Of a stretch of 64,000 bases of DNA, positions 1-64,000 are shown piece by piece. Each line of letters opens with the position of its first letter. Position 1 is the first letter of the stretch. The stretch spans positions 1-64,000 of the forward strand of contig JACRFB010000006.1 in NCBI GenBank assembly GCA_016218045.1. The letters run 5' to 3'. Both the position numbers and the translations under genes were made by a program. The stretch is from Ignavibacteriota bacterium (lineage in GTDB: Bacteria > Bacteroidota > Ignavibacteria > SZUA-365). Below the pieces are notes generated by a model. It was not told the origin of the DNA. It ran no database searches and saw only the letters and a program-made list of their open reading frames with translations.

Positions 1-314
1 ACGCTGACCGTCGATTCGAGAACGAGAATGCGCAGATGTGCATCCGACAAGGCCGCCTGCAACTCCCGTATTTTCTTCTCCTGGGCCTTCACTTTATCCG
101 ATTCGCCTTTCATTTCTATCCTCACTATGCGCGTGGTACCATCGTGTTTTCCGAAAGATTTCAGCCACTTTCGGATCGTTGTATTGCCCGTAATGTCGTA
201 CAATCGCTTCGCTTCTGCCACCGTCAGTTTTCCGCGTTCGATTTCTCCCACCACCTTTTTCTTGAAGGCAATACTATATCGGAGGATGGGGCGAACCGCT
301 GTAAGTTGCTGCAT
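1..314 (-). CDS. IS3-type transposase OrfA, cut by window edge
   Basis: A reading frame on the minus strand starts at an ATG at 314 and runs off the left end of the window, giving 104 residues. AAGGAG lies 7-8 bases upstream of the ATG. Residues about 14-60 form a basic helix-turn-helix of the type in IS3/IS911 OrfA (AFKKKVVGEIERGKLTVAEA, then a TTIRKWLKSFGK recognition region). Residues about 72-100 form a leucine-zipper-like coiled coil (VKAQEKKIRELQAALSDAHL), as OrfA proteins use to multimerise. In this family OrfA binds the element ends and is frameshifted into OrfB to make the active transposase; OrfB would lie left of the window. No terminal inverted repeat could be confirmed. Confidence 0.75.
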   Translation of the reverse strand, partial: MQQLTAVRPILRYSIAFKKKVVGEIERGKLTVAEAKRLYDITGNTTIRKWLKSFGKHDGTTRIVRIEMKGESDKVKAQEKKIRELQAALSDAHLRILVLESTVS

Positions 315-367
315 GGTTGTGCTCCTTGCTAGGGGTGAAACTGTCAACCCCGGCTAGGACGTGACAC

Positions 368-434
368 TAACTCCCAACTCCCAACTCCCAACTCCCGACT
401 CCCGACTCCCGACTCCCCCGTCCCCCGTCCCTCG
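368..434. repeat. Heptamer tandem array (ACTCCCA/ACTCCCG)
   Basis: About nine 7-base units of the form ACTCCCA or ACTCCCG, decaying to CCCCGTC at the right end. The array lies directly upstream of the alkC start at 442 and separates it from the transposase fragment. It belongs to the set of short degenerate arrays found in several gaps of this window. Confidence 0.9.
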
Positions 435-441
435 TCCTGCC

Positions 442-1554
442 ATGCCCGAGCCACTCAAGAATCAATTCGGTTTCTCCGTCGCGGAACGTATCGCCAGCGC
501 GGTGACAGCGGTGCATCCAGACTTCGACCGGCGGGCGTTCCTCGAGGATGTGCGTCACGGATACGACGCGCTGGAACTGATGCCGCGCGCGCGGCATATC
601 GCGGACGCTCTTCGGAGGCATCTGCCTCGGGACTATCCGACTGCGCTGCGTCATCTGCTCGCCGCGGTGGCCGGCGGGAGCGTGCCGGCCGCGCACGAAG
701 GTGCATTGACAGGATTTGTGTATCTGCCTGTCACGCTCTTCATCGGCGCCTATGGTCTCGAACATTTTTCCGAGTCGATGGATGCGCAGCGCACCATCAC
801 GAAGTTATTCTCGGCGGAGTTCAGCATTCGGCCGTACCTCGAGCGCTACCCCGAAGAATCGCTCGCCCTGTTGCGCCGCTGGGCAACCGATCCCGATCCG
901 CGCGTGCGGCGCCTCGTCTCCGAAGGCACGCGGCCGAGACTGCCGTGGGCGCCTCGCCTGAAGGAGTTTCAGCGCGACCCCGCACCCGTGCTGGCGCTGC
1001 TCGAATTGTTGAAGGACGATCCCGACCTCGTCGTGCGCCGTTCCGTCGCGAACAATCTCAACGACATCGGCAAGGACCATCCCGACGTGCTCGTGGAAAC
1101 GGCCCGGAGATGGATGCGCGGGGCGGATCAGAACCGCGAGTGGATCGTGCGGCACGCGCTGCGCTCGGCCATCAAACGCGGTGATACCGACGCGCTCGCC
1201 CTGCTCGGCTTCGGCACAGGCGACGCGCTTGTTGTCCGGCATCCGCGCATCTCCCCGAAGCGCCTCCGCCTCGGCGACGAGGTGATATTCTCCGCCGAAG
1301 TGCACAACACCTCGCACGCCGCGGTAGAAGTTGCGGTGGACTTCCGCATCCACTACGTCAAGGCGAACGGCCGGACGAATCCCAAAGTGTTCAAGCTCAC
1401 GCGCCTCTCGCTCGAGCCGGACGCCGTCTCTCGCATCTCGAAGCGCCTGCTCATCATCGACCTCAGCACGCGCCGTCACTACGCGGGCAGACACAGCATC
1501 GATCTCCTCCTCAACGGCACCGTCTTCCCGATCGGAGCGTTTCACCTGGAGTGA
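442..1554 (+). CDS. alkC: AlkC-type DNA alkylation-repair glycosylase
   Basis: 370 residues. The N-terminal two thirds is a HEAT-like helical solenoid with the AlkC/AlkD signatures LKNQFG near the start and VRRSVANNLNDIGKDHPDV near the middle. The last 110 or so residues look like an Ig-type beta sandwich, a C-terminal extension known in the AlkC-alpha subgroup. These enzymes remove cationic alkylated bases such as 3-methyladenine without flipping them out. The frame is open upstream to 361, but that extension only translates the heptamer repeat, so the ATG at 442 (MPEPLKNQFG) is chosen. A bidirectional terminator-like hairpin separates it from the convergent S46 peptidase. An MPG-type glycosylase at 37891-38565 acts on similar lesions. 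Confidence 0.85.
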   Translation: MPEPLKNQFGFSVAERIASAVTAVHPDFDRRAFLEDVRHGYDALELMPRARHIADALRRHLPRDYPTALRHLLAAVAGGSVPAAHEGALTGFVYLPVTLFIGAYGLEHFSESMDAQRTITKLFSAEFSIRPYLERYPEESLALLRRWATDPDPRVRRLVSEGTRPRLPWAPRLKEFQRDPAPVLALLELLKDDPDLVVRRSVANNLNDIGKDHPDVLVETARRWMRGADQNREWIVRHALRSAIKRGDTDALALLGFGTGDALVVRHPRISPKRLRLGDEVIFSAEVHNTSHAAVEVAVDFRIHYVKANGRTNPKVFKLTRLSLEPDAVSRISKRLLIIDLSTRRHYAGRHSIDLLLNGTVFPIGAFHLE

Positions 1555-1571
1555 AATCCCTCGCTCTCCAC

Positions 1572-1643
1572 GGACGGCCCTCCGGGCCGTCCCATCACAT
1601 GCGACGCACGGATCACCTCCAAGGACGGCCCTCCGGGCCGTCC
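1572..1643. repeat. Two identical perfect palindromes
   Basis: Two copies, at 1572-1592 and 1623-1643, of a perfect hairpin with 9-base arms GGACGGCCC and GGGCCGTCC round a TCC loop. Both are followed by CCA. They lie just after the alkC stop codon and look like a small REP-type repeat; each would form a strong hairpin in the alkC transcript. No U-tract follows, so they are not simple terminators. Confidence 0.8.
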
Positions 1644-1655
1644 CATTTCCCTAAT

Positions 1656-1692
1656 AACACAACGGGCGGAGACCCGCTCCGCCCGTCGTGTT
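1656..1692. terminator. Bidirectional terminator-like hairpin
   Basis: A 15-base-pair stem (arms 1656-1670 and 1678-1692, one mismatch) with a 7-base loop, placed between the convergent genes alkC and the first S46 peptidase. The arms start and end in AAC/GTT, so only a short U-run is available on either strand. Confidence 0.6.
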
Positions 1693-1708
1693 TGAGAATG
1701 TCGCGTGA

Positions 1709-3904
1709 TCAGTAAATGATCTTCCCCGCGGTCAATTCGTCCGCGAGACGTCCTGCTTTGTAGATATGGCGCGCCGCCTCGACCATGCCGCGTGAATCCA
1801 CAGATACGGTGCGGTTGTTGGCATCCTCGGCGAAAATAAATTCGCCGGGCAGGCTTTCAATGTTGCCGTCGAACACGAGTCCGACAACTTCCTTGTTGCG
1901 GTTGATGATCGGGCTGCCGGAATTGCCGCCGATGATGTCATTCGTCGAAACGAAGTTCACGGGTGTCGCGAGATTGAACTCCGCGGGCGGTTTCAGCCAG
2001 CGCTCGGGAAGTGCCCAATCCTTTTCGCCCGGGAACGAGTAGTGACGGTCGTACATGCCGTAGTACGTCGTGTGTGTCGGGGCCTTGGTGCCGTTGTATT
2101 CGTAGCCCTTCACCACGCCATCGGCGATACGCAGGGTGAACGTGGCATCGGGCGGGATGGTGGTGCCGTACACGTCGAACAGGGCGCGGCCGAGAAGGGT
2201 CGCGTTGACCTGGTCGCGGCTGCGGCCTTCGTCCGACACCTTCTGCGCGGCTTCCTGACGGGGCAGCGCGAGACGCGCGAGTGCGAGGAACGGATCCTTC
2301 GACGCGGCGATCGCGTCGGGACCCTGCGCAACCAGAGCCGCGACTGCGGCGGAATCACCGAGTACGGTTTCACGCAGCATACGCGCCGCTGCGGCGCGAT
2401 GGTCGGCGCTGGAACCGAACGCGGCCTTGATCACGGGATCGTCGGCGCCGAGAATGTCACGCATCATGCGCAACTGCGCGGCGAGTGCGAGTTCTTCCAT
2501 GTCCTTGTCCGGCGCTACGGCCTTCGACAGCGTGCGCTTGGTCAGGTCCAGCGTGCGGGCCTGATACGACTTCGCGCGCTGATCCTCGGGCTTGCCCAGT
2601 TCCGACGCATACTTGGCGAGATTCGCCGCCTTCGCGAGATGCTCCGACGAACTGCCGCCGCCCATGCCTGCAAAACGGAGCGCGAGCAGATCCTTCGCCA
2701 CGGCGCGGACGCGCGCGCGGGAAGCCGCGATTTCATCCCAGATGTGTCCGTACTTCGCCTTGAGTTCGGGACGCTTCTCGACTGCCGAGCGGAACTGGCG
2801 GTCGAAGTCGCGGCGGCGCTGCATCAGCTTATCGTCGCGCAGTCCGGCCAACTGGCCGTTGTAGGCCTTCTGGCTGTTCGATATGCCGAAGATCTGGTTC
2901 ATCATCTCTTCCTGCTTCTCGGGATGACGCGCCGCGTATTCGCCCAACACGTCCACCATGTTGTTCAAGATCGAAGCGATGTACGGGAACTGTATGTCGC
3001 GGTCGAACTCGAGTTGCGCCGACGTCTTCAGGCGTCCGGTGCTGCCCGGATTTCCGACAACAAACACGGGCTCGCCCGCGGGCGCGCCGGCCTTGCTCCA
3101 CTTAAAGAAATGCGCGGTCTTCAGCGGCTTGCCTTCCTCGTCGTACACGCGGAAGAACGAGCAATCGAGATCGTAGCGCGGGAACGTGAAGTTGTCCCAG
3201 TCGCCGCCGTACCAGCCGAGCTGTGTTTCCGGCGCAAACACGAGGCGCACGTCGGAGTAGCGTTTGAAGATGTAGAGCGAGTACTTGCCGCCGTTGTACA
3301 GTGTCACGAAGTCCGCGCGGAGCTTGGTCTCCTTCGACACCTGACCGGTCAGCAGCGTCTTCATGCTGTCGCGGGCCTTGATCTTGTCCTTGTCGTCGGC
3401 CTGCAGATCCATCGCGCCGATCACCGCGGTGGTGACGTCGCGGATCTCCACGAGCTGATCGACAAAGAGACTCGGCACCTTGCGCTCATCGGCGAGCGTC
3501 GGTGCCCAGAAGCCGTTCTCGAGAAGGTGCTCGCCTTCTTTCGACACTTCTTCCACGCTGTTGCGCGCGCAATGGTGATTGGTCATCACCAGACCGTCGG
3601 CGCTCACGAACGAGGCCGAGCAGTACGACGCAAAACGGAGGGCCGACATGCGCACGTCGTCGAACCACTGCTGGTCGACTTTAAAGCCGTACGTCGTGTC
3701 GAAGTGCTTTGTGGGGGGAAAGTCGAACGTCCACATGCGGCCGCCGTCGAACGGCCCCGCCTTGACTGCGGCGAGCTCGGCCTGGCGGACCTTTTCGTAC
3801 GAGGACGATGTGTCGGACATCTGCTGGCTGCCGCCGCATCCCATGGCGATGATGCCCAGGAGCAGCGCGGCACATGCAGCAGCAAAACGAGGTGATCTGC
3901 GCAT
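1709..3904 (-). CDS. S46 dipeptidyl-peptidase, DPP7-like lipoprotein
   Basis: 731 residues, the usual length for family S46. The N-terminus is a lipoprotein signal with lipobox AMGC (Cys23), so the enzyme should sit on a membrane facing the periplasm or outside. The chymotrypsin-like catalytic residues are visible: His in TNHHC (108-112), Asp in the GGDWDNFTFPRYD region, and Ser662 in GGNSGSP. The residue 18 after the catalytic Ser is Gly; characterised DPP7 has Gly here and DPP11 has Arg, so preference for hydrophobic rather than acidic P1 residues is inferred. S46 enzymes release dipeptides from oligopeptides and are typical of Bacteroidota that feed on peptides. A close paralogue lies 51 bases upstream on the same strand. 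Confidence 0.93.
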   Translation of the reverse strand: MRRSPRFAAACAALLLGIIAMGCGGSQQMSDTSSSYEKVRQAELAAVKAGPFDGGRMWTFDFPPTKHFDTTYGFKVDQQWFDDVRMSALRFASYCSASFVSADGLVMTNHHCARNSVEEVSKEGEHLLENGFWAPTLADERKVPSLFVDQLVEIRDVTTAVIGAMDLQADDKDKIKARDSMKTLLTGQVSKETKLRADFVTLYNGGKYSLYIFKRYSDVRLVFAPETQLGWYGGDWDNFTFPRYDLDCSFFRVYDEEGKPLKTAHFFKWSKAGAPAGEPVFVVGNPGSTGRLKTSAQLEFDRDIQFPYIASILNNMVDVLGEYAARHPEKQEEMMNQIFGISNSQKAYNGQLAGLRDDKLMQRRRDFDRQFRSAVEKRPELKAKYGHIWDEIAASRARVRAVAKDLLALRFAGMGGGSSSEHLAKAANLAKYASELGKPEDQRAKSYQARTLDLTKRTLSKAVAPDKDMEELALAAQLRMMRDILGADDPVIKAAFGSSADHRAAAARMLRETVLGDSAAVAALVAQGPDAIAASKDPFLALARLALPRQEAAQKVSDEGRSRDQVNATLLGRALFDVYGTTIPPDATFTLRIADGVVKGYEYNGTKAPTHTTYYGMYDRHYSFPGEKDWALPERWLKPPAEFNLATPVNFVSTNDIIGGNSGSPIINRNKEVVGLVFDGNIESLPGEFIFAEDANNRTVSVDSRGMVEAARHIYKAGRLADELTAGKIIY

Positions 3905-3955
3905 ACGTGAATCCTTGATCTATTCGGGTGGTTGAGTGTCGTCAGTGCGGCTGCG

Positions 3956-6133
3956 TCAGCGGGCGCGCTTGCCGGATTCGAGTTCCTTCACGAGGTTGCT
4001 CATCTTGTACAGATGGCGCAACGCCTCCATGATCGCCGACGAATGCACCGAAACGGTGCGGTTGCCGGCATCCTCCGCGAAGATGAAATCGCCCGGCAGG
4101 CTTTCCATGTTGCCGTCGAAGATCAGGCCCACGATTTCGCTGTTCTTGTTGATCATCGGACTGCCGGAGTTGCCGCCGATGATGTCGTTGGTGGACGAGA
4201 AATTGCAGCGGGTCGAGAGTTTGAACTCGGGCGGCGGATTCTGCCAGTGGGCCGCGAGTTTCCACTCGTCCTTCGAAGGATACGAGAAATGACGGTCGTA
4301 CAGGCCGTGGAAGGTCGTGAACGGCGGTGCGATGGTGCCGTTGTAGTCGTACCCCTTCACAACACCGTCGGCGATGCGCAGGGTGAAGGTCGCGTCGGGG
4401 GGAATGCTCGTGCCGTACACGTCGAACTGCGCGCGGCCCAGCAAGGTCGCGTTCACCTGCGTCTTCGCGTTTACTTCACGCGCGATGGCTCCCGCCTTCT
4501 CGACGCGCGGCAGCGCCATGCGCGCCATCACGATGAAGGGATCCTGTGAGGCGGCCGTTGCGGCTGCATGGTCGGCCACCAGGCCCGCGAACGCGGTCGA
4601 ATCGTTCAGCACGGTCTGGCCGAGCAGACGCTTGGCGGCCTGCTCCTCGGTCTGCCCCTGCAGTGCAAACTGGACTATCGGATCCGAAGCTCCGAGATAT
4701 TTTTTCATGTACGAAAGCTGCAGCGCGAGTGTGAGAGCGTCCAGTTCCGTGTCGACCTTGCTGAACCTGCCCGCTGCCGCGAAGGTGCGGATGCCGCGCT
4801 CACCCTTGTACGCGTCGAGACGGTCGGCCTCGGCTTTCCGCATTTCGCGGTGCAACTGCACGAGCGAAAAACCGCGCGCGAAAATTTCCGATACACCGAG
4901 CCCGCCGGCGCGAAGGCCGAGGTTTTCGGGCGCGATTTCACGCAGGGTCTGCATCGACTGGGCGATCTCGCCCCAGATGTGTCCGTATTTCGCCTTGAGT
5001 TCGGGACGCTTCTCGACCTCGGCGCGGAAGCTGCGGTCGAAGTCGCGGCGGCGCTGCACGAGCACGTCGTCGCGGAGTCCGGCCAGGCGGCCCTGATACG
5101 ATTTCATGCCGTTGGCGACGCCCAGCAGTCCGGCGTACAGGTCGGCCTTCTTTTCGGGATGCGTCTTGATGTACGAGGTCAGCATGTCCACGCGCTCGCG
5201 CAGCAATTGATATGTAAACGGATACTGCACGTCGCGGTTGTACTCGAGCTGCTCGGCGGTGCTGAGACGGCTGGTGCGCCCGGGATTGCCGATCACAAAC
5301 ACGAGTTCGTCCTCCTGCGCGCCGTCCTTGCTCCACGCGAAGAAGTTTTTGGATTCGTACGGCGCGTCGTTCTCGTACACGCGGACGAACGAGCAGTCGA
5401 ACGCGTAACGCGGGTAGGTGAAGTTGTCGTATTCGCCGCCGAAATGCGCCGCCTGCAGCTCGGGAGCAAACACGAGACGCAGATCCGTAAAACGCTTGTA
5501 CAGATACAGCGAAAACTTGCCGCCGTTGTACAGGGTCACAACCTGCGCGCGCAGCTTGCTCTGATCCGACGCCTGCTTCTCGATCTGCGAAATGACCTTG
5601 CCGCGGGCTTCGATTTTTTCCTGATCGGTGTTGGCCGCGTCCATGGCCGCCAGCACGTCCTTTGTCACGTCGCGGATCTCCACAAGCTGCTCGAGAGCGG
5701 CGTTCGGGATTTTACGCTCTGCCGCGAGGTCGGCGGCGGAGAAGCCGTTCTCGAGGAGATTCTCACCCGGCTTCTGCACGGACGCCAGGAAGCCGCGCAC
5801 GCAGTGGTGATTCGTCATCACAAGACCGTCGCCACTGACAAACGAGGCGCTGCAGCCGGACGTCAGACGCAGCGACGAAAGACGCGCGTCATCGAGCCAT
5901 TCCTTCGAGGGACGGAAGCCGTACGCTTCGCCGAAATATGCGACGGGCGGATCGTCGAAGGTCCACATCTTGCCGCCGTCGAAACGGCCGGCCTTCACCT
6001 GCTCGAGCTGGGCTTTTTTCGCCGCGTCGTACGACGAGGTCGAAACGCCGGAGCTGCCCGCGCAGCCGGCAAGAATCACCGCCGCCATAAAAACCGGCAG
6101 CGCGAATGAGAGGAGTTGTCGCATTTGCTTCAT
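3956..6133 (-). CDS. S46 dipeptidyl-peptidase, DPP7-like lipoprotein (paralogue)
   Basis: 725 residues, aligned with the downstream paralogue along its whole length. The lipobox is LAGC (Cys24). The catalytic His lies in TNHHC, the Asp in GGEYDNFTYPRY and the Ser in GGNSGSP; Gly again occupies the position 18 after the Ser, pointing to DPP7-type specificity. It is the first gene of a probable two-gene unit with 1709-3904, and the pair looks like a tandem duplication. A weak Bacteroidota-type promoter candidate lies upstream: TATTTTGC on the minus strand at 6191-6184, with TTTC 20 bases before it. Confidence 0.93.
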   Translation of the reverse strand: MKQMRQLLSFALPVFMAAVILAGCAGSSGVSTSSYDAAKKAQLEQVKAGRFDGGKMWTFDDPPVAYFGEAYGFRPSKEWLDDARLSSLRLTSGCSASFVSGDGLVMTNHHCVRGFLASVQKPGENLLENGFSAADLAAERKIPNAALEQLVEIRDVTKDVLAAMDAANTDQEKIEARGKVISQIEKQASDQSKLRAQVVTLYNGGKFSLYLYKRFTDLRLVFAPELQAAHFGGEYDNFTYPRYAFDCSFVRVYENDAPYESKNFFAWSKDGAQEDELVFVIGNPGRTSRLSTAEQLEYNRDVQYPFTYQLLRERVDMLTSYIKTHPEKKADLYAGLLGVANGMKSYQGRLAGLRDDVLVQRRRDFDRSFRAEVEKRPELKAKYGHIWGEIAQSMQTLREIAPENLGLRAGGLGVSEIFARGFSLVQLHREMRKAEADRLDAYKGERGIRTFAAAGRFSKVDTELDALTLALQLSYMKKYLGASDPIVQFALQGQTEEQAAKRLLGQTVLNDSTAFAGLVADHAAATAASQDPFIVMARMALPRVEKAGAIAREVNAKTQVNATLLGRAQFDVYGTSIPPDATFTLRIADGVVKGYDYNGTIAPPFTTFHGLYDRHFSYPSKDEWKLAAHWQNPPPEFKLSTRCNFSSTNDIIGGNSGSPMINKNSEIVGLIFDGNMESLPGDFIFAEDAGNRTVSVHSSAIMEALRHLYKMSNLVKELESGKRAR

Positions 6134-6257
6134 GGGTCGATCCGCTTATGTGAGGAAGAAATCGGGAGAACAAGCAGAGTTGGGCAAAATACGGAAATTC
6201 CCCGTTGTGCAGAAACCCGCGTGGAAGCGGGTACGGGGAAACGTTCTGTGTACGCGA

Positions 6258-6288
6258 TTTGAAGGGAAAGGTTTCAGCGATAGCTTGA
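6258..6288 (+). promoter_or_regulatory. Bacteroidota-type promoter for archease
   Basis: TTTG at 6258-6261, 19 bases, then TAGCTTGA at 6281-6288, close to TTTG-N19-TAnnTTTG. The archease ATG is 23 bases further on. Confidence 0.5.
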
Positions 6289-6310
6289 TCCCTGCATCCG
6301 GGCATTATCC

Positions 6311-6748
6311 ATGACTGGCTTTTTTGAAGAACTCGATCATACGGCCGACATCGGCTTCCGCGTTCATGCCGAAACGCTGGCGGACCTCTTCGCCGTCTCC
6401 GCGCGCGCGCTCTTTCATTTCATCCTCGCCGAAGGCGACCGCGGCGACGAGGAACTCACGCGCGAGGCATCCGTGATCGCCATCGATATACAGGCCGCGG
6501 GTCCGGATCTCCTCCTTCGCGAATGGCTGGGCGAGCTGCTCTATCTCCACACGACACGGCGGCTCTTCTTCGACCGCTTCGATACCGATACGTGTGATTC
6601 CGTAACGATCCATGCACACGTGTCCGGCCATATGCTGTCGGCCGAACTCGCGGCGCGTGCGACGGAAATCAAGGCCGTCACGTATCACGGATTGACACTT
6701 CAGGCCACATCACACGGCTTCGACGCGGTGGTGGTGCTCGACACCTGA
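6311..6748 (+). CDS. Archease
   Basis: 145 residues, full length for the archease family. Diagnostic motifs are DHTADIGFRV near the start (Asp9 and Asp13, metal ligands in the family) and EIKAVTYHGL near the end. Archease activates the RNA ligase RtcB by helping its guanylylation, and so acts in RNA repair or tRNA ligation. In bacteria it is usually encoded beside rtcB, but no rtcB lies in this window, so the partner must be elsewhere. The gene stands alone between divergent S46 peptidases and a lipoprotein gene. The start ATG follows the promoter-like sequence at 6258-6288. Confidence 0.9.
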   Translation: MTGFFEELDHTADIGFRVHAETLADLFAVSARALFHFILAEGDRGDEELTREASVIAIDIQAAGPDLLLREWLGELLYLHTTRRLFFDRFDTDTCDSVTIHAHVSGHMLSAELAARATEIKAVTYHGLTLQATSHGFDAVVVLDT

Positions 6749-6761
6749 CCAGTGCACCGGC

Positions 6762-6791
6762 TTGTATTAATCCGCCCGTTGCCTATATTGC
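6762..6791 (+). promoter_or_regulatory. Bacteroidota-type promoter candidate
   Basis: CTTG ending at 6764, 19 bases, then TATATTGC at 6784-6791. It lies between archease and the lipoprotein gene, 47 bases before the ATG at 6839. Confidence 0.45.
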
Positions 6792-6838
6792 GCACTCGAA
6801 CACATCCCACCTTCGACTCACAGACCGCACAACGCCAC

Positions 6839-7309
6839 ATGACCCGCATCCGTCTCTCCCTCGGCATCCTGCTCGTCTCCGCACTCATAGTCGGCGGCTG
6901 TTCGCAGGATCCCACCACGGACCAACTCAGTATCCAGTACAGTTCGGCCGGCGTTTCGCTGGAGAAGCGCGACGGGAAGACGTACGCATCGGTGAATGCG
7001 ATGGTAAAGCTCATCAATCGCACCGAGCAGGCGATGAGTGTGGCGTTCCTCGAAGGCACGGTGATCGATGCCTCCACCAAGCTGGCGCTGCTCCGCTTCC
7101 GTCCCATTATTCCCCAGTCGTACGGCACGATTTCGAGCGCGCAGCTTGTGCCGAAACAGGTGAAGGAAGTCCAGGTCATCGCGCCGCCAGAACTCGACGG
7201 TTTTGACGCGGGCAAGTCGCCCTCCGTCATCGTGAAAATCGCGTTCCAAACCACGAAGGGCTATCGCACGGAGGTGGCCACTGGTCCGATTTCCGTCGCT
7301 GTTAAATAG
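6839..7309 (+). CDS. Small lipoprotein, LEA14-like
   Basis: 156 residues beginning MTRIRLSLGILLVSALIVGG, with a lipobox ending at Cys21. An upstream in-frame ATG at 6752 only adds a non-hydrophobic leader and is rejected. The mature part looks all-beta and resembles a single LEA14-type or Ig-like domain (a region on imported motifs such as KLINRTEQAMSVAFLEGTV). The function is not recognisable. It overlaps a second lipoprotein gene of similar size and beta-rich content, so the two may be an anciently duplicated pair acting together on the outer membrane. Confidence 0.75.
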   Translation: MTRIRLSLGILLVSALIVGGCSQDPTTDQLSIQYSSAGVSLEKRDGKTYASVNAMVKLINRTEQAMSVAFLEGTVIDASTKLALLRFRPIIPQSYGTISSAQLVPKQVKEVQVIAPPELDGFDAGKSPSVIVKIAFQTTKGYRTEVATGPISVAVK

Positions 7310-7775
7310 AACGCTGTTCCTGCTGCTGCTCGGCGCGGCGCTTGCCTCGTGCGCGCCCGCGGCGGATACTCTGCGCAGCGATGAACTGCGCGTGACGGTT
7401 CACGAAACCAGCATCTGGAACAATGTGATGCCCGGTTCCGCGCCGGTGAGCCATGCGCTTGCCACCATCACAATCCGCAACGAGACCGATGCGCCCATAC
7501 GGCTGTCCGCCGCGGAGGGTCTGGTCAGCGAGGTATATTCCGGCGCGCCTCTGCGCCGCTTCGATGCCGCGCTGCTGACGGACGACGTGGAGCGTGCGGA
7601 GGTTGTGATAGACGCGGGCAAGGACCTGCGTCTCACGGCACGGTCGAGGCGCGGACTCGCTCCCCTCGATCCCGTGCGGCATCGCTCGCTGCATCTCTCT
7701 TTCCGTATCTCCACCTCTCTCGGCCGCGACCTGGTCTTCCGTTCCGGCCCGGTGGACCTCCTCATCGCGCAGTAA
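7299..7775 (+). CDS. Small lipoprotein, probable CTG start
   Basis: The frame is open from 7236, but no ATG, GTG or TTG occurs before a GTG at 7392. Between lies a complete lipoprotein signal: LNRTLFLLLLGAALASC, with Cys at codon 18 from a CTG at 7299. That CTG overlaps the end of the preceding lipoprotein gene by 11 bases, which would suit translational coupling. I therefore extend the gene to 7299, giving about 158 residues; starting at 7392 would remove the export signal. The mature domain (about 140 residues) is beta-rich and resembles its neighbour. No known function. A sequencing or assembly error in the start codon is an alternative. Confidence 0.6.
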   Translation: MLNRTLFLLLLGAALASCAPAADTLRSDELRVTVHETSIWNNVMPGSAPVSHALATITIRNETDAPIRLSAAEGLVSEVYSGAPLRRFDAALLTDDVERAEVVIDAGKDLRLTARSRRGLAPLDPVRHRSLHLSFRISTSLGRDLVFRSGPVDLLIAQ

Positions 7776-7785
7776 CGCTCTGATC

Positions 7786-8667
7786 ATGCGACGGAGTTGT
7801 ATCATCGGCGCCCTCGCGGCCTTTCTCGGTCTGTCCGGCAGAGTGCACGCGCAGAACGCGGCGGTGCTTGTCGAGGACTACCGCTTCGGATCTTTCATCG
7901 CCGCCTCGAACATCGAGATCGATCCGTTCGGCGCGGTGTATGTGACTGATGCGGGCGCGCATTCTCTGGTGAAGTTCGGGGCCGACGGCGCGCCACTCGG
8001 TATCGCCGGCGGACGCGGCTGGGCGCTGAGCGAGTTCGATCATCCCTGCGGCATCGATGCGCGGCTCGGCATTGTGTTATACGTGGCTGATCGCGAGAAC
8101 CATCGCGTCGTGCGCCTTGACAAGGACATCCACGCACTCGGCGCGTTCAGCACCAAGGACAAGCCCGGCGCCGAAAACAGCTTCGGCCTGCCGCGCGATG
8201 TGGTGATGACATCGATGGGCGAACTGCTCGTACTCGACGGCGAGAACAGGCGCATCGTCTCGACCAGCGGCTTCGCGGCCGTGGAGCGCAGCTTCGGCGG
8301 CGTGGAATCGGGCGAGGGACGGCTGCAGAATCCCATCGCGATGGCGCGCTTCGACGACGATCGTCTTGTCGTGCTGGAATCAAACCGCATCAGTTTCTTC
8401 GACGCCTTCGGGAACTATATTTTTTCCGGCGCGTATAATACCTTCGAGGACGCGAAGGGAATCGCCTGCAGCAAGGACCGCGTCGCCGTTGTCGGATCGA
8501 ACACGCTGCACCTGTTCAAAACCGACGGAACCCTCGAACACACGATATCACGCGAACGCATCGTCTTCGCCGGCGAGACGGGCGCATTTCAGGACGTGGC
8601 TCTCGGCGGCGGGCGCATTTTCATTCTCACAGCGAATTCTGTTGTTGTTTTCACACTTTCACAATAA
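7786..8667 (+). CDS. Exported NHL-repeat beta-propeller protein
   Basis: 293 residues with a cleavable signal peptide (MRRSCIIGALAAFLGLSGRVHA, cut before Gln). The mature protein contains about six repeats of NHL type, for example GAVYVTDAGAHSLVKFGADG, LYVADRENHRVVRLD and LLVLDGENRRIVS, which should fold as a beta propeller. Such proteins generally bind proteins or ligands and have no fixed enzymatic role. It starts 10 bases after the lipoprotein gene and is followed 18 bases later by ssb, so it may be cotranscribed with the two lipoproteins. Confidence 0.8.
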   Translation: MRRSCIIGALAAFLGLSGRVHAQNAAVLVEDYRFGSFIAASNIEIDPFGAVYVTDAGAHSLVKFGADGAPLGIAGGRGWALSEFDHPCGIDARLGIVLYVADRENHRVVRLDKDIHALGAFSTKDKPGAENSFGLPRDVVMTSMGELLVLDGENRRIVSTSGFAAVERSFGGVESGEGRLQNPIAMARFDDDRLVVLESNRISFFDAFGNYIFSGAYNTFEDAKGIACSKDRVAVVGSNTLHLFKTDGTLEHTISRERIVFAGETGAFQDVALGGGRIFILTANSVVVFTLSQ

Positions 8668-8685
8668 TTCTTCAGAGGAGGCAGC

Positions 8686-9120
8686 ATGGCCTACGGTTTG
8701 AACAAAGTGATGCTCATCGGACGGCTCGGGAAGGATCCCGAACTCAAGTACACCGCCAACAGCGTGCCGGTGTGCAACTTCACAATGGCGACCAACGAGT
8801 CGTATAAAAACCAGGAAGGGGCGCTTGTCGAGCGCACCGAGTGGCACAACATTGTCGTCTACCGCAAGGCGGCTGAAATCATCTCGCAGTACGTCCGGAA
8901 GGGCAGCCAGCTCTACATCGAGGGCAAACTCCAGACGCGCAACTGGGAAGACAAGACCCACGCGGGAGTGAAACACTACATCACGGAAATCGTTGTCGAC
9001 GACTTCATGTTCCTCGACTCGAAGGGCGGCCAGCAGGGCGGAGCGCCGCAGGCCCCCGGTCTGCCCCCCGAACCGGCTTCAGAGCCGAAGGGTGATGTCG
9101 GATCGGATCTGCCCTTCTGA
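8686..9120 (+). CDS. ssb: Single-stranded DNA-binding protein
   Basis: 144 residues. An OB fold occupies about residues 3-110, with typical SSB sequence [20 protein letters not shown] and [15 protein letters not shown]. The linker is short and Gly/Pro/Gln-rich, and the acidic tip ends in SDLPF, the segment SSB uses to recruit repair and replication partners. A strong ribosome-binding site, AGAGGAGG, lies 6-13 bases before the ATG. Two hairpins follow the stop codon. Confidence 0.97.
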
Positions 9121-9167
9121 GTATCCGACGCAGATCCGGCTTTGAACAGCCGGACACACGGGAAAAC

Positions 9168-9199
9168 GAAGCGGCCGTCCTGAAAAGGCGGCCGTTTCC
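9168..9199 (+). terminator. Hairpin terminator after ssb
   Basis: A stem of roughly 11 base pairs formed by AAGCGGCCGTCC and GGCGGCCGTTT (with two G-U pairs), then TCCC. A separate 7-base-pair hairpin, TCCGGCT/AGCCGGA, lies at 9135-9154 just upstream. Confidence 0.5.
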
Positions 9200-9231
9200 C
9201 TTTCCACCCCCGGCCAAAACGGTGTCCAGAT

Positions 9232-9262
9232 TTTGATTTTTCGAGCCCGTTTTGTATGTTTG
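9232..9262 (+). promoter_or_regulatory. Bacteroidota-type promoter of tRNA-Val
   Basis: TTTG at 9232-9235, 19 bases, then TATGTTTG at 9255-9262, an exact match to TTTG-N19-TAnnTTTG. The tRNA begins 9 bases downstream. Confidence 0.7.
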
Positions 9263-9270
9263 GATCGCTT

Positions 9271-9348
9271 GGACGTTTAGCTCAGCTGGTCTAGAGCGCA
9301 CGCTTCACACGCGTGAGGTCGCAGGTTCAAATCCCGCAACGTCCACCA
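9271..9348 (+). tRNA. tRNA-Val (anticodon CAC)
   Basis: A 78-base tRNA with the CCA encoded (9346-9348). The acceptor stem pairs GGACGTT (9271-9277) with AACGTCC (9338-9344). The anticodon stem CACGC/GCGTG encloses TTCACAC, giving anticodon CAC, which reads GUG valine codons. The T-loop is TTCAAAT. The T-stem GCAGG/CCCGC has one A-C mismatch at its middle position. It is followed at once by a rho-independent terminator. Confidence 0.95.
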
Positions 9349-9375
9349 AGCCCGCCTCGTGCGGGCTTTTTTTTT
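9349..9375 (+). terminator. Rho-independent terminator of tRNA-Val
   Basis: A perfect 7-base-pair stem AGCCCGC/GCGGGCT with loop CTCGT, followed by eight further T residues. It starts on the base after the tRNA CCA end. Confidence 0.93.
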
Positions 9376-9380
9376 CCACC

Positions 9381-9467
9381 AGCGGGAACGGGAGAGCGGG
9401 ACAGCGGGACAGCGGGAGAGCGGGACAGCGGGAGTACGGGACAGCGGGAGAGCGGGACGGCGGCACG
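9381..9467. repeat. Octamer tandem array (GCGGGACA/GCGGGAGA)
   Basis: About ten 8-base units alternating between GCGGGACA and GCGGGAGA, decaying at both ends. It lies between the tRNA terminator and the composite repeat at 9487. Confidence 0.9.
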
Positions 9468-9486
9468 GAAGGGCAAGAGCCAACAC

Positions 9487-9562
9487 GACTCCTGTCTCCT
9501 TCCTCCTGCCTCCTCACACTCCTTGAAAAGATCGATCTACCCATCTACCAACTACCATCTAC
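9487..9562. repeat. Composite repeat, copy A
   Basis: A CTCCTGTCTCC-type block, a short spacer, the core AGATCGATCTACCC (9529-9542), then CATCTACCAACTACCATCTA units. Copies B (10595-10738) and C (47823-47897) share the same order of parts. The last CTA of the array (9559-9561) is the stop codon of the minus-strand nucleotidyltransferase gene. Confidence 0.8.
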
Positions 9563-10413
9563 GCGCCCCACAACGGAACACCGTAATTCTCCCGCAAAAA
9601 CTCCTCGACCGCAGGAAAATCGCTTGAGCTGGTGAGATCCGGAACATGTTCAGACCAGGGCACCGCCTGCATAGATCGCGGATGATCACGCACCATTGCC
9701 GCAATGGCCACGGGCAGTTCCTTTTCGTTACGGCCGGGAGACACCGGGCATGAAAGGAGATACGGGGCGATTCTGCCCGGCTCGACACGCCAGAGGTTCA
9801 TGCTGACTGCGACGGAGCCCCGGTCCGGCGTCATGGCGGAGATCTGCTCCGGCGTCGGTTTCTCGATGATGTCTGTGAGATAGCCGTCGGCATCTTTGAT
9901 GGTGACACCAAACTGTGCGATTCTCGCGGTGTCGAAGAGGAGTCCGTCCCTCGCGTAATCGATCCACGCGCCGCAGGATCGTTTGCGGCACAGGGCGGCG
10001 ATCGCGGAAGTCGAGTAGAGATTGTCGCTGTTGCACACGAGCACGGCGTCCCTGCCCCGCGCTGCGTCCGTATTCAGCGCCCGTTCCAGCGCATCGGCCG
10101 TGCCCCAGGGTTTGCTGCGCCCTTCGGGGATGGGTTGAAATGCGTATGTAATACGCAGACCGTGGTAGAGGTTGCCCGCGGGATTTTCGCCGTACACGTC
10201 GCGCACCGTATCGTCCCCTTCTCCCACGAGCAGGACAACCTCGCGTATTCCTGCCTCACGGGCATTACACAGCAGATAGTCGAGGAAGGGTCTGCGCTCC
10301 GGACCCAGGCGCAGCAAGCCCTTGTTCACGGCCATGCCCTGTCCGCCCATCGACGCGCGCATCCTCGATGCCACACCGCCCGCTAAAATTATCAGAGTCT
10401 CCGTATCCACCAT
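9559..10413 (-). CDS. Sugar-phosphate nucleotidyltransferase-like protein
   Basis: 284 residues with the NTP-transferase fold. The nucleotide-binding signature LIILAGGVASRM is at the start, a Lys follows in AVNKGLLRLG, and VLVCNSDNLY is the metal-binding Asp region. Family members join NTP to a sugar phosphate to make NDP-sugars, but the substrate cannot be read from sequence. The central part includes DIIEKPTPEQ, typical of this fold. The ATG at 10413 is chosen over a TTG one codon upstream. The gene follows the kinase-dehydrogenase-hydrolase operon on the same strand, separated by a 310-base repeat region, so cotranscription is uncertain. Its stop codon lies within a repeat unit. Confidence 0.75.
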   Translation of the reverse strand: MVDTETLIILAGGVASRMRASMGGQGMAVNKGLLRLGPERRPFLDYLLCNAREAGIREVVLLVGEGDDTVRDVYGENPAGNLYHGLRITYAFQPIPEGRSKPWGTADALERALNTDAARGRDAVLVCNSDNLYSTSAIAALCRKRSCGAWIDYARDGLLFDTARIAQFGVTIKDADGYLTDIIEKPTPEQISAMTPDRGSVAVSMNLWRVEPGRIAPYLLSCPVSPGRNEKELPVAIAAMVRDHPRSMQAVPWSEHVPDLTSSSDFPAVEEFLRENYGVPLWGA

Positions 10414-10594
10414 CAATCACCTGACCATCTACTGATCTACTTCCCACCAATCTACCATCTACCATCCACTTCCTCCTCATACCCGCGTAAGCATACAGGA
10501 GATGGGAGATAATCGTTCCAAGCCGTGTCTCCTTCCTCCAGACTCCTAACGCGAGCGTGAGGAAACAGGAGACAGGAGACACCCGGCAAAATCA
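10414..10594. repeat. Degenerate repeat region between operon genes
   Basis: The gap between the nucleotidyltransferase and hydrolase genes has no coding sequence. It holds ATCTACC/CCATCTA units at about 10430-10470, then CAGGAGA-type and CTCCTGT-type blocks in opposite orientations (for example ACAGGAGACAGGAGACA near 10565-10582 against CTCCTGTCTCCTGTATCCTG from 10597), which would form an imperfect stem. Confidence 0.8.
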
Positions 10595-10738
10595 ACTCCT
10601 GTCTCCTGTATCCTGTCTCCTTACACGACCAGAGTAGATCGATCTACCCATCCACCAACTACCATCTACCATCTACCAACTACCATCTACCATCAACCAT
10701 CTACCATCTACCAACTACCAACTACTAACTCCCCCCTA
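10595..10738. repeat. Composite repeat, copy B
   Basis: The same order as copy A: CTCCTGTCTCC blocks, a spacer of about 20 bases, core AGATCGATCTACCC (10636-10649), then a long run of CATCTAC/CAACTAC units. The run extends past the stop codon of the C-N hydrolase gene (CTA at 10725-10727 on the plus strand). Confidence 0.85.
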
Positions 10739-11609
10739 TCCCCTGCAACTCCCGGATATACAACTCCCTCCGATACAACGAGAGCAAATCCTCGCGCATG
10801 TGATCCGGCTCGCGCAACAACACACACTGCGATGTGAGACGTATCTCGTCGAGATTCACGTCGGCGATGGCCAGACCATGCCTGCGACCGCTCTGCGCAA
10901 GGATATCCCCGTTATGATCGATAATGCGCGCATTGCCCGGCAGGTGCCGGCCGGCGTACGGCGCATAGGGCGGCGCGCCGGCGTAATTCGCCTCGACCAG
11001 ACACAGCGAGTTGTCGAGCGCGCGCGCACGCGCCTGCACGAGCAGCGACTCCTGCGTCGGACCGTGTGTCATGGTCGGCCAGAAAAGGATTTCCGCACCC
11101 TTTAATGCATATATGCGCGCGATTTCCGGGAAGTGGATATCCATACAGAGCATCACCGCGACACGGCCGAAATCCAGCTCGAAGACGGGCAGTGTATCTC
11201 CGGGAGTGATGGTGTGCAGTTCGTGGCCGTTGGGCTGCACCTTGTCGTAGCATCCCGCGATGCCGCCGTCGCGCTGGAACAGCGTTGCGCGGCTGTACAG
11301 CGTTTTCCCCTCGCGCGTCAGGAACGGCGCGATGATGTGCATTTCATGCCGAAGGGCCAGCGCCGAGAAATGAGTAAACACGGGACCGCCCGCACGCTCC
11401 TCGTGCGCCGGATCCAGACCTGCCGAAATAACGGCTTCGGGGAAACAGAGCACGTCCGCGCCCGCTGTGGCGGCATCCGCGGCGTATGCCGTGCAGCGCT
11501 CGAGGCGTTGTTCCACGCCGGATACCGCGTCGTCGAGCAGGAATGCCGCGCTCGCGATGCGCACACGACGGCCGTTGGAGGGACCGGTGTTCGGTGAAAC
11601 GTCCTTCAT
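10725..11609 (-). CDS. Carbon-nitrogen hydrolase (nitrilase superfamily)
   Basis: 294 residues. The Glu-Lys-Cys triad of the nitrilase superfamily is visible: Glu58 in CFPEAV, Lys123 in CYDKVQP and Cys155 in LCMDIHFPE. Family members cleave non-peptide C-N bonds such as amides, nitriles or carbamoyl groups; the substrate here is unknown. The ATG at 11609 overlaps the stop codon of the upstream dehydrogenase by one base (TGATG), so the two are translationally coupled. A GTG one codon upstream is an alternative start. It is the third gene of a kinase-dehydrogenase-hydrolase operon. The stop codon lies at the edge of a tandem repeat. Confidence 0.88.
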   Translation of the reverse strand: MKDVSPNTGPSNGRRVRIASAAFLLDDAVSGVEQRLERCTAYAADAATAGADVLCFPEAVISAGLDPAHEERAGGPVFTHFSALALRHEMHIIAPFLTREGKTLYSRATLFQRDGGIAGCYDKVQPNGHELHTITPGDTLPVFELDFGRVAVMLCMDIHFPEIARIYALKGAEILFWPTMTHGPTQESLLVQARARALDNSLCLVEANYAGAPPYAPYAGRHLPGNARIIDHNGDILAQSGRRHGLAIADVNLDEIRLTSQCVLLREPDHMREDLLSLYRRELYIRELQGIGGS

Positions 11610-12613
11610 CACTGTCCCCCTCGTGTGGAAGTATCGTCCGGCAAATCGTCAAGCGGCTGCGCCGTGCCTGTGCGCGCCGCATACAGCGCGCGCAGTAAAA
11701 TGGCTGTGGCGCGGCGGCCCTCGGCGAAGCCGGTGCGGAACGGCTCGCCGCGCAGGATACCACGGATAAAATGGGCGTTGATGTCCGTAAAAGAGATGTC
11801 GGTGTCCGATTTTTGTGTCAGTGTCGACCGCTCGCGGTGCAGGGTCACCGAGGCGAAACGGTCGTGCACGTGCGCGCTGGTGCTGCCGCCCATGAGCTGC
11901 AGCGACCACTTCGACACCAGCGGCGAGGTGCCGCCGTCGGCGATAGCGAGCGTGGCGACGCCGCCGTTCGCGAAAAGCAGCGTTGCCGTGAGTGTGTCGA
12001 TGATATCGAGCCCCGGATGGCGCAGATTGCCGGCCTCGGCCTGCACACGCACGGGCGGGGCGGCGTGCAGCATGCAGACGAGATCGACCAGATGGCACCC
12101 CTGCGACAGCACGTTGCCGCCTCCCGCGGCCGGATCGTTCGCCCAGAAATCGTCGGGCCAGCGCTCGTCGCATACCTGCGCGATGACAAGCTGGGGTTCG
12201 GGCACATGCGCGGCGGCCGCGCGCACGGACGGGTGGAAACGGTGGTTGAAACCCGTCATCAGGCGCGAGGATGATCCGCGGAGCGCCGTGCCGATGCGAT
12301 CACAATCCTCCATCGTCAGCGCCAGGGGTTTCTCGAGATAGATGTGTTTGCCGGCTTCCGCGGTGGCAACCGCAAGTGGCGCATGGCTGTCGTGACGGGT
12401 GCAGATGTACACCGCGTCAATGTCGCTCGCGCCCAGTATCTCGCCGGCATCACTGCTCCATCGCGCGCCGGGCAACGTCTCCGCGAGGGCTTGCGCCCGC
12501 GACGCGTCGCTGTCGCACACGGCGGCGATCCGCGCCTCAGGCATGCCGCGCAGCACGCCCGCGTGTGTGCGCGCAATGCTGCCGCAGCCGAGAATTCCGA
12601 TGGACAGTCTCAT
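11609..12613 (-). CDS. Gfo/Idh/MocA-family sugar dehydrogenase
   Basis: 334 residues starting MRLSIGILGCGSIARTHAG, a Rossmann NAD(P)-binding motif. It continues with AVCDSD, the family signature GKHIYLEKPLALT (catalytic Lys), and a C-terminal alpha/beta domain with GGGNVLSQGCHLVDLVCML. Such enzymes oxidise or reduce sugars, polyols and sugar derivatives. The ATG at 12613 lies 14 bases after the kinase stop codon. The frame stays open far upstream, but there it only mirrors the kinase gene. In context the enzyme probably handles an intermediate or side substrate of the sugar pathway encoded here. Confidence 0.9.
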   Translation of the reverse strand: MRLSIGILGCGSIARTHAGVLRGMPEARIAAVCDSDASRAQALAETLPGARWSSDAGEILGASDIDAVYICTRHDSHAPLAVATAEAGKHIYLEKPLALTMEDCDRIGTALRGSSSRLMTGFNHRFHPSVRAAAAHVPEPQLVIAQVCDERWPDDFWANDPAAGGGNVLSQGCHLVDLVCMLHAAPPVRVQAEAGNLRHPGLDIIDTLTATLLFANGGVATLAIADGGTSPLVSKWSLQLMGGSTSAHVHDRFASVTLHRERSTLTQKSDTDISFTDINAHFIRGILRGEPFRTGFAEGRRATAILLRALYAARTGTAQPLDDLPDDTSTRGGQ

Positions 12614-12627
12614 GCGATCATCCGCGG

Positions 12628-14157
12628 CTATCCGGCAACGGCGTGCAGGGCCGCGAACTCTCCGCGTAAGGCGCGGTACAGCGCGCGGTATCGCGGGTAC
12701 AGCGCAGCGTAGGCCGGGACGTCGGCGCCCGGAATGCTCGGTTCGCCCAGCACGACCGCGTGCTCCACGGCGGAAAACACAGTGGGGTGCAGGCCGGACG
12801 CAACCGCGCCCAGCAGCGCGGCGCCGTATGCGGCACCCTCGGCGACACCCACAGGCGCGACGGGCACGTCGAGCATGTCGGCGAGCATCTGCCGCCACAG
12901 TTCGCTGCGCGCGCCGCCGCCCGAGAGGCGCACCGTGTCGGGCGTATAGCCGAGATCGTTGATGCAGAGAAACGCATCCTTTAATCCGAAGCCGATCCCC
13001 TCCATGACGGCGCGTGTGAAGTGATGGCGCGTGTGCCGCAGGGTCATGCCGAAAAACACGCCGCGCGCGTACGGATCGGCGTGCGGCGTTCTTTCGCCGG
13101 TGAGATACGGAAGGAACAGAAGTCCGTCGCTCCCCGCACCGATGCGCGAGGCGAATTCCGTCATGAGGTCGTACGCGTCGATGCCCGCGGCCGCGGCTTT
13201 CTCGCGTTCCTCGGCGCAGAATGTGTCGCGGTGCCAGCGAAAACTGCCGCCCGCGGACAGCATCACACCCATCACGTGCCAGTGGCCGGGTATCGCGTGA
13301 CAATACGAGTGCACGCGCCCGGCGGGATCCAGGCGGTAGTCGTCCATGCCCGCGAACACGACACCCGAGGTGCCGATGGTGACCGACACTTCGTCTCCGC
13401 CCAGCACGCCGCAGCCGACGGCCTCCGCGGCTTGATCTCCCGCGCCACCGGCGATTGGTGTGCCGGCACGCAGACCACACACACGCGCGGCATCCGCCGA
13501 CACGAAGGCGCTCGCTTCGGTCGATTCGGTGACCTCCGGCAGCACACGGCGCGGAATGTCGAGCGCCGCAAGAACGTCCTCGGACCAGGTTCGCCGCGCG
13601 GTGTCGAACAGCAGCGTGCCTGATGCGTCCGATACGTCGCTCAGCAGCGCCCCGCTGAGTCTCCAGCGGATGTAGTCCTTCGGCAGAAGCACGGTGTGAA
13701 TACGCATGAACAGCGCGGGCTCGTGTGCCTGCATCCACAGCAGTTTCGGCGCGGTGAAACTGGGCAGCGCGGGCTTGCCGCAGATGCGCAGCACACGGTC
13801 GGCGCCGATCCGCGTGTGGATCTCGTCGCATTCGGCGACGGTCCGCTGATCGTTCCAAAGGATACACGGTCGCAGCGGCTCGCCGTGTTCGTCGAGCGCG
13901 ACGAGGCCGTGCATCTGCCCCGTGATGCCGATGCCGATGACGTCCGCTGCTGCTGCCCCAGCATCCTGCATTGCACGCGAGATGCTCGTCAGTGTCGCCT
14001 CCCACCAGTCGCGCGGATCCTGCTCGGTCCACAGCGGACGCGGGGTCGACAGGGGATACGGTGTGAATGCCTTCGCCATCACGGCGCCGTCATCACGCAC
14101 GAGAACCGCCTTCGCGCCTCCTGTGCCGATGTCGATGCCGAGTGTGAGTGGTCGCAT
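12628..14157 (-). CDS. FGGY-family kinase, xylulokinase-like
   Basis: 509 residues, full length for xylulokinase. The N-terminal nucleotide-binding motif is LGIDIGTGGAKAVLV; GQMHGLV at 80-86 is characteristic of XylB. GGAGDQAAEAVG near 235 carries the catalytic Asp region, and LSGGGARSELWRQM is the C-terminal FGGY signature. XylB phosphorylates D-xylulose, but the FGGY family also includes kinases for L-rhamnulose and L-ribulose. The neighbouring RhaD-type aldolase and GH106-like enzyme make a ketose of the rhamnose pathway a second possibility. First gene of the operon running 14157 to 10725; rnhA lies 42 bases upstream on the same strand. Confidence 0.88.
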   Translation of the reverse strand: MRPLTLGIDIGTGGAKAVLVRDDGAVMAKAFTPYPLSTPRPLWTEQDPRDWWEATLTSISRAMQDAGAAAADVIGIGITGQMHGLVALDEHGEPLRPCILWNDQRTVAECDEIHTRIGADRVLRICGKPALPSFTAPKLLWMQAHEPALFMRIHTVLLPKDYIRWRLSGALLSDVSDASGTLLFDTARRTWSEDVLAALDIPRRVLPEVTESTEASAFVSADAARVCGLRAGTPIAGGAGDQAAEAVGCGVLGGDEVSVTIGTSGVVFAGMDDYRLDPAGRVHSYCHAIPGHWHVMGVMLSAGGSFRWHRDTFCAEEREKAAAAGIDAYDLMTEFASRIGAGSDGLLFLPYLTGERTPHADPYARGVFFGMTLRHTRHHFTRAVMEGIGFGLKDAFLCINDLGYTPDTVRLSGGGARSELWRQMLADMLDVPVAPVGVAEGAAYGAALLGAVASGLHPTVFSAVEHAVVLGEPSIPGADVPAYAALYPRYRALYRALRGEFAALHAVAG

Positions 14158-14199
14158 GCGATGTGTGCCGTGAGTGGAGGAGTGTGGAGCCGCGCGCCG

Positions 14200-14655
14200 T
14201 CAGCGTGTGTCTTCCGGGAGATCGTCGGCCCTCGAGGCCTCGACGGCAAGTTTGTCGCAACGCTCGTTTAACGGATCACCCGCGTGCCCCCGCGTCCATT
14301 CTATCGTGACGAGATGTTTGCCGAGCAACGCCAGCAGCCGTTCCCAGAGATCCGGATTCAGCGCTTCGTCGGTCTTGTTGCGCATCCACCTGTTGCGTTT
14401 CCACCGCGCCGCCCAGCCCTTGTTGATCGCGTCCACGATGTAGCGCGAATCGGTGTACAAGGTCACGCGGCAGCGCTCCTTGAGCGCCTCGAGCGCAACA
14501 ATGGCCGCCGTCAATTCCATCCTGTTGTTCGTTGTCAGACGGAATCCCCCCGACAGTTCCCTTTCCACACCGTTGAACTGCAGAATCGCCGCATAGCCGC
14601 CCGGTCCGGGATTGCCGGAACACGCACCGTCGGTGTGGATTATTACATGTTTCAC
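14200..14655 (-). CDS. rnhA: Ribonuclease H1
   Basis: 151 residues, as in E. coli RNase HI (155). The active-site carboxylates are Asp9 (HTDGACSGNPGPGG), Glu47 (NNRMELTA), Asp69 (YTDSRY) and Asp134, with His124 in the flexible TRGHAG loop. The basic handle region WAARWKRNRWMRNK is present. The enzyme removes RNA from RNA-DNA hybrids. It precedes the sugar operon on the same strand but has no functional link to it. Confidence 0.96.
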   Translation of the reverse strand: MKHVIIHTDGACSGNPGPGGYAAILQFNGVERELSGGFRLTTNNRMELTAAIVALEALKERCRVTLYTDSRYIVDAINKGWAARWKRNRWMRNKTDEALNPDLWERLLALLGKHLVTIEWTRGHAGDPLNERCDKLAVEASRADDLPEDTR

Positions 14656-14665
14656 GCGGGGAACG

Positions 14666-14861
14666 AGGATTTAGGATTTAGGATCTAGGATCTAGGATGT
14701 AGGAGAGGTGGCGGAACTGGGAAGTAGGGACTGCGCTGAGTTCGATATTCTGAATTCTGAATTCTGGATTCTGAATTCGGAAATATACTCCGTCATCCTA
14801 TGGCACAAAACACCGACCTCAACCCACTCCTAGATCCTAGTTCCTAGTTCCTGACTCCTAG
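14666..14861. repeat. Inverted pair of heptamer arrays with a central array
   Basis: Left block 14666-14704: AGGATTT/AGGATCT units. Centre 14747-14779: TGAATTC-type units. Right block 14827-14861: CCTAGAT/CCTAGTT units, roughly the reverse complement of the left block. The right block contains the stop codon of the minus-strand isomerase gene (CTA at 14844-14846). No gene is seen between 14656 and 14843. Confidence 0.85.
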
Positions 14862-15998
14862 CCCCGTCAGGGGAGGAAGCAGTTCCGGTCGCGAGGCCCG
14901 CGCGCGAAGGAGATACGCCTCGAGCCAGCCGCGCGAGGCGGCGGGGGACGTGGTGGCGCGGATGATGGATGCGTGGTCGAGACTGTTGATCCGGTCGGCC
15001 GCGGCCCGCGCGGCGTCGATGTTGATGCGTATGGCCGTCTCGACGGGCATACGCTCGGGATTGATGTCGATACCGAACCACCCGGAGTAGCTGTGCATTT
15101 TCAGGGTGTAGAGCAAGGCCTCGAATAATTCCGGATGAACCACTCCGATATTGAGGTCCTGGTCGTAATTGCCCGCGGGCTGGCTGTTGACGTGCAGATG
15201 CGCGAGGCGTCCTTCGGAGAGCGGCCAACTGTAGGCGTACGGCAGGTCCTCGTATCCCATCAGGACATGTCCGATCTCGGGATTCATGCAGCAGAGGTGA
15301 TGGCCTTCCGCGAGCAGGGCGAGATTCGTTCCGTCGCGCAGCAGCGACTCGACCTGATGGCACAGCAGCATTCCCTCGGCAGTGGTCCCGAACAGGATGC
15401 GTCCGCGCGGCTCGTAGGGTTTGGGTTCGAAAGCCACACGCACGCCGGGCACGGCATCCATCGCCTCGGCGAGACCTTCCACAAAGCGCGCGCGCATCGA
15501 CGCGAAGTCGATGCCGAAGGGATTTTCGTAGCCGTCGATACCGGGCCAGACCACGGCGAAATCCGTGTCCAATTCCCTGTTGAGGCGCAACGTCGCGATG
15601 GTCCTGTCGATGGCGGCGCGCCGGGGGATCGGATCGGGATTCGAGAGTGATCCCCATTCGAACTGCGCGTCGTGGAACAACAGGGGCACGACGGTGACGA
15701 TGCGTATGCCTGTCTCGCGGGAGAAGGTTTTCCAAAGATCGAGATTCTCCTCGTTGATCTCGTTGGGATAATGCGCCTCCATGCCGCCGAGCCCGTACGG
15801 GGCGAGTGACGCCGCGACGTCGAGCCGCTCCACGATGCTCCTCTCGCGGCCGTACCGCGCATGGAAACGTCCGCCTCCCGGCGCGAAATACCAGATGCCC
15901 GCCGAAAACTTCGGGACGAGGGTAAAGGACTGCAGGTGCCGGACGAGTTCGTCGGGATCGCGGTGTGTCGCCTGGGGACGCAGATCTGCTAGGGGCAT
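14844..15998 (-). CDS. TIM-barrel sugar isomerase (xylose/rhamnose isomerase type)
   Basis: 384 residues from an ATG at 15998; the frame is open upstream but only mirrors the aldolase gene. Metal and catalytic positions of the xylose isomerase superfamily are recognisable: FEPKPYEP (Glu), LLAEGHH (Glu and His), HLHVNSQPAGNYDQDLNIG (His, Asn, Asp, Asp) and VVWPGIDGYENP. The overall pattern fits both XylA and the shorter L-rhamnose isomerase of Pseudomonas type. The likely role is aldose-ketose isomerisation before the FGGY kinase and the RhaD-type aldolase. It is transcribed divergently from the aldolase, with 91 bases between that contain a palindrome. The last residues are encoded by the repeat array. 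Confidence 0.8.
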   Translation of the reverse strand: MPLADLRPQATHRDPDELVRHLQSFTLVPKFSAGIWYFAPGGGRFHARYGRERSIVERLDVAASLAPYGLGGMEAHYPNEINEENLDLWKTFSRETGIRIVTVVPLLFHDAQFEWGSLSNPDPIPRRAAIDRTIATLRLNRELDTDFAVVWPGIDGYENPFGIDFASMRARFVEGLAEAMDAVPGVRVAFEPKPYEPRGRILFGTTAEGMLLCHQVESLLRDGTNLALLAEGHHLCCMNPEIGHVLMGYEDLPYAYSWPLSEGRLAHLHVNSQPAGNYDQDLNIGVVHPELFEALLYTLKMHSYSGWFGIDINPERMPVETAIRINIDAARAAADRINSLDHASIIRATTSPAASRGWLEAYLLRARASRPELLPPLTGLGVRN

Positions 15999-16031
15999 GG
16001 GACGTGTGTCGTGGAAGTGTGTGAGTAAATG

Positions 16032-16051
16032 AAGGTACAGAATAGTACCTT
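16032..16051. promoter_or_regulatory. Palindrome in the divergent sugar-gene promoter
   Basis: Inverted repeat AAGGTAC/GTACCTT with 6 bases between the arms, centred between the isomerase (start 15998) and the aldolase (start 16090). It is a plausible operator for a shared regulator, which is not encoded nearby. Confidence 0.45.
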
Positions 16052-16089
16052 GGAGGAAAAGAACCGCCGGCAACGGCACGGAGAATACC

Positions 16090-16866
16090 ATGCACCAACA
16101 TCTCCTCGACGACGTTGCGCGCACCGCGGCCCTTCTCGATGCGCGCGGCTGGGCAGAGAGCAGCGCGGGCAACATCTCGGTCATGTACGACGGCCCTGCC
16201 CCGGGTATCGCCATGCCCGACGGACTGGTCCATCTGGGCCAACCGCTCGTGGAGCTGGCAGGACGGCACATGCTCATCACCGGCAGCGGCACACGCATGC
16301 GCGACACCGCGGCCGATCCGGCCTCCTGCCTCGCCGTCATGCATATCGCGGCCGACGGAACAACAGCGGCGCAATACTGCGCGGTCGAGGGCCAGCACAG
16401 TCGTCCGCCATCGTCGGAGTTCCACACGCACGCTGCGGTACACGCGTTCCTTGCGCGGAATGGCAGGGACGAGTCCTGCATCGTCCATACTCATGCCACA
16501 GAGATCGCCGCGATCACGCATCACGAGGATTTCCTGAACGAGGATGCGCTCAATCACCTCGTCTGGAGTATGCAGCCTGAAGCCGCGCTGTTCATCCCCG
16601 AGGGTCTGGGTCTTGTGCCCTACATGATTTCCGGCACGGCCACTATCGGCGAGGCAACGGTGGAGGCACTCGCCGCGCGCAGCGTCGTGGTCTGGGAGAA
16701 ACACGGGATCCTTGCCGTGGGCCGCACCTGCGAGGCCGCCTTCGATCTCATCGATGTGGTTGCCAAATCGATACGCATCTACCTGCTCTGCAAGAGTGCC
16801 GGCTTTGTGCCCGAAGGTCTGTCGAAGGCCGATATCGACGCGCTGCGCAAACGCGCCGCCGGATGA
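16090..16866 (+). CDS. Class II aldolase, RhaD-like
   Basis: 258 residues of the class II aldolase/adducin family. SAGNIS near residue 24 is the phosphate-binding loop, HTHATEIAAITH near 135 supplies zinc-binding His residues, and VWEKHGILAVG carries a further His. The stretch with FIPEGLGLVPYMISGT followed by IGEATVEAL matches the pattern of rhamnulose-1-phosphate aldolase, which splits L-rhamnulose-1-P into DHAP and L-lactaldehyde. Fuculose-phosphate aldolase is a less likely alternative. The next gene downstream is a GH106-like enzyme, which supports a rhamnose role. Confidence 0.85.
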   Translation: MHQHLLDDVARTAALLDARGWAESSAGNISVMYDGPAPGIAMPDGLVHLGQPLVELAGRHMLITGSGTRMRDTAADPASCLAVMHIAADGTTAAQYCAVEGQHSRPPSSEFHTHAAVHAFLARNGRDESCIVHTHATEIAAITHHEDFLNEDALNHLVWSMQPEAALFIPEGLGLVPYMISGTATIGEATVEALAARSVVVWEKHGILAVGRTCEAAFDLIDVVAKSIRIYLLCKSAGFVPEGLSKADIDALRKRAAG

Positions 16867-16962
16867 CGGCTGGAATCCGCCGATACACACCAACACAACG
16901 ACCGTGTGATGCACTCATCTGCTGATGCGTTCAACTCCCGTTTCCCCTTTCCTCACACTTGC

Positions 16963-18858
16963 ATGCGTGTCGTCATGTCTCGCACACTCGTGATGTTCCT
17001 GCTTCTGTCCGCTTCCGCGCTGGCCCAGGTGCCTGCGGAGTACGCCGAGAAACCGCTCACGCGATGGTGGTGGTTCGCATCGGTCATCGATACCGGCGCT
17101 GTGGCCGCGCAGCTCGACTGGCTGAAGTCGAACGGCTTCGGCGGTGTCGAGATCGCCTGGGTCTATCCCCTGCGCGGCGATTCCGCCGCGCAACGAGACG
17201 GCTGGCTCTCACCCGAATGGTCGCGCAAAGTCGCCTCTGCAAAGCGCCATGCAGCGTCGCTCGGACTGCAATGCGACTTCACATACGGCACGCTCTGGCC
17301 CTTCGGCGACAGCCGCGTGCCGCCCGGGGACGCGACCACATTCTACGGCGACACAACCACGCGTGGATCAATGCGGCTGACCTGGGAACATCCTCAACGC
17401 GGCCGTGTTGTGAACCACCTCGACAGGAACGCGTTTCTGCGTTACTCCGCTCGGATCGGCACCGCGCTCGCACCCGCGCTTGCCGGCGACCCCTCGGCGC
17501 TGTTCTGCGATTCGTGGGAAGTGGAGACGCGCAAGCTGTGGACGCGCGGACTAGAAAATGACGTGCTGTCGCGCGTCGGGTATGATATACGGCCGTACAT
17601 GGATTCGCTGCTCGTTCCCCGAAACGCGGGCATTTTCTACGACTACATGTCGGTGTTGTCGTCGCGTGTGGTGCAGAATTTTTATGCAACCTTCACAGCC
17701 GAGGCACGCGCGCGCGGCGCGTTCTCCCGCGCACAGTGCGGCGGCGCACCGGCGGACCTGCTCGACGCATTCGCCTTTGTCGACGTGCCCGAATCCGAAG
17801 CCGTCCTCTTCGATCCGCCCTTCTCGCGTATCCCCGCCTCGGCCGCGGCACTGTACGGCAAACCGGTCGTCACCGCCGAGAGTTTCACATGTGCATACGG
17901 ATGGAAACGATGGCCGGGACCGGGTCCGCATCAGGGCGAAGAACGCGTGGCCGATCTGAAACTGATCGCCGACGCGCTGTTCGCCAACGGCGTCAACGGA
18001 ATCATCTGGCACGGTATGCCGTTTAATCCGCCCGACCGCAACGAGCTGTTCTACGCGTCGGTGCATGTCGGGCCCCACTCCCCCATGGCGCCGCGCTTCG
18101 CGGACTTCAACGGCTACCTCGCCACCGTGTCGGCGGCGATGCGGCGCGGACGCACATACACCGACGCCGCAGTGTATCTCCCGACCGAGGACGCGTGGAT
18201 GGACGGCGAGTATCCCGACTCGCTGAAGCTGCCCTGGGCCTGGGGCGCGTACGAGATGCGCACCGCGCGCGTGCCCGCGCCGCTCGCGGGCAGAAATCCG
18301 ATCTGGATCAACGGGTCCGCTCTCGCGGATGCGTCCGTGCAGGACGGTGTCATCGTGTTCCGCGAGTGCCGTTTCCAGTTCCTCTACGTCGATGCGCGGT
18401 ACGTCTCGCCACGCGCGCTGCTCGCCATGATCGCACTCGCGGAACAGGGCGCGCGCATCGTGCTCGTGCGTGAACCGCGCTGTCCGGGCCGCGTGCCGGA
18501 TCCCTCCTACCCGGCCCTGCTCAAGCGCCTGCGTGCCTTCCGCACCGTGGCGCGCACGCTCGATGCGCTGCATTGCGCTCCCGCGCTAGTCGAGGGCGAC
18601 GATATTCCGGAATACTGGGCCCGAATATCCGATACCGGGACCACGATCTTTTTTGCCCACCCCGCCTCGAGACAGGTGAAACATCCGGTGCCGTACGGCT
18701 GGGGCGATTCGTGTCCGCCGGCGGAGCGGCGCCTGCGCCTGCAGGCGTACGGCGCCCGGCATGACGTCGTGCTGCGTTTCGATCCCGCACAGTCGGTGCT
18801 TCTCACCATCGGACGGGACGGAACGCTGCGCTACGAGGACGTGGTTTTCCGCCCCTGA
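16963..18858 (+). CDS. GH106-like exported glycosidase (short form)
   Basis: 631 residues. A signal peptide (MSRTLVMFLLLSASALAQ) follows the ATG at 16963 or the ATG at 16975; earlier ATGs at 16906 and 16909 would add a polar leader. RWWWFASVID, KSNGFGGVEIAWVYPL and the later AQCGGAPADLLDAFAFVDVPE are signatures of GH106 alpha-L-rhamnosidases. Characterised members are about 1000 residues or longer; this one lacks much of the C-terminal beta-sandwich region, so its activity and linkage are uncertain. It follows the RhaD-like aldolase by 96 bases and fits supply of free rhamnose from polysaccharide. It converges on the TPR gene with 17 bases between. Confidence 0.78.
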   Translation: MRVVMSRTLVMFLLLSASALAQVPAEYAEKPLTRWWWFASVIDTGAVAAQLDWLKSNGFGGVEIAWVYPLRGDSAAQRDGWLSPEWSRKVASAKRHAASLGLQCDFTYGTLWPFGDSRVPPGDATTFYGDTTTRGSMRLTWEHPQRGRVVNHLDRNAFLRYSARIGTALAPALAGDPSALFCDSWEVETRKLWTRGLENDVLSRVGYDIRPYMDSLLVPRNAGIFYDYMSVLSSRVVQNFYATFTAEARARGAFSRAQCGGAPADLLDAFAFVDVPESEAVLFDPPFSRIPASAAALYGKPVVTAESFTCAYGWKRWPGPGPHQGEERVADLKLIADALFANGVNGIIWHGMPFNPPDRNELFYASVHVGPHSPMAPRFADFNGYLATVSAAMRRGRTYTDAAVYLPTEDAWMDGEYPDSLKLPWAWGAYEMRTARVPAPLAGRNPIWINGSALADASVQDGVIVFRECRFQFLYVDARYVSPRALLAMIALAEQGARIVLVREPRCPGRVPDPSYPALLKRLRAFRTVARTLDALHCAPALVEGDDIPEYWARISDTGTTIFFAHPASRQVKHPVPYGWGDSCPPAERRLRLQAYGARHDVVLRFDPAQSVLLTIGRDGTLRYEDVVFRP

Positions 18859-18875
18859 AGCGCCGCGCGATGTGT

Positions 18876-20729
18876 TCAGCGCGGAGTTTTCACACGCACG
18901 CTGTCCTGCGACGGCGCCGTGTCTTCCGCTTCGATGACCGACGGCGACTGCGCCGCCGGCGTGGAACCTTTCATAAGCGCATGAAGCGCCGCGGCCCGCT
19001 GCGCGTCGATCTGGGCCAGTTCGGTGTGGATGCGCGCCACCTCCTCGGTCTGCCCCGTCTTGAGCAGGACTTCGCCCAGCGTCGAGAGCACACGGCCATC
19101 CTTCGGCAGCGCGCGTTGCGCCGTGCGCAGCGGCGGCACCGCCTCGTCGTAGCGCTGCAGATCGCGCAGTGTCGCACCCAGCAGCAGGGCCGGTTCCACG
19201 AAGGTGGAATCGAGCCGCAGGGCCGAGCGCAACGGATCGACCGCCTCGGCCTTGCGGCCCGCAAGCGCGAGCGCAAGTCCCAGATTCGATTGCACCGATG
19301 CATCGTCCGGCGCGGCGGCCGCGGCGCTCTGCAGCGGTTCAATGGCATCGAGCGGACGCGAGGCCCGGATACGCAGCACGCCCAGATTCTTCAACGCCTT
19401 GAGGTGACGCGGATCCTGACGCAGCACCGCGAGGAATGTTTCCTCCGCCTCCTTCGATTTTCCGGACAGATCCTGGGCGACGCCGAGAGAAAAACGGAGC
19501 GTGGTGTTGTCCTTTGCATGGACCAGCGCCGCCTTCAGCACGGCGATCGCGGCTGGATATTCCTTGCGCCGCATGCGGAGATCGGCCAGCGACTGCGCGG
19601 CCTTCACATTGTCGGGTTTCAGCGCGAGCGCGCGCTCGTAGGCGCCGGCGGCGCGTTCCGCGTCGCCCACACGCTCGAAGCACAAGGCGGCGTTGACCAG
19701 CGCCGACACACCTCCGGACGGCAGTGCCTCGGCCGCCAGAAATGCCTCGGCCGCATCCTTCCACTGCTCGAGCGCAAAGAGAGATTCGCCGAGTTTGAGC
19801 GAGGCCTCGGGGAAAGGCGTGCGCACACGTATCCCGCCACGAAATGCATCGGCGGCATCCGCGTGTTTGCCCTGCGCGGCAAGCGCGACTCCGAGGTTGT
19901 ACCATGCGGCCGCGGTGCCGCCCTTGACGGCGACGGCTTTGCGGAAGGCCTCCGCCGCGCCCGCCGGATTCCCTTTCGCCGTGTGCGCCTTGCCCGCGAG
20001 GTACCAGAGTTCCGCTTCGTCGGATTTGAGAGCGGTGCCGCGCGCGGCAAGAGCGAGCACGTCATCATAGCGTTTCGCCCGGTCGTAGAGCGAGGCGAGA
20101 TTCACCATCGCGTCGACATAGTCGCCGCGCACGGTGATCGCCTTTTCATAGGCGCGCATCGCCTCGTCGGGACGTTTGGCGTTATCGGCCGCGATGCCGA
20201 GCGAGTACCAGATGCGCGCGTCGTCCGGACGGAGCGCTGCCACGGCCTTCAGCGGTCCGAGCGCCTCCTCGTACCGCTTCGTCTGCACATACGACACACC
20301 CAGATTCAACAGTGCCTCGGGGTACGACGGCCGCGCGGCTATCGCCGCCTTGTAACTCGCGATTTCTTCATCCGTTTTTTTCAGTTTTCCGTACGCGAGG
20401 CCCAGCGTGTATTGGATCTCTGCGGCATCCGTCGCAAGGGGCACGGCCTTGCGCAGCGACATCACCGCCTCGGAATATTTTGCCGCCTTGAAATAGGCCT
20501 TGCCCAGATTGAAGTGCCCTTTCGACTCCGAGGGACGCAAAGCCGTGATCTCGCTGAAGGCGCGGATCGCATCGTCGTAGCGGTTCTCCTGCATCGCGGT
20601 CACGCCCTTGTCGTACAGCTCCGCGACCTGGGCCTGATCCGGCTGCGCAACCGCCGTCACCGTGCAGAGCATCAGCACGCACACCGTTGCAACAGCCACC
20701 GACCACCCATCACAACACAGCACTTTCAT
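18876..20729 (-). CDS. Exported TPR-repeat protein
   Basis: 617 residues with a signal peptide (MKVLCCDGWSVAVATVCVLM, cut after VAQ or nearby). The mature protein is almost entirely tetratricopeptide repeats of 34 residues, about sixteen, with the typical W-LG-Y-A-F-A-P pattern (for example AYFKAAKYSEAVMSLRKAVP). It should form a superhelical periplasmic scaffold. The last 30 residues are disordered and Ser/Pro-rich. No enzymatic domain is seen. The region upstream (20730-20830) is a CT-rich low-complexity gap on the plus strand. Confidence 0.85.
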   Translation of the reverse strand: MKVLCCDGWSVAVATVCVLMLCTVTAVAQPDQAQVAELYDKGVTAMQENRYDDAIRAFSEITALRPSESKGHFNLGKAYFKAAKYSEAVMSLRKAVPLATDAAEIQYTLGLAYGKLKKTDEEIASYKAAIAARPSYPEALLNLGVSYVQTKRYEEALGPLKAVAALRPDDARIWYSLGIAADNAKRPDEAMRAYEKAITVRGDYVDAMVNLASLYDRAKRYDDVLALAARGTALKSDEAELWYLAGKAHTAKGNPAGAAEAFRKAVAVKGGTAAAWYNLGVALAAQGKHADAADAFRGGIRVRTPFPEASLKLGESLFALEQWKDAAEAFLAAEALPSGGVSALVNAALCFERVGDAERAAGAYERALALKPDNVKAAQSLADLRMRRKEYPAAIAVLKAALVHAKDNTTLRFSLGVAQDLSGKSKEAEETFLAVLRQDPRHLKALKNLGVLRIRASRPLDAIEPLQSAAAAAPDDASVQSNLGLALALAGRKAEAVDPLRSALRLDSTFVEPALLLGATLRDLQRYDEAVPPLRTAQRALPKDGRVLSTLGEVLLKTGQTEEVARIHTELAQIDAQRAAALHALMKGSTPAAQSPSVIEAEDTAPSQDSVRVKTPR

Positions 20730-20830
20730 TCACACTTTCACTTTGATGGTACACACTTCTTTCTACCTCTTCCCTCATCCAACGTCTCCCTTCCCTCTTC
20801 TCTCTTCATGCTTCACACCTGGCAGCACGT

Positions 20831-21175
20831 CTAGCGCTCCTCCGACTCAACCTTTAACTCGGGAGGATTCGTGTTGGTCAGCACCACCGTGTACCGGTAA
20901 TCGTTTTTTGTTCCGAAGGTCACAGTCGGCGCGGTGTTTTCGCCCTGCACGGATGCCGTGGCGGTGAAGGTGGTTTCACTCACGTCCTGATACGCGGTGG
21001 AGGTGTTCGGCGCCACATCGTTGATGTTGATTGTGTTCCCCGCCGCGGGTTTCAACTGAACGTTCGTCTTTTTCGAATAATCGTTCCGGACGCGCAGCGA
21101 CGGAGCTTCCTCAGAACAACCCTGGGCGAGCAAAAGCACGGCACACAGCGCCATTGATGCAAAAATCCGTTTCAT
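20831..21175 (-). CDS. Small lipoprotein of unknown function
   Basis: 114 residues from the ATG at 21175, which has an excellent Shine-Dalgarno sequence (AGGAGG) 6-8 bases before it. The lipobox is LAQGC (Cys20). The mature domain is about 94 residues, rich in beta strands and Thr/Asn (LRVRNDYSKKTNVQL, then YRYTVVLTNTN). It resembles a small Ig-like fold, but no family is recognised. The frame is open to 21388 without a better start. It is divergent from purM. Confidence 0.75.
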   Translation of the reverse strand: MKRIFASMALCAVLLLAQGCSEEAPSLRVRNDYSKKTNVQLKPAAGNTININDVAPNTSTAYQDVSETTFTATASVQGENTAPTVTFGTKNDYRYTVVLTNTNPPELKVESEER

Positions 21176-21344
21176 GTGTCCTCCTGGCAGGGTGGTTGGT
21201 GGCAGAATGGTGTGCGCCGCACGGCATGTTCCGATGCGGCGCGCAGGGATAAATACGCCAATACACAGCAAATATGAAAGCCCCAAAGCCGCCGCACATG
21301 GAAATAACTTCCGAAGCCGCGCCGTCGGACCCGCCGCCATGGCA

Positions 21345-21375
21345 TTGGAATTGCCCGCGCATCGGAGTATTTTTG
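21345..21375 (+). promoter_or_regulatory. Bacteroidota-type promoter of purM
   Basis: ATTG ending at 21347, 20 bases, then TATTTTTG at 21368-21375, an exact TAnnTTTG. The following ATG at 21376 would lie upstream of the transcription start, which argues for the GTG at 21403 as the purM start. Confidence 0.6.
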
Positions 21376-21402
21376 ATGTTTCAACCAATTTTTGGATGTG
21401 CA

Positions 21403-22398
21403 GTGAGTCTTACGTACAAGGTTGCAGGAGTTGACATCGATGCGGGCGAGGAGACGGTGCGCCGCATTGCCAAGGCCGTAAAGGGCACACACTCGCCCCT
21501 CGTGTTGAACGACATCGGCGCCTTCGGCGCCTTGTTTGATGCGGGCTTCAAGGATTACGAGCAGCCCGTGCTGGTGTCGAGCGTCGACGGCGTGGGCACC
21601 AAGCTCAAGATCGCCTCGATGTGCGGGAAACACGACACTGTGGGCCAGGATCTTGTCAATCACTGCGTGAACGACATCCTCACCACGGGCGCGCGGCCTC
21701 TGTTTTTTCTGGATTATTTCGCGACAGGCCGCCTCGATCCAAATGTGGCGGAGCAGGTGATCCTCGGCTTCGTGAAGGCCTGCACCGAAAACGGCTGCGC
21801 CCTGATCGGCGGCGAGACGGCCGAGATGCCCGGCATGTACGCGCCCGACGAATACGACATCGCCGGCACCATCGTCGGGATTGTGGAGAAATCACGCATA
21901 CTGAACAAGACCCACGTGTGTGACGGTGATGTGCTGATCGGACTCCCCTCGACGGGCCTGCACACCAACGGCTATTCACTGGCGCGTGCCGTGCTGCTGC
22001 CGCATTTTGACGTCACGGCACATATCGATGAATTGGGCGGCACGCTGGGCGAGGCCCTGCTGGCTGTGCACCGGTCCTATCTTCACGCGATACTGCCGCT
22101 GCTGCCCGGCGGCGGCGTACACGCGCTCTCGCACATCACGGGCGGCGGCATCATCGGAAATACGCGCCGCGTGCTTCCCGAAGGACTCGCCCTCGACATC
22201 CGCTGGGACGCATGGACACGCCCTCCCCTTTTCTCTTTGATGCAGAAGCTCGGGGATGTTCCCGAAGAAGACATGCGTAGAACCTTCAATCTCGGAATCG
22301 GCATGATTGTCATCGCCGATCCTGCACATGTTGACGACATACTGCGCGCGCTCGCGCCCGAGCATCCCGTCGTCATGGGTTCCGTAACCCGCTCCTGA
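21403..22398 (+). CDS. purM: Phosphoribosylformylglycinamidine cyclo-ligase
   Basis: 331 residues from a GTG. Family signatures are MSLTYKVAGVDIDAGEE at the start, SSVDGVGTKLKIA, GGETAEMPGMY (ATP and substrate site) and SHITGGGIIGN. The enzyme closes the imidazole ring of AIR in de novo purine synthesis. An ATG at 21376 is preceded by GGAG but is the last part of a promoter element, and PurM proteins conventionally begin at the SLTYK position, so GTG is preferred. The gene stands alone; other pur genes are not in the window. Confidence 0.93.
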   Translation: MSLTYKVAGVDIDAGEETVRRIAKAVKGTHSPLVLNDIGAFGALFDAGFKDYEQPVLVSSVDGVGTKLKIASMCGKHDTVGQDLVNHCVNDILTTGARPLFFLDYFATGRLDPNVAEQVILGFVKACTENGCALIGGETAEMPGMYAPDEYDIAGTIVGIVEKSRILNKTHVCDGDVLIGLPSTGLHTNGYSLARAVLLPHFDVTAHIDELGGTLGEALLAVHRSYLHAILPLLPGGGVHALSHITGGGIIGNTRRVLPEGLALDIRWDAWTRPPLFSLMQKLGDVPEEDMRRTFNLGIGMIVIADPAHVDDILRALAPEHPVVMGSVTRS

Positions 22399-22517
22399 TC
22401 GGCATTGTCATCTTCATAGGGCGGACGTTCCCACGTCCGTCGCCGCACGGCGGGCACCAAGCCGCCGCCCGCGGTGTTTGTCTCCTGAAACGCCCCTTTC
22501 ATACACCGGTGACGTCC

Positions 22518-25484
22518 ATGCAGCGTTTTCGTTTCCTCGTTCTGTTTCTCCTTGCCGCCGTTTCTGTTGCACCGCGCCTCACAGCAGCGGGTAATCCCGG
22601 TTCCGCGGATCCGAAAGAACGCCTTGCCGCGCTGCGCGGGGGCGAATGGGCACAGGGTATAGTCGTCGTCAAATACGCGCCGGCAGCGCGGGCATATCTG
22701 TCAAAATCCTCCGCGGCACTTCCTGCAGCGAGCGCTGCGTTTCTGCGCTACGGCGTACACGAGACGGTACAGATGTATCCCTCGCACAGGCAGTCGTTTG
22801 CGCCTGACGGACGTGAACTTGGTCTCGATCGCATGTACCGGGTCAGCTATTCGTCGACGGCGGATCCCATCGAGGTCGCGCGCGCCTTGAGCGAGATTCC
22901 GGGCATCGAATACGCCGAACCCGAGCGCATCCACCGCCTTGCGTATGTGCCCGACGACGCGATGCTCTCGTCGCAGTACGCGCTCGATCTTATGGACATC
23001 AAACGCGCATGGGACATCACCAAGGGTTCGCGCTCCGTCGTCATCGGCGTGGTCGACAGCGGCGTATTGTGGACGCACGAGGACCTTCGCGAGAACGTCT
23101 ACATCAATCCAGGCGAAGACACCAACGGCGACGGGAAATACACCACCGCCGACAACAACAGCAAGGACGACGACAACAACGGATATGTCGACGATGTGAT
23201 CGGCATCGATTTTGCGGGCAAGGACGGCAACGGCGGCGGCGCCTACTACGACAACAATCCATCGCCCACCGCCACGGGAAACCCACACGGCACACATGTC
23301 GCGGGCATCATGGCGGCCATCGGCAACAATGCCAAGGGTGTCGCGGGAGTCGCCTTCCAGTGCCGCTACCTGCCCGTCAAATGCGGCACCGATAACGCGG
23401 GCGACCGCATCCTGCGAGGGTACGACGGCATCATGTACGCCGCCGACATGGGCGCTACCGTCATCAACTGCAGTTGGGGCGGCGAGGGCGGTTACCTGCA
23501 GAGTGAAATCGATCGCATCGAATACGCGCTCGGCAAGGGCGCCGTGGTGGTTGCCGCAGCGGGCAATAACGGACGCGACGGCATCTTTACGCCGGCCGCC
23601 TACCCGAATCTCCTGAGTGTCGCCAGCGTGGGGTCCGGCGACCGTGTAAGCAGCTTCTCGAACTACTCCACGTGGGTCGACGTCTCCGCACCGGGCGACA
23701 ACATCATGAGCACGCTCAGCAGCACCACATCGGCCTACGGAGGCATGTCGGGCACCTCGATGGCGAGTCCGAACGCCGCCGGCGTTGTGGCGCTCGTCGC
23801 GAGTCACAGACCCGAATTACGCGGACGCGCCCTGCTCGAGCAGGTGCGTGTCACGTCCGACAACATCGACGCGGGCAACAACGCCCGTTACACACGCAAG
23901 ATCGGCTACGGACGCGTCAACGCCTACAGCGCCCTCACCAAATCGCTCCCCTCCGTGCGCATGACCTGGTCGCAGATCAGCGACACCGCGCGCGGCAACG
24001 GTAATGCCGTGTTCGACCGCGGCGAGGTGCTCGAGGTCGCGATGCGATGGAAGAATTTCCTCTCCACCACAAAAAACGCGACGGTGACACTCACAACAAA
24101 GAGCCCGCACGTCACGATACTGAACGGGACCTTCCAGCTCGGCGCGCTCGCGGCCGGAGAGGAGACGGGCAACACCGCCTCGCCCTTTATCATTCAGCTC
24201 GCGGATGTCGAGGCCTATAACGAACAGATCGACCTCTTCTTCACCATCACCGACGACGGTTACGACGACTACGGCGGCATCTCCTTCATCTGGCAGCCCA
24301 CGTATCGCGACCACACCGTGAACGACGTCACCACCACAATATCCAACGACGGCAACATCGGCTTCGACGATTTCTCGGGTGTGCGCGGGAAGGGCTTCAT
24401 CTATCGCGGCAACGGTGTGAACGTGCTGTTCGAAGGCGGCCTGATGATCGGCGCCAAGGTGGCGGGTATTCCGATGGTGGTTGATGTCGTGCGGAATGAA
24501 AGCGGCAGCGTGCAGTGCGCGGACTTCATCGGCGCCTCACCCGTGGACATGCGCACCCCGGGCGCGCGCGCGGCGCAGGAAGGTGAAACAGAATTCACCG
24601 ACGACAACGCGCCGCTCGGCAACAAGATCGGACTCCGCGTGCGTCTGCATTCCTACGAGTTCACCGATACGGAACTCGCGAACGCGGTCATTCTCCGCTA
24701 CACGATACACAACACCTCGCAGGACGTACTCGAGGACCTGCACGCGGGCCTGTACTTCGACTGGGACATCGGTCCCAGCGCGTCGAGCGACATATCGGAC
24801 TTCGACACCACCACACTCACGGGCTACGCGTACGACATCAACAAACAGGTGCCGACCATGATCGGCACCACGGTGCTGACGCGCGAGAAGCCGACGCATT
24901 TCATGACCATCGCCAACCCGGATCCCGACACCGATCCACCCGTGTTCGGCATACACAACGGTTACACGAAGGACGAAAAGTGGCGCTCGATCAGTTCGGG
25001 CATCTGGCACACGCGCAGCGTGTTCACGGATATTTCGCAGGTCATCGCCAACGGCCCGTACACGCTGCGGCCGGGCGATTCGGCCGTGCTGGCCTTTGCG
25101 CTCACCGCCGGACTCAAGGTTGCCGATGTTCTCGCGACCACACCAAAAGTCCTTGACAAGTGGCGCGAAATCATCTCCGTGACAAGCGTGTCCGATCCCG
25201 ACTTCGCCATACGCGGCCTGCGTATTCTCTCGATCGCGCCGCATCCGCTGCGTGCCGACGATGGTGCCGGACTCATGCTGTCGTACTCGCTCGATACCGA
25301 AGGCAGCGTGGACGTGGCGGTGTTTGATGCACTCGGCCGCGTCGCCGCGCGTTTCCCTGCCGTGGACCGGGTCGCGGGCCTGCACACGGAACGCCTCCCG
25401 CTGCGCGGCCTGGCTGCCGGCAGCTACCTCGTGCGTGTTTCGACGCAGCGTGCCGCGGCGTCGGCAAAACTTATCGTGCGGTAG
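22518..25484 (+). CDS. Subtilisin-like S8 protease with T9SS sorting domain
   Basis: 988 residues from the ATG at 22518 (a GTG three codons upstream is less likely). After the signal peptide, a propeptide-like region reaches about residue 150. The catalytic domain has Asp180 (GVVDSGVLW), His257 (PHGTHVAG) and Ser414 (GTSMASP). An Asp/Asn-rich loop at about 200-226 (DTNGDGKYTTADNNSKDDDN) looks like a calcium site. A long beta-rich region follows. The last 80 residues are a type A T9SS C-terminal domain with APHPLR, VAVFDALGRV and GSYLVRV. The protein should be secreted through the outer membrane and anchored or released there. Its end overlaps the convergent downstream gene by 14 bases. Confidence 0.93.
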   Translation: MQRFRFLVLFLLAAVSVAPRLTAAGNPGSADPKERLAALRGGEWAQGIVVVKYAPAARAYLSKSSAALPAASAAFLRYGVHETVQMYPSHRQSFAPDGRELGLDRMYRVSYSSTADPIEVARALSEIPGIEYAEPERIHRLAYVPDDAMLSSQYALDLMDIKRAWDITKGSRSVVIGVVDSGVLWTHEDLRENVYINPGEDTNGDGKYTTADNNSKDDDNNGYVDDVIGIDFAGKDGNGGGAYYDNNPSPTATGNPHGTHVAGIMAAIGNNAKGVAGVAFQCRYLPVKCGTDNAGDRILRGYDGIMYAADMGATVINCSWGGEGGYLQSEIDRIEYALGKGAVVVAAAGNNGRDGIFTPAAYPNLLSVASVGSGDRVSSFSNYSTWVDVSAPGDNIMSTLSSTTSAYGGMSGTSMASPNAAGVVALVASHRPELRGRALLEQVRVTSDNIDAGNNARYTRKIGYGRVNAYSALTKSLPSVRMTWSQISDTARGNGNAVFDRGEVLEVAMRWKNFLSTTKNATVTLTTKSPHVTILNGTFQLGALAAGEETGNTASPFIIQLADVEAYNEQIDLFFTITDDGYDDYGGISFIWQPTYRDHTVNDVTTTISNDGNIGFDDFSGVRGKGFIYRGNGVNVLFEGGLMIGAKVAGIPMVVDVVRNESGSVQCADFIGASPVDMRTPGARAAQEGETEFTDDNAPLGNKIGLRVRLHSYEFTDTELANAVILRYTIHNTSQDVLEDLHAGLYFDWDIGPSASSDISDFDTTTLTGYAYDINKQVPTMIGTTVLTREKPTHFMTIANPDPDTDPPVFGIHNGYTKDEKWRSISSGIWHTRSVFTDISQVIANGPYTLRPGDSAVLAFALTAGLKVADVLATTPKVLDKWREIISVTSVSDPDFAIRGLRILSIAPHPLRADDGAGLMLSYSLDTEGSVDVAVFDALGRVAARFPAVDRVAGLHTERLPLRGLAAGSYLVRVSTQRAAASAKLIVR

Positions 25485-26415
25485 AGACTCCCAGCGCCGC
25501 CAGCGCTGCCTCGGCCTTCCCGGCGAGCTGCTGCGGCGAGACATCGTGCCAGGCGCGGATCAATTCCGCGCCGGTGCGTCGCAACACGGGATCCCAATGG
25601 ATGCGCGGTCTTGCGAAGGTTTCGCATATCGCGCGCCGCAGTTCCGGATGCTCGATCGGAGTGCACGTATTCAGAAACGACGCGAGGGCGCCGTGGTTTC
25701 CGTACATCACGGCCGAACGCAGCGCGAGCGTGATCGCCGCGTACACGTTAGTATTGCTGATCGCCTCGAAGGTCGGGGGCAGCAGCGCAAGCGCCTCCGC
25801 GGTATAATCGGCATGCAGCGACATAAGTCGTGCCGCGACGACAAGCGGCAGCAGCTTGCGCCATGCCGCCGGCTCGGCGGCGATTGTCCGCAGTTCCGCC
25901 GCGTCCACGGGAAAATCGCGCACGTACCGCTCGAGGAACACGTGGATGATGCAGTTGCGCGCGTCCACCCAGTCCACACTCGAATCGAGCATGGGCACGA
26001 GCTGTGCTGCCACCTGCGGCTGTTCGTCGGTGTACGCGCCGAGCACCATACAGGCGATCTTACGCAGATGGAGCACGCCGTACTGGAATCCCCGCGCCAT
26101 GCCGAATTCATTGGCCGACGGAATCGCGACGTAGTGCAGCGGCGCGACATCCCACAGCCACGAACAGAAATCGAGTCCATTCGGCGGCAGTCCTGCAAAA
26201 CCCTGCCGCAACCCCCGCGCGATGCGCTTGGCGAGATCGTTCACCTGTAAACGGCCGTCCTGCAGCGCGGGAGGATCCTCGAGCTGCACGATGATGTCCA
26301 CCAACGCCGTCTCGAAATCGCCACCGATGATGCGCTGGCTGTTCAGCACATTGCGCCCGAAAATCTCGCGCGCGAGACCTTCGTCGATGTGGGCGACTGT
26401 GAGACGATCGTGCAT
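25471..26415 (-). CDS. HEAT-like helical protein, possibly AlkD-related
   Basis: 314 residues, no signal peptide or membrane segment. The protein is rich in amphipathic helices, and the segment round VDARNCIIHVFLERYVRDFP followed by AAWRKLLPLVVAARL resembles HEAT-like repeats of the AlkD superfamily, though the match is weak. No catalytic signature could be confirmed. The gene stands alone and overlaps the end of the convergent subtilase gene by 14 bases. The ATG at 26415 is the first in the frame. Confidence 0.65.
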   Translation of the reverse strand: MHDRLTVAHIDEGLAREIFGRNVLNSQRIIGGDFETALVDIIVQLEDPPALQDGRLQVNDLAKRIARGLRQGFAGLPPNGLDFCSWLWDVAPLHYVAIPSANEFGMARGFQYGVLHLRKIACMVLGAYTDEQPQVAAQLVPMLDSSVDWVDARNCIIHVFLERYVRDFPVDAAELRTIAAEPAAWRKLLPLVVAARLMSLHADYTAEALALLPPTFEAISNTNVYAAITLALRSAVMYGNHGALASFLNTCTPIEHPELRRAICETFARPRIHWDPVLRRTGAELIRAWHDVSPQQLAGKAEAALAALGVSTAR

Positions 26416-26545
26416 GTGCTGGAGGCGGAAGCTGGGGTGAGGAGAGAGGTCGGAAACCGTGGATCAACGGATCAAGGTTTGCTGCGTACGCGGGTGCGTG
26501 ACGGAGACACGGCCCTCGTCGCGCGGACGTCCGCCGGACCGCCGG

Positions 26546-27040
26546 TCAGTTCTCCAGGTACTGTTTCGCGTCGAGAGCGGACGGCGTCCATTTCGAAAGG
26601 AAGGTCAACACCTTCTCGGGCGAATGCCCCTTGCCGTCCTCGAGAAAACCGGAATCCTGCGTGTGCAGACGGGTGCCGCGCGCATCGAGCACCACGAGCA
26701 CAGGGAATCCGAACCGCTGCGGATACCCGAGCCGCTCCAGCGTCGCCAGATTTTTGTTCTCCTTGCTGTAATTGACGCGGATAAAGACGTAATTATCCCG
26801 AATCGCGCGCGCGATCGTGTCGTTCGAGGCGAAGAGTTTTTCGAGGCGGATGCACCACGGACACCAGTTCCCGCCCACCTGCACGAGCACGTGTTTCCCC
26901 TGCTGTCCGGCTTCGTGGAGGGCGTTGTCGAGTGCCGCCGCGGCATCCGCGGAGGGGTCGTAGATGCGCGCGTCGGTCGCGTGCGGCTGCGCCGCGCACA
27001 CCGCCGCGGCGAGAAGAAACAGGATGACGATTCTGGTCAT
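26546..27040 (-). CDS. Exported thioredoxin-fold protein
   Basis: 164 residues with a short signal peptide (MTRIVILFLLAAAVCAAQ). The thioredoxin active site is WCPWC (Cys60, Cys63), preceded by VLVQVGGN and followed by the cis-Pro in FGFPVLVV. The pattern is like the DsbD C-terminal and DUF255-type thioredoxins (a KLFASND stretch and YVFIRVNY follow the active site). A role in periplasmic disulfide reduction or cytochrome maturation is inferred. The gene stands alone between a HEAT-like protein and the terminator of the Nuo-like operon. Confidence 0.85.
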   Translation of the reverse strand: MTRIVILFLLAAAVCAAQPHATDARIYDPSADAAAALDNALHEAGQQGKHVLVQVGGNWCPWCIRLEKLFASNDTIARAIRDNYVFIRVNYSKENKNLATLERLGYPQRFGFPVLVVLDARGTRLHTQDSGFLEDGKGHSPEKVLTFLSKWTPSALDAKQYLEN

Positions 27041-27190
27041 GGTGTATGGATCTCTGCTGCGCTAGGTCGGTGATGTCTTGTGATCGGGTGCAAGATACTC
27101 CTTTTGGGAGAAAAAAAAGGACGATTATCACGACCGGATCAACGTGCACTGTGACATGTCGGAATTGGACCGAGGAATGAGTGGACACAA

Positions 27191-27221
27191 CGAAAAGGGC
27201 CGATCGTCGCCGACCGGCCCT
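27191..27221 (-). terminator. Terminator of the Nuo-like operon
   Basis: On the minus strand, stem AGGGCCG/CGGCCCT (27221-27215 with 27202-27196) is followed by TTTTCG, 40 bases after the stop codon of the large subunit gene. Confidence 0.75.
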
Positions 27222-27260
27222 CTGGTGATCCGTGTTGTAAGACCGGATGGATACGCCCGG

Positions 27261-30200
27261 TCAGGCCTTGATCTGTTTCACCCTGCCGGCCATGCGCGCG
27301 TCGATTTCAAGCACATGCGGCGCGGTGGCGGGGGTCGCGATCACCTGATCGGAGTAAGGTATGAACTGTGCCTTCCCGTCGGGGGTGACAAAACCGCCGT
27401 CGAGCCGGCCGGAGAACCCGGAACAGGCCTCGAAGGCCGCAAGCTCGCGGAAGGCGTCGGGGATCAGACCGATGCCGTCGCGACCGGCAATGATGGACGC
27501 GAGGCGCGCGATGATGTCCGCCGAACGCAGACCGTTGACGGGCTCGCCGATCGGATTGATCTGCTGCCGCATGCCGCACCAGTTGGTGAGGTGGCCGTCG
27601 GTTTCGAGATACGTCGACAGCGGAAGGAACACGTCCGCGTTCTGTGCTGTCTCAGTGAGGAAGAGATCTGCGACAACGAGGAATTCGAGATTGCGGATGA
27701 AGCCGCCGAACTGCTCGGTCACCGCCGGATTCTCTCCGAGTACGAAGGCGGCGCGCACACGATCCTCGCGGATCTTCCGGGCCAGGCTGTGTCCGCCGAA
27801 CAGGGCGTGTGTGTCGACGCCCCACAGTTCCGCGACCTTCGACGAGGCCGCCGCGTTCGCGGGCAGCGCCCCGCCGGGCAGCAGCTTCGGATCGAATCCC
27901 GCTGCAAGCATGCCGGTGTGGTTGCACTGGCTGCTCATCAACGCGAGACCACTACCGGGCACGCCGATCTTCCCGAGTGCGAGCAGCAGCGTGGCCAGCG
28001 CGCGGAGGTCGTTGGTCGCGCGGTCGATGCGGCTGTCGAGATTATACCAGGCCACGACGCGCTTCGTCGGATCGGCGAGCAGTGACGCGATGTCGCGGAT
28101 CGTATGCTCGGCCACACCCGTGATGGAACTGACGTCCTCGAGATCCACGGCATCGAGATGCTGCAGCAGCCGGTCGAAATGATCGGTGCGATTCGCGATG
28201 AACTCGCGGTTGATGGCGCCGCGGCGGATCAGTTCCGACAGAACTCCGTCGAGAAGCACCGTGGCCGTGCCGCGACGCGGATCGGCCCACACTGTCGCGT
28301 GCGGCACAAGATCGATACGCGCGGAATTAATCACGATGGCCTGTGCGCCGTGACGCATGCGCCGCTTCATCTGCCAGCCCAGCACGGGGTTCTCGGCGGT
28401 CGGATTCCCGCCGAGGAAAAGATACACGTCGGCGTTCTGCACGTCGTCGACGCCCACAGTCGACACAGTGGCGCCGAGCATGTCGTCGAGTGCGTGGTAA
28501 TCGGCCTCGTTCACGAGATGATGGAACGAGGCGATGTTGTTCGTGCCCACGTACGCGCGCGCGAATTTCCCGGCCAGGTACAGTTCCTCATCGGTGAGTT
28601 TCGGCGACGCCGACACGAGGATGGTGTCGCTGCCGTGATCCTCGATCGCCTTCTTCATGCCGCGTTCCACGGCGGCAAAGGCCTCGTCCCACGACACGTC
28701 CACCAGCTCGCCGCCCTTGCGCACCATCGGGCGCGTCTGCCGCGTTCCGTCGAGGTAATGCTGATACCCGAAACGGCCGCGCACACACAGCTCGCCGCGG
28801 TTCGGCTCGGCATCGGGAGCGGCGCCGGTCACAAAAAAGATGTCGGGCGTCTTCACGCGCAACGTCACGTTGCAGCCGACGGAGCAGTAGTTGCAGACGT
28901 TGAACACGGCGTCCATCTTCCATGGACCCGACCGCTTGTACGGCATCTTGTCGACCAGCGCGCCGGTCGGGCACACGTCGATGCAGTTGCCGCAGGCCAC
29001 GCAGTTCGTTTCGTGCAGCGCTTTGTCAAGTGCCGGTTTGATGATGGTGCGGAATCCGCGGTTCACAAAACCGAGCGCCGACACGTTCAGGATTTCAGAA
29101 CAGGTCCCGACACAGCGTCCGCAGCGGATGCACTTGTTGGAATCGATGCGGATGAAGGGATGGCGGTTGTCGACCTTGTAGCGGTTGAACTCGCCAACAA
29201 AGCGCGTCTGATCCACGCCGTATTCGGTGCAGTAATCCTGCAACTGGCAGGCGAGGCCCACGTCACACCCGCACTCGGCGCAGCGCAACGCCTCCTCGAT
29301 GGCGGTGCGGTCGTCGTACGCCATCTCCACTTCGTTGAAGTCCTTCACACGCAATTCCACGGGACGTTCGGGCGCGTGATGCTGATGCGACCGCTCGATG
29401 GGCGGAAGATCCTTCTCGGTCAGCTTGTGGAAGTTGTCACGTTTGCTTTCGAAGCGCTGCGTAAGCGGATGCACCTCGCCGCGCTCGATGAAGGCGATGA
29501 TCGCGTCCGCGGCCTTCTTGCCTGCGGCAATCGCGTCGATCGCGTCGGCGGGCCCGGTCACCACGTCGCCGCCCGAAAACACGCCCGGACGCGCGGTGTC
29601 GAAGGTACCTTCCTTCGCGACGATCGTTTTCCACTTTGTCACCTTCAACTGCTCGTCGCCCGTCACGCCCGTGAGATCGGGCTCCTGGCCGATGGCCGAA
29701 ATCACCCAGTCGCACTGCAGCGTGTATTCGGAATTCGGCACTTCGACCGGACGGCGGCGGCCGCTCGCGTCGGGCTCTCCGAGTTCCATGCGGATGCACT
29801 GCATCGAGACGAGCCGGTCGTTCTCCGCATTCACCCGCATGGGCGCCGCGAGGAATTCCATGCGTACGCCTTCGTGCTCCGCCGCCTCGATCTCGACCAT
29901 GTTGGCCGGCATCTCGTTCCGCGTGCGACGATACAGCAGCACCACTTCATCGGCGCCCAGGCGCAGCGACGTGCGCGCGGCATCGATGGCCGTGTTGCCG
30001 CCGCCCACAACCACGACGCGTCCGCGTACGGGCGGATTCGTTTTCAACTGCACCTGCTGCAGGAATTCGACGCCGCTCAACACACCCGCTACGTCTTCGT
30101 TTTCGACCTGCATCGGCTTGCCCACCTGGGCGCCAAGACCGACAAAGACCGACTTGAAACCGCGCGTGAACAGATCGTCGATGCTGAAATCGCGTCCGAG

Positions 30201-30989
30201 CTTGGTGCCGAGATGTACGTCGACGCCGAGGTTCGTGATCCAGTTGATCTCCTTGTCGAGCACTTCCTTCGGCAGACGGTATTCGGGAATACCGTAACGC
30301 AACATGCCGCCGAGTTCCGGCAACGCCTCGTAAATGGTCGGTTCGTATCCCTCGAGCACGAGGTAATACGCCGCCGTGAGTCCCGCCGGACCGCCGCCGA
30401 CGATGGCCACCTGTTTGCCGTTCTTCGGCTTCACTTCGGGCGTCCACATGCCCGTGGCCATGTCGAGATCGGAGGCGTACCGCTTCAGGAAGTCGATACC
30501 CACGGGTTCGTCGAGGAGATTGCGGCGGCAGTTGAGTTCGCATTTGCGTGTGCAGACGCGGCCGCAGACGGAGGGAAGCGGATTCTTCTCCTTGATCAGT
30601 TCCACCGCCTCGGTGAACTTGCCCATCGATATCAGGGACATGTAGCCCTGGATGTCGATGTCGGCCGGACAATTCAGACGGCATGGTCCGAAACAGTCCG
30701 CGTAATGATCCGAGAGCAGCAGTTCGAGGCAGGTCTTGCGCGCGGCGCGCACCTTGTCCGACCGCGTCTGTATCACCATGCCCTCCGCCACGCGTGTCGA
30801 ACACGCGGGGAAGAGGCGCGAGGCCCCCTGCACTTCCACGACGCAGAGGAAACACGAGCCGAAGGGTGGAAGTTTGTCGTCGTAACAGAGGGTCGGGATC
30901 GTGTCGAGACCCTGCTCCCTGCAGACGGTAAGGATGGTTTTATCGGGGGAAGCGGTGACAGTCTGTCCGTTGATCGTCAGAGTTACCAT
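27261..30989 (-). CDS. NuoG-like large subunit with NfnB/GltD module and degenerate molybdopterin domain
   Basis: 1242 residues, in order: a [2Fe-2S] ferredoxin (Cys35, 46, 49, 63); an Fe-S adaptor of the GltD/NfnB type (Cys99, 103, 107, 142, 146, 150, 154); a FAD/NAD(P) oxidoreductase about 190-505 with VAIVGGGPAGLTAAYY and VVVVGGGNTAIDAA; two [4Fe-4S] ferredoxin motifs (Cys620, 623, 626, 630 and Cys663, 666, 669, 673); then a molybdopterin-oxidoreductase domain about 690-1200 with its own cluster (Cys699, 702, 706, 735). By my alignment the Cys/Sec that ligates Mo in formate dehydrogenase is replaced by Val near 826, so formate oxidation is unlikely. With the NuoE and NuoF homologues upstream, the probable role is NAD(P)/ferredoxin electron transfer, perhaps bifurcation. 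Confidence 0.88.
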   Translation of the reverse strand: MVTLTINGQTVTASPDKTILTVCREQGLDTIPTLCYDDKLPPFGSCFLCVVEVQGASRLFPACSTRVAEGMVIQTRSDKVRAARKTCLELLLSDHYADCFGPCRLNCPADIDIQGYMSLISMGKFTEAVELIKEKNPLPSVCGRVCTRKCELNCRRNLLDEPVGIDFLKRYASDLDMATGMWTPEVKPKNGKQVAIVGGGPAGLTAAYYLVLEGYEPTIYEALPELGGMLRYGIPEYRLPKEVLDKEINWITNLGVDVHLGTKLGRDFSIDDLFTRGFKSVFVGLGAQVGKPMQVENEDVAGVLSGVEFLQQVQLKTNPPVRGRVVVVGGGNTAIDAARTSLRLGADEVVLLYRRTRNEMPANMVEIEAAEHEGVRMEFLAAPMRVNAENDRLVSMQCIRMELGEPDASGRRRPVEVPNSEYTLQCDWVISAIGQEPDLTGVTGDEQLKVTKWKTIVAKEGTFDTARPGVFSGGDVVTGPADAIDAIAAGKKAADAIIAFIERGEVHPLTQRFESKRDNFHKLTEKDLPPIERSHQHHAPERPVELRVKDFNEVEMAYDDRTAIEEALRCAECGCDVGLACQLQDYCTEYGVDQTRFVGEFNRYKVDNRHPFIRIDSNKCIRCGRCVGTCSEILNVSALGFVNRGFRTIIKPALDKALHETNCVACGNCIDVCPTGALVDKMPYKRSGPWKMDAVFNVCNYCSVGCNVTLRVKTPDIFFVTGAAPDAEPNRGELCVRGRFGYQHYLDGTRQTRPMVRKGGELVDVSWDEAFAAVERGMKKAIEDHGSDTILVSASPKLTDEELYLAGKFARAYVGTNNIASFHHLVNEADYHALDDMLGATVSTVGVDDVQNADVYLFLGGNPTAENPVLGWQMKRRMRHGAQAIVINSARIDLVPHATVWADPRRGTATVLLDGVLSELIRRGAINREFIANRTDHFDRLLQHLDAVDLEDVSSITGVAEHTIRDIASLLADPTKRVVAWYNLDSRIDRATNDLRALATLLLALGKIGVPGSGLALMSSQCNHTGMLAAGFDPKLLPGGALPANAAASSKVAELWGVDTHALFGGHSLARKIREDRVRAAFVLGENPAVTEQFGGFIRNLEFLVVADLFLTETAQNADVFLPLSTYLETDGHLTNWCGMRQQINPIGEPVNGLRSADIIARLASIIAGRDGIGLIPDAFRELAAFEACSGFSGRLDGGFVTPDGKAQFIPYSDQVIATPATAPHVLEIDARMAGRVKQIKA

Positions 30990-30997
30990 GGCGCACC

Positions 30998-32755
30998 TCA
31001 GTCCTTAACCACCGCATCGAAGCGGCAGACAGTGAAGCATTTTCCGCATTGAATGCATTTCTCCTGCTCGATCACGTGCAGGACCTTCTTCGCGCCGGTG
31101 ATGGCCTCGGTCGGGCACGCGCGTGCGCACACCTGGCAGCCGGTGCACAGTTCGTTGATCGTGAATGTGAGCAGCGGCGGACACACATGCGCGGGACATT
31201 TTTTGTCCACGATATGCGCGATGTATTCGTCCTTGAAATACTTCAGGGTCGTTACCACTGGATTCGGCGCGGTCTGCCCGAGGCCGCAGAGCGAGGCCGC
31301 CTTGATCTGTCCGCTCAGTTCCTCGAGATTGTCGAGATCGGCCAGTGTGCCCTCGCCCGCGGTGATGCGCTCGAGAATTTCGAGCATGCGTTTGGTGCCG
31401 ATGCGGCAGAACGTGCACTTGCCGCAGGACTCCGCCTGCGTGAACGTGAGGAAGAACTTGGCGACATCCACCATACACGTCGTCTCGTCCATCACGATAA
31501 GACCGCCGGACCCCATAATGGCGCCGGTGCGGTTGATCTGCTGATAGTCGATCGGCAGGTCGCACATTTCGGCGGGGATACAGCCGCCCGAAGGTCCGCC
31601 CATCTGTACGGCTTTGAACTTCTTGTCGTCGGCGATGCCGCCGCATACGTCGAAGATGATCGAGTTGATGGTGATGCCCATCGGCACCTCGACGAGGCCT
31701 GTGCGCCGCACTTTGCCCGCCATGGCGAATACCTTGGTGCCCTTCGAATCGGCCGTGCCGTAGGCGGCAAATGCGGCGCCTCCGTTGAGGATGATCCAGG
31801 GGATGTTCCCGAAGGTCTCGACGTTGTTGATGTTTGTGGGCTTGCCCCAGAGGCCGGCTTCCGCGGGGAACGGCGGCCGGAAACGCGGCATGCCGCGGCG
31901 TCCTTCGATCGACGCCATGAGGGCCGTCTCCTCGCCGCACACGAAGGCGCCCGCGCCTTCCTTGATTTTGATCGCGAAATTGAATCCGCTCCCGAGGATG
32001 TTCTCGCCGAGCAGCCCGCGTTTCTTGCACTGCGTGATGGCCTGTCGCAGGCGCGCCACGGCCTTCGGATACTCGGCGCGGCAGTAGATGTATGCCTCGT
32101 CGGCGCCGATTGCGTAGCCCGCGATCATCATGCCCTCGATCACCGCGTGCGGATCACTCTCGAGCACCGAGCGGTCCATAAACGCGCCCGGATCGCCTTC
32201 GTCGGCGTTGCAGATGATGTACTTCTTATCGCCCTTCGCCTGGCGTGCAAGCTTCCATTTGGTGCCGGTCGGGAAGCCGCCGCCGCCGCGCCCGCGCAGT
32301 CCGGACGCGAGAACTTCATTGATGACGTCCTCGGGTGTCATGGTGGTGAGGGCCTTTTCAATGGCCTTGTAGCCGCCCGATGCGACGTACTCTTCGTACG
32401 ATTCCGGATCGATCACGCCGCAGTTGCGGAGCACGATGCGCACCTGATTCTCGAAGAAGCCCGGCTCGCGCCCCTCGCCGATGACGATCCATTCGTCGAT
32501 GGCCGCTCCGCCGAGTATGTCCTCTTCCACGATACGTCCCACCTTTTCGGGACTGACGTCGCCGTAGGTGTGCGACACGCCGTCGCCGTTCGAGATCTCG
32601 ACCAGCGGCTCGCGGTAACACATGCCGATGCAGCCCGTCTCCTTGAGCACGAAGCTGCCGGGTCGTTCGCGCAACTCGTCCTGGAAGGCCTTGTACGTTT
32701 TTTCGCCGCCCGCGGAAATGCCGCAGGTACCGAGTCCTATGGTTACAGTTTTCAT
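30998..32755 (-). CDS. NuoF-like FMN/Fe-S NADH subunit with C-terminal ferredoxin
   Basis: 585 residues, longer than respiratory NuoF because of added domains. An N-terminal thioredoxin-like [2Fe-2S] domain has a KETGCIGMC signature. The NADH/FMN core carries GRGGGGFPTGTKW and ICNADEGDPGAFMDR. A SLBB domain follows, then the N3-type cluster site ESCGKCTFCRIGTKRM. The C-terminus has two [4Fe-4S] motifs (CTGCQVCARACP and CIQCGKCFTVC). This is the architecture of the HydB/HndC/StnB-type diaphorase subunits of bifurcating enzymes. It starts 7 bases after nuoE and ends 8 bases before the large subunit gene, so the operon is tight. Confidence 0.93.
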   Translation of the reverse strand: MKTVTIGLGTCGISAGGEKTYKAFQDELRERPGSFVLKETGCIGMCYREPLVEISNGDGVSHTYGDVSPEKVGRIVEEDILGGAAIDEWIVIGEGREPGFFENQVRIVLRNCGVIDPESYEEYVASGGYKAIEKALTTMTPEDVINEVLASGLRGRGGGGFPTGTKWKLARQAKGDKKYIICNADEGDPGAFMDRSVLESDPHAVIEGMMIAGYAIGADEAYIYCRAEYPKAVARLRQAITQCKKRGLLGENILGSGFNFAIKIKEGAGAFVCGEETALMASIEGRRGMPRFRPPFPAEAGLWGKPTNINNVETFGNIPWIILNGGAAFAAYGTADSKGTKVFAMAGKVRRTGLVEVPMGITINSIIFDVCGGIADDKKFKAVQMGGPSGGCIPAEMCDLPIDYQQINRTGAIMGSGGLIVMDETTCMVDVAKFFLTFTQAESCGKCTFCRIGTKRMLEILERITAGEGTLADLDNLEELSGQIKAASLCGLGQTAPNPVVTTLKYFKDEYIAHIVDKKCPAHVCPPLLTFTINELCTGCQVCARACPTEAITGAKKVLHVIEQEKCIQCGKCFTVCRFDAVVKD

Positions 32756-32762
32756 GGTCTCC

Positions 32763-33269
32763 TCACTCCGCTGCCGCGTCGGCGGTGGCGCGCGCCTGCC
32801 GCTTCGCGTCTTTCATGGCTTTCCGGGTCTTCTGCGCGTTGAGGCGTCCGAATGTCTCGCCGTTGATGGTGATCACCGGCGCGAGCGAGCAGCAGCCGAT
32901 GCACGCCACCGAGAGCAGCGAGAACTGGCCGTCGTCGGTTGTCTCGTCGTACGTGATTGCGAGCTCGTCCGCGATTTCGGAATACACCGCCTTGGCGCCG
33001 TTGACGTGGCAGGCGGTGCCGTTGCAGATCTTCACGACATTCCTGCCCAGCGGCCGCGTGCGGAACTGGGCGTAGAAGGTCACGACGCCATAGATCTCGG
33101 CAGCCGGGATGGCCGTGACGTGGCTGATGTAGTCGATCGCCTTTTCGGAGACGTAGCCGTATGTGTCCTGTGCCGACTGCAGCAGCGGGATGAGTGCGCC
33201 CGCGTGCCCGTCGTACTTCCACAGCTCGACGTTGAACGGCTTGAAGTCGAGGGTGTGCTGTTCTTCCAT
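32763..33269 (-). CDS. NuoE-like [2Fe-2S] subunit
   Basis: 168 residues of the NuoE/24-kDa family. A helical N-terminus (GALIPLLQSAQDTYGYVSEK) precedes the thioredoxin-like domain with the cluster ligands CNGTACHV and CIGCCSLAP. In this family it passes electrons to or from the NuoF partner. The C-terminal 20 residues are Lys/Arg/Ala-rich. It lies between the RAM protein (15 bases upstream) and nuoF. Confidence 0.95.
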   Translation of the reverse strand: MEEQHTLDFKPFNVELWKYDGHAGALIPLLQSAQDTYGYVSEKAIDYISHVTAIPAAEIYGVVTFYAQFRTRPLGRNVVKICNGTACHVNGAKAVYSEIADELAITYDETTDDGQFSLLSVACIGCCSLAPVITINGETFGRLNAQKTRKAMKDAKRQARATADAAAE

Positions 33270-33284
33270 GAGAACCCTGCCGGT

Positions 33285-33779
33285 CTAGAGGGTGGTGAGA
33301 TTGATGACCCAATCGTGTTTGTATCGCAGAATGCCGCTCATGCCGCGCACCGAGACGTCGATGAACGAGAGTACGCTCTCGAAGGTCTCGCCTTTCAGGA
33401 GCGCGATCAGATCACACTCGCCGGAGGTGGGGGCGCAGAAAACGACATGTTCGTCCTGTTTTAACGCGGTCCGCACCTCGTCACGCAGCTCGGGATCCGT
33501 GTCGAGATACAGATACGCGTGGCGCAGCGCGTGGTCGCGCGGTGCCCCGTCCTCGTCGTCGGTCTCGATGTCGTAGCGGTGCAGCTCGGCGACACCCGGG
33601 AGATCGGCGACGGCGCGCGGGAGTTCGGCTCCGGCAAGACGCACTTTCAAAACGAGGTGCGCCGCGCCTTCGACGGCGTCCCAGCGGGTGACGGACTCCG
33701 AGGCGGAAAGCGCCTCGACCGCGGGCAGGAGGGATTCAGGATCGGAGAAGCGCGTCACAACATACGCGGTGGAAGTCAT
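33285..33779 (-). CDS. Tandem RAM-domain protein without a DNA-binding domain
   Basis: 164 residues made of two similar halves of about 75 residues, each with the beta-alpha-beta-beta-alpha-beta pattern of Lrp/AsnC ligand-sensing (RAM) domains. The second half (HAYLYLDTDPELRDEV to RYKHDWVINL) is the clearer match: GECDLIALLKGE is a typical RAM glycine-and-acid loop. There is no helix-turn-helix. The ATG is preceded by a good Shine-Dalgarno (CCAGGAGC). As first gene of the NuoE-F-G operon it may sense an effector for the complex or a regulator, but this is inference. Confidence 0.7.
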   Translation of the reverse strand: MTSTAYVVTRFSDPESLLPAVEALSASESVTRWDAVEGAAHLVLKVRLAGAELPRAVADLPGVAELHRYDIETDDEDGAPRDHALRHAYLYLDTDPELRDEVRTALKQDEHVVFCAPTSGECDLIALLKGETFESVLSFIDVSVRGMSGILRYKHDWVINLTTL

Positions 33780-33983
33780 GCGAAGCTCCTGGTCGATGAA
33801 GGGAAGGAAGCCGGAACGACATAGCCGCCCCGCTTCTCGAAATGCTCGAGGAGGGAAATGGGAAGAACGGTCTCGGAAGGAAAAAATAAGGGATGCAAAT
33901 GTGCGGCTGGATGGGAGGTGCGTGACGAGGGTGACATGTGATGCACGATAGGACGTACACCGGACCTATGTCATGGAACGTAC
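33780..33983. other. Leader region of the Nuo-like operon
   Basis: About 200 bases between the candidate promoter and the RAM gene start. It contains purine-rich stretches (GGGAAGGAAG and GGAAGGAAAAAATAAGGG) but no coding frame. No recognisable riboswitch was found by eye. Confidence 0.5.
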
Positions 33984-34014
33984 CAAAAATAACTCGCAGG
34001 GAACCGCAGGAAAA
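33984..34014 (-). promoter_or_regulatory. Candidate promoter of the Nuo-like operon
   Basis: On the minus strand, TATTTTTG (33991-33984) matches TAnnTTTG, with TTTT 19 bases upstream (34014-34011). It would give a leader of about 200 bases. Confidence 0.4.
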
Positions 34015-34104
34015 CGCAGGGCAATAATGCGGAATCGGACAATATGGAACAAATCACTATCGAAAATGAGAAAATCGGACACCGTTTAACCGGAATGAAA
34101 AAAA

Positions 34105-34345
34105 TGTGGAAGGTGGAAAGTGGAAAGTGAAAGGTGGAAGGTGGAAAGTGGAAAGTGGAAGGTGGAAGGTGGAAATTGAAAGGTGGAAAGTGAAAGGTGG
34201 AAAGTGGAAGGTGGAAAGTGGAAAGTGGAAAGTGGAAAGGGTCCTGAGCTGGACAGCCTTTCCACTTTGCTACCTTGCTACTTTGCTACCTGCAACGTGT
34301 CACGTGAAACGTGTAACGTGTAACATGAAACGTGTAACGTGTACC
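34105..34345. repeat. Degenerate heptamer arrays flanking a hairpin
   Basis: Block 1 (34105-34240) is GTGGAAA/GGTGGAA units. A 9-base-pair inverted repeat GTGGAAAGG/CCTTTCCAC (34232-34240 and 34257-34265) joins it to TTTGCTACC/TTGCTAC units (34266-34290). Block 3 (34293-34345) is ACGTGTA/ACGTGAA units ending 10 bases before the stop codon of the peptidase gene at 34356. This is the main content of the 576-base gap between genes at 33780-34355. Confidence 0.88.
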
Positions 34346-34355
34346 GTCACCTACC

Positions 34356-35738
34356 CTAGTCGTTCCACATCGAAAACATCGGATCCCACGGACCCAGCTC
34401 CACCGCCTTTTGAGAGAAGATGGCGGCGACATCCTTCGGCAGATATTTTTTGTGGATGATGACGGCGTAGTTGTACTCTTCGAACCAGGAGTTGTACATC
34501 GTGAAGAGACCGGCGTTCCCCGCCTTCGCACCCCAACTGTTTTCCACGAGCCATTTCTCGGGCTTGCCGTCCACCACGTCGACGCCGATGATTACCATCG
34601 CGTGCGACGGAACACCCTCTTGATACAGCACACGCGTCTTTTTGTCCATGCGCATGTCCACGCCGTACAGCGACTCGTAGTCGTACAACCCGAGTTTCAT
34701 CACGCCGAGCTTCGAGTCGGATTCGCGGCCAACGTCGCAACCGAACCAGACGGGATCGTTGCCGAGCACCGATTTCAACGTGAGGTCACGCATCACATCC
34801 ATGGGTACGTTGGCAAACGTCATGTTCGGCGCGTCCACCAGGTTCCGGTCGTAGCGGATCTGATACAACGCGTTGAAGGGATGCGCGGGGTAGCTGTACA
34901 GACACACGTATTCGTCGAGCTTCATGCCCACGTGCGCCGCGTAAAACTCCTTCGGCGTCCACGTCTTGCGCGGTGACACGGTGCCGTCGGCGTTTTCATA
35001 GCGCCATTCGAAGGATGCGGGAGGCACGCCGAGGTGCATCGCCAGCATGCGGTACACGTTTTTCAGCATGCCGATTTTCTCGGTGCGCAACGCCTGTTCG
35101 TCCCTGCCGGGCGTGCGCAATTGCGACGCGCACTTGCGCAGGTACTGCGAGATCGTGCCGTTCATTGCCCCGGTGTTGCCGCTCGATTCCGTCTCGGGCA
35201 TCACATCGGCGGGCACGGCCCCGTACTTGTCGATGAGCGCGAGCACCATGTTCCACTGCCCTCCGTCGGGGAAGGGATTCTTGAGCAGCCACTCCACGTC
35301 GCGATCGTCCACCGGACGCGCACGCGTCGCGATGATCGATTCGAGAAAGAGGTTCGCCTTCTCGAGTTTGTCGTAGAAAAAGAGGAAGTTCTGCGAAAAC
35401 TCGAAGCCCCTTTTCTTCAGCGAGGTCATCGCGACGGGCCGCATGATGTTGAGACCCGCATACAGCCAGCAGCGGCCGCTGCTCTTCTGATCCGTGACGC
35501 CGTCGGTCTTGATCCGATGTGAAAAATACGCGTCGGAGGATGTCGACACTGCCCGGTCGAGCGCGAGGGAACGAATCCCGTTCGCGGCCAGGGCGTTGGT
35601 CACGGCCTTGTTCGGCGTATATGATTCGCGCAGTCCGCGCAGTATATCAGACGTGAGCGCGCCTGTCTGCGCGTACATGCCGGACGATAATACTAGGAAA
35701 ACGAGGAGTGTGGCTGAAGGAAGAAACGAACGGCGCAT
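34356..35738 (-). CDS. Exported bleomycin-hydrolase/PepC-like peptidase (C1B)
   Basis: 460 residues from ATG at 35738; a signal peptide (MRRSFLPSATLLVFLVLSSG, cut after MYAQ) precedes the C1B domain. Upstream open codons add only a non-hydrophobic leader. The papain-like catalytic residues are Cys90 (QKSSGRCWLYAGLN), His379 (SHAMVIIG) and Asn400 (VENSWG). Bleomycin hydrolase and PepC are normally cytoplasmic aminopeptidases that form hexameric rings, so an exported form is notable but is known in Bacteroidota-type genomes. It probably trims peptides outside the cytoplasm, alongside the S46 peptidases. The gene is monocistronic. Confidence 0.9.
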   Translation of the reverse strand: MRRSFLPSATLLVFLVLSSGMYAQTGALTSDILRGLRESYTPNKAVTNALAANGIRSLALDRAVSTSSDAYFSHRIKTDGVTDQKSSGRCWLYAGLNIMRPVAMTSLKKRGFEFSQNFLFFYDKLEKANLFLESIIATRARPVDDRDVEWLLKNPFPDGGQWNMVLALIDKYGAVPADVMPETESSGNTGAMNGTISQYLRKCASQLRTPGRDEQALRTEKIGMLKNVYRMLAMHLGVPPASFEWRYENADGTVSPRKTWTPKEFYAAHVGMKLDEYVCLYSYPAHPFNALYQIRYDRNLVDAPNMTFANVPMDVMRDLTLKSVLGNDPVWFGCDVGRESDSKLGVMKLGLYDYESLYGVDMRMDKKTRVLYQEGVPSHAMVIIGVDVVDGKPEKWLVENSWGAKAGNAGLFTMYNSWFEEYNYAVIIHKKYLPKDVAAIFSQKAVELGPWDPMFSMWND

Positions 35739-35838
35739 GACGTACTCCGATGTTGGACTCAATAGCGCGGCAATGTAGCACGGCGGATGCACGCCCCACA
35801 AACAGCGAGGCGCGGCCGCGGCGCGGTCGTTCCGGTGT

Positions 35839-36993
35839 TTATCGCGTGATGGTCACCGCGCGGCGGAGAATCTCGCCGTTGCTGCGCACCTCGGCCTGAT
35901 ACAGGCCCGCGGGCAGGGCGGGCAGCCGCAGGGCGCGCCCTCTCTGACCGGTTGCGGAAAACACGCGGTGGCCGATCATCGAGTACAGGGCGAATTCCAT
36001 ATGCCCGCTTCCTTCGACCACGAGGTGATCGGAAGCCGGATGCGGGTACACACCAAACACGCTGGGCGGCGCTGGTTTGTCCACCGCCGTGCTCCGACGG
36101 TTATGCCGCGAGAAAAATTCCCACAACACGTCGGCCATCACGATGGGATGATTCCTGCCGTTCGGGTAGTTGTGATCGAGCCCCGCCTCGATAACCACGA
36201 TGAACTCCGTGGGTGCGGCGCCGGGCTGCGGCGTGGCGAAACGCCGCGAATACGTGAGCGGTGTGACAAAGGGCGTGGAGACGGTGTCGAGTCCCTGGCA
36301 CGCGATGTAGCGCCGCACCGCGCGGCCCAGAATGGTGATGCCGGTATCGTTCATCGGGAGCGACCGCCCAGCGGCCTCGACGATGTTCCGATCGTCCGCC
36401 CCCATCGAGAACAGTATGCCCACGGGATACGGCGCACGCGCGGAATCGAGGTGATTCATGGCGCCGCCCGCCGGTCCGACCGCCGCAAAAATGTCACCCG
36501 CATCCACCGCAAGTTTCGAGACAAAGACGCCGCCGTTCGAAAAGCCGGATGCGTAGATGCGCGTACGGTCGATAGGCAGTGTCGCGACGATGGTGTCGAT
36601 CATGATGCGGACAAACCGCACGTCGTCCTTCATCGTCTGATCCGCGACGAGTTTCTCGAGCGACTCGCCGCAATTCCACTTCGTGACGCGCGCGATCTGT
36701 GTGCCGACGGTGTCGTCGTAAAAACGGTAGGCCAGCGACGACGGAAATACTGTCACAAAATTCTCGGCGGCGCCCTTCTCCTTCCAGCCGGAAATGTTGT
36801 AGAATTTTTCGCCGTCGCCGGTCGTGCCGTGAAACATCACCACGATGGGCCAGCCGCCCGGCGGAGGAGTCGATGATGGTATCGAGACGATAAAGTCGCG
36901 CGGAATCGAATCGACAACAATCTGCACATCGCGCCGCGTCTGTGCGGCTGCGATCGACGTCGCGATCATCAGCAGGAGTACCGTGTATTTCAT
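35839..36993 (-). CDS. Secreted esterase (PHB depolymerase/feruloyl-esterase type) with T9SS domain
   Basis: 384 residues from ATG at 36993, with signal peptide MKYTVLLLMIATSIAAAQ. The alpha/beta-hydrolase domain carries the oxyanion motif VVMFHGTTGDG, the nucleophile elbow ASGFSNGG (Ser) and the late His in LDHNYPNGRNHP. This pattern is that of the LpqC/PHB-depolymerase and feruloyl esterase group. The last 75 residues are a T9SS C-terminal domain (YPHPASDHLVVEG to PAGLYQAEV), so secretion through the outer membrane is expected. An earlier in-frame ATG far upstream is rejected because that region is not hydrophobic or conserved. An AT-rich palindrome lies about 95 bases upstream. Confidence 0.85.
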   Translation of the reverse strand: MKYTVLLLMIATSIAAAQTRRDVQIVVDSIPRDFIVSIPSSTPPPGGWPIVVMFHGTTGDGEKFYNISGWKEKGAAENFVTVFPSSLAYRFYDDTVGTQIARVTKWNCGESLEKLVADQTMKDDVRFVRIMIDTIVATLPIDRTRIYASGFSNGGVFVSKLAVDAGDIFAAVGPAGGAMNHLDSARAPYPVGILFSMGADDRNIVEAAGRSLPMNDTGITILGRAVRRYIACQGLDTVSTPFVTPLTYSRRFATPQPGAAPTEFIVVIEAGLDHNYPNGRNHPIVMADVLWEFFSRHNRRSTAVDKPAPPSVFGVYPHPASDHLVVEGSGHMEFALYSMIGHRVFSATGQRGRALRLPALPAGLYQAEVRSNGEILRRAVTITR

Positions 36994-37086
36994 GATGTGC
37001 ACCTTTGTTCTGGTGTGGGCGGAATTGCGGCTGAAACAGGCGTTCCACGCCGTGTAGAAACGGCGGCGCTGTGTGGCGTCGTAATA

Positions 37087-37112
37087 CGGATATATGCTTG
37101 AATATATATCCG
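37087..37112. promoter_or_regulatory. AT-rich palindrome upstream of the esterase
   Basis: Perfect inverted repeat CGGATATAT/ATATATCCG with an 8-base loop, between the start of the esterase gene (36993) and the end of the PfpI gene. It is conspicuous in a GC-rich genome and is a possible operator. Confidence 0.4.
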
Positions 37113-37157
37113 ATTTATGATGCGGACAAGTATCCAGCGTTCTGCACGGAGTCCGTT

Positions 37158-37862
37158 TCAGCGCCCTGTCGCCGGTTTTCCCGTCCAGTACTCGTAGTCC
37201 ATGTATGCCGCGGTCAGGCGCGCCGTCTCCGCGCCGTACAGCCGCGACAGGACATGCAGCGAGCCGTCGATGCCCGCCGAAATCCCCGCCGTGGTGACGA
37301 TCGTGCCGTTGTCGGTCCACCGCACCCCTGTCCGCGTTTTGATGGCGGGCGACACTTTTGTGAGTCCGCGCAGCGCTCCATGCCATGTTGTCGCCTCGCA
37401 CCCGTCGAGCAGGCCGAGTTTCGCGAGTATGAACGCGCCGGTGCACACCGACAGCACGATGCGCGCGCCGGCCGCCTGCGCGCGTATCCATGCCGCCACG
37501 GCGCTGTCCTTCTCGGCCGCCTCCCTGTCCCCACCGGGCACCACGAGAATGTCGGCCTGGGGGCAGTTCGCAAAGCCGTGCGCCGGTGTGACGCCGAGGC
37601 CGCTGTGCGCGTGTATCGGCGCGCCATCGGCCGAGACGGTGAACACCTGCAGCGACACCGACGTATCGGCGAGCGCGGCATCGGTGAACACTTCCATCGG
37701 ACCGGCAAAGTCGAGGAGGTACACTCCTTCATACACGAGGATGCCGACGCGCATCGGCGCCTGTTGTGCGTGTGTTGTCATGGTCTGAATTCCGGAGAGT
37801 GCGAGAAACAAACCCGCCGCGCAGCGGAGCAGAGTGAGCTTCAGGGTTTGATGATCTGTCAT
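37158..37862 (-). CDS. Exported DJ-1/PfpI-family protein
   Basis: 234 residues from ATG at 37862. The N-terminus has a Leu/Ala-rich signal-like segment ending THAQQ, then the glutamine amidotransferase-like fold starts at MRVGILVYEGVYLLDFAGPMEVF. The nucleophile elbow is LSVCTGAFIL (Cys), followed by TTWHGALRGL. The sequence is closest to the isonitrile hydratase/AraC-associated PfpI branch rather than to intracellular proteases. Its substrate is unknown. The start codon lies 28 bases after the MPG gene stop, so they may form one transcript. Confidence 0.85.
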   Translation of the reverse strand: MTDHQTLKLTLLRCAAGLFLALSGIQTMTTHAQQAPMRVGILVYEGVYLLDFAGPMEVFTDAALADTSVSLQVFTVSADGAPIHAHSGLGVTPAHGFANCPQADILVVPGGDREAAEKDSAVAAWIRAQAAGARIVLSVCTGAFILAKLGLLDGCEATTWHGALRGLTKVSPAIKTRTGVRWTDNGTIVTTAGISAGIDGSLHVLSRLYGAETARLTAAYMDYEYWTGKPATGR

Positions 37863-37890
37863 GGTGTGTGGAGGACGCGGTGGGGCGGTA

Positions 37891-38565
37891 TTATGTGACT
37901 GGAACATCGATATGCTCGCGTGGTCCGCGAGACACATGCGGATTGCCGCGGATGTACAAGCGCCAGGGCAAATCTGCTGCGCGCCGTATGCCCACACGCG
38001 GCGAACGGGCAACATCCGCGTTGTCGATCGCGGGTGCGTCGAGAAGGACGACGTCGCCGCGACCGTGTAACGACAGGCCATTGTGCTGCGGACCGATACC
38101 GAAGGCCTGGCAGCATTTTGCCGGTCCGTTACACAGCGACTTCATGGTCGCAGCCGTGCCGCGGTTCCGGAGCATGCGCTGCTCTCCCGCGAGCGGTTCG
38201 ATCGCACGTATCAGGACCGCTGCGCCACGGCCCGCGGTTTCGGTGACAACGTTCATACAGTAGTGCATGCCGTAGGTGAAGTACACGTACAACACGCCGC
38301 CAGCCTCGAACATGGCCGCGTTCCGCTGCGTGCGTCCGCGGAAGGCGTGTGAGGCGGTGTCGCCCTCGGGAGTGTAGGCCTCCACTTCGACAATGCGTCC
38401 CGCGATCACATCGCCGTCGACGTGTCGCAGAAGTATTTTCCCGAGCAGTTCGCGCGCCACCACGAGAGTCGGCCGAAGGTAGAACCCCTGCGCCAGCGGG
38501 GATCCGCCAATGCGCGTCCGCGTGTGTAAACGGGACACAGCGCCGCTTTCCGCCGTTCTCACCAT
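37891..38565 (-). CDS. 3-methyladenine DNA glycosylase (AAG/MPG family)
   Basis: 224 residues. The AAG/MPG signatures are ARELLGKILLR, GRIVEVEAYTPEGDTASHAF (catalytic Glu in VEVEAY), VYFTYGMHYCMNVV, AAVLIRAIEP and CNGPAKCCQAFGI. The enzyme excises alkylated and deaminated purines and so overlaps functionally with AlkC. The gene is followed closely by the PfpI gene and starts 9 bases after the cytochrome c gene, on the same strand. The first ATG of the frame is used. Confidence 0.93.
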   Translation of the reverse strand: MVRTAESGAVSRLHTRTRIGGSPLAQGFYLRPTLVVARELLGKILLRHVDGDVIAGRIVEVEAYTPEGDTASHAFRGRTQRNAAMFEAGGVLYVYFTYGMHYCMNVVTETAGRGAAVLIRAIEPLAGEQRMLRNRGTAATMKSLCNGPAKCCQAFGIGPQHNGLSLHGRGDVVLLDAPAIDNADVARSPRVGIRRAADLPWRLYIRGNPHVSRGPREHIDVPVT

Positions 38566-38574
38566 CGCGGCACT

Positions 38575-39378
38575 CTACCGCGCCGCCCGGAGTATGTACT
38601 CGCGCAGGTCGGCGATATCCTGATCGCTGAGACGGTCGCGTGAGAAAAACGGCATGGCGTCGGATCCTCCGCGTACGAGGGCCGGGATACGATCGGCATA
38701 GTCGCGCAGACGGCGCAGGGGCGGACCGCTCCCGCGTGCATTGTCGCCGTGACACAGCGCGCAAGCGGCCGAGAACAGTTCCATTCCCCGCTCCGCGTTA
38801 CCGCGCAGCCGGAGTATCGACTCCATCTCCCTGACAAACGCCTCCTTCACAAATCCTTTCTGACCGGGACGCGGCGGTGTCTCCCAGCGAAGCGTCTTTG
38901 CCTCCGCGCCCGTGGATATCGCGGCGAAGTACGCGAGCAGCGCGGCCGCTTCCTCGGGGGCCAGCGCCGCGCGGAGCGATTCGCCCCGCTCCTGATATTC
39001 GTGCGCACATTTTGCGGCACCGGCGGCCGTCGCCGCAATGTCCGCGCCCATGAATTCCCCGTTCCACACCGAAGTTCGACCCGCCGCACCCACAAGCGAA
39101 TGCCCCGCGCGCACGACACCCTCGATGACGACACTTTCGTCGGCGTCGCTGTGGCAATCGGCGCAGGCGACGCCGGTCCGCCCGAATTCCGGATCACGAT
39201 AATGCCGCTCGCCGTTACGCGCCAGTCGCGCGTCAAAGGCGGGCAGTTTCCTGTCGCTCTCGCCCCGCGGCACGCGATCGCCGCCTTCGCCGCCGCAGGC
39301 GGCAAGGACGAGGAGCAGCAGGCCGGGCAGCCACAACACCGCCCTGCCGCCGGATTTGTGAACAGCCGGACCTGTCAC
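38575..39378 (-). CDS. Dihaem cytochrome c lipoprotein
   Basis: 267 residues from a GTG at 39378, which overlaps the stop codon of the upstream gene (GTGA). The lipobox is LAAC (Cys28). Two haem-binding CxxCH motifs occur: CADCH (72-76) in an N-terminal segment and CALCH near 210 in a second class I cytochrome domain, which has GSDAMPFFSRDRLSDQDI with the distal Met ligand. It should act in the periplasm as an electron carrier; the partner oxidoreductase is not in the window. It is translationally coupled to the small membrane protein gene. Confidence 0.88.
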   Translation of the reverse strand: MTGPAVHKSGGRAVLWLPGLLLLVLAACGGEGGDRVPRGESDRKLPAFDARLARNGERHYRDPEFGRTGVACADCHSDADESVVIEGVVRAGHSLVGAAGRTSVWNGEFMGADIAATAAGAAKCAHEYQERGESLRAALAPEEAAALLAYFAAISTGAEAKTLRWETPPRPGQKGFVKEAFVREMESILRLRGNAERGMELFSAACALCHGDNARGSGPPLRRLRDYADRIPALVRGGSDAMPFFSRDRLSDQDIADLREYILRAAR

Positions 39379-39785
39379 TCGTCGTCGTCTCCGTAGCCGG
39401 GTTTCGGTTCCCACAACTCGCCGTCGCAGGGTATGTACTCCTCCGTCACATGCTCGTCGAGCTTGGCACAGAGCACACCCGTCTCCTCGAAGTGGCGGCA
39501 CGAGGCGCAGAGTGTGCCCGAGAGGACCTTCCGTGTCTCCTCGCGGTAGAGCCGGTACTGGACCTGTATCGGATGCACGACAAATGCGTAGAGGGAGACG
39601 GCCGTGATGCCCCACCACAGGGAATAATCGATCCAGCGCAAGTATTCGAAGGCCAGCAGCGCGACGAGCACCACGAGCGCGGCGCGCAGCAGGGCCCACG
39701 CGACAATGCTGCCGATGGTGTTCCTGTAGGTCTTCTGCGGCCCGGGCGGTGTGCCCTGATACGAATCGTGTGTGGAGGGGTCCAT
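39375..39785 (-). CDS. Small membrane protein with Cys-rich tail
   Basis: 136 residues from ATG at 39785. Two membrane segments are predicted (about residues 25-45 and 52-72, for example ALLRAALVVLVALLAFEYL and LWWGITAVSLYAFVV). The cytoplasmic or periplasmic tail has Cys pairs CASC, then single Cys in GVLCAKL and YIPCDG, which might bind zinc. The family is not recognised. The gene leads a unit with the cytochrome c gene, with a 4-base overlap, and is divergent from the DUF4905-like gene. An upstream in-frame ATG at 39887 overlaps nothing useful and is not preferred. Confidence 0.7.
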   Translation of the reverse strand: MDPSTHDSYQGTPPGPQKTYRNTIGSIVAWALLRAALVVLVALLAFEYLRWIDYSLWWGITAVSLYAFVVHPIQVQYRLYREETRKVLSGTLCASCRHFEETGVLCAKLDEHVTEEYIPCDGELWEPKPGYGDDDE

Positions 39786-39892
39786 CGTGTCGTTTTCCGC
39801 GGACGCATCCGTGTCATTGATTCGACACGGAGAAACCGCTACCTTTCTCTTTCGCGACAAGATGGATTTTCGCACCGTCAGATTCAAGTCAC

Positions 39893-40771
39893 ATGGCCCT
39901 CTTTGGCAAAAAACCCCGCTTTTTATGGCCCCCCGCGTGGACGTACACGGGAGACGGCCTGTTGTGGCTGCTGCGTTTCTCCCCCGCGGGCAGAATCGTG
40001 GGCGAGGTGCGCCACCCTGCCGAGAGGACCGTGCGCTACTTCTGTCTCGACGAACGGAGCGGCGAGCCGCTCTGGGAGAACCGCGGTTTTGACGAGCCGT
40101 GGTGGATCGGCGTCGAAGACGTGACCGCGGACCGGCTGTACCTGCACCGCTTCCGCAAGCCCGACATGCCCCAGCATCTCGGCATCCTCGCGCTCGACAT
40201 CGAGACCGGCGCCCTGGTGTGGGAAAATCCGGATTTTACATTCCTCTTTGTCCGAAACGACACGATCTACGCCGCGCGCCAGGGTTTCGAGGCGATGAAG
40301 TACTACGCGCTCGACGCCGTCGACGGATCCGTGCGGCGGGAACTCGGCACCGACACGGGACACATCAATGCGCTGCGCACCGAGATCAACGCCATCGACT
40401 GGTTCGCGGGGTACGCGTATCCCGAACCGCTCCCCAACTCCCACGACGCGCACGGCGAGGCCGACCGCCTTCTCCGCGCGCAGGTGCGCCAGGAGGAACT
40501 GCGCGGCCCGGTCGACGTGCTTCTCACGCCCGAACTCCTCGCGGCGAGCTGGCATGAAACACTCGCGGCCGCCGGCGGCGGATCCGCGACGCTGTCGCAA
40601 CGATTTGCGGCGTGGCGGAGGCGCGACGGCGCACTGGCCTTCGAGACGGAACTCGGCAGGGGCATGAGCGCGCCGGGTCCCGATTCGTTCTTCACAAAAG
40701 ATGGACAACTCTTTTATATTCGCGACGGCATTACACTCACGGCCCACACGCTTCCGGGAACACTGGCATGA
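39893..40771 (+). CDS. DUF4905-like protein
   Basis: 292 residues, no signal peptide or membrane segment. It is rich in WENRGFDEPWWIGVED-type beta strands, with PDMPQHLGILALDIETGALVW resembling propeller blades. The overall sequence suggests the DUF4905 family of Bacteroidota, but this is from memory of the pattern rather than a search. The function is unknown. Its stop codon overlaps the start of yjbQ (ATGA), implying coupled translation. Confidence 0.7.
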   Translation: MALFGKKPRFLWPPAWTYTGDGLLWLLRFSPAGRIVGEVRHPAERTVRYFCLDERSGEPLWENRGFDEPWWIGVEDVTADRLYLHRFRKPDMPQHLGILALDIETGALVWENPDFTFLFVRNDTIYAARQGFEAMKYYALDAVDGSVRRELGTDTGHINALRTEINAIDWFAGYAYPEPLPNSHDAHGEADRLLRAQVRQEELRGPVDVLLTPELLAASWHETLAAAGGGSATLSQRFAAWRRRDGALAFETELGRGMSAPGPDSFFTKDGQLFYIRDGITLTAHTLPGTLA

Positions 40772-41187
40772 CGGTTCGCACAGATACTCTCCGCATCGAA
40801 ACGCGCGGCTCCAACGACATGATCGACATCACCGAACGGCTGCAGTTGCTGCTCACGAAGCACAAGCTGAAAGAGGGCTCGATGACGGTGTTTGTTCCCG
40901 GTTCGACCGCGGGACTGACAACCATCGAATACGAACCCGGCTTGAAGCAGGACTTTTCGGCGCTCATGGAGCGCATCGCACCCCGCGCCGCGCACTACTT
41001 TCACGAGGAGACCTGGAACGACGGCAACGGCCACTCGCATGTGCGCGCCTCGCTGCTGGGCGCCTCTCTCACCATCCCCTTCGTCGAGGGACGGCTGTGC
41101 CTCGGCACGTGGCAGCAGGCCATCATCGTCGATTTCGACGTGCGCCCTCGCACGCGCAACCTCGTCGTGCAGTGCCTCGGCGAATGA
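40768..41187 (+). CDS. yjbQ: YjbQ-family protein (UPF0047)
   Basis: 139 residues from ATG at 40768. Family motifs are DITERLQLLL, VFVPGSTAGLTTIEYEPG, YFHEETWNDGNGHSHVRASLLG (conserved His) and GTWQQAIIVDFD. The family has a thiamin-phosphate-synthase-like activity in some members, but its biological role is unsettled. It overlaps the DUF4905-like gene by 4 bases and precedes kdsD by 45 bases. Confidence 0.92.
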   Translation: MTVRTDTLRIETRGSNDMIDITERLQLLLTKHKLKEGSMTVFVPGSTAGLTTIEYEPGLKQDFSALMERIAPRAAHYFHEETWNDGNGHSHVRASLLGASLTIPFVEGRLCLGTWQQAIIVDFDVRPRTRNLVVQCLGE

Positions 41188-41232
41188 CGGCGGGACGCGA
41201 CGGACGCAGACATCACTGAAGACACAGGACTC

Positions 41233-42207
41233 ATGGATCATTCCAACACAATAGAAAGCGGCAGGACCGTGGTGCGCATCGAGGCCCGGGCGCTCGCGAC
41301 GCTCGAGCGCCGCATCGACGATTCCTTCGCCGCCGCCGTCGAACTCATCTTTGCCAGCGACGGTCGCGTCGTTGTGACGGGAGTGGGCAAGAGCGGACTC
41401 ATCGCGCGGAAAATCGTCGCGACGTTCAATTCCACCGGCACGCCCGCCATCTTCCTGCACCCCGCCGACGCGATTCACGGCGACCTCGGCATGGTGCGCA
41501 GCGAGGATGTTGTGATCATCCTCTCGAAAAGCGGCAACACCGAGGAGATCAAGAACATCTATCCCCTCTTCAAACAGATCGGTGTGCGTATCATCGCGAT
41601 CGTCGGCGCGACGGATTCCTTCCTCGGAAGCACCGCCGACGTGGTGCTCGACGGCAGCGTCGAGGAGGAGGCCTGTCCGCACGATCTGGCACCGACGGCG
41701 TCAACCACTGTCGCGCTCGCATTGGGAGACGCGCTCGCCATCGCCCTCCTCGAGAAGCGCGAATTCACGCCCGAGGATTTTGCGTTCTACCACCCGGGCG
41801 GGAATCTCGGCAAACGTCTGCTCCTGCGCCTCGCGGAGATCATGCTGAAGGGCGACGCCGTGCCCGTCGTGCACGAGAACGTTCCGCTCGGCACCGCGAT
41901 CATCGAGATGACCAGCAAACGGCTCGGCGCCACCTGCGTGGTGGACGACGACGGCGTGCTGCTCGGCATCATCACCGACGGCGATCTGCGACGGCTGCTC
42001 GAGAAACAGTCCGACGTACACAATGTGGTGGCGCGCGACGCCATGACCCGCAATCCGAAGACGATCATGTCGCAAGCGCTCGCAAGCTCGGCCCTCGAAA
42101 TCATGGAGCAGTACAAGATCACGCAGCTCATCGTGCTCGACACGCGCCGCCAGCCGGTGGGCATCGTGCATTTGCACGACCTGATTCAGCTCGGCCTGAA
42201 AGGGTAG
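41233..42207 (+). CDS. kdsD: Arabinose-5-phosphate isomerase (KpsF/GutQ type)
   Basis: 324 residues. The SIS isomerase domain (about 40-180) has VVTGVGKSGLIARKIVATFNS and ILSKSGNTEEI; two CBS domains follow (about 205-324, including GVLLGIITDGDLRRLLE). The enzyme interconverts D-ribulose-5-P and D-arabinose-5-P for Kdo synthesis, which fits a Gram-negative outer membrane and the lipid A genes at 48-51 kb. Only 4 bases separate it from the methyltransferase/MTHFR gene. Confidence 0.95.
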   Translation: MDHSNTIESGRTVVRIEARALATLERRIDDSFAAAVELIFASDGRVVVTGVGKSGLIARKIVATFNSTGTPAIFLHPADAIHGDLGMVRSEDVVIILSKSGNTEEIKNIYPLFKQIGVRIIAIVGATDSFLGSTADVVLDGSVEEEACPHDLAPTASTTVALALGDALAIALLEKREFTPEDFAFYHPGGNLGKRLLLRLAEIMLKGDAVPVVHENVPLGTAIIEMTSKRLGATCVVDDDGVLLGIITDGDLRRLLEKQSDVHNVVARDAMTRNPKTIMSQALASSALEIMEQYKITQLIVLDTRRQPVGIVHLHDLIQLGLKG

Positions 42208-42211
42208 CGGC

Positions 42212-44044
42212 ATGCCACGAAAACCCTTCCTGAGCGCCCTCGAATCACGCGTCGTGTTATTCGACGGCGGCATGGGCACCGAGCTGTACAACCGCGGCGT
42301 GTTCATCAACAAGTGTTTCGAGGAACTGAACCTCACGAATCCGGGCCTCGTGGCGCAGGTACATGCCGAATACCGCGACGCCGGCGCCGACGTGATCGAG
42401 TCCAACACCTACGGTGCCTCGCGCCACAAACTCGAGGCCCACGGGCTGCTCGACCGTCTGTACGACATCAACCTTGCAGGCGCGCGCCTCGCCCGCGAAG
42501 CCGCGGGTGACGAAGGATATGCAGCCGGTTCGATAGGACCTCTCGGTCTGCAAATCGAACCTCTCGGACCGCTATCGCGCGAAGAGGCGCGAGAGATGTT
42601 CAAGGAACAGGTCCGCCCTCTCCTCGAAGGCGGCGTTGATCTCTTTATCCTCGAGACGTTTATCGTGCACGAGGAATTGCAGCAGGCCGTGCGTGCCGTG
42701 CGCGAACTCTGCGACCTCCCCATCATCGCGCAGATGACGATCAACGACGACGCGAACGCGCTGACAGGCGCCGAGGCCGAGGTGATGGTCGGAGAACTCG
42801 AAGCCGTCGGCGCCGATGTGATTGGCGTGAATTGCACCGTCGGACCGAACGTCATGCTCTCGTGGCTCGAGCGCGTGCGCGGGCTCACCGAACTCCCCAT
42901 CTCCGTCATGCCCAACGCGGGGAAACCGCGCAACATCGACGGACGCAACATGTATCTCACGTCGCCCGAGTACCTCGGCGAATTCGCGAAGCGCTACATA
43001 CAGGCTGGCGCCAATGTGATCGGCGGCTGCTGCGGGACGCGTCCCGAGCACATCCGGCGCATGCGCGACGCCGTCGCGGTGTACTCGCCCATGGCCCGCA
43101 CGACGCGCACCGAACTTCGCGGCTTCGAAAAACCCAGGGACGTCGAAGTCACGCCCCTCGAGGAGAAGTCGCGCCTGGCGCGTCGCCTCAACGACAAACA
43201 TTTTGTCACCTTCGTCGAATTGCTCGCGCCGCGCGGCGTGTCCGCCGAGAAGGAAATCGAGAGCGCGCGCAAGATGTATTTCTACGGTGTCGATGTGATC
43301 AATATCCCCGACGGACCGCGGGCCAGCGCGCGTATGTCGGCGCTTTCGCTCGCCGTGCAAATACAGCGCGAGGTCGGCATAGAAACCGTCCTGCACTATG
43401 CCTGTCGCGACAGGAATGTGATCGGCATTCAGTCCGACCTCCTCGGCGCACACGCACTCGGACTCCGCAACATTCTCGCGGTGACGGGGGATCCGCCCAA
43501 GCTCGGTAATTATCCCGACGCCACCGCCGTGTTTGATGTCGATTCGATCGGCCTGGTCAACATCCTTGCGCGGCTGAATCACGGACTCGACATCGCAGGC
43601 AATCCCATCGGCGCACCCACCTCCCTGCACATCGGTGTCGGCGTAAATCCGGGAGCGACGAACCTCGACCAGGAACTGCGCCGCCTTGATTGGAAGGTGG
43701 ATGCCGGCGCAGAGTTTATCGTGACACAACCCGTTTTCGACCTCGACGTGTTTTTTTCCTTTGCGCGTCGCGTCGAACATCTCCACCTTCCCTTGATCGC
43801 CGGAGTCTGGCCCCTCGCGTCGCTGCGAAACGCCGAGTTCATGAATAATGAAGTGCCCGGATGCAGCGTGCCTGATTCCATCATGGCCCGTATGCGGGCA
43901 CATCAGGATTCAAAGGAGGCGGGACGCGCCGAAGGTATCGCCATCGCGCGCGAAACGCTTGCACTCATGCGCCCCGCCATCGCGGGAGTGCAGATTTCCG
44001 CCCCCTTCGGGAGAGTGGACGCGGTGGTGGACATCCTGTCCTGA
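42212..44044 (+). CDS. Bifunctional homocysteine methyltransferase/methylenetetrahydrofolate reductase
   Basis: 610 residues with two enzymes fused. Residues about 1-290 are a homocysteine S-methyltransferase barrel with ELYNRGVF near the start and the zinc cysteines Cys273 and Cys274 in IGGCCGTRPEH. Residues about 315-610 are a MetF-type methylenetetrahydrofolate reductase (FVELLAPRGVSAEKEIESAR, ITQPVFD-like FIVTQPVFDLDVF). Homologues include YitJ of Bacillus. The fusion passes a one-carbon unit to methionine synthesis. It follows kdsD by 4 bases and is probably cotranscribed. Confidence 0.93.
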   Translation: MPRKPFLSALESRVVLFDGGMGTELYNRGVFINKCFEELNLTNPGLVAQVHAEYRDAGADVIESNTYGASRHKLEAHGLLDRLYDINLAGARLAREAAGDEGYAAGSIGPLGLQIEPLGPLSREEAREMFKEQVRPLLEGGVDLFILETFIVHEELQQAVRAVRELCDLPIIAQMTINDDANALTGAEAEVMVGELEAVGADVIGVNCTVGPNVMLSWLERVRGLTELPISVMPNAGKPRNIDGRNMYLTSPEYLGEFAKRYIQAGANVIGGCCGTRPEHIRRMRDAVAVYSPMARTTRTELRGFEKPRDVEVTPLEEKSRLARRLNDKHFVTFVELLAPRGVSAEKEIESARKMYFYGVDVINIPDGPRASARMSALSLAVQIQREVGIETVLHYACRDRNVIGIQSDLLGAHALGLRNILAVTGDPPKLGNYPDATAVFDVDSIGLVNILARLNHGLDIAGNPIGAPTSLHIGVGVNPGATNLDQELRRLDWKVDAGAEFIVTQPVFDLDVFFSFARRVEHLHLPLIAGVWPLASLRNAEFMNNEVPGCSVPDSIMARMRAHQDSKEAGRAEGIAIARETLALMRPAIAGVQISAPFGRVDAVVDILS

Positions 44045-44071
44045 TCATTTCAACCATCACCTGATACACCC

Positions 44072-44102
44072 TTTACAATTGCCTTGAAAATGTGTATGTT
44101 GG
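44072..44102 (+). promoter_or_regulatory. Promoter candidate of ftsB, possible leaderless start
   Basis: TTTACA (44072-44077), 17 bases, TATGTT (44095-44100). In the Bacteroidota form it reads TTTA-N19-TAtgTTgG. The ATG at 44107 lies at the expected transcription start. Confidence 0.5.
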
Positions 44103-44106
44103 GTTC

Positions 44107-44454
44107 ATGGCGTCGTTCGGATATCGTGAGCATAGCGAACCCACCGCGTTTATCAAGCTTCTTAAAAACCGGAAGCTCACGATACTCGTCGGTATCGCGA
44201 GTGTCGCCGTGCTGCTCGTGATGTTCAGCAACAAGGGATTGCTGCGGCGTGTGATGCTCGAGAGCGAATTGCGCGAGAAGGAAACACGCATCGCGGAGTT
44301 GCAGCAGGACCTCGCGACGCTCGAGAAGCGCAAGACGCTGCTGTTGCACGACCGCAAGACGATCGAACGTGTCGCGCGCGAAACGTACGGGATGATCCGT
44401 CCCGGAGAATTAGTGTATCGCGTCCGTCCCGCGGAGCCGCAGTCCGTCGAATGA
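44107..44454 (+). CDS. ftsB: FtsB/DivIC-like septum formation protein
   Basis: 115 residues. One membrane segment lies near residues 24-42 (LTILVGIASVAVLLVMFSNK), followed by a coiled coil (ELREKETRIAELQQDLATLE) and a short C-terminal segment with the family motif IERVARETYGMIRPGE. FtsB/DivIC joins FtsL and FtsQ in the divisome. The GTG at 44092 is inside the promoter-like region, so ATG 44107 is chosen. The stop overlaps the ROK kinase start (ATGA). Confidence 0.85.
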   Translation: MASFGYREHSEPTAFIKLLKNRKLTILVGIASVAVLLVMFSNKGLLRRVMLESELREKETRIAELQQDLATLEKRKTLLLHDRKTIERVARETYGMIRPGELVYRVRPAEPQSVE

Positions 44455-45404
44455 CCGTCATTGGTATCGACATCGGCGGCACGAGTATCAAGGGTGCTCT
44501 TGTCGATGCAGCATCGCGAAAGATTCTTTCGCAGACCGCGCAGCCGACATGTGCGGACGAAGGTCTCGATCGTGTTGTGGGCCAGATACACAAGGTTGTT
44601 GCGGCGCTGTTGGCATTGCCCGGCGGGGCGGAATCGCGGGGCATCGGCATAGGCGTGCCCGGCTCCGTCGACGTCGCGCGCGGACTCGTTCTGCATCCGC
44701 CGAATTTGCGCGGCTGGGAAGAGGTGCCCCTCGGCGCGCTCATCGCAGACGCTTGGGCGTTGCCCGTGTCGCTTGACAACGATGCGAACTGCGCCGCGCT
44801 TGGTGAAGCCACCTTCGGCGCGGGAAGCGGGATACGGGATTTTATCGCGCTGACCCTGGGTACCGGTGTCGGATCCGGCATCATTCTCGACGGCCGCATC
44901 CATCACGGCGCGCGCGGGTACGGCGGCGAATTCGGTCACATGACCATCGATTACAACGGGCCGATGTGCGGCTGCGGCAATTACGGCTGCGTGGAGGCGT
45001 ATGTCGGCAATTCGTACATCGTCGCGCGCGCGCGCGCCGACATCGCGGCGCATCCCGAATCCGCGCTCTATGCCGTGGCGATGCAGCACCCCGAGGATGT
45101 GACACCAAAACTCATCGCCGAAGCGGCGCAGTCGGGAGATTCATGCGCCCAGCGGGTGCTGTACGATACGGGCGACAAGCTCGGCGTCGCCATTGCCTCC
45201 GCGGCGAATCTGCTCGATGTCACGACCTTCATCATCGGCGGCGGCGTGTCGGCGGCCGGCGCGCCGCTCTTCGACGGAATCATGTCGGGCGCCCGCACAC
45301 GTGTCCTGCGTGTGCATCGCGACGATCTCCGCATCCTGCCCGCGGCTCTTGGAAACGACGCGGGTGTGCTGGGAGCCGCGTCCCTGGTCCTAACCGCGGG
45401 GTAA
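44451..45404 (+). CDS. ROK-family glucokinase-like kinase
   Basis: 317 residues. The ATP-binding motif IGIDIGGTSIKGALVD, the sugar-binding DNDANCAALGEATFG, GTGVGSGIILDGRIHHG and the ROK zinc-site GPMCGCGNYGCVEAY are all present. ROK kinases of this form usually phosphorylate glucose. It overlaps ftsB by 4 bases and converges on ppk1 with only 6 bases between stop codons and no room for a terminator. Confidence 0.92.
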   Translation: MTVIGIDIGGTSIKGALVDAASRKILSQTAQPTCADEGLDRVVGQIHKVVAALLALPGGAESRGIGIGVPGSVDVARGLVLHPPNLRGWEEVPLGALIADAWALPVSLDNDANCAALGEATFGAGSGIRDFIALTLGTGVGSGIILDGRIHHGARGYGGEFGHMTIDYNGPMCGCGNYGCVEAYVGNSYIVARARADIAAHPESALYAVAMQHPEDVTPKLIAEAAQSGDSCAQRVLYDTGDKLGVAIASAANLLDVTTFIIGGGVSAAGAPLFDGIMSGARTRVLRVHRDDLRILPAALGNDAGVLGAASLVLTAG

Positions 45405-45410
45405 CGTCCC

Positions 45411-47642
45411 CTACTCGTCGGTGTCGTCGTCGCGGCCGTTGCTCTTCGCGGCGCGGTACGCGGCGTCTGTGATCTTGATGAAATGCTCCATGACGTTGAG
45501 CGGTGCGCCTTCGCGCGGCACCGACAGGACGTAACTCCCGTCCTCGAGCAATTCGTACGCCTCGGTGCGCGGATCGAGGTACGGTGGAAGAATCGATTCC
45601 AGAATGCGGCGGACGACGTCTTCGTCCTCGACCCGTGTCATGACCTCGACGCGGCGGTTCAGGTTGCGCGGCATCCAGTCGGCGCTCGAGATGTACACCT
45701 CGCACTCATTGTCCTCGCCGAACACAAACACGCGGCTGTGCTCGAGGAAACGTCCGATAATGCTGCGCACGCGGATGTTTTCCGACACGCCGGGAAGTCC
45801 GGGACGCAGGCAGCATATGCCGCGCACCGCGAGATCGATCGACACGCCCGCCTGCGAGGCGCGGTACAGCGCGCGGATAATCTGCGAGTCGACCAGGGCG
45901 TTGAGTTTGGCGATGATGCGGCCCCGCCCCCCCTCGCGCTGTTTCTCGGCTTCACGCTGTATGAGGCCCAGCAGCTTCTGGCGCATCGAGATCGGCGCGA
46001 CGACGATCTTGTTCCATTCGGACTGGTGGGAATATCCCGTGAGATAATTGAAAAGGCCCGAGGCCTCGTAGCCGATGTCCTCCCTGCAGGTGAGCAGGCC
46101 GAAATCGGTATACAGTTTTGCTGTGCTTTCGTTGTAATTGCCTGTGCTGAAATGTGCGTAGGTGCGCAGGCCCTTTTTCTCCTTGCGCACGACGATGGCG
46201 ACCTTGCAGTGTGTCTTGAGGCCCATGATTCCATACACCACATGCACGCCCGCGTGTTCGAGCGCGCGCGCCCAGATGATGTTGTTCTCCTCGTCGAAAC
46301 GCGCCTTTAATTCCACAAAGGCCGTCACCTGCTTGCCGTTTTCGGCCGCGCGCGCAAGCGCCTTCACGATGGCCGATTCTCCGCCTCCCGCGCGGTAGAG
46401 CGTCTGTTTGATCGCGAGCACGCGGGGGTCGTCGGCGGCCTCCTCGATAAATTCCACCACCGGTGTGAATGAATCGTAGGGGTGGTGCAGGAAGATGTCG
46501 CGCGCCTTGATCGCGTCGAAGATGTTCGGATCGTTGCGAAGCTGCGGCACGGGACGGGGCGCGTGCGTGCGGTCCTTCAGGTGCCGCTTTGGCAGCTTGA
46601 TCAGGTCCATAAAATCCGCGAGGTTCATCGGCCCCTCGATCGTGTACACGTCGCGTTCCGCCACGTGCATCGCGCGCATCAGCAGCTTGCGCTGCTTCTT
46701 GGGCATGCGATGATCGACTTCGAGACGCACAACGGCGCCCCAGCGTCGGCGCCGCACCTGCTCCTCGATGGTCTTGAGGAGGTCCGACGCCTCGTCGTCC
46801 GCGATCTCGAGATCGGCGTTGCGCGTGACACGGAAACGATGCCACTGCTTCACCTGCAGGCCCGGGAACAGGGCGTCGGCGTTGGCCGCGATGATTTCGC
46901 CCAGAAGCACGAAATGTTCGCCCTTTTTGTAGGTCGGAATCGACACGAGCCGCGAGATGATGGGCGGCACCTGCACCACGGCGATGCGCTCGTCGCCCGT
47001 CACGGGATCGCCGATCGTCATCAGGAGGTTCAGGGATCTGTTCAACAGATGCGGGAAGGGATGTCCGGGATCGATGGCCAGCGGCGTGAGAACGGGGAAC
47101 ACATCATCGTAGAAATACTGCTCGCACCAGTGGCGCGCATGCTCGTCGAGCTGTTCGCGGGAATGGATGAACACGTTCTCGGCTTCGAGGCCGGGCACGA
47201 TGTCGCGGAGGAAACAGTCCGACATCGCCTTCATCATGCGTGTAACCCGGGAGTGGATCTCGTCGAGCGTTTCCTCGGGAGTCATGCCGTCGGGCGGCAC
47301 GTCGGGCACGCCGAGCGCAAGCTGATCCTGCAATCCCGCCACACGGATCATAAAAAATTCGTCGAGGTTCGACGAGGTGATCGCCAGGAACTTCAGGCGT
47401 TCCAGCAGCGGCACGTCGGGATCGAGCGCCTCGTTCAGCACGCGCGTGTTAAAATCGATCCAACTCAATTCGCGATTAAAGTACAACGAGGAATCGTACA
47501 GGTTCACCGCCTGTATCCCCTGCTCCGCCACGACGCGGATCCCTTCGTGATCCGCCTCGCCGGGCAGCACCGCATCGTACGCCGCATCCTGCTGCTTGGC
47601 GTACATGTGATGGATGTTTGTCGTGTTTACTGAATCAGGCAT
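45411..47642 (-). CDS. ppk1: Polyphosphate kinase 1
   Basis: 743 residues with the PPK1 domain order. NRELSWIDFNTRVLNEA opens the N domain; the phosphorylated His is His478 in GLKTHCKVAIVV, and AHFSTGNYNESTAKLYTDFGLL follows, with the second conserved His. The C domain has RCIDLAVRGICCLRPG-type sequence. The enzyme polymerises the terminal phosphate of ATP into polyphosphate. The 50-residue N-terminal extension before NRELSWIDF is less conserved, so the start is less certain than the core. Monocistronic. Confidence 0.96.
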   Translation of the reverse strand: MPDSVNTTNIHHMYAKQQDAAYDAVLPGEADHEGIRVVAEQGIQAVNLYDSSLYFNRELSWIDFNTRVLNEALDPDVPLLERLKFLAITSSNLDEFFMIRVAGLQDQLALGVPDVPPDGMTPEETLDEIHSRVTRMMKAMSDCFLRDIVPGLEAENVFIHSREQLDEHARHWCEQYFYDDVFPVLTPLAIDPGHPFPHLLNRSLNLLMTIGDPVTGDERIAVVQVPPIISRLVSIPTYKKGEHFVLLGEIIAANADALFPGLQVKQWHRFRVTRNADLEIADDEASDLLKTIEEQVRRRRWGAVVRLEVDHRMPKKQRKLLMRAMHVAERDVYTIEGPMNLADFMDLIKLPKRHLKDRTHAPRPVPQLRNDPNIFDAIKARDIFLHHPYDSFTPVVEFIEEAADDPRVLAIKQTLYRAGGGESAIVKALARAAENGKQVTAFVELKARFDEENNIIWARALEHAGVHVVYGIMGLKTHCKVAIVVRKEKKGLRTYAHFSTGNYNESTAKLYTDFGLLTCREDIGYEASGLFNYLTGYSHQSEWNKIVVAPISMRQKLLGLIQREAEKQREGGRGRIIAKLNALVDSQIIRALYRASQAGVSIDLAVRGICCLRPGLPGVSENIRVRSIIGRFLEHSRVFVFGEDNECEVYISSADWMPRNLNRRVEVMTRVEDEDVVRRILESILPPYLDPRTEAYELLEDGSYVLSVPREGAPLNVMEHFIKITDAAYRAAKSNGRDDDTDE

Positions 47643-47707
47643 CGGTCCACCGCGAAATACTGTGTCCTGAAAGATACGCAGATTTTGTGAGCGGAGTGTG
47701 AGGGACT

Positions 47708-47897
47708 GGTAGATGGGTAGATGGTAGTTGGTAGTTGGTAGATGGTAGTTGGTAGGAAATGAATTGGTATTGGGCGGCGTAAGGAGACAGGATACAGGAG
47801 ACAGGAGACACGGATCGAATCAGCTCCTGTCTCCTTACTCCTGTCTCCTCACCCGGTCGGACCAGATCGATCTACCCTCTACCATCTACCATCTACT
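47708..47897. repeat. Large imperfect palindrome of repeat arrays, with composite repeat copy C
   Basis: Left arm: GGTAGAT/GGTAGTT units (47708-47755), then CAGGAGA units (47781-47811). Right arm: CTCCTGT units (47823-47850), core AGATCGATCTACCC (47864-47877), then CATCTAC units to 47897. The arms are rough reverse complements, so the region could form a long cruciform. It lies between the divergent ppk1 and lpxC-fabZ genes and ends 4 bases before the lpxC promoter. Confidence 0.88.
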
Positions 47898-47901
47898 CGG
47901 C

Positions 47902-47932
47902 TTTGTATTCCTCCACATTTCCGCTATTTTTA
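47902..47932 (+). promoter_or_regulatory. Bacteroidota-type promoter of the lipid A operon
   Basis: TTTG at 47902-47905, 19 bases, then TATTTTTA at 47925-47932, one base from the full consensus. The ATG is 36 bases downstream. Confidence 0.6.
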
Positions 47933-47968
47933 CATGATACGTCAAAACTGAAGCAAAAACGGAGATAC

Positions 47969-49363
47969 ATGCTCGTACAACAGCGGACAATCAAAGAAAG
48001 CGCGTCGTTTTCGGGCACCGGACTCCACACCGGCGCGATGACCACGCTGACATTCCGGCCCGCGCCGGAGAATTACGGCATCCGTTTCATCCGCACGGAT
48101 CTCGGAGGAAATCCTGAGATCCCCGCCCTCGTCGATTACGTCGTCGACGTGTCGCGTGGCACGACGCTCGGACATGGCGACATCAAGGTGTACACCGTCG
48201 AGCATGTGCTCGCCGCCGTCGCGGGACTGCAGATCGACAATCTCGTCATTGAACTCGACGGCATCGAGCCGCCGCTCGGCGACGGCAGCGCGCATCCCTT
48301 TGTCGAGGCGCTGCTCCGCGCGGGTGTCGTCGACCAGTCCGCCCCGAAAGATTATCTGATCATCGACAAGACCATTCAGTACTCGAACGCCGAGAAGGAA
48401 ATCGACATCGTCGCGCTTCCGCTCGACGACTTCCGCGTCACGGTGATGGTCGATTACAAGAATCCGGCACTCGGCAGCCAGCACACGGGGCTCTTCAATC
48501 TCGAACAGGAATTTGTGTCGCAGTTCGCGTCGTCACGCACCTTCTGCTTCCTGACCGAGGTCGAAATGCTGCACGACGCGGGTCTGATCAAGGGCGGCAC
48601 GCTCGACAGCGCCGTGGTGATCGTGGACCGCGAACTCGACGCGCAGCAGTTGAAACTCCTGCAGAAAAAATTGTCGATCGACGAGACCATTCACCTGAAC
48701 GACCACGGATTCCTGAACGACATCACGCTGCGCTATCGCAACGAACCCGCGCGGCACAAACTGCTGGATCTCATCGGCGACCTGTCCCTCGTGGGTGTGC
48801 CGTTGAAGGCGCAGATCCTCGCGGCGCGGCCCGGTCACGCGAGCAACGTCGAATTCGCGCGCATGATCCGCAAGCTCTACCTCGAGAAACGTCTCGTGAA
48901 AAAGTACCAGGTGGCCAAAAAGGAGGGCATCGTCTACGATATCCAGGCCATCATGGAGATACTGCCGCACAGATATCCGTTCCTGCTCGTCGACAGGGTC
49001 ATCAGTCTCGAGATCGAGAAGAAGATCGTGGGCATCAAGAACGTGTCGATGAACGAACCCTTCTTTCAGGGACATTTCCCCGGACGCCCGGTCATGCCCG
49101 GCGTGCTTATCATCGAAGCCATGGCGCAGTGCGGCGGCATCCTGCTGCTGAACAGCATCGAGGATATCAAAACGAAACTTGCGTTCTTCTCCACCATCGA
49201 CAAGGCGAAATTCCGCCGGCCCGTGCTTCCCGGCGACCAGATCGTCCTCGAGGTCGAGCAGGTTCAGCGCCGCCGCAACATTCTGCACATGCGCGGCCGT
49301 GCCTTCGTCGACGGCCAGCTCGTGGCCGAGGCCGAGATGATGGCCGCCGTCGTCGACCGCTGA
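47969..49363 (+). CDS. LpxC-FabZ fusion
   Basis: 464 residues from ATG at 47969, with GGAG 5-8 bases upstream. Residues about 1-300 are UDP-3-O-acyl-GlcNAc deacetylase LpxC (zinc motifs VEHVLAAVAGL and HKLLDLIGDLSLVG). Residues about 318-464 are FabZ hydroxyacyl-ACP dehydratase (LPHRYPFLLVDRV with the catalytic His, FPGRPVMPGVLIIEAMAQ). This fusion is characteristic of Bacteroidota/Chlorobiota. It links lipid A and fatty acid synthesis and leads the operon with lpxA, a dehydrogenase and ispE. Confidence 0.97.
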   Translation: MLVQQRTIKESASFSGTGLHTGAMTTLTFRPAPENYGIRFIRTDLGGNPEIPALVDYVVDVSRGTTLGHGDIKVYTVEHVLAAVAGLQIDNLVIELDGIEPPLGDGSAHPFVEALLRAGVVDQSAPKDYLIIDKTIQYSNAEKEIDIVALPLDDFRVTVMVDYKNPALGSQHTGLFNLEQEFVSQFASSRTFCFLTEVEMLHDAGLIKGGTLDSAVVIVDRELDAQQLKLLQKKLSIDETIHLNDHGFLNDITLRYRNEPARHKLLDLIGDLSLVGVPLKAQILAARPGHASNVEFARMIRKLYLEKRLVKKYQVAKKEGIVYDIQAIMEILPHRYPFLLVDRVISLEIEKKIVGIKNVSMNEPFFQGHFPGRPVMPGVLIIEAMAQCGGILLLNSIEDIKTKLAFFSTIDKAKFRRPVLPGDQIVLEVEQVQRRRNILHMRGRAFVDGQLVAEAEMMAAVVDR

Positions 49364-49424
49364 GACAGCGGCGGAAATCGCCCCTGCGCACCACTCCCAT
49401 CCGCAAACACCCGCCTGAAGACAC

Positions 49425-50207
49425 ATGCCACAGATTCATCCGACTGCCATCGTCAATTCCTCCGCACAACTCGCCGACGACGTGATCGTCGGCCCTTTCA
49501 CCATCATCGAAGCCGACGTCCGCATCGGCGCGGGCACCACGCTCGGCGCACATGTCTTCGTCGATAACGGCGCGCGCATCGGCGCCAACGTGAAGATCCA
49601 TCAGGGCGCGGTGATCGCGACGCCGCCGCAGGATCTCAAATACCGCGGCGAACCGACCGAAATGTTTGTGGGCGACAACACCGAGATCCGCGAGTACTGC
49701 ACGCTGAACCGCGGCACCATCAACACGCGCAGATCGTCGGTCGGTAAAAACTGTTTCCTCATGGCGTACGCGCACGTGGCGCACGACTGCACCGTCGGCG
49801 ATCACGTGATCCTGGCCAACGGCGCTATGCTCGGCGGACACACGGTGCTCGGCGACTGGGTCATTGTCGGAGGATTGACCGGAGTCCACCAATTCGCGCA
49901 CATCGGCGCGCATGCCATGGTGGGTGGCGTCTCGAAGGTTGTGAAGGACGTGCCGCCGTACTGCCTCGCCGGCAGACTGCCCGCGCGTTTCGAAGGCCTG
50001 AACTCGATCGGGCTGCGCCGCCGCGGTTTCTCGCGCGAGACCATCGACGCGCTCGACGCGGCCTACCGCGCTCTGTACAACCAGGGAATGAACGTGTCGC
50101 AGGCCGTGGAATACATCGGTCGCAATGTGCCGATGATTGCCGAGGTCCGCTCGCTCCTCGAATTTATCGCCGCCAGTTCGCGCGGCATCATCCGCGCCGG
50201 CGGCTGA
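49425..50207 (+). CDS. lpxA: UDP-GlcNAc acyltransferase
   Basis: 260 residues, the usual LpxA length. A left-handed parallel beta helix of hexapeptide repeats fills residues about 1-190 (for example IVNSSAQLADDVIVGPFTII). The catalytic His is in YAHVAHDCTVGDHV, and the C-terminal helical domain ends the protein. It transfers the first acyl chain of lipid A. The adjacent GnnA-like gene raises the possibility that its true substrate is the 3-amino sugar (see findings). It is 61 bases after lpxC-fabZ. Confidence 0.96.
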   Translation: MPQIHPTAIVNSSAQLADDVIVGPFTIIEADVRIGAGTTLGAHVFVDNGARIGANVKIHQGAVIATPPQDLKYRGEPTEMFVGDNTEIREYCTLNRGTINTRRSSVGKNCFLMAYAHVAHDCTVGDHVILANGAMLGGHTVLGDWVIVGGLTGVHQFAHIGAHAMVGGVSKVVKDVPPYCLAGRLPARFEGLNSIGLRRRGFSRETIDALDAAYRALYNQGMNVSQAVEYIGRNVPMIAEVRSLLEFIAASSRGIIRAGG

Positions 50208-50230
50208 GCCGGCGCCCCATCCGGATTTCC

Positions 50231-51226
50231 ATGACCAACGCACCTCTCCGCATCGGCGTGATCGGCCTGGGCCACCTCGGCTCGCTGCACGCGAAAATGC
50301 TCTCACAGTCCCGCAACGCCGTCCTCTCGGCCCTCTTCGACACCGACGCGGCCAAGCGCGAGACCGTCTCCACGCAACTCGGCGCGCCCGCGGTCGATTC
50401 GATCGACGCCCTCTTCGACGCGGTCGACGCCGTCTCCATCGCCACTCCCACCACCACGCATTTCGAGATCGCCTCGCGCGCGATCGAGCGCGGACTGCAC
50501 GTCTTCATCGAGAAGCCCGTGACAAAGACGGTGGAGGAGGCGCGTGCCTTGAATTCCCTGGCCGCGCAACACGGGCGCCTGATCCAGGTCGGCCACATCG
50601 AGCGCTTCAATCCCGCCATCGTGGCGCTCGACAACCACGCCCTCGCGCCGCTCTTTGTCGAGTCGCATCGTCTGGCACAATTTAATCCGCGCGGCACCGA
50701 CGTCGCGGTGGTGCTTGATCTGATGATACACGACATCGACATCATCCTCTCGCTCGTGAAAAGCGAGGTGACCGACATCGACGCCAGCGGCGTCGCCGTC
50801 GTGTCGGGCTCGGCCGACATCGCCAACGCGCGGCTCAAATTCGCAAACGGCTGTGTGGCGAACATCACGGCGAGCCGCATCTCGCAGAGCCGCATGCGCA
50901 AGATGCGCCTCTTCCAGCGCGACGCGTACATCTCGATCGATTTCCTGCAGGGCACGTCCGGTGTGTTCCGCCTCGTCGATGCCGACGCCGCGGGTGTCGT
51001 TCCTACGCCGATGCTGGGCCAGATCGAACAGGGATCGGTAAAACGCACGATCATCTTCGAGCAGCCGCCCGCTCCGGCCAACCACAATCCCCTCGCCTAC
51101 GAATTGCAGTTGTTTGTGGATGCCGCCCTTGGCGGCGCCCCGCCCGTGGTCGACGGACTCGCAGGCCAGCAGGCGCTCGAGGTTGCGGAACGCATCGTGG
51201 CGATGATAGGCGACGCGCGGCCGTGA
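50231..51226 (+). CDS. Gfo/Idh-family dehydrogenase, possibly GnnA-like
   Basis: 331 residues. Rossmann motif RIGVIGLGHLGSLHAKM, catalytic Lys in VFIEKPVTK, and VLDLMIHDIDIILSLVKSE in the second domain. Position between lpxA and ispE is the context in which GnnA, the NAD-dependent oxidase of the 3-OH of UDP-GlcNAc, is often found. No partner aminotransferase GnnB lies nearby in this window. The stop overlaps the ispE start by 4 bases (GTGA). Confidence 0.85.
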   Translation: MTNAPLRIGVIGLGHLGSLHAKMLSQSRNAVLSALFDTDAAKRETVSTQLGAPAVDSIDALFDAVDAVSIATPTTTHFEIASRAIERGLHVFIEKPVTKTVEEARALNSLAAQHGRLIQVGHIERFNPAIVALDNHALAPLFVESHRLAQFNPRGTDVAVVLDLMIHDIDIILSLVKSEVTDIDASGVAVVSGSADIANARLKFANGCVANITASRISQSRMRKMRLFQRDAYISIDFLQGTSGVFRLVDADAAGVVPTPMLGQIEQGSVKRTIIFEQPPAPANHNPLAYELQLFVDAALGGAPPVVDGLAGQQALEVAERIVAMIGDARP

Positions 51227-52068
51227 CCGTCTCGAGTCACGCCAAAATCAATCTCGGCCTGCACATCCTCCGGAAACGGGAGGATGGATATCACGACATC
51301 GACACGGTGTTTCATCGCATCGGCATGGCCGACCGCGTGACGCTGCGCCGCGTGGAACGCGGCATACGCTGCCTCTGTTCCGATCCCGCGATTCCGACCG
51401 ACGAGCGCAACCTCTGCGTCCGCGCGGCGCGCGCCCTGCTCGACGCGACGGGAAACGACGCGGGCGTGGTGATAGATCTCGAAAAGACCATCCCCGCGGG
51501 CGCGGGGCTGGGCGGGGGCAGTTCCAATGCCGCGGCGGTGCTGCGCGCGCTTCCCTCCCTGCTCTCGATCGACATCGCGGAGGACGATCTTTTCCGTATC
51601 GCCGCCGGACTCGGATCGGACATCCCGTACTTCCTGCACCCCGGCAGCGCACATGCCACGGGCCGCGGCGAGCGCCTCTCGTACTTCATGCTCGAGGTCC
51701 CGTACTGGATTCTTGTCACGGTCCCCCCCGTCCACGTCTCCACCGCGTGGGCCTATGGCGCGTTCACCGTCGACCCCTCGCTGCCGGTGCGGAATATTCG
51801 GACTCTCTTGTCCGATAATATCCACAACGCCCGCGCGCTGGTGAACACGCTGCGAAACGACTTCGAACCCGTCGTGTTCGCCGCATACGAGGAGGTGATG
51901 CGGACGAAGGAGATACTGGTGCGCACCGGAGCCGATTTTGCGCTGATGAGTGGGAGCGGCGCCGCGGTGTTCGGCCTTTTTGCCGACGAGGCCTATGCGC
52001 GCGAGGCGGCGGACTTCTTCGCAAAACGCCACCCGGTGTCCCTGACTCCGCCGGGACACACGTTCTGA
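51223..52068 (+). CDS. ispE: 4-diphosphocytidyl-2-C-methyl-D-erythritol kinase
   Basis: 281 residues from a GTG that overlaps the preceding stop. The GHMP-kinase motifs are SSHAKINLGLHILRKREDGYH at the start, PAGAGLGGGSSNAAAVL for ATP, and LMSGSGAAVFGLF near the end. It acts in the MEP pathway of isoprenoid precursor synthesis. It is the last gene of the lipid A operon; 136 bases separate it from the next gene. Confidence 0.94.
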   Translation: MTVSSHAKINLGLHILRKREDGYHDIDTVFHRIGMADRVTLRRVERGIRCLCSDPAIPTDERNLCVRAARALLDATGNDAGVVIDLEKTIPAGAGLGGGSSNAAAVLRALPSLLSIDIAEDDLFRIAAGLGSDIPYFLHPGSAHATGRGERLSYFMLEVPYWILVTVPPVHVSTAWAYGAFTVDPSLPVRNIRTLLSDNIHNARALVNTLRNDFEPVVFAAYEEVMRTKEILVRTGADFALMSGSGAAVFGLFADEAYAREAADFFAKRHPVSLTPPGHTF

Positions 52069-52204
52069 CCGCGAAGCGGCGCCCTTTCGGCTTGTGCGTG
52101 GCGGCGGCCGAACGTACTTTCATTTCTCCACGAGCGGCCATGTCAGGATTCGCCGCCGCCGGAAGTCGTTGACACAACGTTCCCCGATCATTCACGAGCA
52201 TTCC

Positions 52205-53215
52205 ATGACCCCGTCCCTTGCACGCGCCGCACTCCTCGCCCTCGCCTGTGCCGCCCTCATAGGCGGTTGCACGCCCGATGACGACAACCCTCACGTGCGG
52301 CACTATAATAATCCCGCCTGGACATCGGACGGATCGGTCATTGTTGCCGGCTACGCGGACTACTCACTGCTGGATGGGGTGAACGGCGGACCCGCGGGCG
52401 CGCCGAACCTCGTGGTGCACACCGTGGCGACGGGCGCCGAAAACCCCGTCCGTCTCGACGGGTTCTCGCATGAGGACAGGTTCTGGCTCGTTCCGCGCAC
52501 AAACATGCTCGCAACGGCAAACGGGCCGGTGCGCTTCTTCCGCTTCGACGGCTCATTCCTTGGCAGCTTCATACACACGGCGACGGGCACGGCGCCCACA
52601 CACCTGGCCTTCGATACCACCGGCACAAGCTACCTGTGGGGGTACAGCACCGGGAGCCGCATCGTTATCGGACAGAACACCTTCGGTAACGAACCATGGA
52701 ATCCCACACGCTCGACCGTCCTGCTCGACACCGCGCTGGGCACCCGTCTGCTCGATATTGTCTGGATCTCCCCCACGACATACGCGATACACATGTCGGA
52801 CGGGGCGGTGCCCGTGTTCGGTACCGACGGTGATCTCATCGCGCAGTTTCAACTCCGCCCGCGCAAGGACGAGGACGTCCATCACACGCGTCTGCACGTG
52901 TCGGACGAGCCGTCGCGCCGGCAGCTCTATGCTTTGGACGACAGCGGCATCGTCGCGTTCGACATCACACGTGTTGCGACGCGCCTGATCGTCAAAGGCA
53001 CGGTGATCAATCTCTCGGTTTCGAACAGTTCCCAATTCATTCTTTTCGAGACACGGACAGGCGATTCCTGGCTGGCAACCAAGGAGGGTTCGCCGTTGAC
53101 CCGCTATCCCCAGCACATCATGGGTGCATTCTCGGCGAATGGAAAATCGATCGCGGCCGTGTCACGCCTCAGCGTCTACCGGGATTCGCTCTCGATATCC
53201 ACGTTCCTGCGCTGA
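52205..53215 (+). CDS. Lipoprotein with beta-propeller-like repeats
   Basis: 336 residues from ATG at 52205; the frame is open upstream but only with a non-hydrophobic leader. The lipobox is IGGC (Cys22). The mature protein starts with WTSDGSVIVAGYADY and has several WD40/TolB-like strands (for example GTSYLWGYSTGSRIVIG, STVLLDTALGTRLLDIVW). It is probably a beta propeller on the outer membrane. The function is unknown. It converges on the membrane peptidase gene with 8 bases between. Confidence 0.75.
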   Translation: MTPSLARAALLALACAALIGGCTPDDDNPHVRHYNNPAWTSDGSVIVAGYADYSLLDGVNGGPAGAPNLVVHTVATGAENPVRLDGFSHEDRFWLVPRTNMLATANGPVRFFRFDGSFLGSFIHTATGTAPTHLAFDTTGTSYLWGYSTGSRIVIGQNTFGNEPWNPTRSTVLLDTALGTRLLDIVWISPTTYAIHMSDGAVPVFGTDGDLIAQFQLRPRKDEDVHHTRLHVSDEPSRRQLYALDDSGIVAFDITRVATRLIVKGTVINLSVSNSSQFILFETRTGDSWLATKEGSPLTRYPQHIMGAFSANGKSIAAVSRLSVYRDSLSISTFLR

Positions 53216-53223
53216 TCGACAGA

Positions 53224-55530
53224 CTATTTCCGCGGCCGGGGATGCCGTGCTCGTTGTTCCGCCAGCTTCCAGAAATAGCGTGCTATAACCACACCGTTGA
53301 GTTCACGGTCCGCAAGCGACACATCGGCCTCGCTGAGCGTCTGCAGCAGAACTGCTTCGCGTTCGTACTCCCCTGCCTCGTGATATAACATCGCCGCGAG
53401 TCGCAGGCAGTCGATCTGGAATTCACCCGGTTGCGCATCCTCGAGCAGAGAGCGCGCGGCTGTTTCCCCGTGACGGTCTGCACAGCGTTCAGCATAGAGC
53501 AGCCGCGCGAGATTGTTCCCCGGATCGACGGAAAGCGCGCGTGTGAGATCGAGGCTGTCGCTGCGTCGCGCATACGTCTCGTTCCGCTGCGGCCGGCGTG
53601 CGCGCGCAAGCGTGTTGATAATCGCCTCACGAGAGACGGACCGACGAAGCGCAGCGCGGAAACGCCGTGCGTCCTCCGCGGCCCATCCGCCGAGTGATGC
53701 GCGCACGACCCGCGTCACTTCTTCATCCGCGCGGGCACTGTCGCCGGTGTACCAGGCGGCAAACGCGCGCCAGATGCGCACGGGAAATATTGTGTGGGCC
53801 CGGGAGGGATCCGCGAGCAATGTTCCCGTCCATTCCAGCACCTCCTCGTGCCGCTCGAGATTCAGGAGCGACAGCGTACGCCCGAACACCGCTGTTGCAC
53901 TCGGCGCGAGCGCCTCGGAAGCGCGATACAGCGAGTCCGCGGCGACGAAGTCGCCCGCACGGAAGGCCTCGCGTGCGCGACGATTGGCCTCGGTGACGGC
54001 ACGCGGACATATCTTGCGCGCAAGCGGAGGGCGAAGGAAGGCATACCGGATCGCCTCGCTGTCGGGAAGAACGCGCGGCACCTTTCGAAGATACGCGCGC
54101 CATTCTTCGTCCAATTGTTCGAATGAACGCCCGACCGCTGCCTCGACGTTGTCGTCACTGTACGCGCGCTTCACGACGTCGAAACCCCGCGTTTCGAGCA
54201 GCCAGTGAGTAAAAGAGCCGCTGGCGATGTATCCGGCGGACGAGGCGCCGGACAGAAATCCCTGCGTAGTCATACACGCGCGGGCCGACGGCAGCAGATC
54301 CTGTGCAAGCATACCTGCCGCCTGTTCATGCGGCGTCCGGCCCTCACGCGCCCATTCCACGGCCACTGCGAGTCCCTCCGTCAGTCCGAGACAACGGAAC
54401 ACCGGCGCCCCGAATGGTTTCGGACCGAAGGATGCGGCGACCGCGTGCACGAGTTCGTGTGTCAGTGCATCGCTCCATCCCGCGAGCGAAAGATGAAGCT
54501 CGCGCGTCCAGGGTCGCGCGATCTGTGACGATTCCGTCCCTATGAGCCGGCGCTTCGAGGCCGCGTCCGGATACAGGTACGTCGTGATGTGCACGGCACG
54601 TTTGACACTGAGCGTGGAGACGACCCGCTGGAGCTGGAATTCGTGTTCGTCCGCAATCCGCGCGATCTCCTCGCGCGGCACACGTGTGGAGTCGTACACG
54701 ATGGTACAGTGCCTGGTCTGAAACACCGCGCCGAGTTGCGCGCGAGCGTATGCGGCGCTGTTCGAAAATCCGAGGTGATCGCTGGCCGCAAAACCCGCTC
54801 CGATGACTCCTGCCGATACAACGAAGGCGAGGAAAAATCCCGCGCGAAATGTGCCGCGCAGATATTCTCTGCCGCGTTCCGTCAAGACAAAAGACACCTG
54901 TATGAGAGCCACGCAGTACGCGCAGGTGAGAACACGGTACAGCAGCAGCGTGCCGAGAGGCGGACGCGCTTCGTCCCACGAGAAGCCCACAAACAGGCCG
55001 AACAGATGATTATATGCGTACAGTTGCGGTTGCGAATAAATCTGCGCCACCGGATGCAGAAGCAGCGCCGCGATCACTGCCGTGTATGCGGCGTACGCGC
55101 GCCAGGAGCGGAACAGCCGCGTGCAGAGCGCCGCGAGCGCGGTACCGAACAGCGCGGTGAGGCCCGGAATCAACACGAAGAATGCGGCCCCTTCGAGCGG
55201 TGTGCAGTTGGGCACAAACCACGCGTTCGCGATCAGAATACTCATCGGAAGAAGAAGCAGTATCCACACCGACGCGGCGACACGAACGATTCCGGCCATG
55301 TGTGCGCGGAAGGGTGAAGCGGTCGTATCTTGACCGCCTACGGGTGAGGGCTGTAAGCGGAACGACGCGATGGCGAAAGGGCCTGCTGTGAGGCCGACAC
55401 AGAGTCCGGCCAGGACGGCGAATTCATACCCGAAGGTCCGAAATAATGGGAGCTGCGTGCACACGATCCCGAAGGCGAGATACATGGTGCCGAGCACTGC
55501 GGAGCGGACCGAATAGATCAGACGGAACAT
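53224..55530 (-). CDS. Membrane gluzincin-like metallopeptidase with TPR-like tail
   Basis: 768 residues from ATG at 55530 (an earlier in-frame start adds no membrane segment). About residues 1-260 contain six or seven membrane helices. A peptidase-MA-like domain follows, with zinc motif HELVH at 358-362 and a downstream Glu in GLTEGLAVAVEW as likely third ligand. The C-terminal 250 residues are helical and TPR-like (for example FRAGDFVAADSLYRASEALA). The substrate is unknown. Monocistronic, divergent from a small unknown gene. Confidence 0.78.
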   Translation of the reverse strand: MFRLIYSVRSAVLGTMYLAFGIVCTQLPLFRTFGYEFAVLAGLCVGLTAGPFAIASFRLQPSPVGGQDTTASPFRAHMAGIVRVAASVWILLLLPMSILIANAWFVPNCTPLEGAAFFVLIPGLTALFGTALAALCTRLFRSWRAYAAYTAVIAALLLHPVAQIYSQPQLYAYNHLFGLFVGFSWDEARPPLGTLLLYRVLTCAYCVALIQVSFVLTERGREYLRGTFRAGFFLAFVVSAGVIGAGFAASDHLGFSNSAAYARAQLGAVFQTRHCTIVYDSTRVPREEIARIADEHEFQLQRVVSTLSVKRAVHITTYLYPDAASKRRLIGTESSQIARPWTRELHLSLAGWSDALTHELVHAVAASFGPKPFGAPVFRCLGLTEGLAVAVEWAREGRTPHEQAAGMLAQDLLPSARACMTTQGFLSGASSAGYIASGSFTHWLLETRGFDVVKRAYSDDNVEAAVGRSFEQLDEEWRAYLRKVPRVLPDSEAIRYAFLRPPLARKICPRAVTEANRRAREAFRAGDFVAADSLYRASEALAPSATAVFGRTLSLLNLERHEEVLEWTGTLLADPSRAHTIFPVRIWRAFAAWYTGDSARADEEVTRVVRASLGGWAAEDARRFRAALRRSVSREAIINTLARARRPQRNETYARRSDSLDLTRALSVDPGNNLARLLYAERCADRHGETAARSLLEDAQPGEFQIDCLRLAAMLYHEAGEYEREAVLLQTLSEADVSLADRELNGVVIARYFWKLAEQRARHPRPRK

Positions 55531-55634
55531 GCGGGAAAATACACATACGCTGATCCGCGTCCATCCCTTGTGAACGAGATCGGAACGATGCATGTTTCCA
55601 TTGGCACACATACTCGTCAGGACTACGACCACAC

Positions 55635-56024
55635 ATGGCCATACATCACGATTCCCCGTCACTCATCCCAAGCGACTTCCCACCGGCACTGGCCGAGGAT
55701 ATACGCCAGGAGCTGTCCCGCGCGGGCGCGAGCGCTCCGGTGTCCGTGCATCCGGGGAGATTGCGCGCCATCTGTCGCAGAGCGGCGGGGATTGCCCTGC
55801 GCGCGGTACACGATGACGCTGCATCGGAGGAACATGGTTCGAGCGCAATAGGACTGTTGGAGCGTCTGGCCACGGACCAGCACGCGCCCTCCGATGTGGC
55901 CGCAGCCGCAGCGCGTCTTCGCGCAAAAAGGGAGGGCGACGACACCTCAACAATGTCGCCGGATCCGCTCGCCGATCTTGCTCGTATCCTTCATTACTGC
56001 GCGGGCATGTTGTCCAAGCCCTGA
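55635..56024 (+). CDS. Small protein of unknown function
   Basis: 129 residues, acidic with Ala/Arg-rich helices (ELSRAGASAPVSVHPGRLR) and no signal peptide or membrane segment. No family is recognised. It is supported by the length of the open frame, codon use like its neighbours, and its divergent position relative to the metallopeptidase gene, but not by homology. Confidence 0.5.
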   Translation: MAIHHDSPSLIPSDFPPALAEDIRQELSRAGASAPVSVHPGRLRAICRRAAGIALRAVHDDAASEEHGSSAIGLLERLATDQHAPSDVAAAAARLRAKREGDDTSTMSPDPLADLARILHYCAGMLSKP

Positions 56025-56297
56025 TCTCACGGAAGACCGCAATACCCGGTACTCCTTCGAATGTGCTCCGGTTTTCATGCACTGCCGTCGAAGGCCTGAA
56101 CGCGGAGACTGAAACACTTGTGAACATGGGATACCGGGCGTTTGTACCGCTGCAAGTGTCAAAATATTGCCTGCACGAAACGAGGCGTGAAAATTCTTCA
56201 AGGTTCCCGGGAAATGGGTCTCACAAATCCGCGAAATCACATATATTTATGTTCGAAAGCCGGGTGACATTATTTTGACACTTCCCCGGATGAATCG
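56025..56297. other. Gap with a long inverted repeat, no gene
   Basis: No plausible coding frame. It contains a 7-base inverted repeat ACACTTG/CAAGTGT (56114-56120 and 56153-56159) 32 bases apart. The right end holds the plsY promoter. Confidence 0.5.
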
Positions 56298-56328
56298 TTG
56301 ACTTTCCCTGCCGCATCGGATATATTAC
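56298..56328 (+). promoter_or_regulatory. Promoter of plsY
   Basis: TTGACT (56298-56303), 17 bases, TATATT (56321-56326): near-consensus sigma70 hexamers. In the Bacteroidota form it reads GTTG-N20-TAtaTTAC. The plsY ATG is 38 bases downstream of the -10. Confidence 0.65.
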
Positions 56329-56364
56329 TGTGTTGCAGGAATTGAGTCGAAAAACGGACTGCCC

Positions 56365-57066
56365 ATGTATCTCCTCAGTCTTATCATCATCCTCAGTTAT
56401 CTCGTCGGATCAATTCCAACCGGATTGATTATCTCCCGATGGGTAAAGGGCATCGATATTCGCAAAGCGGGAAGCGGGAATATCGGGAGCACCAACGCGA
56501 TGCGCGTGCTTGGATGGAAATGGGGGCTTGTCGTACAGGTTGTCGATATACTGAAAGGATTGACCGCCGTGCTGGTGATTGCGAACCTGCATTACGGCGA
56601 TTTCCCTTTCAACAACAAAACACCTTTTGACGATTATGTTGTGGTGCAGATCATCGCCGGTTTGGCAGCCGTGTTGGGTCACATTTTCTCCGTGTTTCTG
56701 AGTTTCCGCGGTGGCAAGGGAATAAACACGGCCGCGGGCATGCTGGTCGGCATCGCGCCGATCGACATATCGATCGCGCTGATCGTCTTCCTGATCGTCC
56801 TTTTCTCGACAGGGTATGTGTCGCTTGGCTCCATCAGCGCCGCGACAGCGTTCCCGACGACATTGTTTGTGCGCTTCAACATCTTCAAGGACAGCATCCC
56901 GAGTTACCACACGCTGATCATTTTCAGCATCGCTCTGTCCGTCCTGTTGATCTACGCGCACCGGTCGAATATCCAGCGACTCCTCGCCGGCTCCGAGCAT
57001 CGATTCCATAAGCTGAAGATCCTCGGGAGGAAAGTTGGCGGATCGATGCGGACGATGATTTTCTGA
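56365..57066 (+). CDS. plsY: Acyl-phosphate glycerol-3-phosphate acyltransferase
   Basis: 233 residues, slightly longer than most PlsY (about 200). It has about five membrane segments and the family motifs: GSIPTGLIISRW, KAGSGNIGSTNAMRVLGWKWG and FRGGKGINTAAG. PlsY uses acyl-phosphate to acylate glycerol-3-phosphate, the first step in phospholipid synthesis. gpsA, which makes glycerol-3-phosphate, lies 78 bases downstream, so the pair forms a functional unit. Confidence 0.94.
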   Translation: MYLLSLIIILSYLVGSIPTGLIISRWVKGIDIRKAGSGNIGSTNAMRVLGWKWGLVVQVVDILKGLTAVLVIANLHYGDFPFNNKTPFDDYVVVQIIAGLAAVLGHIFSVFLSFRGGKGINTAAGMLVGIAPIDISIALIVFLIVLFSTGYVSLGSISAATAFPTTLFVRFNIFKDSIPSYHTLIIFSIALSVLLIYAHRSNIQRLLAGSEHRFHKLKILGRKVGGSMRTMIF

Positions 57067-57144
57067 TACAACCGGCATGCGGGCGGGCGCCGCGCATGCG
57101 ATGATCGGTGTTGTTGTGCGCTCCTGGGCCTTCATGGCAATCTC

Positions 57145-58146
57145 ATGAACATTGGTGTCATTGGTGCGGGTAGTTGGGGAACCACACTCGCCGTCCTCCT
57201 CCATGAGAACGGTCATACTGTCACGCTGTGGAGTTTTGTGCCAGCCGATGTCGAGACCATGCGCGCGACACGCCGCAACCTCTCGTACATGCCCGAGCTG
57301 GAACTGCCGGCAGCGCTCGAGGTGACGGACGACATATCACGCGCCGCGTCCGGCAAGGATCTGCTCCTGCTGGCCACACCGTCGCAGTTCCTCCGCGGAG
57401 TGCTTCAACAGGCCGCCGCGTCTATCAGCGGTGATCCGATTCTGGTGAATGTTGCAAAGGGCATCGAGACCACCACGCTGCTGCGCATGTCGGAACTTGT
57501 GGCGGACTGCCTGCCCGCGTCCTCGCCCGACCGCTACTCCGTTCTGTCAGGACCCAGTCACGCGGAGGAAGTCGCGATTGGAAAGGCCACATCGGTGGTT
57601 GCCGCCTCCGTATCTGCCGACACTGTGCAGGCCGTGCAGAAGGCCTTCATGCAACCGGCCTTCCGCGTCTATGGCAGCAGCGATGTGATCGGCGTGGAAC
57701 TCGGCGGCTCGTTAAAAAATGTCATCGCAATTGGGGCGGGAATTTGTGACGGTGCGGGCTTCGGCGACAACACCAAGGCGGCGCTGATCACACGCGGCAT
57801 CGCCGAAATGCGCCGGCTCGGCATCGCTCTGGGCGCCGAACCGCATACCTTCGCGGGCCTCTCGGGATTGGGCGACCTTATCGTGACGACCATGAGCCGC
57901 CACAGCCGCAACCGCCACGTCGGCGAGGAAATCGGACGCGGGCGCACGCTCGCGCAGATCCTCGCATCCATGCGTATGGTCGCCGAGGGGGTGGACACCA
58001 CACGTTCAGCGCACGCGCTCGCATTGCGCACCGGCGCCGAGATGCCGATCACACATCAGATGTATCACATCCTGTTCGACGAAAAACCTCCTGAAGTCGC
58101 CGTCCGCGATCTCATGACCCGCTCCGCGAGAGACGAAGTATGGTAG
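57145..58146 (+). CDS. gpsA: Glycerol-3-phosphate dehydrogenase [NAD(P)+]
   Basis: 333 residues. The dinucleotide-binding motif is IGVIGAGSWGTTLAVLL, with GPSHAEEVA and the catalytic Lys in GGSLKNVIAIGAGICDG. The enzyme reduces dihydroxyacetone phosphate for phospholipid synthesis. Its last 7 bases overlap the start of the giant kinase/sigma54 regulator gene. Confidence 0.95.
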   Translation: MNIGVIGAGSWGTTLAVLLHENGHTVTLWSFVPADVETMRATRRNLSYMPELELPAALEVTDDISRAASGKDLLLLATPSQFLRGVLQQAAASISGDPILVNVAKGIETTTLLRMSELVADCLPASSPDRYSVLSGPSHAEEVAIGKATSVVAASVSADTVQAVQKAFMQPAFRVYGSSDVIGVELGGSLKNVIAIGAGICDGAGFGDNTKAALITRGIAEMRRLGIALGAEPHTFAGLSGLGDLIVTTMSRHSRNRHVGEEIGRGRTLAQILASMRMVAEGVDTTRSAHALALRTGAEMPITHQMYHILFDEKPPEVAVRDLMTRSARDEVW

Positions 58147-61100
58147 AAGCGGACTTCCCCGTGGTACCAGGATACACGATTCTCGACCATGCCGGCAGCG
58201 GCGGCGCGGGCGACGTGTTCCGCGCACGCAGCGAGGAAAGCGGCGAGATCGTGGCCGTAAAAATTCTGCGCGATCCCTCGTCCGACGACGGCGATCTGCG
58301 CCATGAATACCAGGTGCTCAGCGCCCTCGATCATCCCTCTCTCGCGCGTATGCTCGCATGCGGGAAAACCGGATCGGATCATCCTTTTCTCGTCATGAGC
58401 TGGAGCGAGGGCGCGGCGATGACACGCGCGCTCTTTCTTCACGAAGACGGCACTTTCGACAACCGCGCCTTCGCGCGTGCCATACTTCGTGTGGCGGAAG
58501 CCCTCGTGCATATCCACGTGCAGGGGGTCATTCATGGAGATCTGAAGCCGGCGAATATCCTGATACGCCGCGGTGATGACGGATCGATCGAAGCGACCGT
58601 GATGGATTTCGGACTCAGCAGACACGCGCGCGACGGCAGGAACGGTCTCGCCGGAACGGCGGAATATCTGGCACCGGAACTCATTCGCGGCGACGAACCC
58701 GGCGTCGGTTCTGACCTCTACGCACTCGGCTGCACCCTGTACGAATGTGTCGTGGACGATCCGCCGTTCACAGGCGCGGATCTGGCCGACGTGCTCGCGC
58801 GGCACGTGCGCGAAACCCCCGCGCCGCCTTCCGCCGACGGGTTCGATGCCACCATCCAATCGTGGATACTCACGCTCCTGGAAAAAGACCCGGCACTCCG
58901 ATTTCGCGGCGCGGCACGGCTTGCCGCCGAGGCGGCCGCGTATCTCGGCCTCGAGTCGGCGGCGCGACCCGATGCGGCCACCGCGTTGCGGCTCCCGAAA
59001 GTGCCCCGCGAACAGGAGCTTTCCAAACTCCACGAGCTGCGCGCGCTGTCCGAAACACGCGCGCGGATTGCGCTCGTGGAGGGAGGCGCAGGTGCCGGCA
59101 AAACGACGCTCCTCAAGGACCTGCGAACCTCGCTTGTGCTCGACGGGATTCCCGTTCTCGCTCTCGGTCCGCGCACAGGCGACGAGCCCTTCGCGCCCAT
59201 CCTGCGTGGACTCCGCGCACAGGCGCACGGGACGTACGACGACACGCTGCTTCCCGAAGCCGGGGTCATCGCCGCGGCCTTTCCTGACGCGCTGCCCGGT
59301 GTCGCCCAGGCATCACTGGAGAGTCTGACGCCGGATGCGCTGAAGCTGCGTGTGTTTCTCGCGGCCTCGATCCTGCTCGTGGGCGGAAACGCATCCCGCG
59401 CGCTGCTGTTCGAAGATTTTGACGCAGCGGACGAACTGACACGCGAATTCCTTCTCTCGTTCGTCTCCTATCTTCACGCCCGTGAACAGGCCGGGTGTTT
59501 TGTCGTGATCACGGCCGACGCAGTCAATGCCGCGAACGAGTTCAATCAGCTCGCGGAGATTCCCGGCACAACACGCATCCCCATACCGCCGCTCAGTCCC
59601 GATGCGCTCAGCGCCTCGATCCGCGGACTGCTCGGCAAAGCCGTCTCGCCTTCTTTCCTGAGCATTCTTCTGCGGCAATCAGCGGGACTCCCCGGCCGCG
59701 TGGAGGAACTGCTCTCGTTCTGTCTTTCCGAAGGTGTACTCGAGGCCACGCCGCACGGCTGGCTGGTGCACGAGCGCGACAACCTGGCCGGCATTTTTCC
59801 GGCATCCGTCGAGGATCAGCTCCGCCGCATCATCGCCCGTCTTGAAGCGGACACACGCACCGTCCTGGCCGCGGTGGCGCTCTCCCCCGCGCCTGTTCCG
59901 ATGACCTGCCTGATGGACGTGTGCGCGCGTCCCGCCGCGGCCATCACGTCCGACCTCGGTCTTTTGCATGCGGCAGGACTCGTCGCACACGACGCTATTG
60001 CCGTATGGGCGGCCAACACCGCCGTGACACACGCCGCGAAGCCACCGGCTGCGGAAGCACGGCAGTTGCACGACCGCTTGTATGCCTGGCATGACGCGTC
60101 CCGCACGCCCGACCCATACGTGCGGGCCGTTCACGCCTATGCCTCGAGCACGCCGGAAAACGCACTCGACGATTTGCTTGAGGCGGCGCGTATACGGGCA
60201 CGGCGCTTCGATATCCGCAAGGCCGAGGAGCTGTTTGTCGCGGCGCTGACTCTGCTCAAGGCGCCGTCCCAAGCGGAGGCGCGCTTCTCGGCTATGTCGT
60301 CGCTCATCGACATCGTGAACGTGCTGGGCAGGCGTGATGCGGAAGAGGAATACCTCGAGGAGATGCTCGTACTCGGCGCGCAGTCGGGCAATCCCGACCG
60401 TCTCGCCGAAGTGTACCGGCATCAGACCGAGTACTACATTTCAGTGGCGGAATTCGATCGCGCGCGGAAGAGCGCCGAGAAGGCGCTCGCCTATGCCACA
60501 CAGGCGGGCGACCGCCACAACGAGGCGTATTGCCACAGGAAGCTGGGCTTCATCGAGTACAGGACGCGTCCCGGCCAGGCGGTGGTGGATCATTATTCAC
60601 GCGCGCTGGCCGTGTACGAAAGTGATGGCAGCGCGTCCGACGCGGGCCAGGTGCTCGTGGATATCGGACTTGTGTATTACTCCATCCTCGACGATCCACC
60701 GAAGGCGTTGGAGCATTTCGCACGCGCGCGGACTCTCTTCGACGGCGCGGGAGACAAGCGCGGGCTGATCCGCGCCGAGGGCAACACGGGTGCGCAGTTG
60801 TACTCGCTGGGCCTGTACGAGGAGGCGCACGAGCATCAGGTGCGTGCAAATGCCATAGCGCGGGAGATCGGCGATCGCCGCTTCCTGGCGACCTCGCTCG
60901 GTTCGCTCGCGCAGTGTGAACTTGCCCTGTGCAGATATTCCGAGGCGCTGCTGCATCTGAACGAAGAGCTGCGCATCAGCAGGGAAATTCGGGACAAGTA
61001 TCTCGAGGAACTCTGCCTCGAGAACATCGGGGAATTGTATCTGAGTCTCGGCGAGTACGACAAGTCCATCGCCGCGTACACCGACGCGAAACGGCTCGCG

Positions 61101-63236
61101 ACGGAAAGCGGCAACGAGGTCGGCTCGATCGCCTGCGACATCGACATCGCCGGCGGCATGATCGAGAACCGCGACACGGACGCGGCCGCCAAACTTCTGC
61201 GCGCGGCGCGCGCGGCGCTGACGGAGTTGCACGACGTGAACGTCGAGGCGATGCTGCTGTACCGGACCGGCATGCTGCACATCGCGCGCGGCCCGCTCCA
61301 CGACGCCGATCGCGCCCTCGAGGCCTTCCGCGCTCTCGGCGATCTCGCCGACGCGCAGGATTTCCGCTCGCATCGCATCCTCGCGCGCTCCTACGCGGGG
61401 CGCTGCCTCATGCTGAGCGGGCGCCATGCGGAGGGCGAGGCGTTATCGTCGGCCGCTGTGGCGCTGCTGGACGAGGGCGGCCCGCTCTATGGTGGAGCGG
61501 CCGATGTGCTGCTCAACCACGCGCTGGTATTGCGCGCGCAGCGCAGCGCCGATGCCGTTGCCTTCGTCGATCGCGCGTACGCCGAGCTGATGCGCGTCGC
61601 GGAAATGATCGACGATGTGCACCTGTACCGCAGTTTCCTCGAGCGCGTCAGGGTCAATGCCGAGATCGTGCGCGAGTATACGCTCGCCCATCGAGGAGAT
61701 TCGAAGGACGCGATCTCCGCCGTCCGCGAACAGAATCTCCGCACGCTGTACGAAGTCGCGCGCAAGATCAATTCCGTGCTGGACCTTCCGCCCCTGCTCG
61801 AGAACATCATGGACAGCGCCCTCGAGGCGATGAACGGCGAACGCGGCCTGATCTTTTTCATCGAGGACGACCAACTGGTGCTGAAAGTGTCGCGCAATGT
61901 CGAGAAGGAAACCATCGAGGACGCGACTGCCATCAGTCTCAGCATTCTTCGCGACGTCGTTGCGGGCGGCAAACCCATCATCGTGGCCGACACCGCGCAG
62001 AGCGAGGAATTCCGCAACCGCGAGTCCGTGCGGAATTTCAACATTCATTCGCTCGTGTGTGTCCCCATGCGCTCGAAATCGCGACTCATCGGCACAGTGT
62101 ATGTCGACAGCCGCAGTGATGCGCTGCGCGCGATTTCGTTCTCCGACATCGACGCCGAATTTCTCGAGGCCTTTGCGAACCTCGCCACCATCGCCATCGA
62201 AAACGCGCGTCTGCACGCCTCGCTGCGCGAGGAGAACCTGTATCTCCGCAAGGCCATGACGCGGCAGTTCGGATTCGAGAACATCATCGGCGACAGCGAC
62301 ATCATGCAGCGGCTCTTCTCCGAAACACAGGGCGCCATCTCGACCGACGGCGCGGTGTTGATCTCCGGGGAGAGCGGCACTGGAAAGGAGCTGGTGGCGA
62401 AGGCGATCCATTTCAATGGCGCGCGCAAGGACCGTCGTTTTGTCGCCGTCGACTGCGGCGCGCTGCCCGACACATTGCTCGAAAGCGAATTGTTCGGCTA
62501 CAAACGCGGCGCATTCACCGGCGCATACACCGACAAACCCGGCCTGTTCGAAGAGGCGCACGAAGGCACTCTGTTCCTGGATGAAATCTCGAACACGTCG
62601 CTCGCCTTTCAGGCCAAACTCCTGCGCGTGCTGCAGGACGGCGAGTTCCGCCGGGTCGGCGACACTGCCGTGCGACGCGTCAACGTCCGCATCATCTGCG
62701 CGACCAACAAACATCTCGACGCGGAAATCGAGGAGGGACGGTTCCGGCAGGATCTGTTCTATCGCCTGAACGTCATCCCCATCACGGTTCCCTCGCTGCG
62801 CGACCGCGTGGGCGACGTGCCGCTCCTGGTGCAACACTTCATCGCGAAGTATGCGGAGAAACATCCCACGCCGGTGACCGGGGCAAGCTCCGAGCTGATC
62901 GAAACTCTGCAGCGCTGTCCGTGGAAAGGCAACGTCCGCGAACTGGAGAACCTCATCAATCGCATGATGACACAGGCCGCGGAAGCCGTGCTGTCAACAC
63001 GGAACCTCCCCGCCGATTACCAGCAGTATCAGGTCGACACCGCTCCCTCCGCTGGCGGCGACTATCAGGTCACGTTCAAATCCGCCCCGAAACTCGTGAC
63101 ACTACAGCAGGCGGAACGCGAACACATATTGAATGTGCTCCAGCATGTAAAAGGCAATAGGACTGAAGCTGCCAAAATACTCGGTCTCAAGCGCACGACA
63201 CTGATAGAAAAAATGAAGAAATTGGGCATCATGTAG
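58140..63236 (+). CDS. Ser/Thr kinase-AAA-TPR-GAF-sigma54 activator fusion
   Basis: 1698 residues, in order: a protein kinase (Lys41 in VAVKIL, HGDLKPAN at 132-139, DFG at 156-158, APE at 178-180); an AAA ATPase with P-loop GGAGAGKT (315-322); TPR-like repeats about 690-1190; a GAF domain about 1204-1360; a sigma54-interaction AAA+ domain with GESGTGKE (about 1410) and the RGAFTGA loop (about 1458); and a Fis-type helix-turn-helix at the C-terminus (GNRTEAAKILGLKRTTLIEK). Only the kinase-AAA-GAF order is familiar, from cyanobacterial and other kinases that end in a histidine kinase; here the output is NtrC-type transcription activation. It overlaps gpsA by 7 bases. A sigma54-like promoter lies just downstream. 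Confidence 0.92.
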   Translation: MVEADFPVVPGYTILDHAGSGGAGDVFRARSEESGEIVAVKILRDPSSDDGDLRHEYQVLSALDHPSLARMLACGKTGSDHPFLVMSWSEGAAMTRALFLHEDGTFDNRAFARAILRVAEALVHIHVQGVIHGDLKPANILIRRGDDGSIEATVMDFGLSRHARDGRNGLAGTAEYLAPELIRGDEPGVGSDLYALGCTLYECVVDDPPFTGADLADVLARHVRETPAPPSADGFDATIQSWILTLLEKDPALRFRGAARLAAEAAAYLGLESAARPDAATALRLPKVPREQELSKLHELRALSETRARIALVEGGAGAGKTTLLKDLRTSLVLDGIPVLALGPRTGDEPFAPILRGLRAQAHGTYDDTLLPEAGVIAAAFPDALPGVAQASLESLTPDALKLRVFLAASILLVGGNASRALLFEDFDAADELTREFLLSFVSYLHAREQAGCFVVITADAVNAANEFNQLAEIPGTTRIPIPPLSPDALSASIRGLLGKAVSPSFLSILLRQSAGLPGRVEELLSFCLSEGVLEATPHGWLVHERDNLAGIFPASVEDQLRRIIARLEADTRTVLAAVALSPAPVPMTCLMDVCARPAAAITSDLGLLHAAGLVAHDAIAVWAANTAVTHAAKPPAAEARQLHDRLYAWHDASRTPDPYVRAVHAYASSTPENALDDLLEAARIRARRFDIRKAEELFVAALTLLKAPSQAEARFSAMSSLIDIVNVLGRRDAEEEYLEEMLVLGAQSGNPDRLAEVYRHQTEYYISVAEFDRARKSAEKALAYATQAGDRHNEAYCHRKLGFIEYRTRPGQAVVDHYSRALAVYESDGSASDAGQVLVDIGLVYYSILDDPPKALEHFARARTLFDGAGDKRGLIRAEGNTGAQLYSLGLYEEAHEHQVRANAIAREIGDRRFLATSLGSLAQCELALCRYSEALLHLNEELRISREIRDKYLEELCLENIGELYLSLGEYDKSIAAYTDAKRLATESGNEVGSIACDIDIAGGMIENRDTDAAAKLLRAARAALTELHDVNVEAMLLYRTGMLHIARGPLHDADRALEAFRALGDLADAQDFRSHRILARSYAGRCLMLSGRHAEGEALSSAAVALLDEGGPLYGGAADVLLNHALVLRAQRSADAVAFVDRAYAELMRVAEMIDDVHLYRSFLERVRVNAEIVREYTLAHRGDSKDAISAVREQNLRTLYEVARKINSVLDLPPLLENIMDSALEAMNGERGLIFFIEDDQLVLKVSRNVEKETIEDATAISLSILRDVVAGGKPIIVADTAQSEEFRNRESVRNFNIHSLVCVPMRSKSRLIGTVYVDSRSDALRAISFSDIDAEFLEAFANLATIAIENARLHASLREENLYLRKAMTRQFGFENIIGDSDIMQRLFSETQGAISTDGAVLISGESGTGKELVAKAIHFNGARKDRRFVAVDCGALPDTLLESELFGYKRGAFTGAYTDKPGLFEEAHEGTLFLDEISNTSLAFQAKLLRVLQDGEFRRVGDTAVRRVNVRIICATNKHLDAEIEEGRFRQDLFYRLNVIPITVPSLRDRVGDVPLLVQHFIAKYAEKHPTPVTGASSELIETLQRCPWKGNVRELENLINRMMTQAAEAVLSTRNLPADYQQYQVDTAPSAGGDYQVTFKSAPKLVTLQQAEREHILNVLQHVKGNRTEAAKILGLKRTTLIEKMKKLGIM

Positions 63237-63303
63237 CGTCGGCATTTTGACGGGGAAGGAAATATTGGCGTCAGTAGTCCGCCGCTTCTGCAGATATCTT
63301 GTT

Positions 63304-63316
63304 TTTCAGGCTGAAA
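63304..63316. promoter_or_regulatory. Palindrome upstream of the sigma54-type promoter
   Basis: TTTCAG-G-CTGAAA, a perfect 13-base palindrome 15 bases upstream of the -24 element. It may be a binding site of the adjacent activator or of another regulator. Confidence 0.4.
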
Positions 63317-63330
63317 TCGGCTATTTTCCC

Positions 63331-63346
63331 TGGCACCATTTCTGCA
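63331..63346 (+). promoter_or_regulatory. Sigma54-type (-24/-12) promoter
   Basis: TGGCAC (63331-63336) and TGCA (63343-63346) with exactly 10 bases between the invariant GG (63332-63333) and GC (63344-63345). Both motif halves match the sigma54 consensus; the flanking bases at positions 7 and 12 do not. Confidence 0.6.
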
Positions 63347-63451
63347 TGGATATTATTGAAGTACACGGGTTCGCACACGCAATTTTTCCTTGCGCAAACC
63401 ATCCGAATTCCGTAGTTTTTCTCCATTAATCCGATCCAGAACTCCTATACT

Positions 63452-64000
63452 TTGAGACGCGCAGCGAACATACTTTTTATCTTCACGGCGTTGTTCGTGA
63501 TGAGAGCCAGCTCCCAGCAGGTTATCATCGACGATCTGTCGTATGAAGTGAGTATGTACGGCGATGTGGTTCTCACATGGTCATTGCCTCAGGGTGTTGC
63601 AATCTCCCATTTCACGGTATTCCGTGGTCTGAGCCCGGCCGATCTGAAACCCATCGCGGAAATCTATTCCCCCGCCGCGCGGCAGTACACCGATCACCGC
63701 TCGAATCTGATTCCCGGTTCAACCTATATTTATTGGCTTGAAGCGACGGACCGGCAGGGCAACACCGGCTGGAAGGTGATTCCTGTCAAGGTCACTCCTC
63801 CATCGGGAGGTATGAAGTTCACCTCCAAGCCCGAAGTGACCGGTTTTGTCGGACAGGACTACTGGTACATTCCGATCACCGTCGATGCTGAGAAGCAGGA
63901 GGACGTTGAGTACACATTCGGCGGGCCGCATCCCGACGGCATGGTGTTCAACTCCGTCGGCGGCGGACTTGTTACGAGTCTGTACTGGCTCCCTATCAAG
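63452..64000 (+). CDS. Exported FN3 domain protein, cut by window edge
   Basis: 183 residues visible; the gene continues past the right edge. It starts at a TTG (63452) giving LRRAANILFIFTALFVMRAS, a signal peptide; the frame is closed by a stop at 63413 and has no ATG before the signal. A fibronectin type III domain follows (VLTWSLPQGVAISHFTVFRG to STYIYWLEATDRQGN), then a second domain of cadherin-like or putative Ig type (FVGQDYWYIPITVDAE, then YTFGGPHPDGMVFN). Proteins of this form in this lineage are often T9SS cargo, but the C-terminus is not in view. It is the apparent target of the sigma54-type promoter. Confidence 0.7.
   Translation, partial: MRRAANILFIFTALFVMRASSQQVIIDDLSYEVSMYGDVVLTWSLPQGVAISHFTVFRGLSPADLKPIAEIYSPAARQYTDHRSNLIPGSTYIYWLEATDRQGNTGWKVIPVKVTPPSGGMKFTSKPEVTGFVGQDYWYIPITVDAEKQEDVEYTFGGPHPDGMVFNSVGGGLVTSLYWLPIK

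Follow-up and report, generated by a model that had tools for sequence, protein, structure and literature searches.

At one end of the DNA analysed here (the window, 64,000 nucleotides of contig JACRFB010000006.1 from an Ignavibacteriota bacterium), a gene for a large activator is followed by a gene for an exported protein on the same strand. A sequence-only reading had proposed that the first controls the second through a -24/-12 promoter and a palindrome lying between them. The locus therefore raises the question of whether the two genes form a regulatory pair and, if so, which of the sites between them serve the activator.

The activator and its secreted neighbour

The activator gene (58140..63236, forward strand, stop codon TAG at 63234-63236), delimited by its ORF, its Pfam domains and its orthologs, encodes a protein of 1698 aa in which Pfam finds Pkinase, AAA_16, TPR, GAF, Sigma54_activat, AAA lid and HTH_8. 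The Ser/Thr protein kinase domain (PF00069, 58173..58904, +) retains, by eye, the motifs VAVK, HGDLKPAN and DFG. The GAF domain (PF01590, residues 1215-1353, 61782..62198, +) precedes the sigma-54 interaction AAA+ domain (PF00158, E 5e-68, 62283..62783, +), with GESGTGKE as Walker A and a GAFTGA loop, and the protein ends in a Fis-type helix-turn-helix (HTH_8, PF02954, residues 1655-1695, E 3.3e-12, 63102..63224, +). An AAA+ sigma-54 domain with GAFTGA and a C-terminal Fis-type HTH are the features of a bacterial enhancer binding protein (bEBP). In the ortholog alignment the GAFTGA residues and most HTH_8 residues are invariant, and the HTH end (LGLKRTTL-EKMKKLG) is nearly so, which is consistent with a constant binding site. 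In NCBIfam the protein scores highest against NifA, with 385 bits for a cut-off of 529, and against NorR, with 341 bits for a cut-off of 476; as neither cut-off is reached, the protein is not taken as an equivalog of either.

The presence of a sigma-54 gene had been named as a check on the proposal, and rpoN indeed occurs once in the genome (PF04552, G000:C52:82233-82703, E 2.1e-58). It was likewise found in 16 out of 16 near-complete genomes, among 21 searched. Genomes of family f3 carry a second paralog of the kinase-bEBP type (L167, full length). The second paralog at L168 (genome G015) is followed by a target-like gene of its own, with TGGTACG-N4-TTGTA, a weak variant, upstream.

The downstream gene, here called the target, has a TTG start at 63452 and continues on the forward strand past the end of the window (63452..64000), reaching 743 aa on the contig; 215 bp separate it from the activator gene. 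Two CarboxypepD_reg domains were found by Pfam, with Por_Secre_tail just under threshold (25.7, cut-off 27) and the T9SS type A sorting domain above it in NCBIfam (TIGR04183, 29.1 bits, cut-off 23). The genome also encodes the T9SS translocon protein SprA (TIGR04189, 1011 bits, cut-off 200). By these matches the target is a carboxypeptidase-regulatory-like surface protein with a T9SS type A tail. It had been described as an exported FN3 protein: export stands, now with a T9SS tail, and the FN3 assignment does not, since Pfam gives CarboxypepD_reg and nothing for fn3 at E values of 0.05 or less, the N-terminal ~90 residues being FN3-like by eye only.

Beyond the window, multi-CxxCH (multihaem cytochrome-like) proteins are encoded convergently with the target gene (L024 11162-15517, minus strand, which corresponds to contig C6 ~66.2-70.5 kb), adjoined by NADH-dehydrogenase-like membrane subunits.

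Elements of the intergenic region

The proposed promoter was confirmed on re-reading the sequence, in coordinates, distances and spacing alike. TGGCAC-N6-TGCA occupies 63331-63346 on the forward strand, 95 nt past the activator stop and 105 nt ahead of the next ORF. The element, TGGCACCATTTCTGCA, has GG at -24 and GC at -12 with the canonical 10 bp between them, and it departs from TGGCACG-N4-TTGCW at two places only: the weakly conserved G is C, and the first T of TTGC is C. The predicted +1 lies near 63357. The pattern TGGCACN6TGCW occurs once in the window, against 0.26 expected. Genome-wide, TGGCACN6TGC gives 31 sites; among the 30 classified, the one at 63331 is alone outside predicted ORFs, a split that is rough because the ORFs were called mechanically. 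The -24/-12 score of the 215-bp region was matched by 0.1% of its dinucleotide shuffles (p = 0.001).

Activator orthologs were collected from the same family and order, and 14 loci, the window included, extend into the downstream region; they fall into three families (f1, the window's own, f2 and f3). In all 14 the target gene lies directly 3' of the activator gene, and in all 14 intergenic regions the best -24/-12 match sits at the corresponding place: 94-97 nt past the activator stop in 10 f1 species, 106 nt in f2 and 124 nt in three f3 species. Taken region by region, the shuffle p values run from 0.001 to 0.07. The activators themselves are only 48-72% identical, and much of the spacer elsewhere is poorly conserved. 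L058 and L061 read CGGCA at -24, and the f2 region (L066) reads TTTCA instead of TTGCA at -12, with the G of GC missing; no rpoN was found in the L066 genome, which is 74% complete. On this evidence, 63331-63346 appears to be a genuine, conserved sigma-54 promoter, ordinary in kind.

An alignment-free count of all gapped 4+3-mers in 11 regions, against shuffled sequences, placed GGCA-N8-GCA and its shifted forms joint first (found in 8 of the 11 regions, against at most 4-5 after shuffling). Level with it were TTGC-N18-GTA, TGCA-N18-TAA and an AT-rich repeat, and CGTC-N8-GAC came next (7 of 11 regions versus 4-5 in shuffled sequences). The regions share descent, so these counts are not independent events.

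Upstream of the promoter, two dyads stand out. Dyad 1, CGTCGGCATTTTGACG (63237..63252), of the form YGTCR-N6-YGACR, comes right behind the activator stop in 14/14 regions; it is perfect in 12 and has one mismatch in L062 and L063. A weaker second copy follows 28-33 bp downstream in the orthologous regions and corresponds in the window to dyad 2, CGTCAGTAGTCCGCCG (63269..63284). The two window dyads, the first perfect and the second with one mismatch, are 32 bp apart, or three helical turns. Reckoned from the predicted +1 at 63357, their centres fall at about -113 and -81, the usual distance for bEBP sites and within the enhancer range of roughly 80-150 bp ahead of the start. Their position and conservation make the two dyads the likely binding sites (UAS) of the activator.

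One more conserved element, absent from the sequence-only reading, lies downstream of the -24/-12 site and ahead of the start codon. TTGCGC-N17-TAGTTT (63390..63418, forward strand; hexamers at 63390-63395 and 63413-63418) has counterparts as TTGC-N17-TA-like pairs, spaced by exactly 17 bp, in every one of the 14 regions. From the general sigma-70 consensus we take it to be a sigmaA-type promoter. Its conservation makes some basal transcription of the target likely as well, and a basal level is probably what it provides.

Several f1 regions, L058, L061 and L065 among them, also carry an AT-rich dyad, CATTAA-N7-TTAATG (e.g., CATTAATGAAACTTTAATG), just past the -12 element. It is kept in several relatives and decayed in the window, and is perhaps the operator of another regulator.

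Proposed control and competing readings

It is thus quite probable, as judged from the compared sequences, that 63237-63418 is a compound control region in which the neighbouring activator, placed on the dyads, would drive the -24/-12 promoter of the T9SS-tailed target, with the sigmaA-like promoter adding a basal supply. A conserved sigma-54 promoter together with two activator-type sites makes it very probable that the adjacent surface-protein gene is turned on by the activator. In the proposed sequence of events, the Fis-type HTH of the kinase-AAA_16-TPR-GAF-AAA+ protein would bind the dyads at 63237-63252 and 63269-63284, and input through the kinase, TPR and GAF regions would switch the activator so that it oligomerises there. 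It would then loop to RNA polymerase-sigma54 at 63331-63346, where the GAFTGA loop would open the promoter. The transcript would encode the single secreted surface protein. What the sequences show are the elements and their conservation, the order of the genes, rpoN and the motifs of the activator; dyad binding, activation, the signal and the control of the AAA+ domain by the kinase are what we infer. Control of the secreted neighbour by the kinase-activator, as first suggested, is well supported at the sequence level by footprinting, synteny, the presence of rpoN and the intact GAFTGA and HTH.

Other readings of the region have to be weighed against this one. Most of the transcription may come from the conserved sigmaA-like promoter, leaving the -24/-12 site a minor role or one confined to rare conditions. 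Its exact 17-bp spacing in all regions and its high rank in the de novo count of gapped k-mers speak for such a view, which nevertheless leaves the equal conservation of GGCA-N8-GCA and of the dyads unexplained; moreover, loci of other families retain a -24/-12-like motif, placed 39-113 nt ahead of the start. We regard it as improbable that the target is transcribed mainly from 63390-63418. A true sigma-54 promoter could also be activated in trans by a different bEBP, and with 17 strong Sigma54_activat matches the genome has candidates to offer. Such an arrangement is hard to reconcile with the adjacency of activator and target in every orthologous locus, or with conserved dyads lying between exactly these two genes at a typical enhancer distance, and appears quite improbable.

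Chance resemblance would mean that there is no promoter at 63331 at all. The motif is short, and 24 of 100 window shuffles contain at least one TGGCACN6TGCW match; however, this is the sole non-coding match among the classified sites and its position is conserved across 14 species, a footprint that makes coincidence barely credible. The last reading concerns the operator. The palindrome TTTCAG-G-CTGAAA, TTTCAGGCTGAAA, had been noted ahead of the promoter and assigned to the activator. It is present at 63304-63316, 14 nt before TGGCAC, it is a perfect 6-1-6 palindrome and it lies in the right region, but it shows no excess over chance: palindromes of this kind are common (16 in 38 kb of contig versus ~9 expected for random sequence). 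None of the other 13 orthologous regions has it, and it would lie only ~41-53 nt ahead of the predicted start, which is close for an enhancer. A role as the activator's operator is therefore very unlikely and was set aside; the palindrome is probably incidental, and the conserved dyads further upstream take its place in our reading.

Additional targets of the activator were sought with patterns built from these sites. A composite of UAS and promoter, run over 17 genomes, and the paired-dyad pattern, run over 15, each returned the known locus plus scattered matches in numbers close to those of the reversed control. When 30 paired-dyad loci were classified, nearly all besides the known ones lay inside predicted ORFs. 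As these searches yielded no convincing second target, the predicted site has no cross-check on a regulon.

Known regulators and a possible wider class

The preferred reading, that of an activator driving its neighbour from the dyads, has partial parallels. The core of the activator (GAF, AAA+ with GAFTGA, HTH_8) resembles that of NorR, NifA and FhlA, the GAF-containing (group 3) bEBPs (PMC7175178); that review also sets out the general mechanism of bEBPs. Unlike NorR, NifA and FhlA, the protein has a Ser/Thr kinase at its N-terminus as well as an AAA_16 NTPase and TPR repeats, and none of the five tabulated groups of bEBP regulation has a kinase domain as the regulator (PMC7175178). In Desulfovibrio vulgaris, the bEBPs DVU2275 and DVU2827 are co-localised with their sigma-54 target operons (PMC4641369). 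There, as here, the activator adjoins its target, and a conserved sigma-54 promoter with a predicted palindromic site upstream was recognised through comparative genomics. The Desulfovibrio targets are metabolic operons, whereas the window's is a single secreted surface protein, in another phylum and with a tandem sigmaA-like promoter. In Porphyromonas gingivalis, the two-component system PorXY and the ECF sigma factor SigP control the T9SS machine (PMC4800418, PMC7712824). Both cases tie regulation to type IX secretion in Bacteroidota, but the window's sigma-54 promoter and kinase-bEBP would act on one predicted substrate. In an uncultured Bacteroidota lineage, the locus would offer a concrete circuit of one activator and one sigma-54 target, with its sites predicted. 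It would connect signalling by a Ser/Thr kinase with enhancer-dependent transcription, and would have T9SS cargo controlled by a route unlike PorXY-SigP. No description of the locus was found in the literature, which is weak evidence because subscription papers mostly lay outside the search.

More distant families have comparable elements in another layout. In f9, f10, f13 and f19, the homologs most similar to the target body are encoded ~3-6 kb downstream of a GAF-AAA-HTH activator of ~490-570 aa; in f11 the homolog is upstream of the activator and farther off. This cluster activator is adjoined by a Ser/Thr kinase, with PEGA domains in both kinases scanned, followed in most cases by a T9SS-tailed protein (with Kelch repeats in one scanned) and then by an exported protein of ~275 aa. 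In L148-L165 the order reads lipoprotein-like CarboxypepD_reg protein, GAF-bEBP, PEGA Ser/Thr kinase, in most loci a T9SS-tailed (Kelch) protein, ~275-aa exported protein, target homolog.

The degenerate pattern [TC]GG[CT]AY-N6-TG[CAT] occurs upstream of the target homolog in 14 of 16 loci, versus 2% of control windows. Since it was composed after the sequences had been seen, and since several distant families have TTGA rather than TTGC at -12, this is supporting but not independent evidence. The upstream dyads vary by family, those of f9 being of the TGCA type and those of three f13 loci of the CGAAAAATTTTCG type, and so do the HTH ends (LGVSLRWLQYRLKEWG); differences in both fit a co-evolution of site and HTH across families. 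Among the loci that were readable, every order-level relative keeps the arrangement of activator, promoter and target, and most of the more distant relatives have a modified version of it.

One possibility is that the window protein is a Rosetta-stone fusion of the cluster kinase and bEBP. In the kinase tree, fused and cluster kinases form separate groups and other kinases are nearer to the cluster ones; in the bEBP tree, a single clade of fused and cluster activators is neither favoured nor rejected (p-AU 0.147). We put forward only tentatively, as something that may well not hold, a class-wide module of Ignavibacteria-type Bacteroidota: a sigma-54 enhancer that serves a single T9SS surface protein and is under the control of a Ser/Thr kinase. 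The kinase would be separate (PEGA) in most families and fused to the NTPase-TPR-GAF sensor and bEBP in the window's order, in a pathway outside the five tabulated bEBP groups. What is unusual about the locus is the fusion of kinase and bEBP, together with the link to one surface protein across the class.

In public records the relatives appear as MAGs under the names Bacteroidetes/Bacteroidota and Ignavibacteria. One further record, L124 (PABJ01000031.1), is titled Ectothiorhodospiraceae bacterium and carries a Bacteroidota-type locus; its label is probably wrong, as the record encodes a member of this group.
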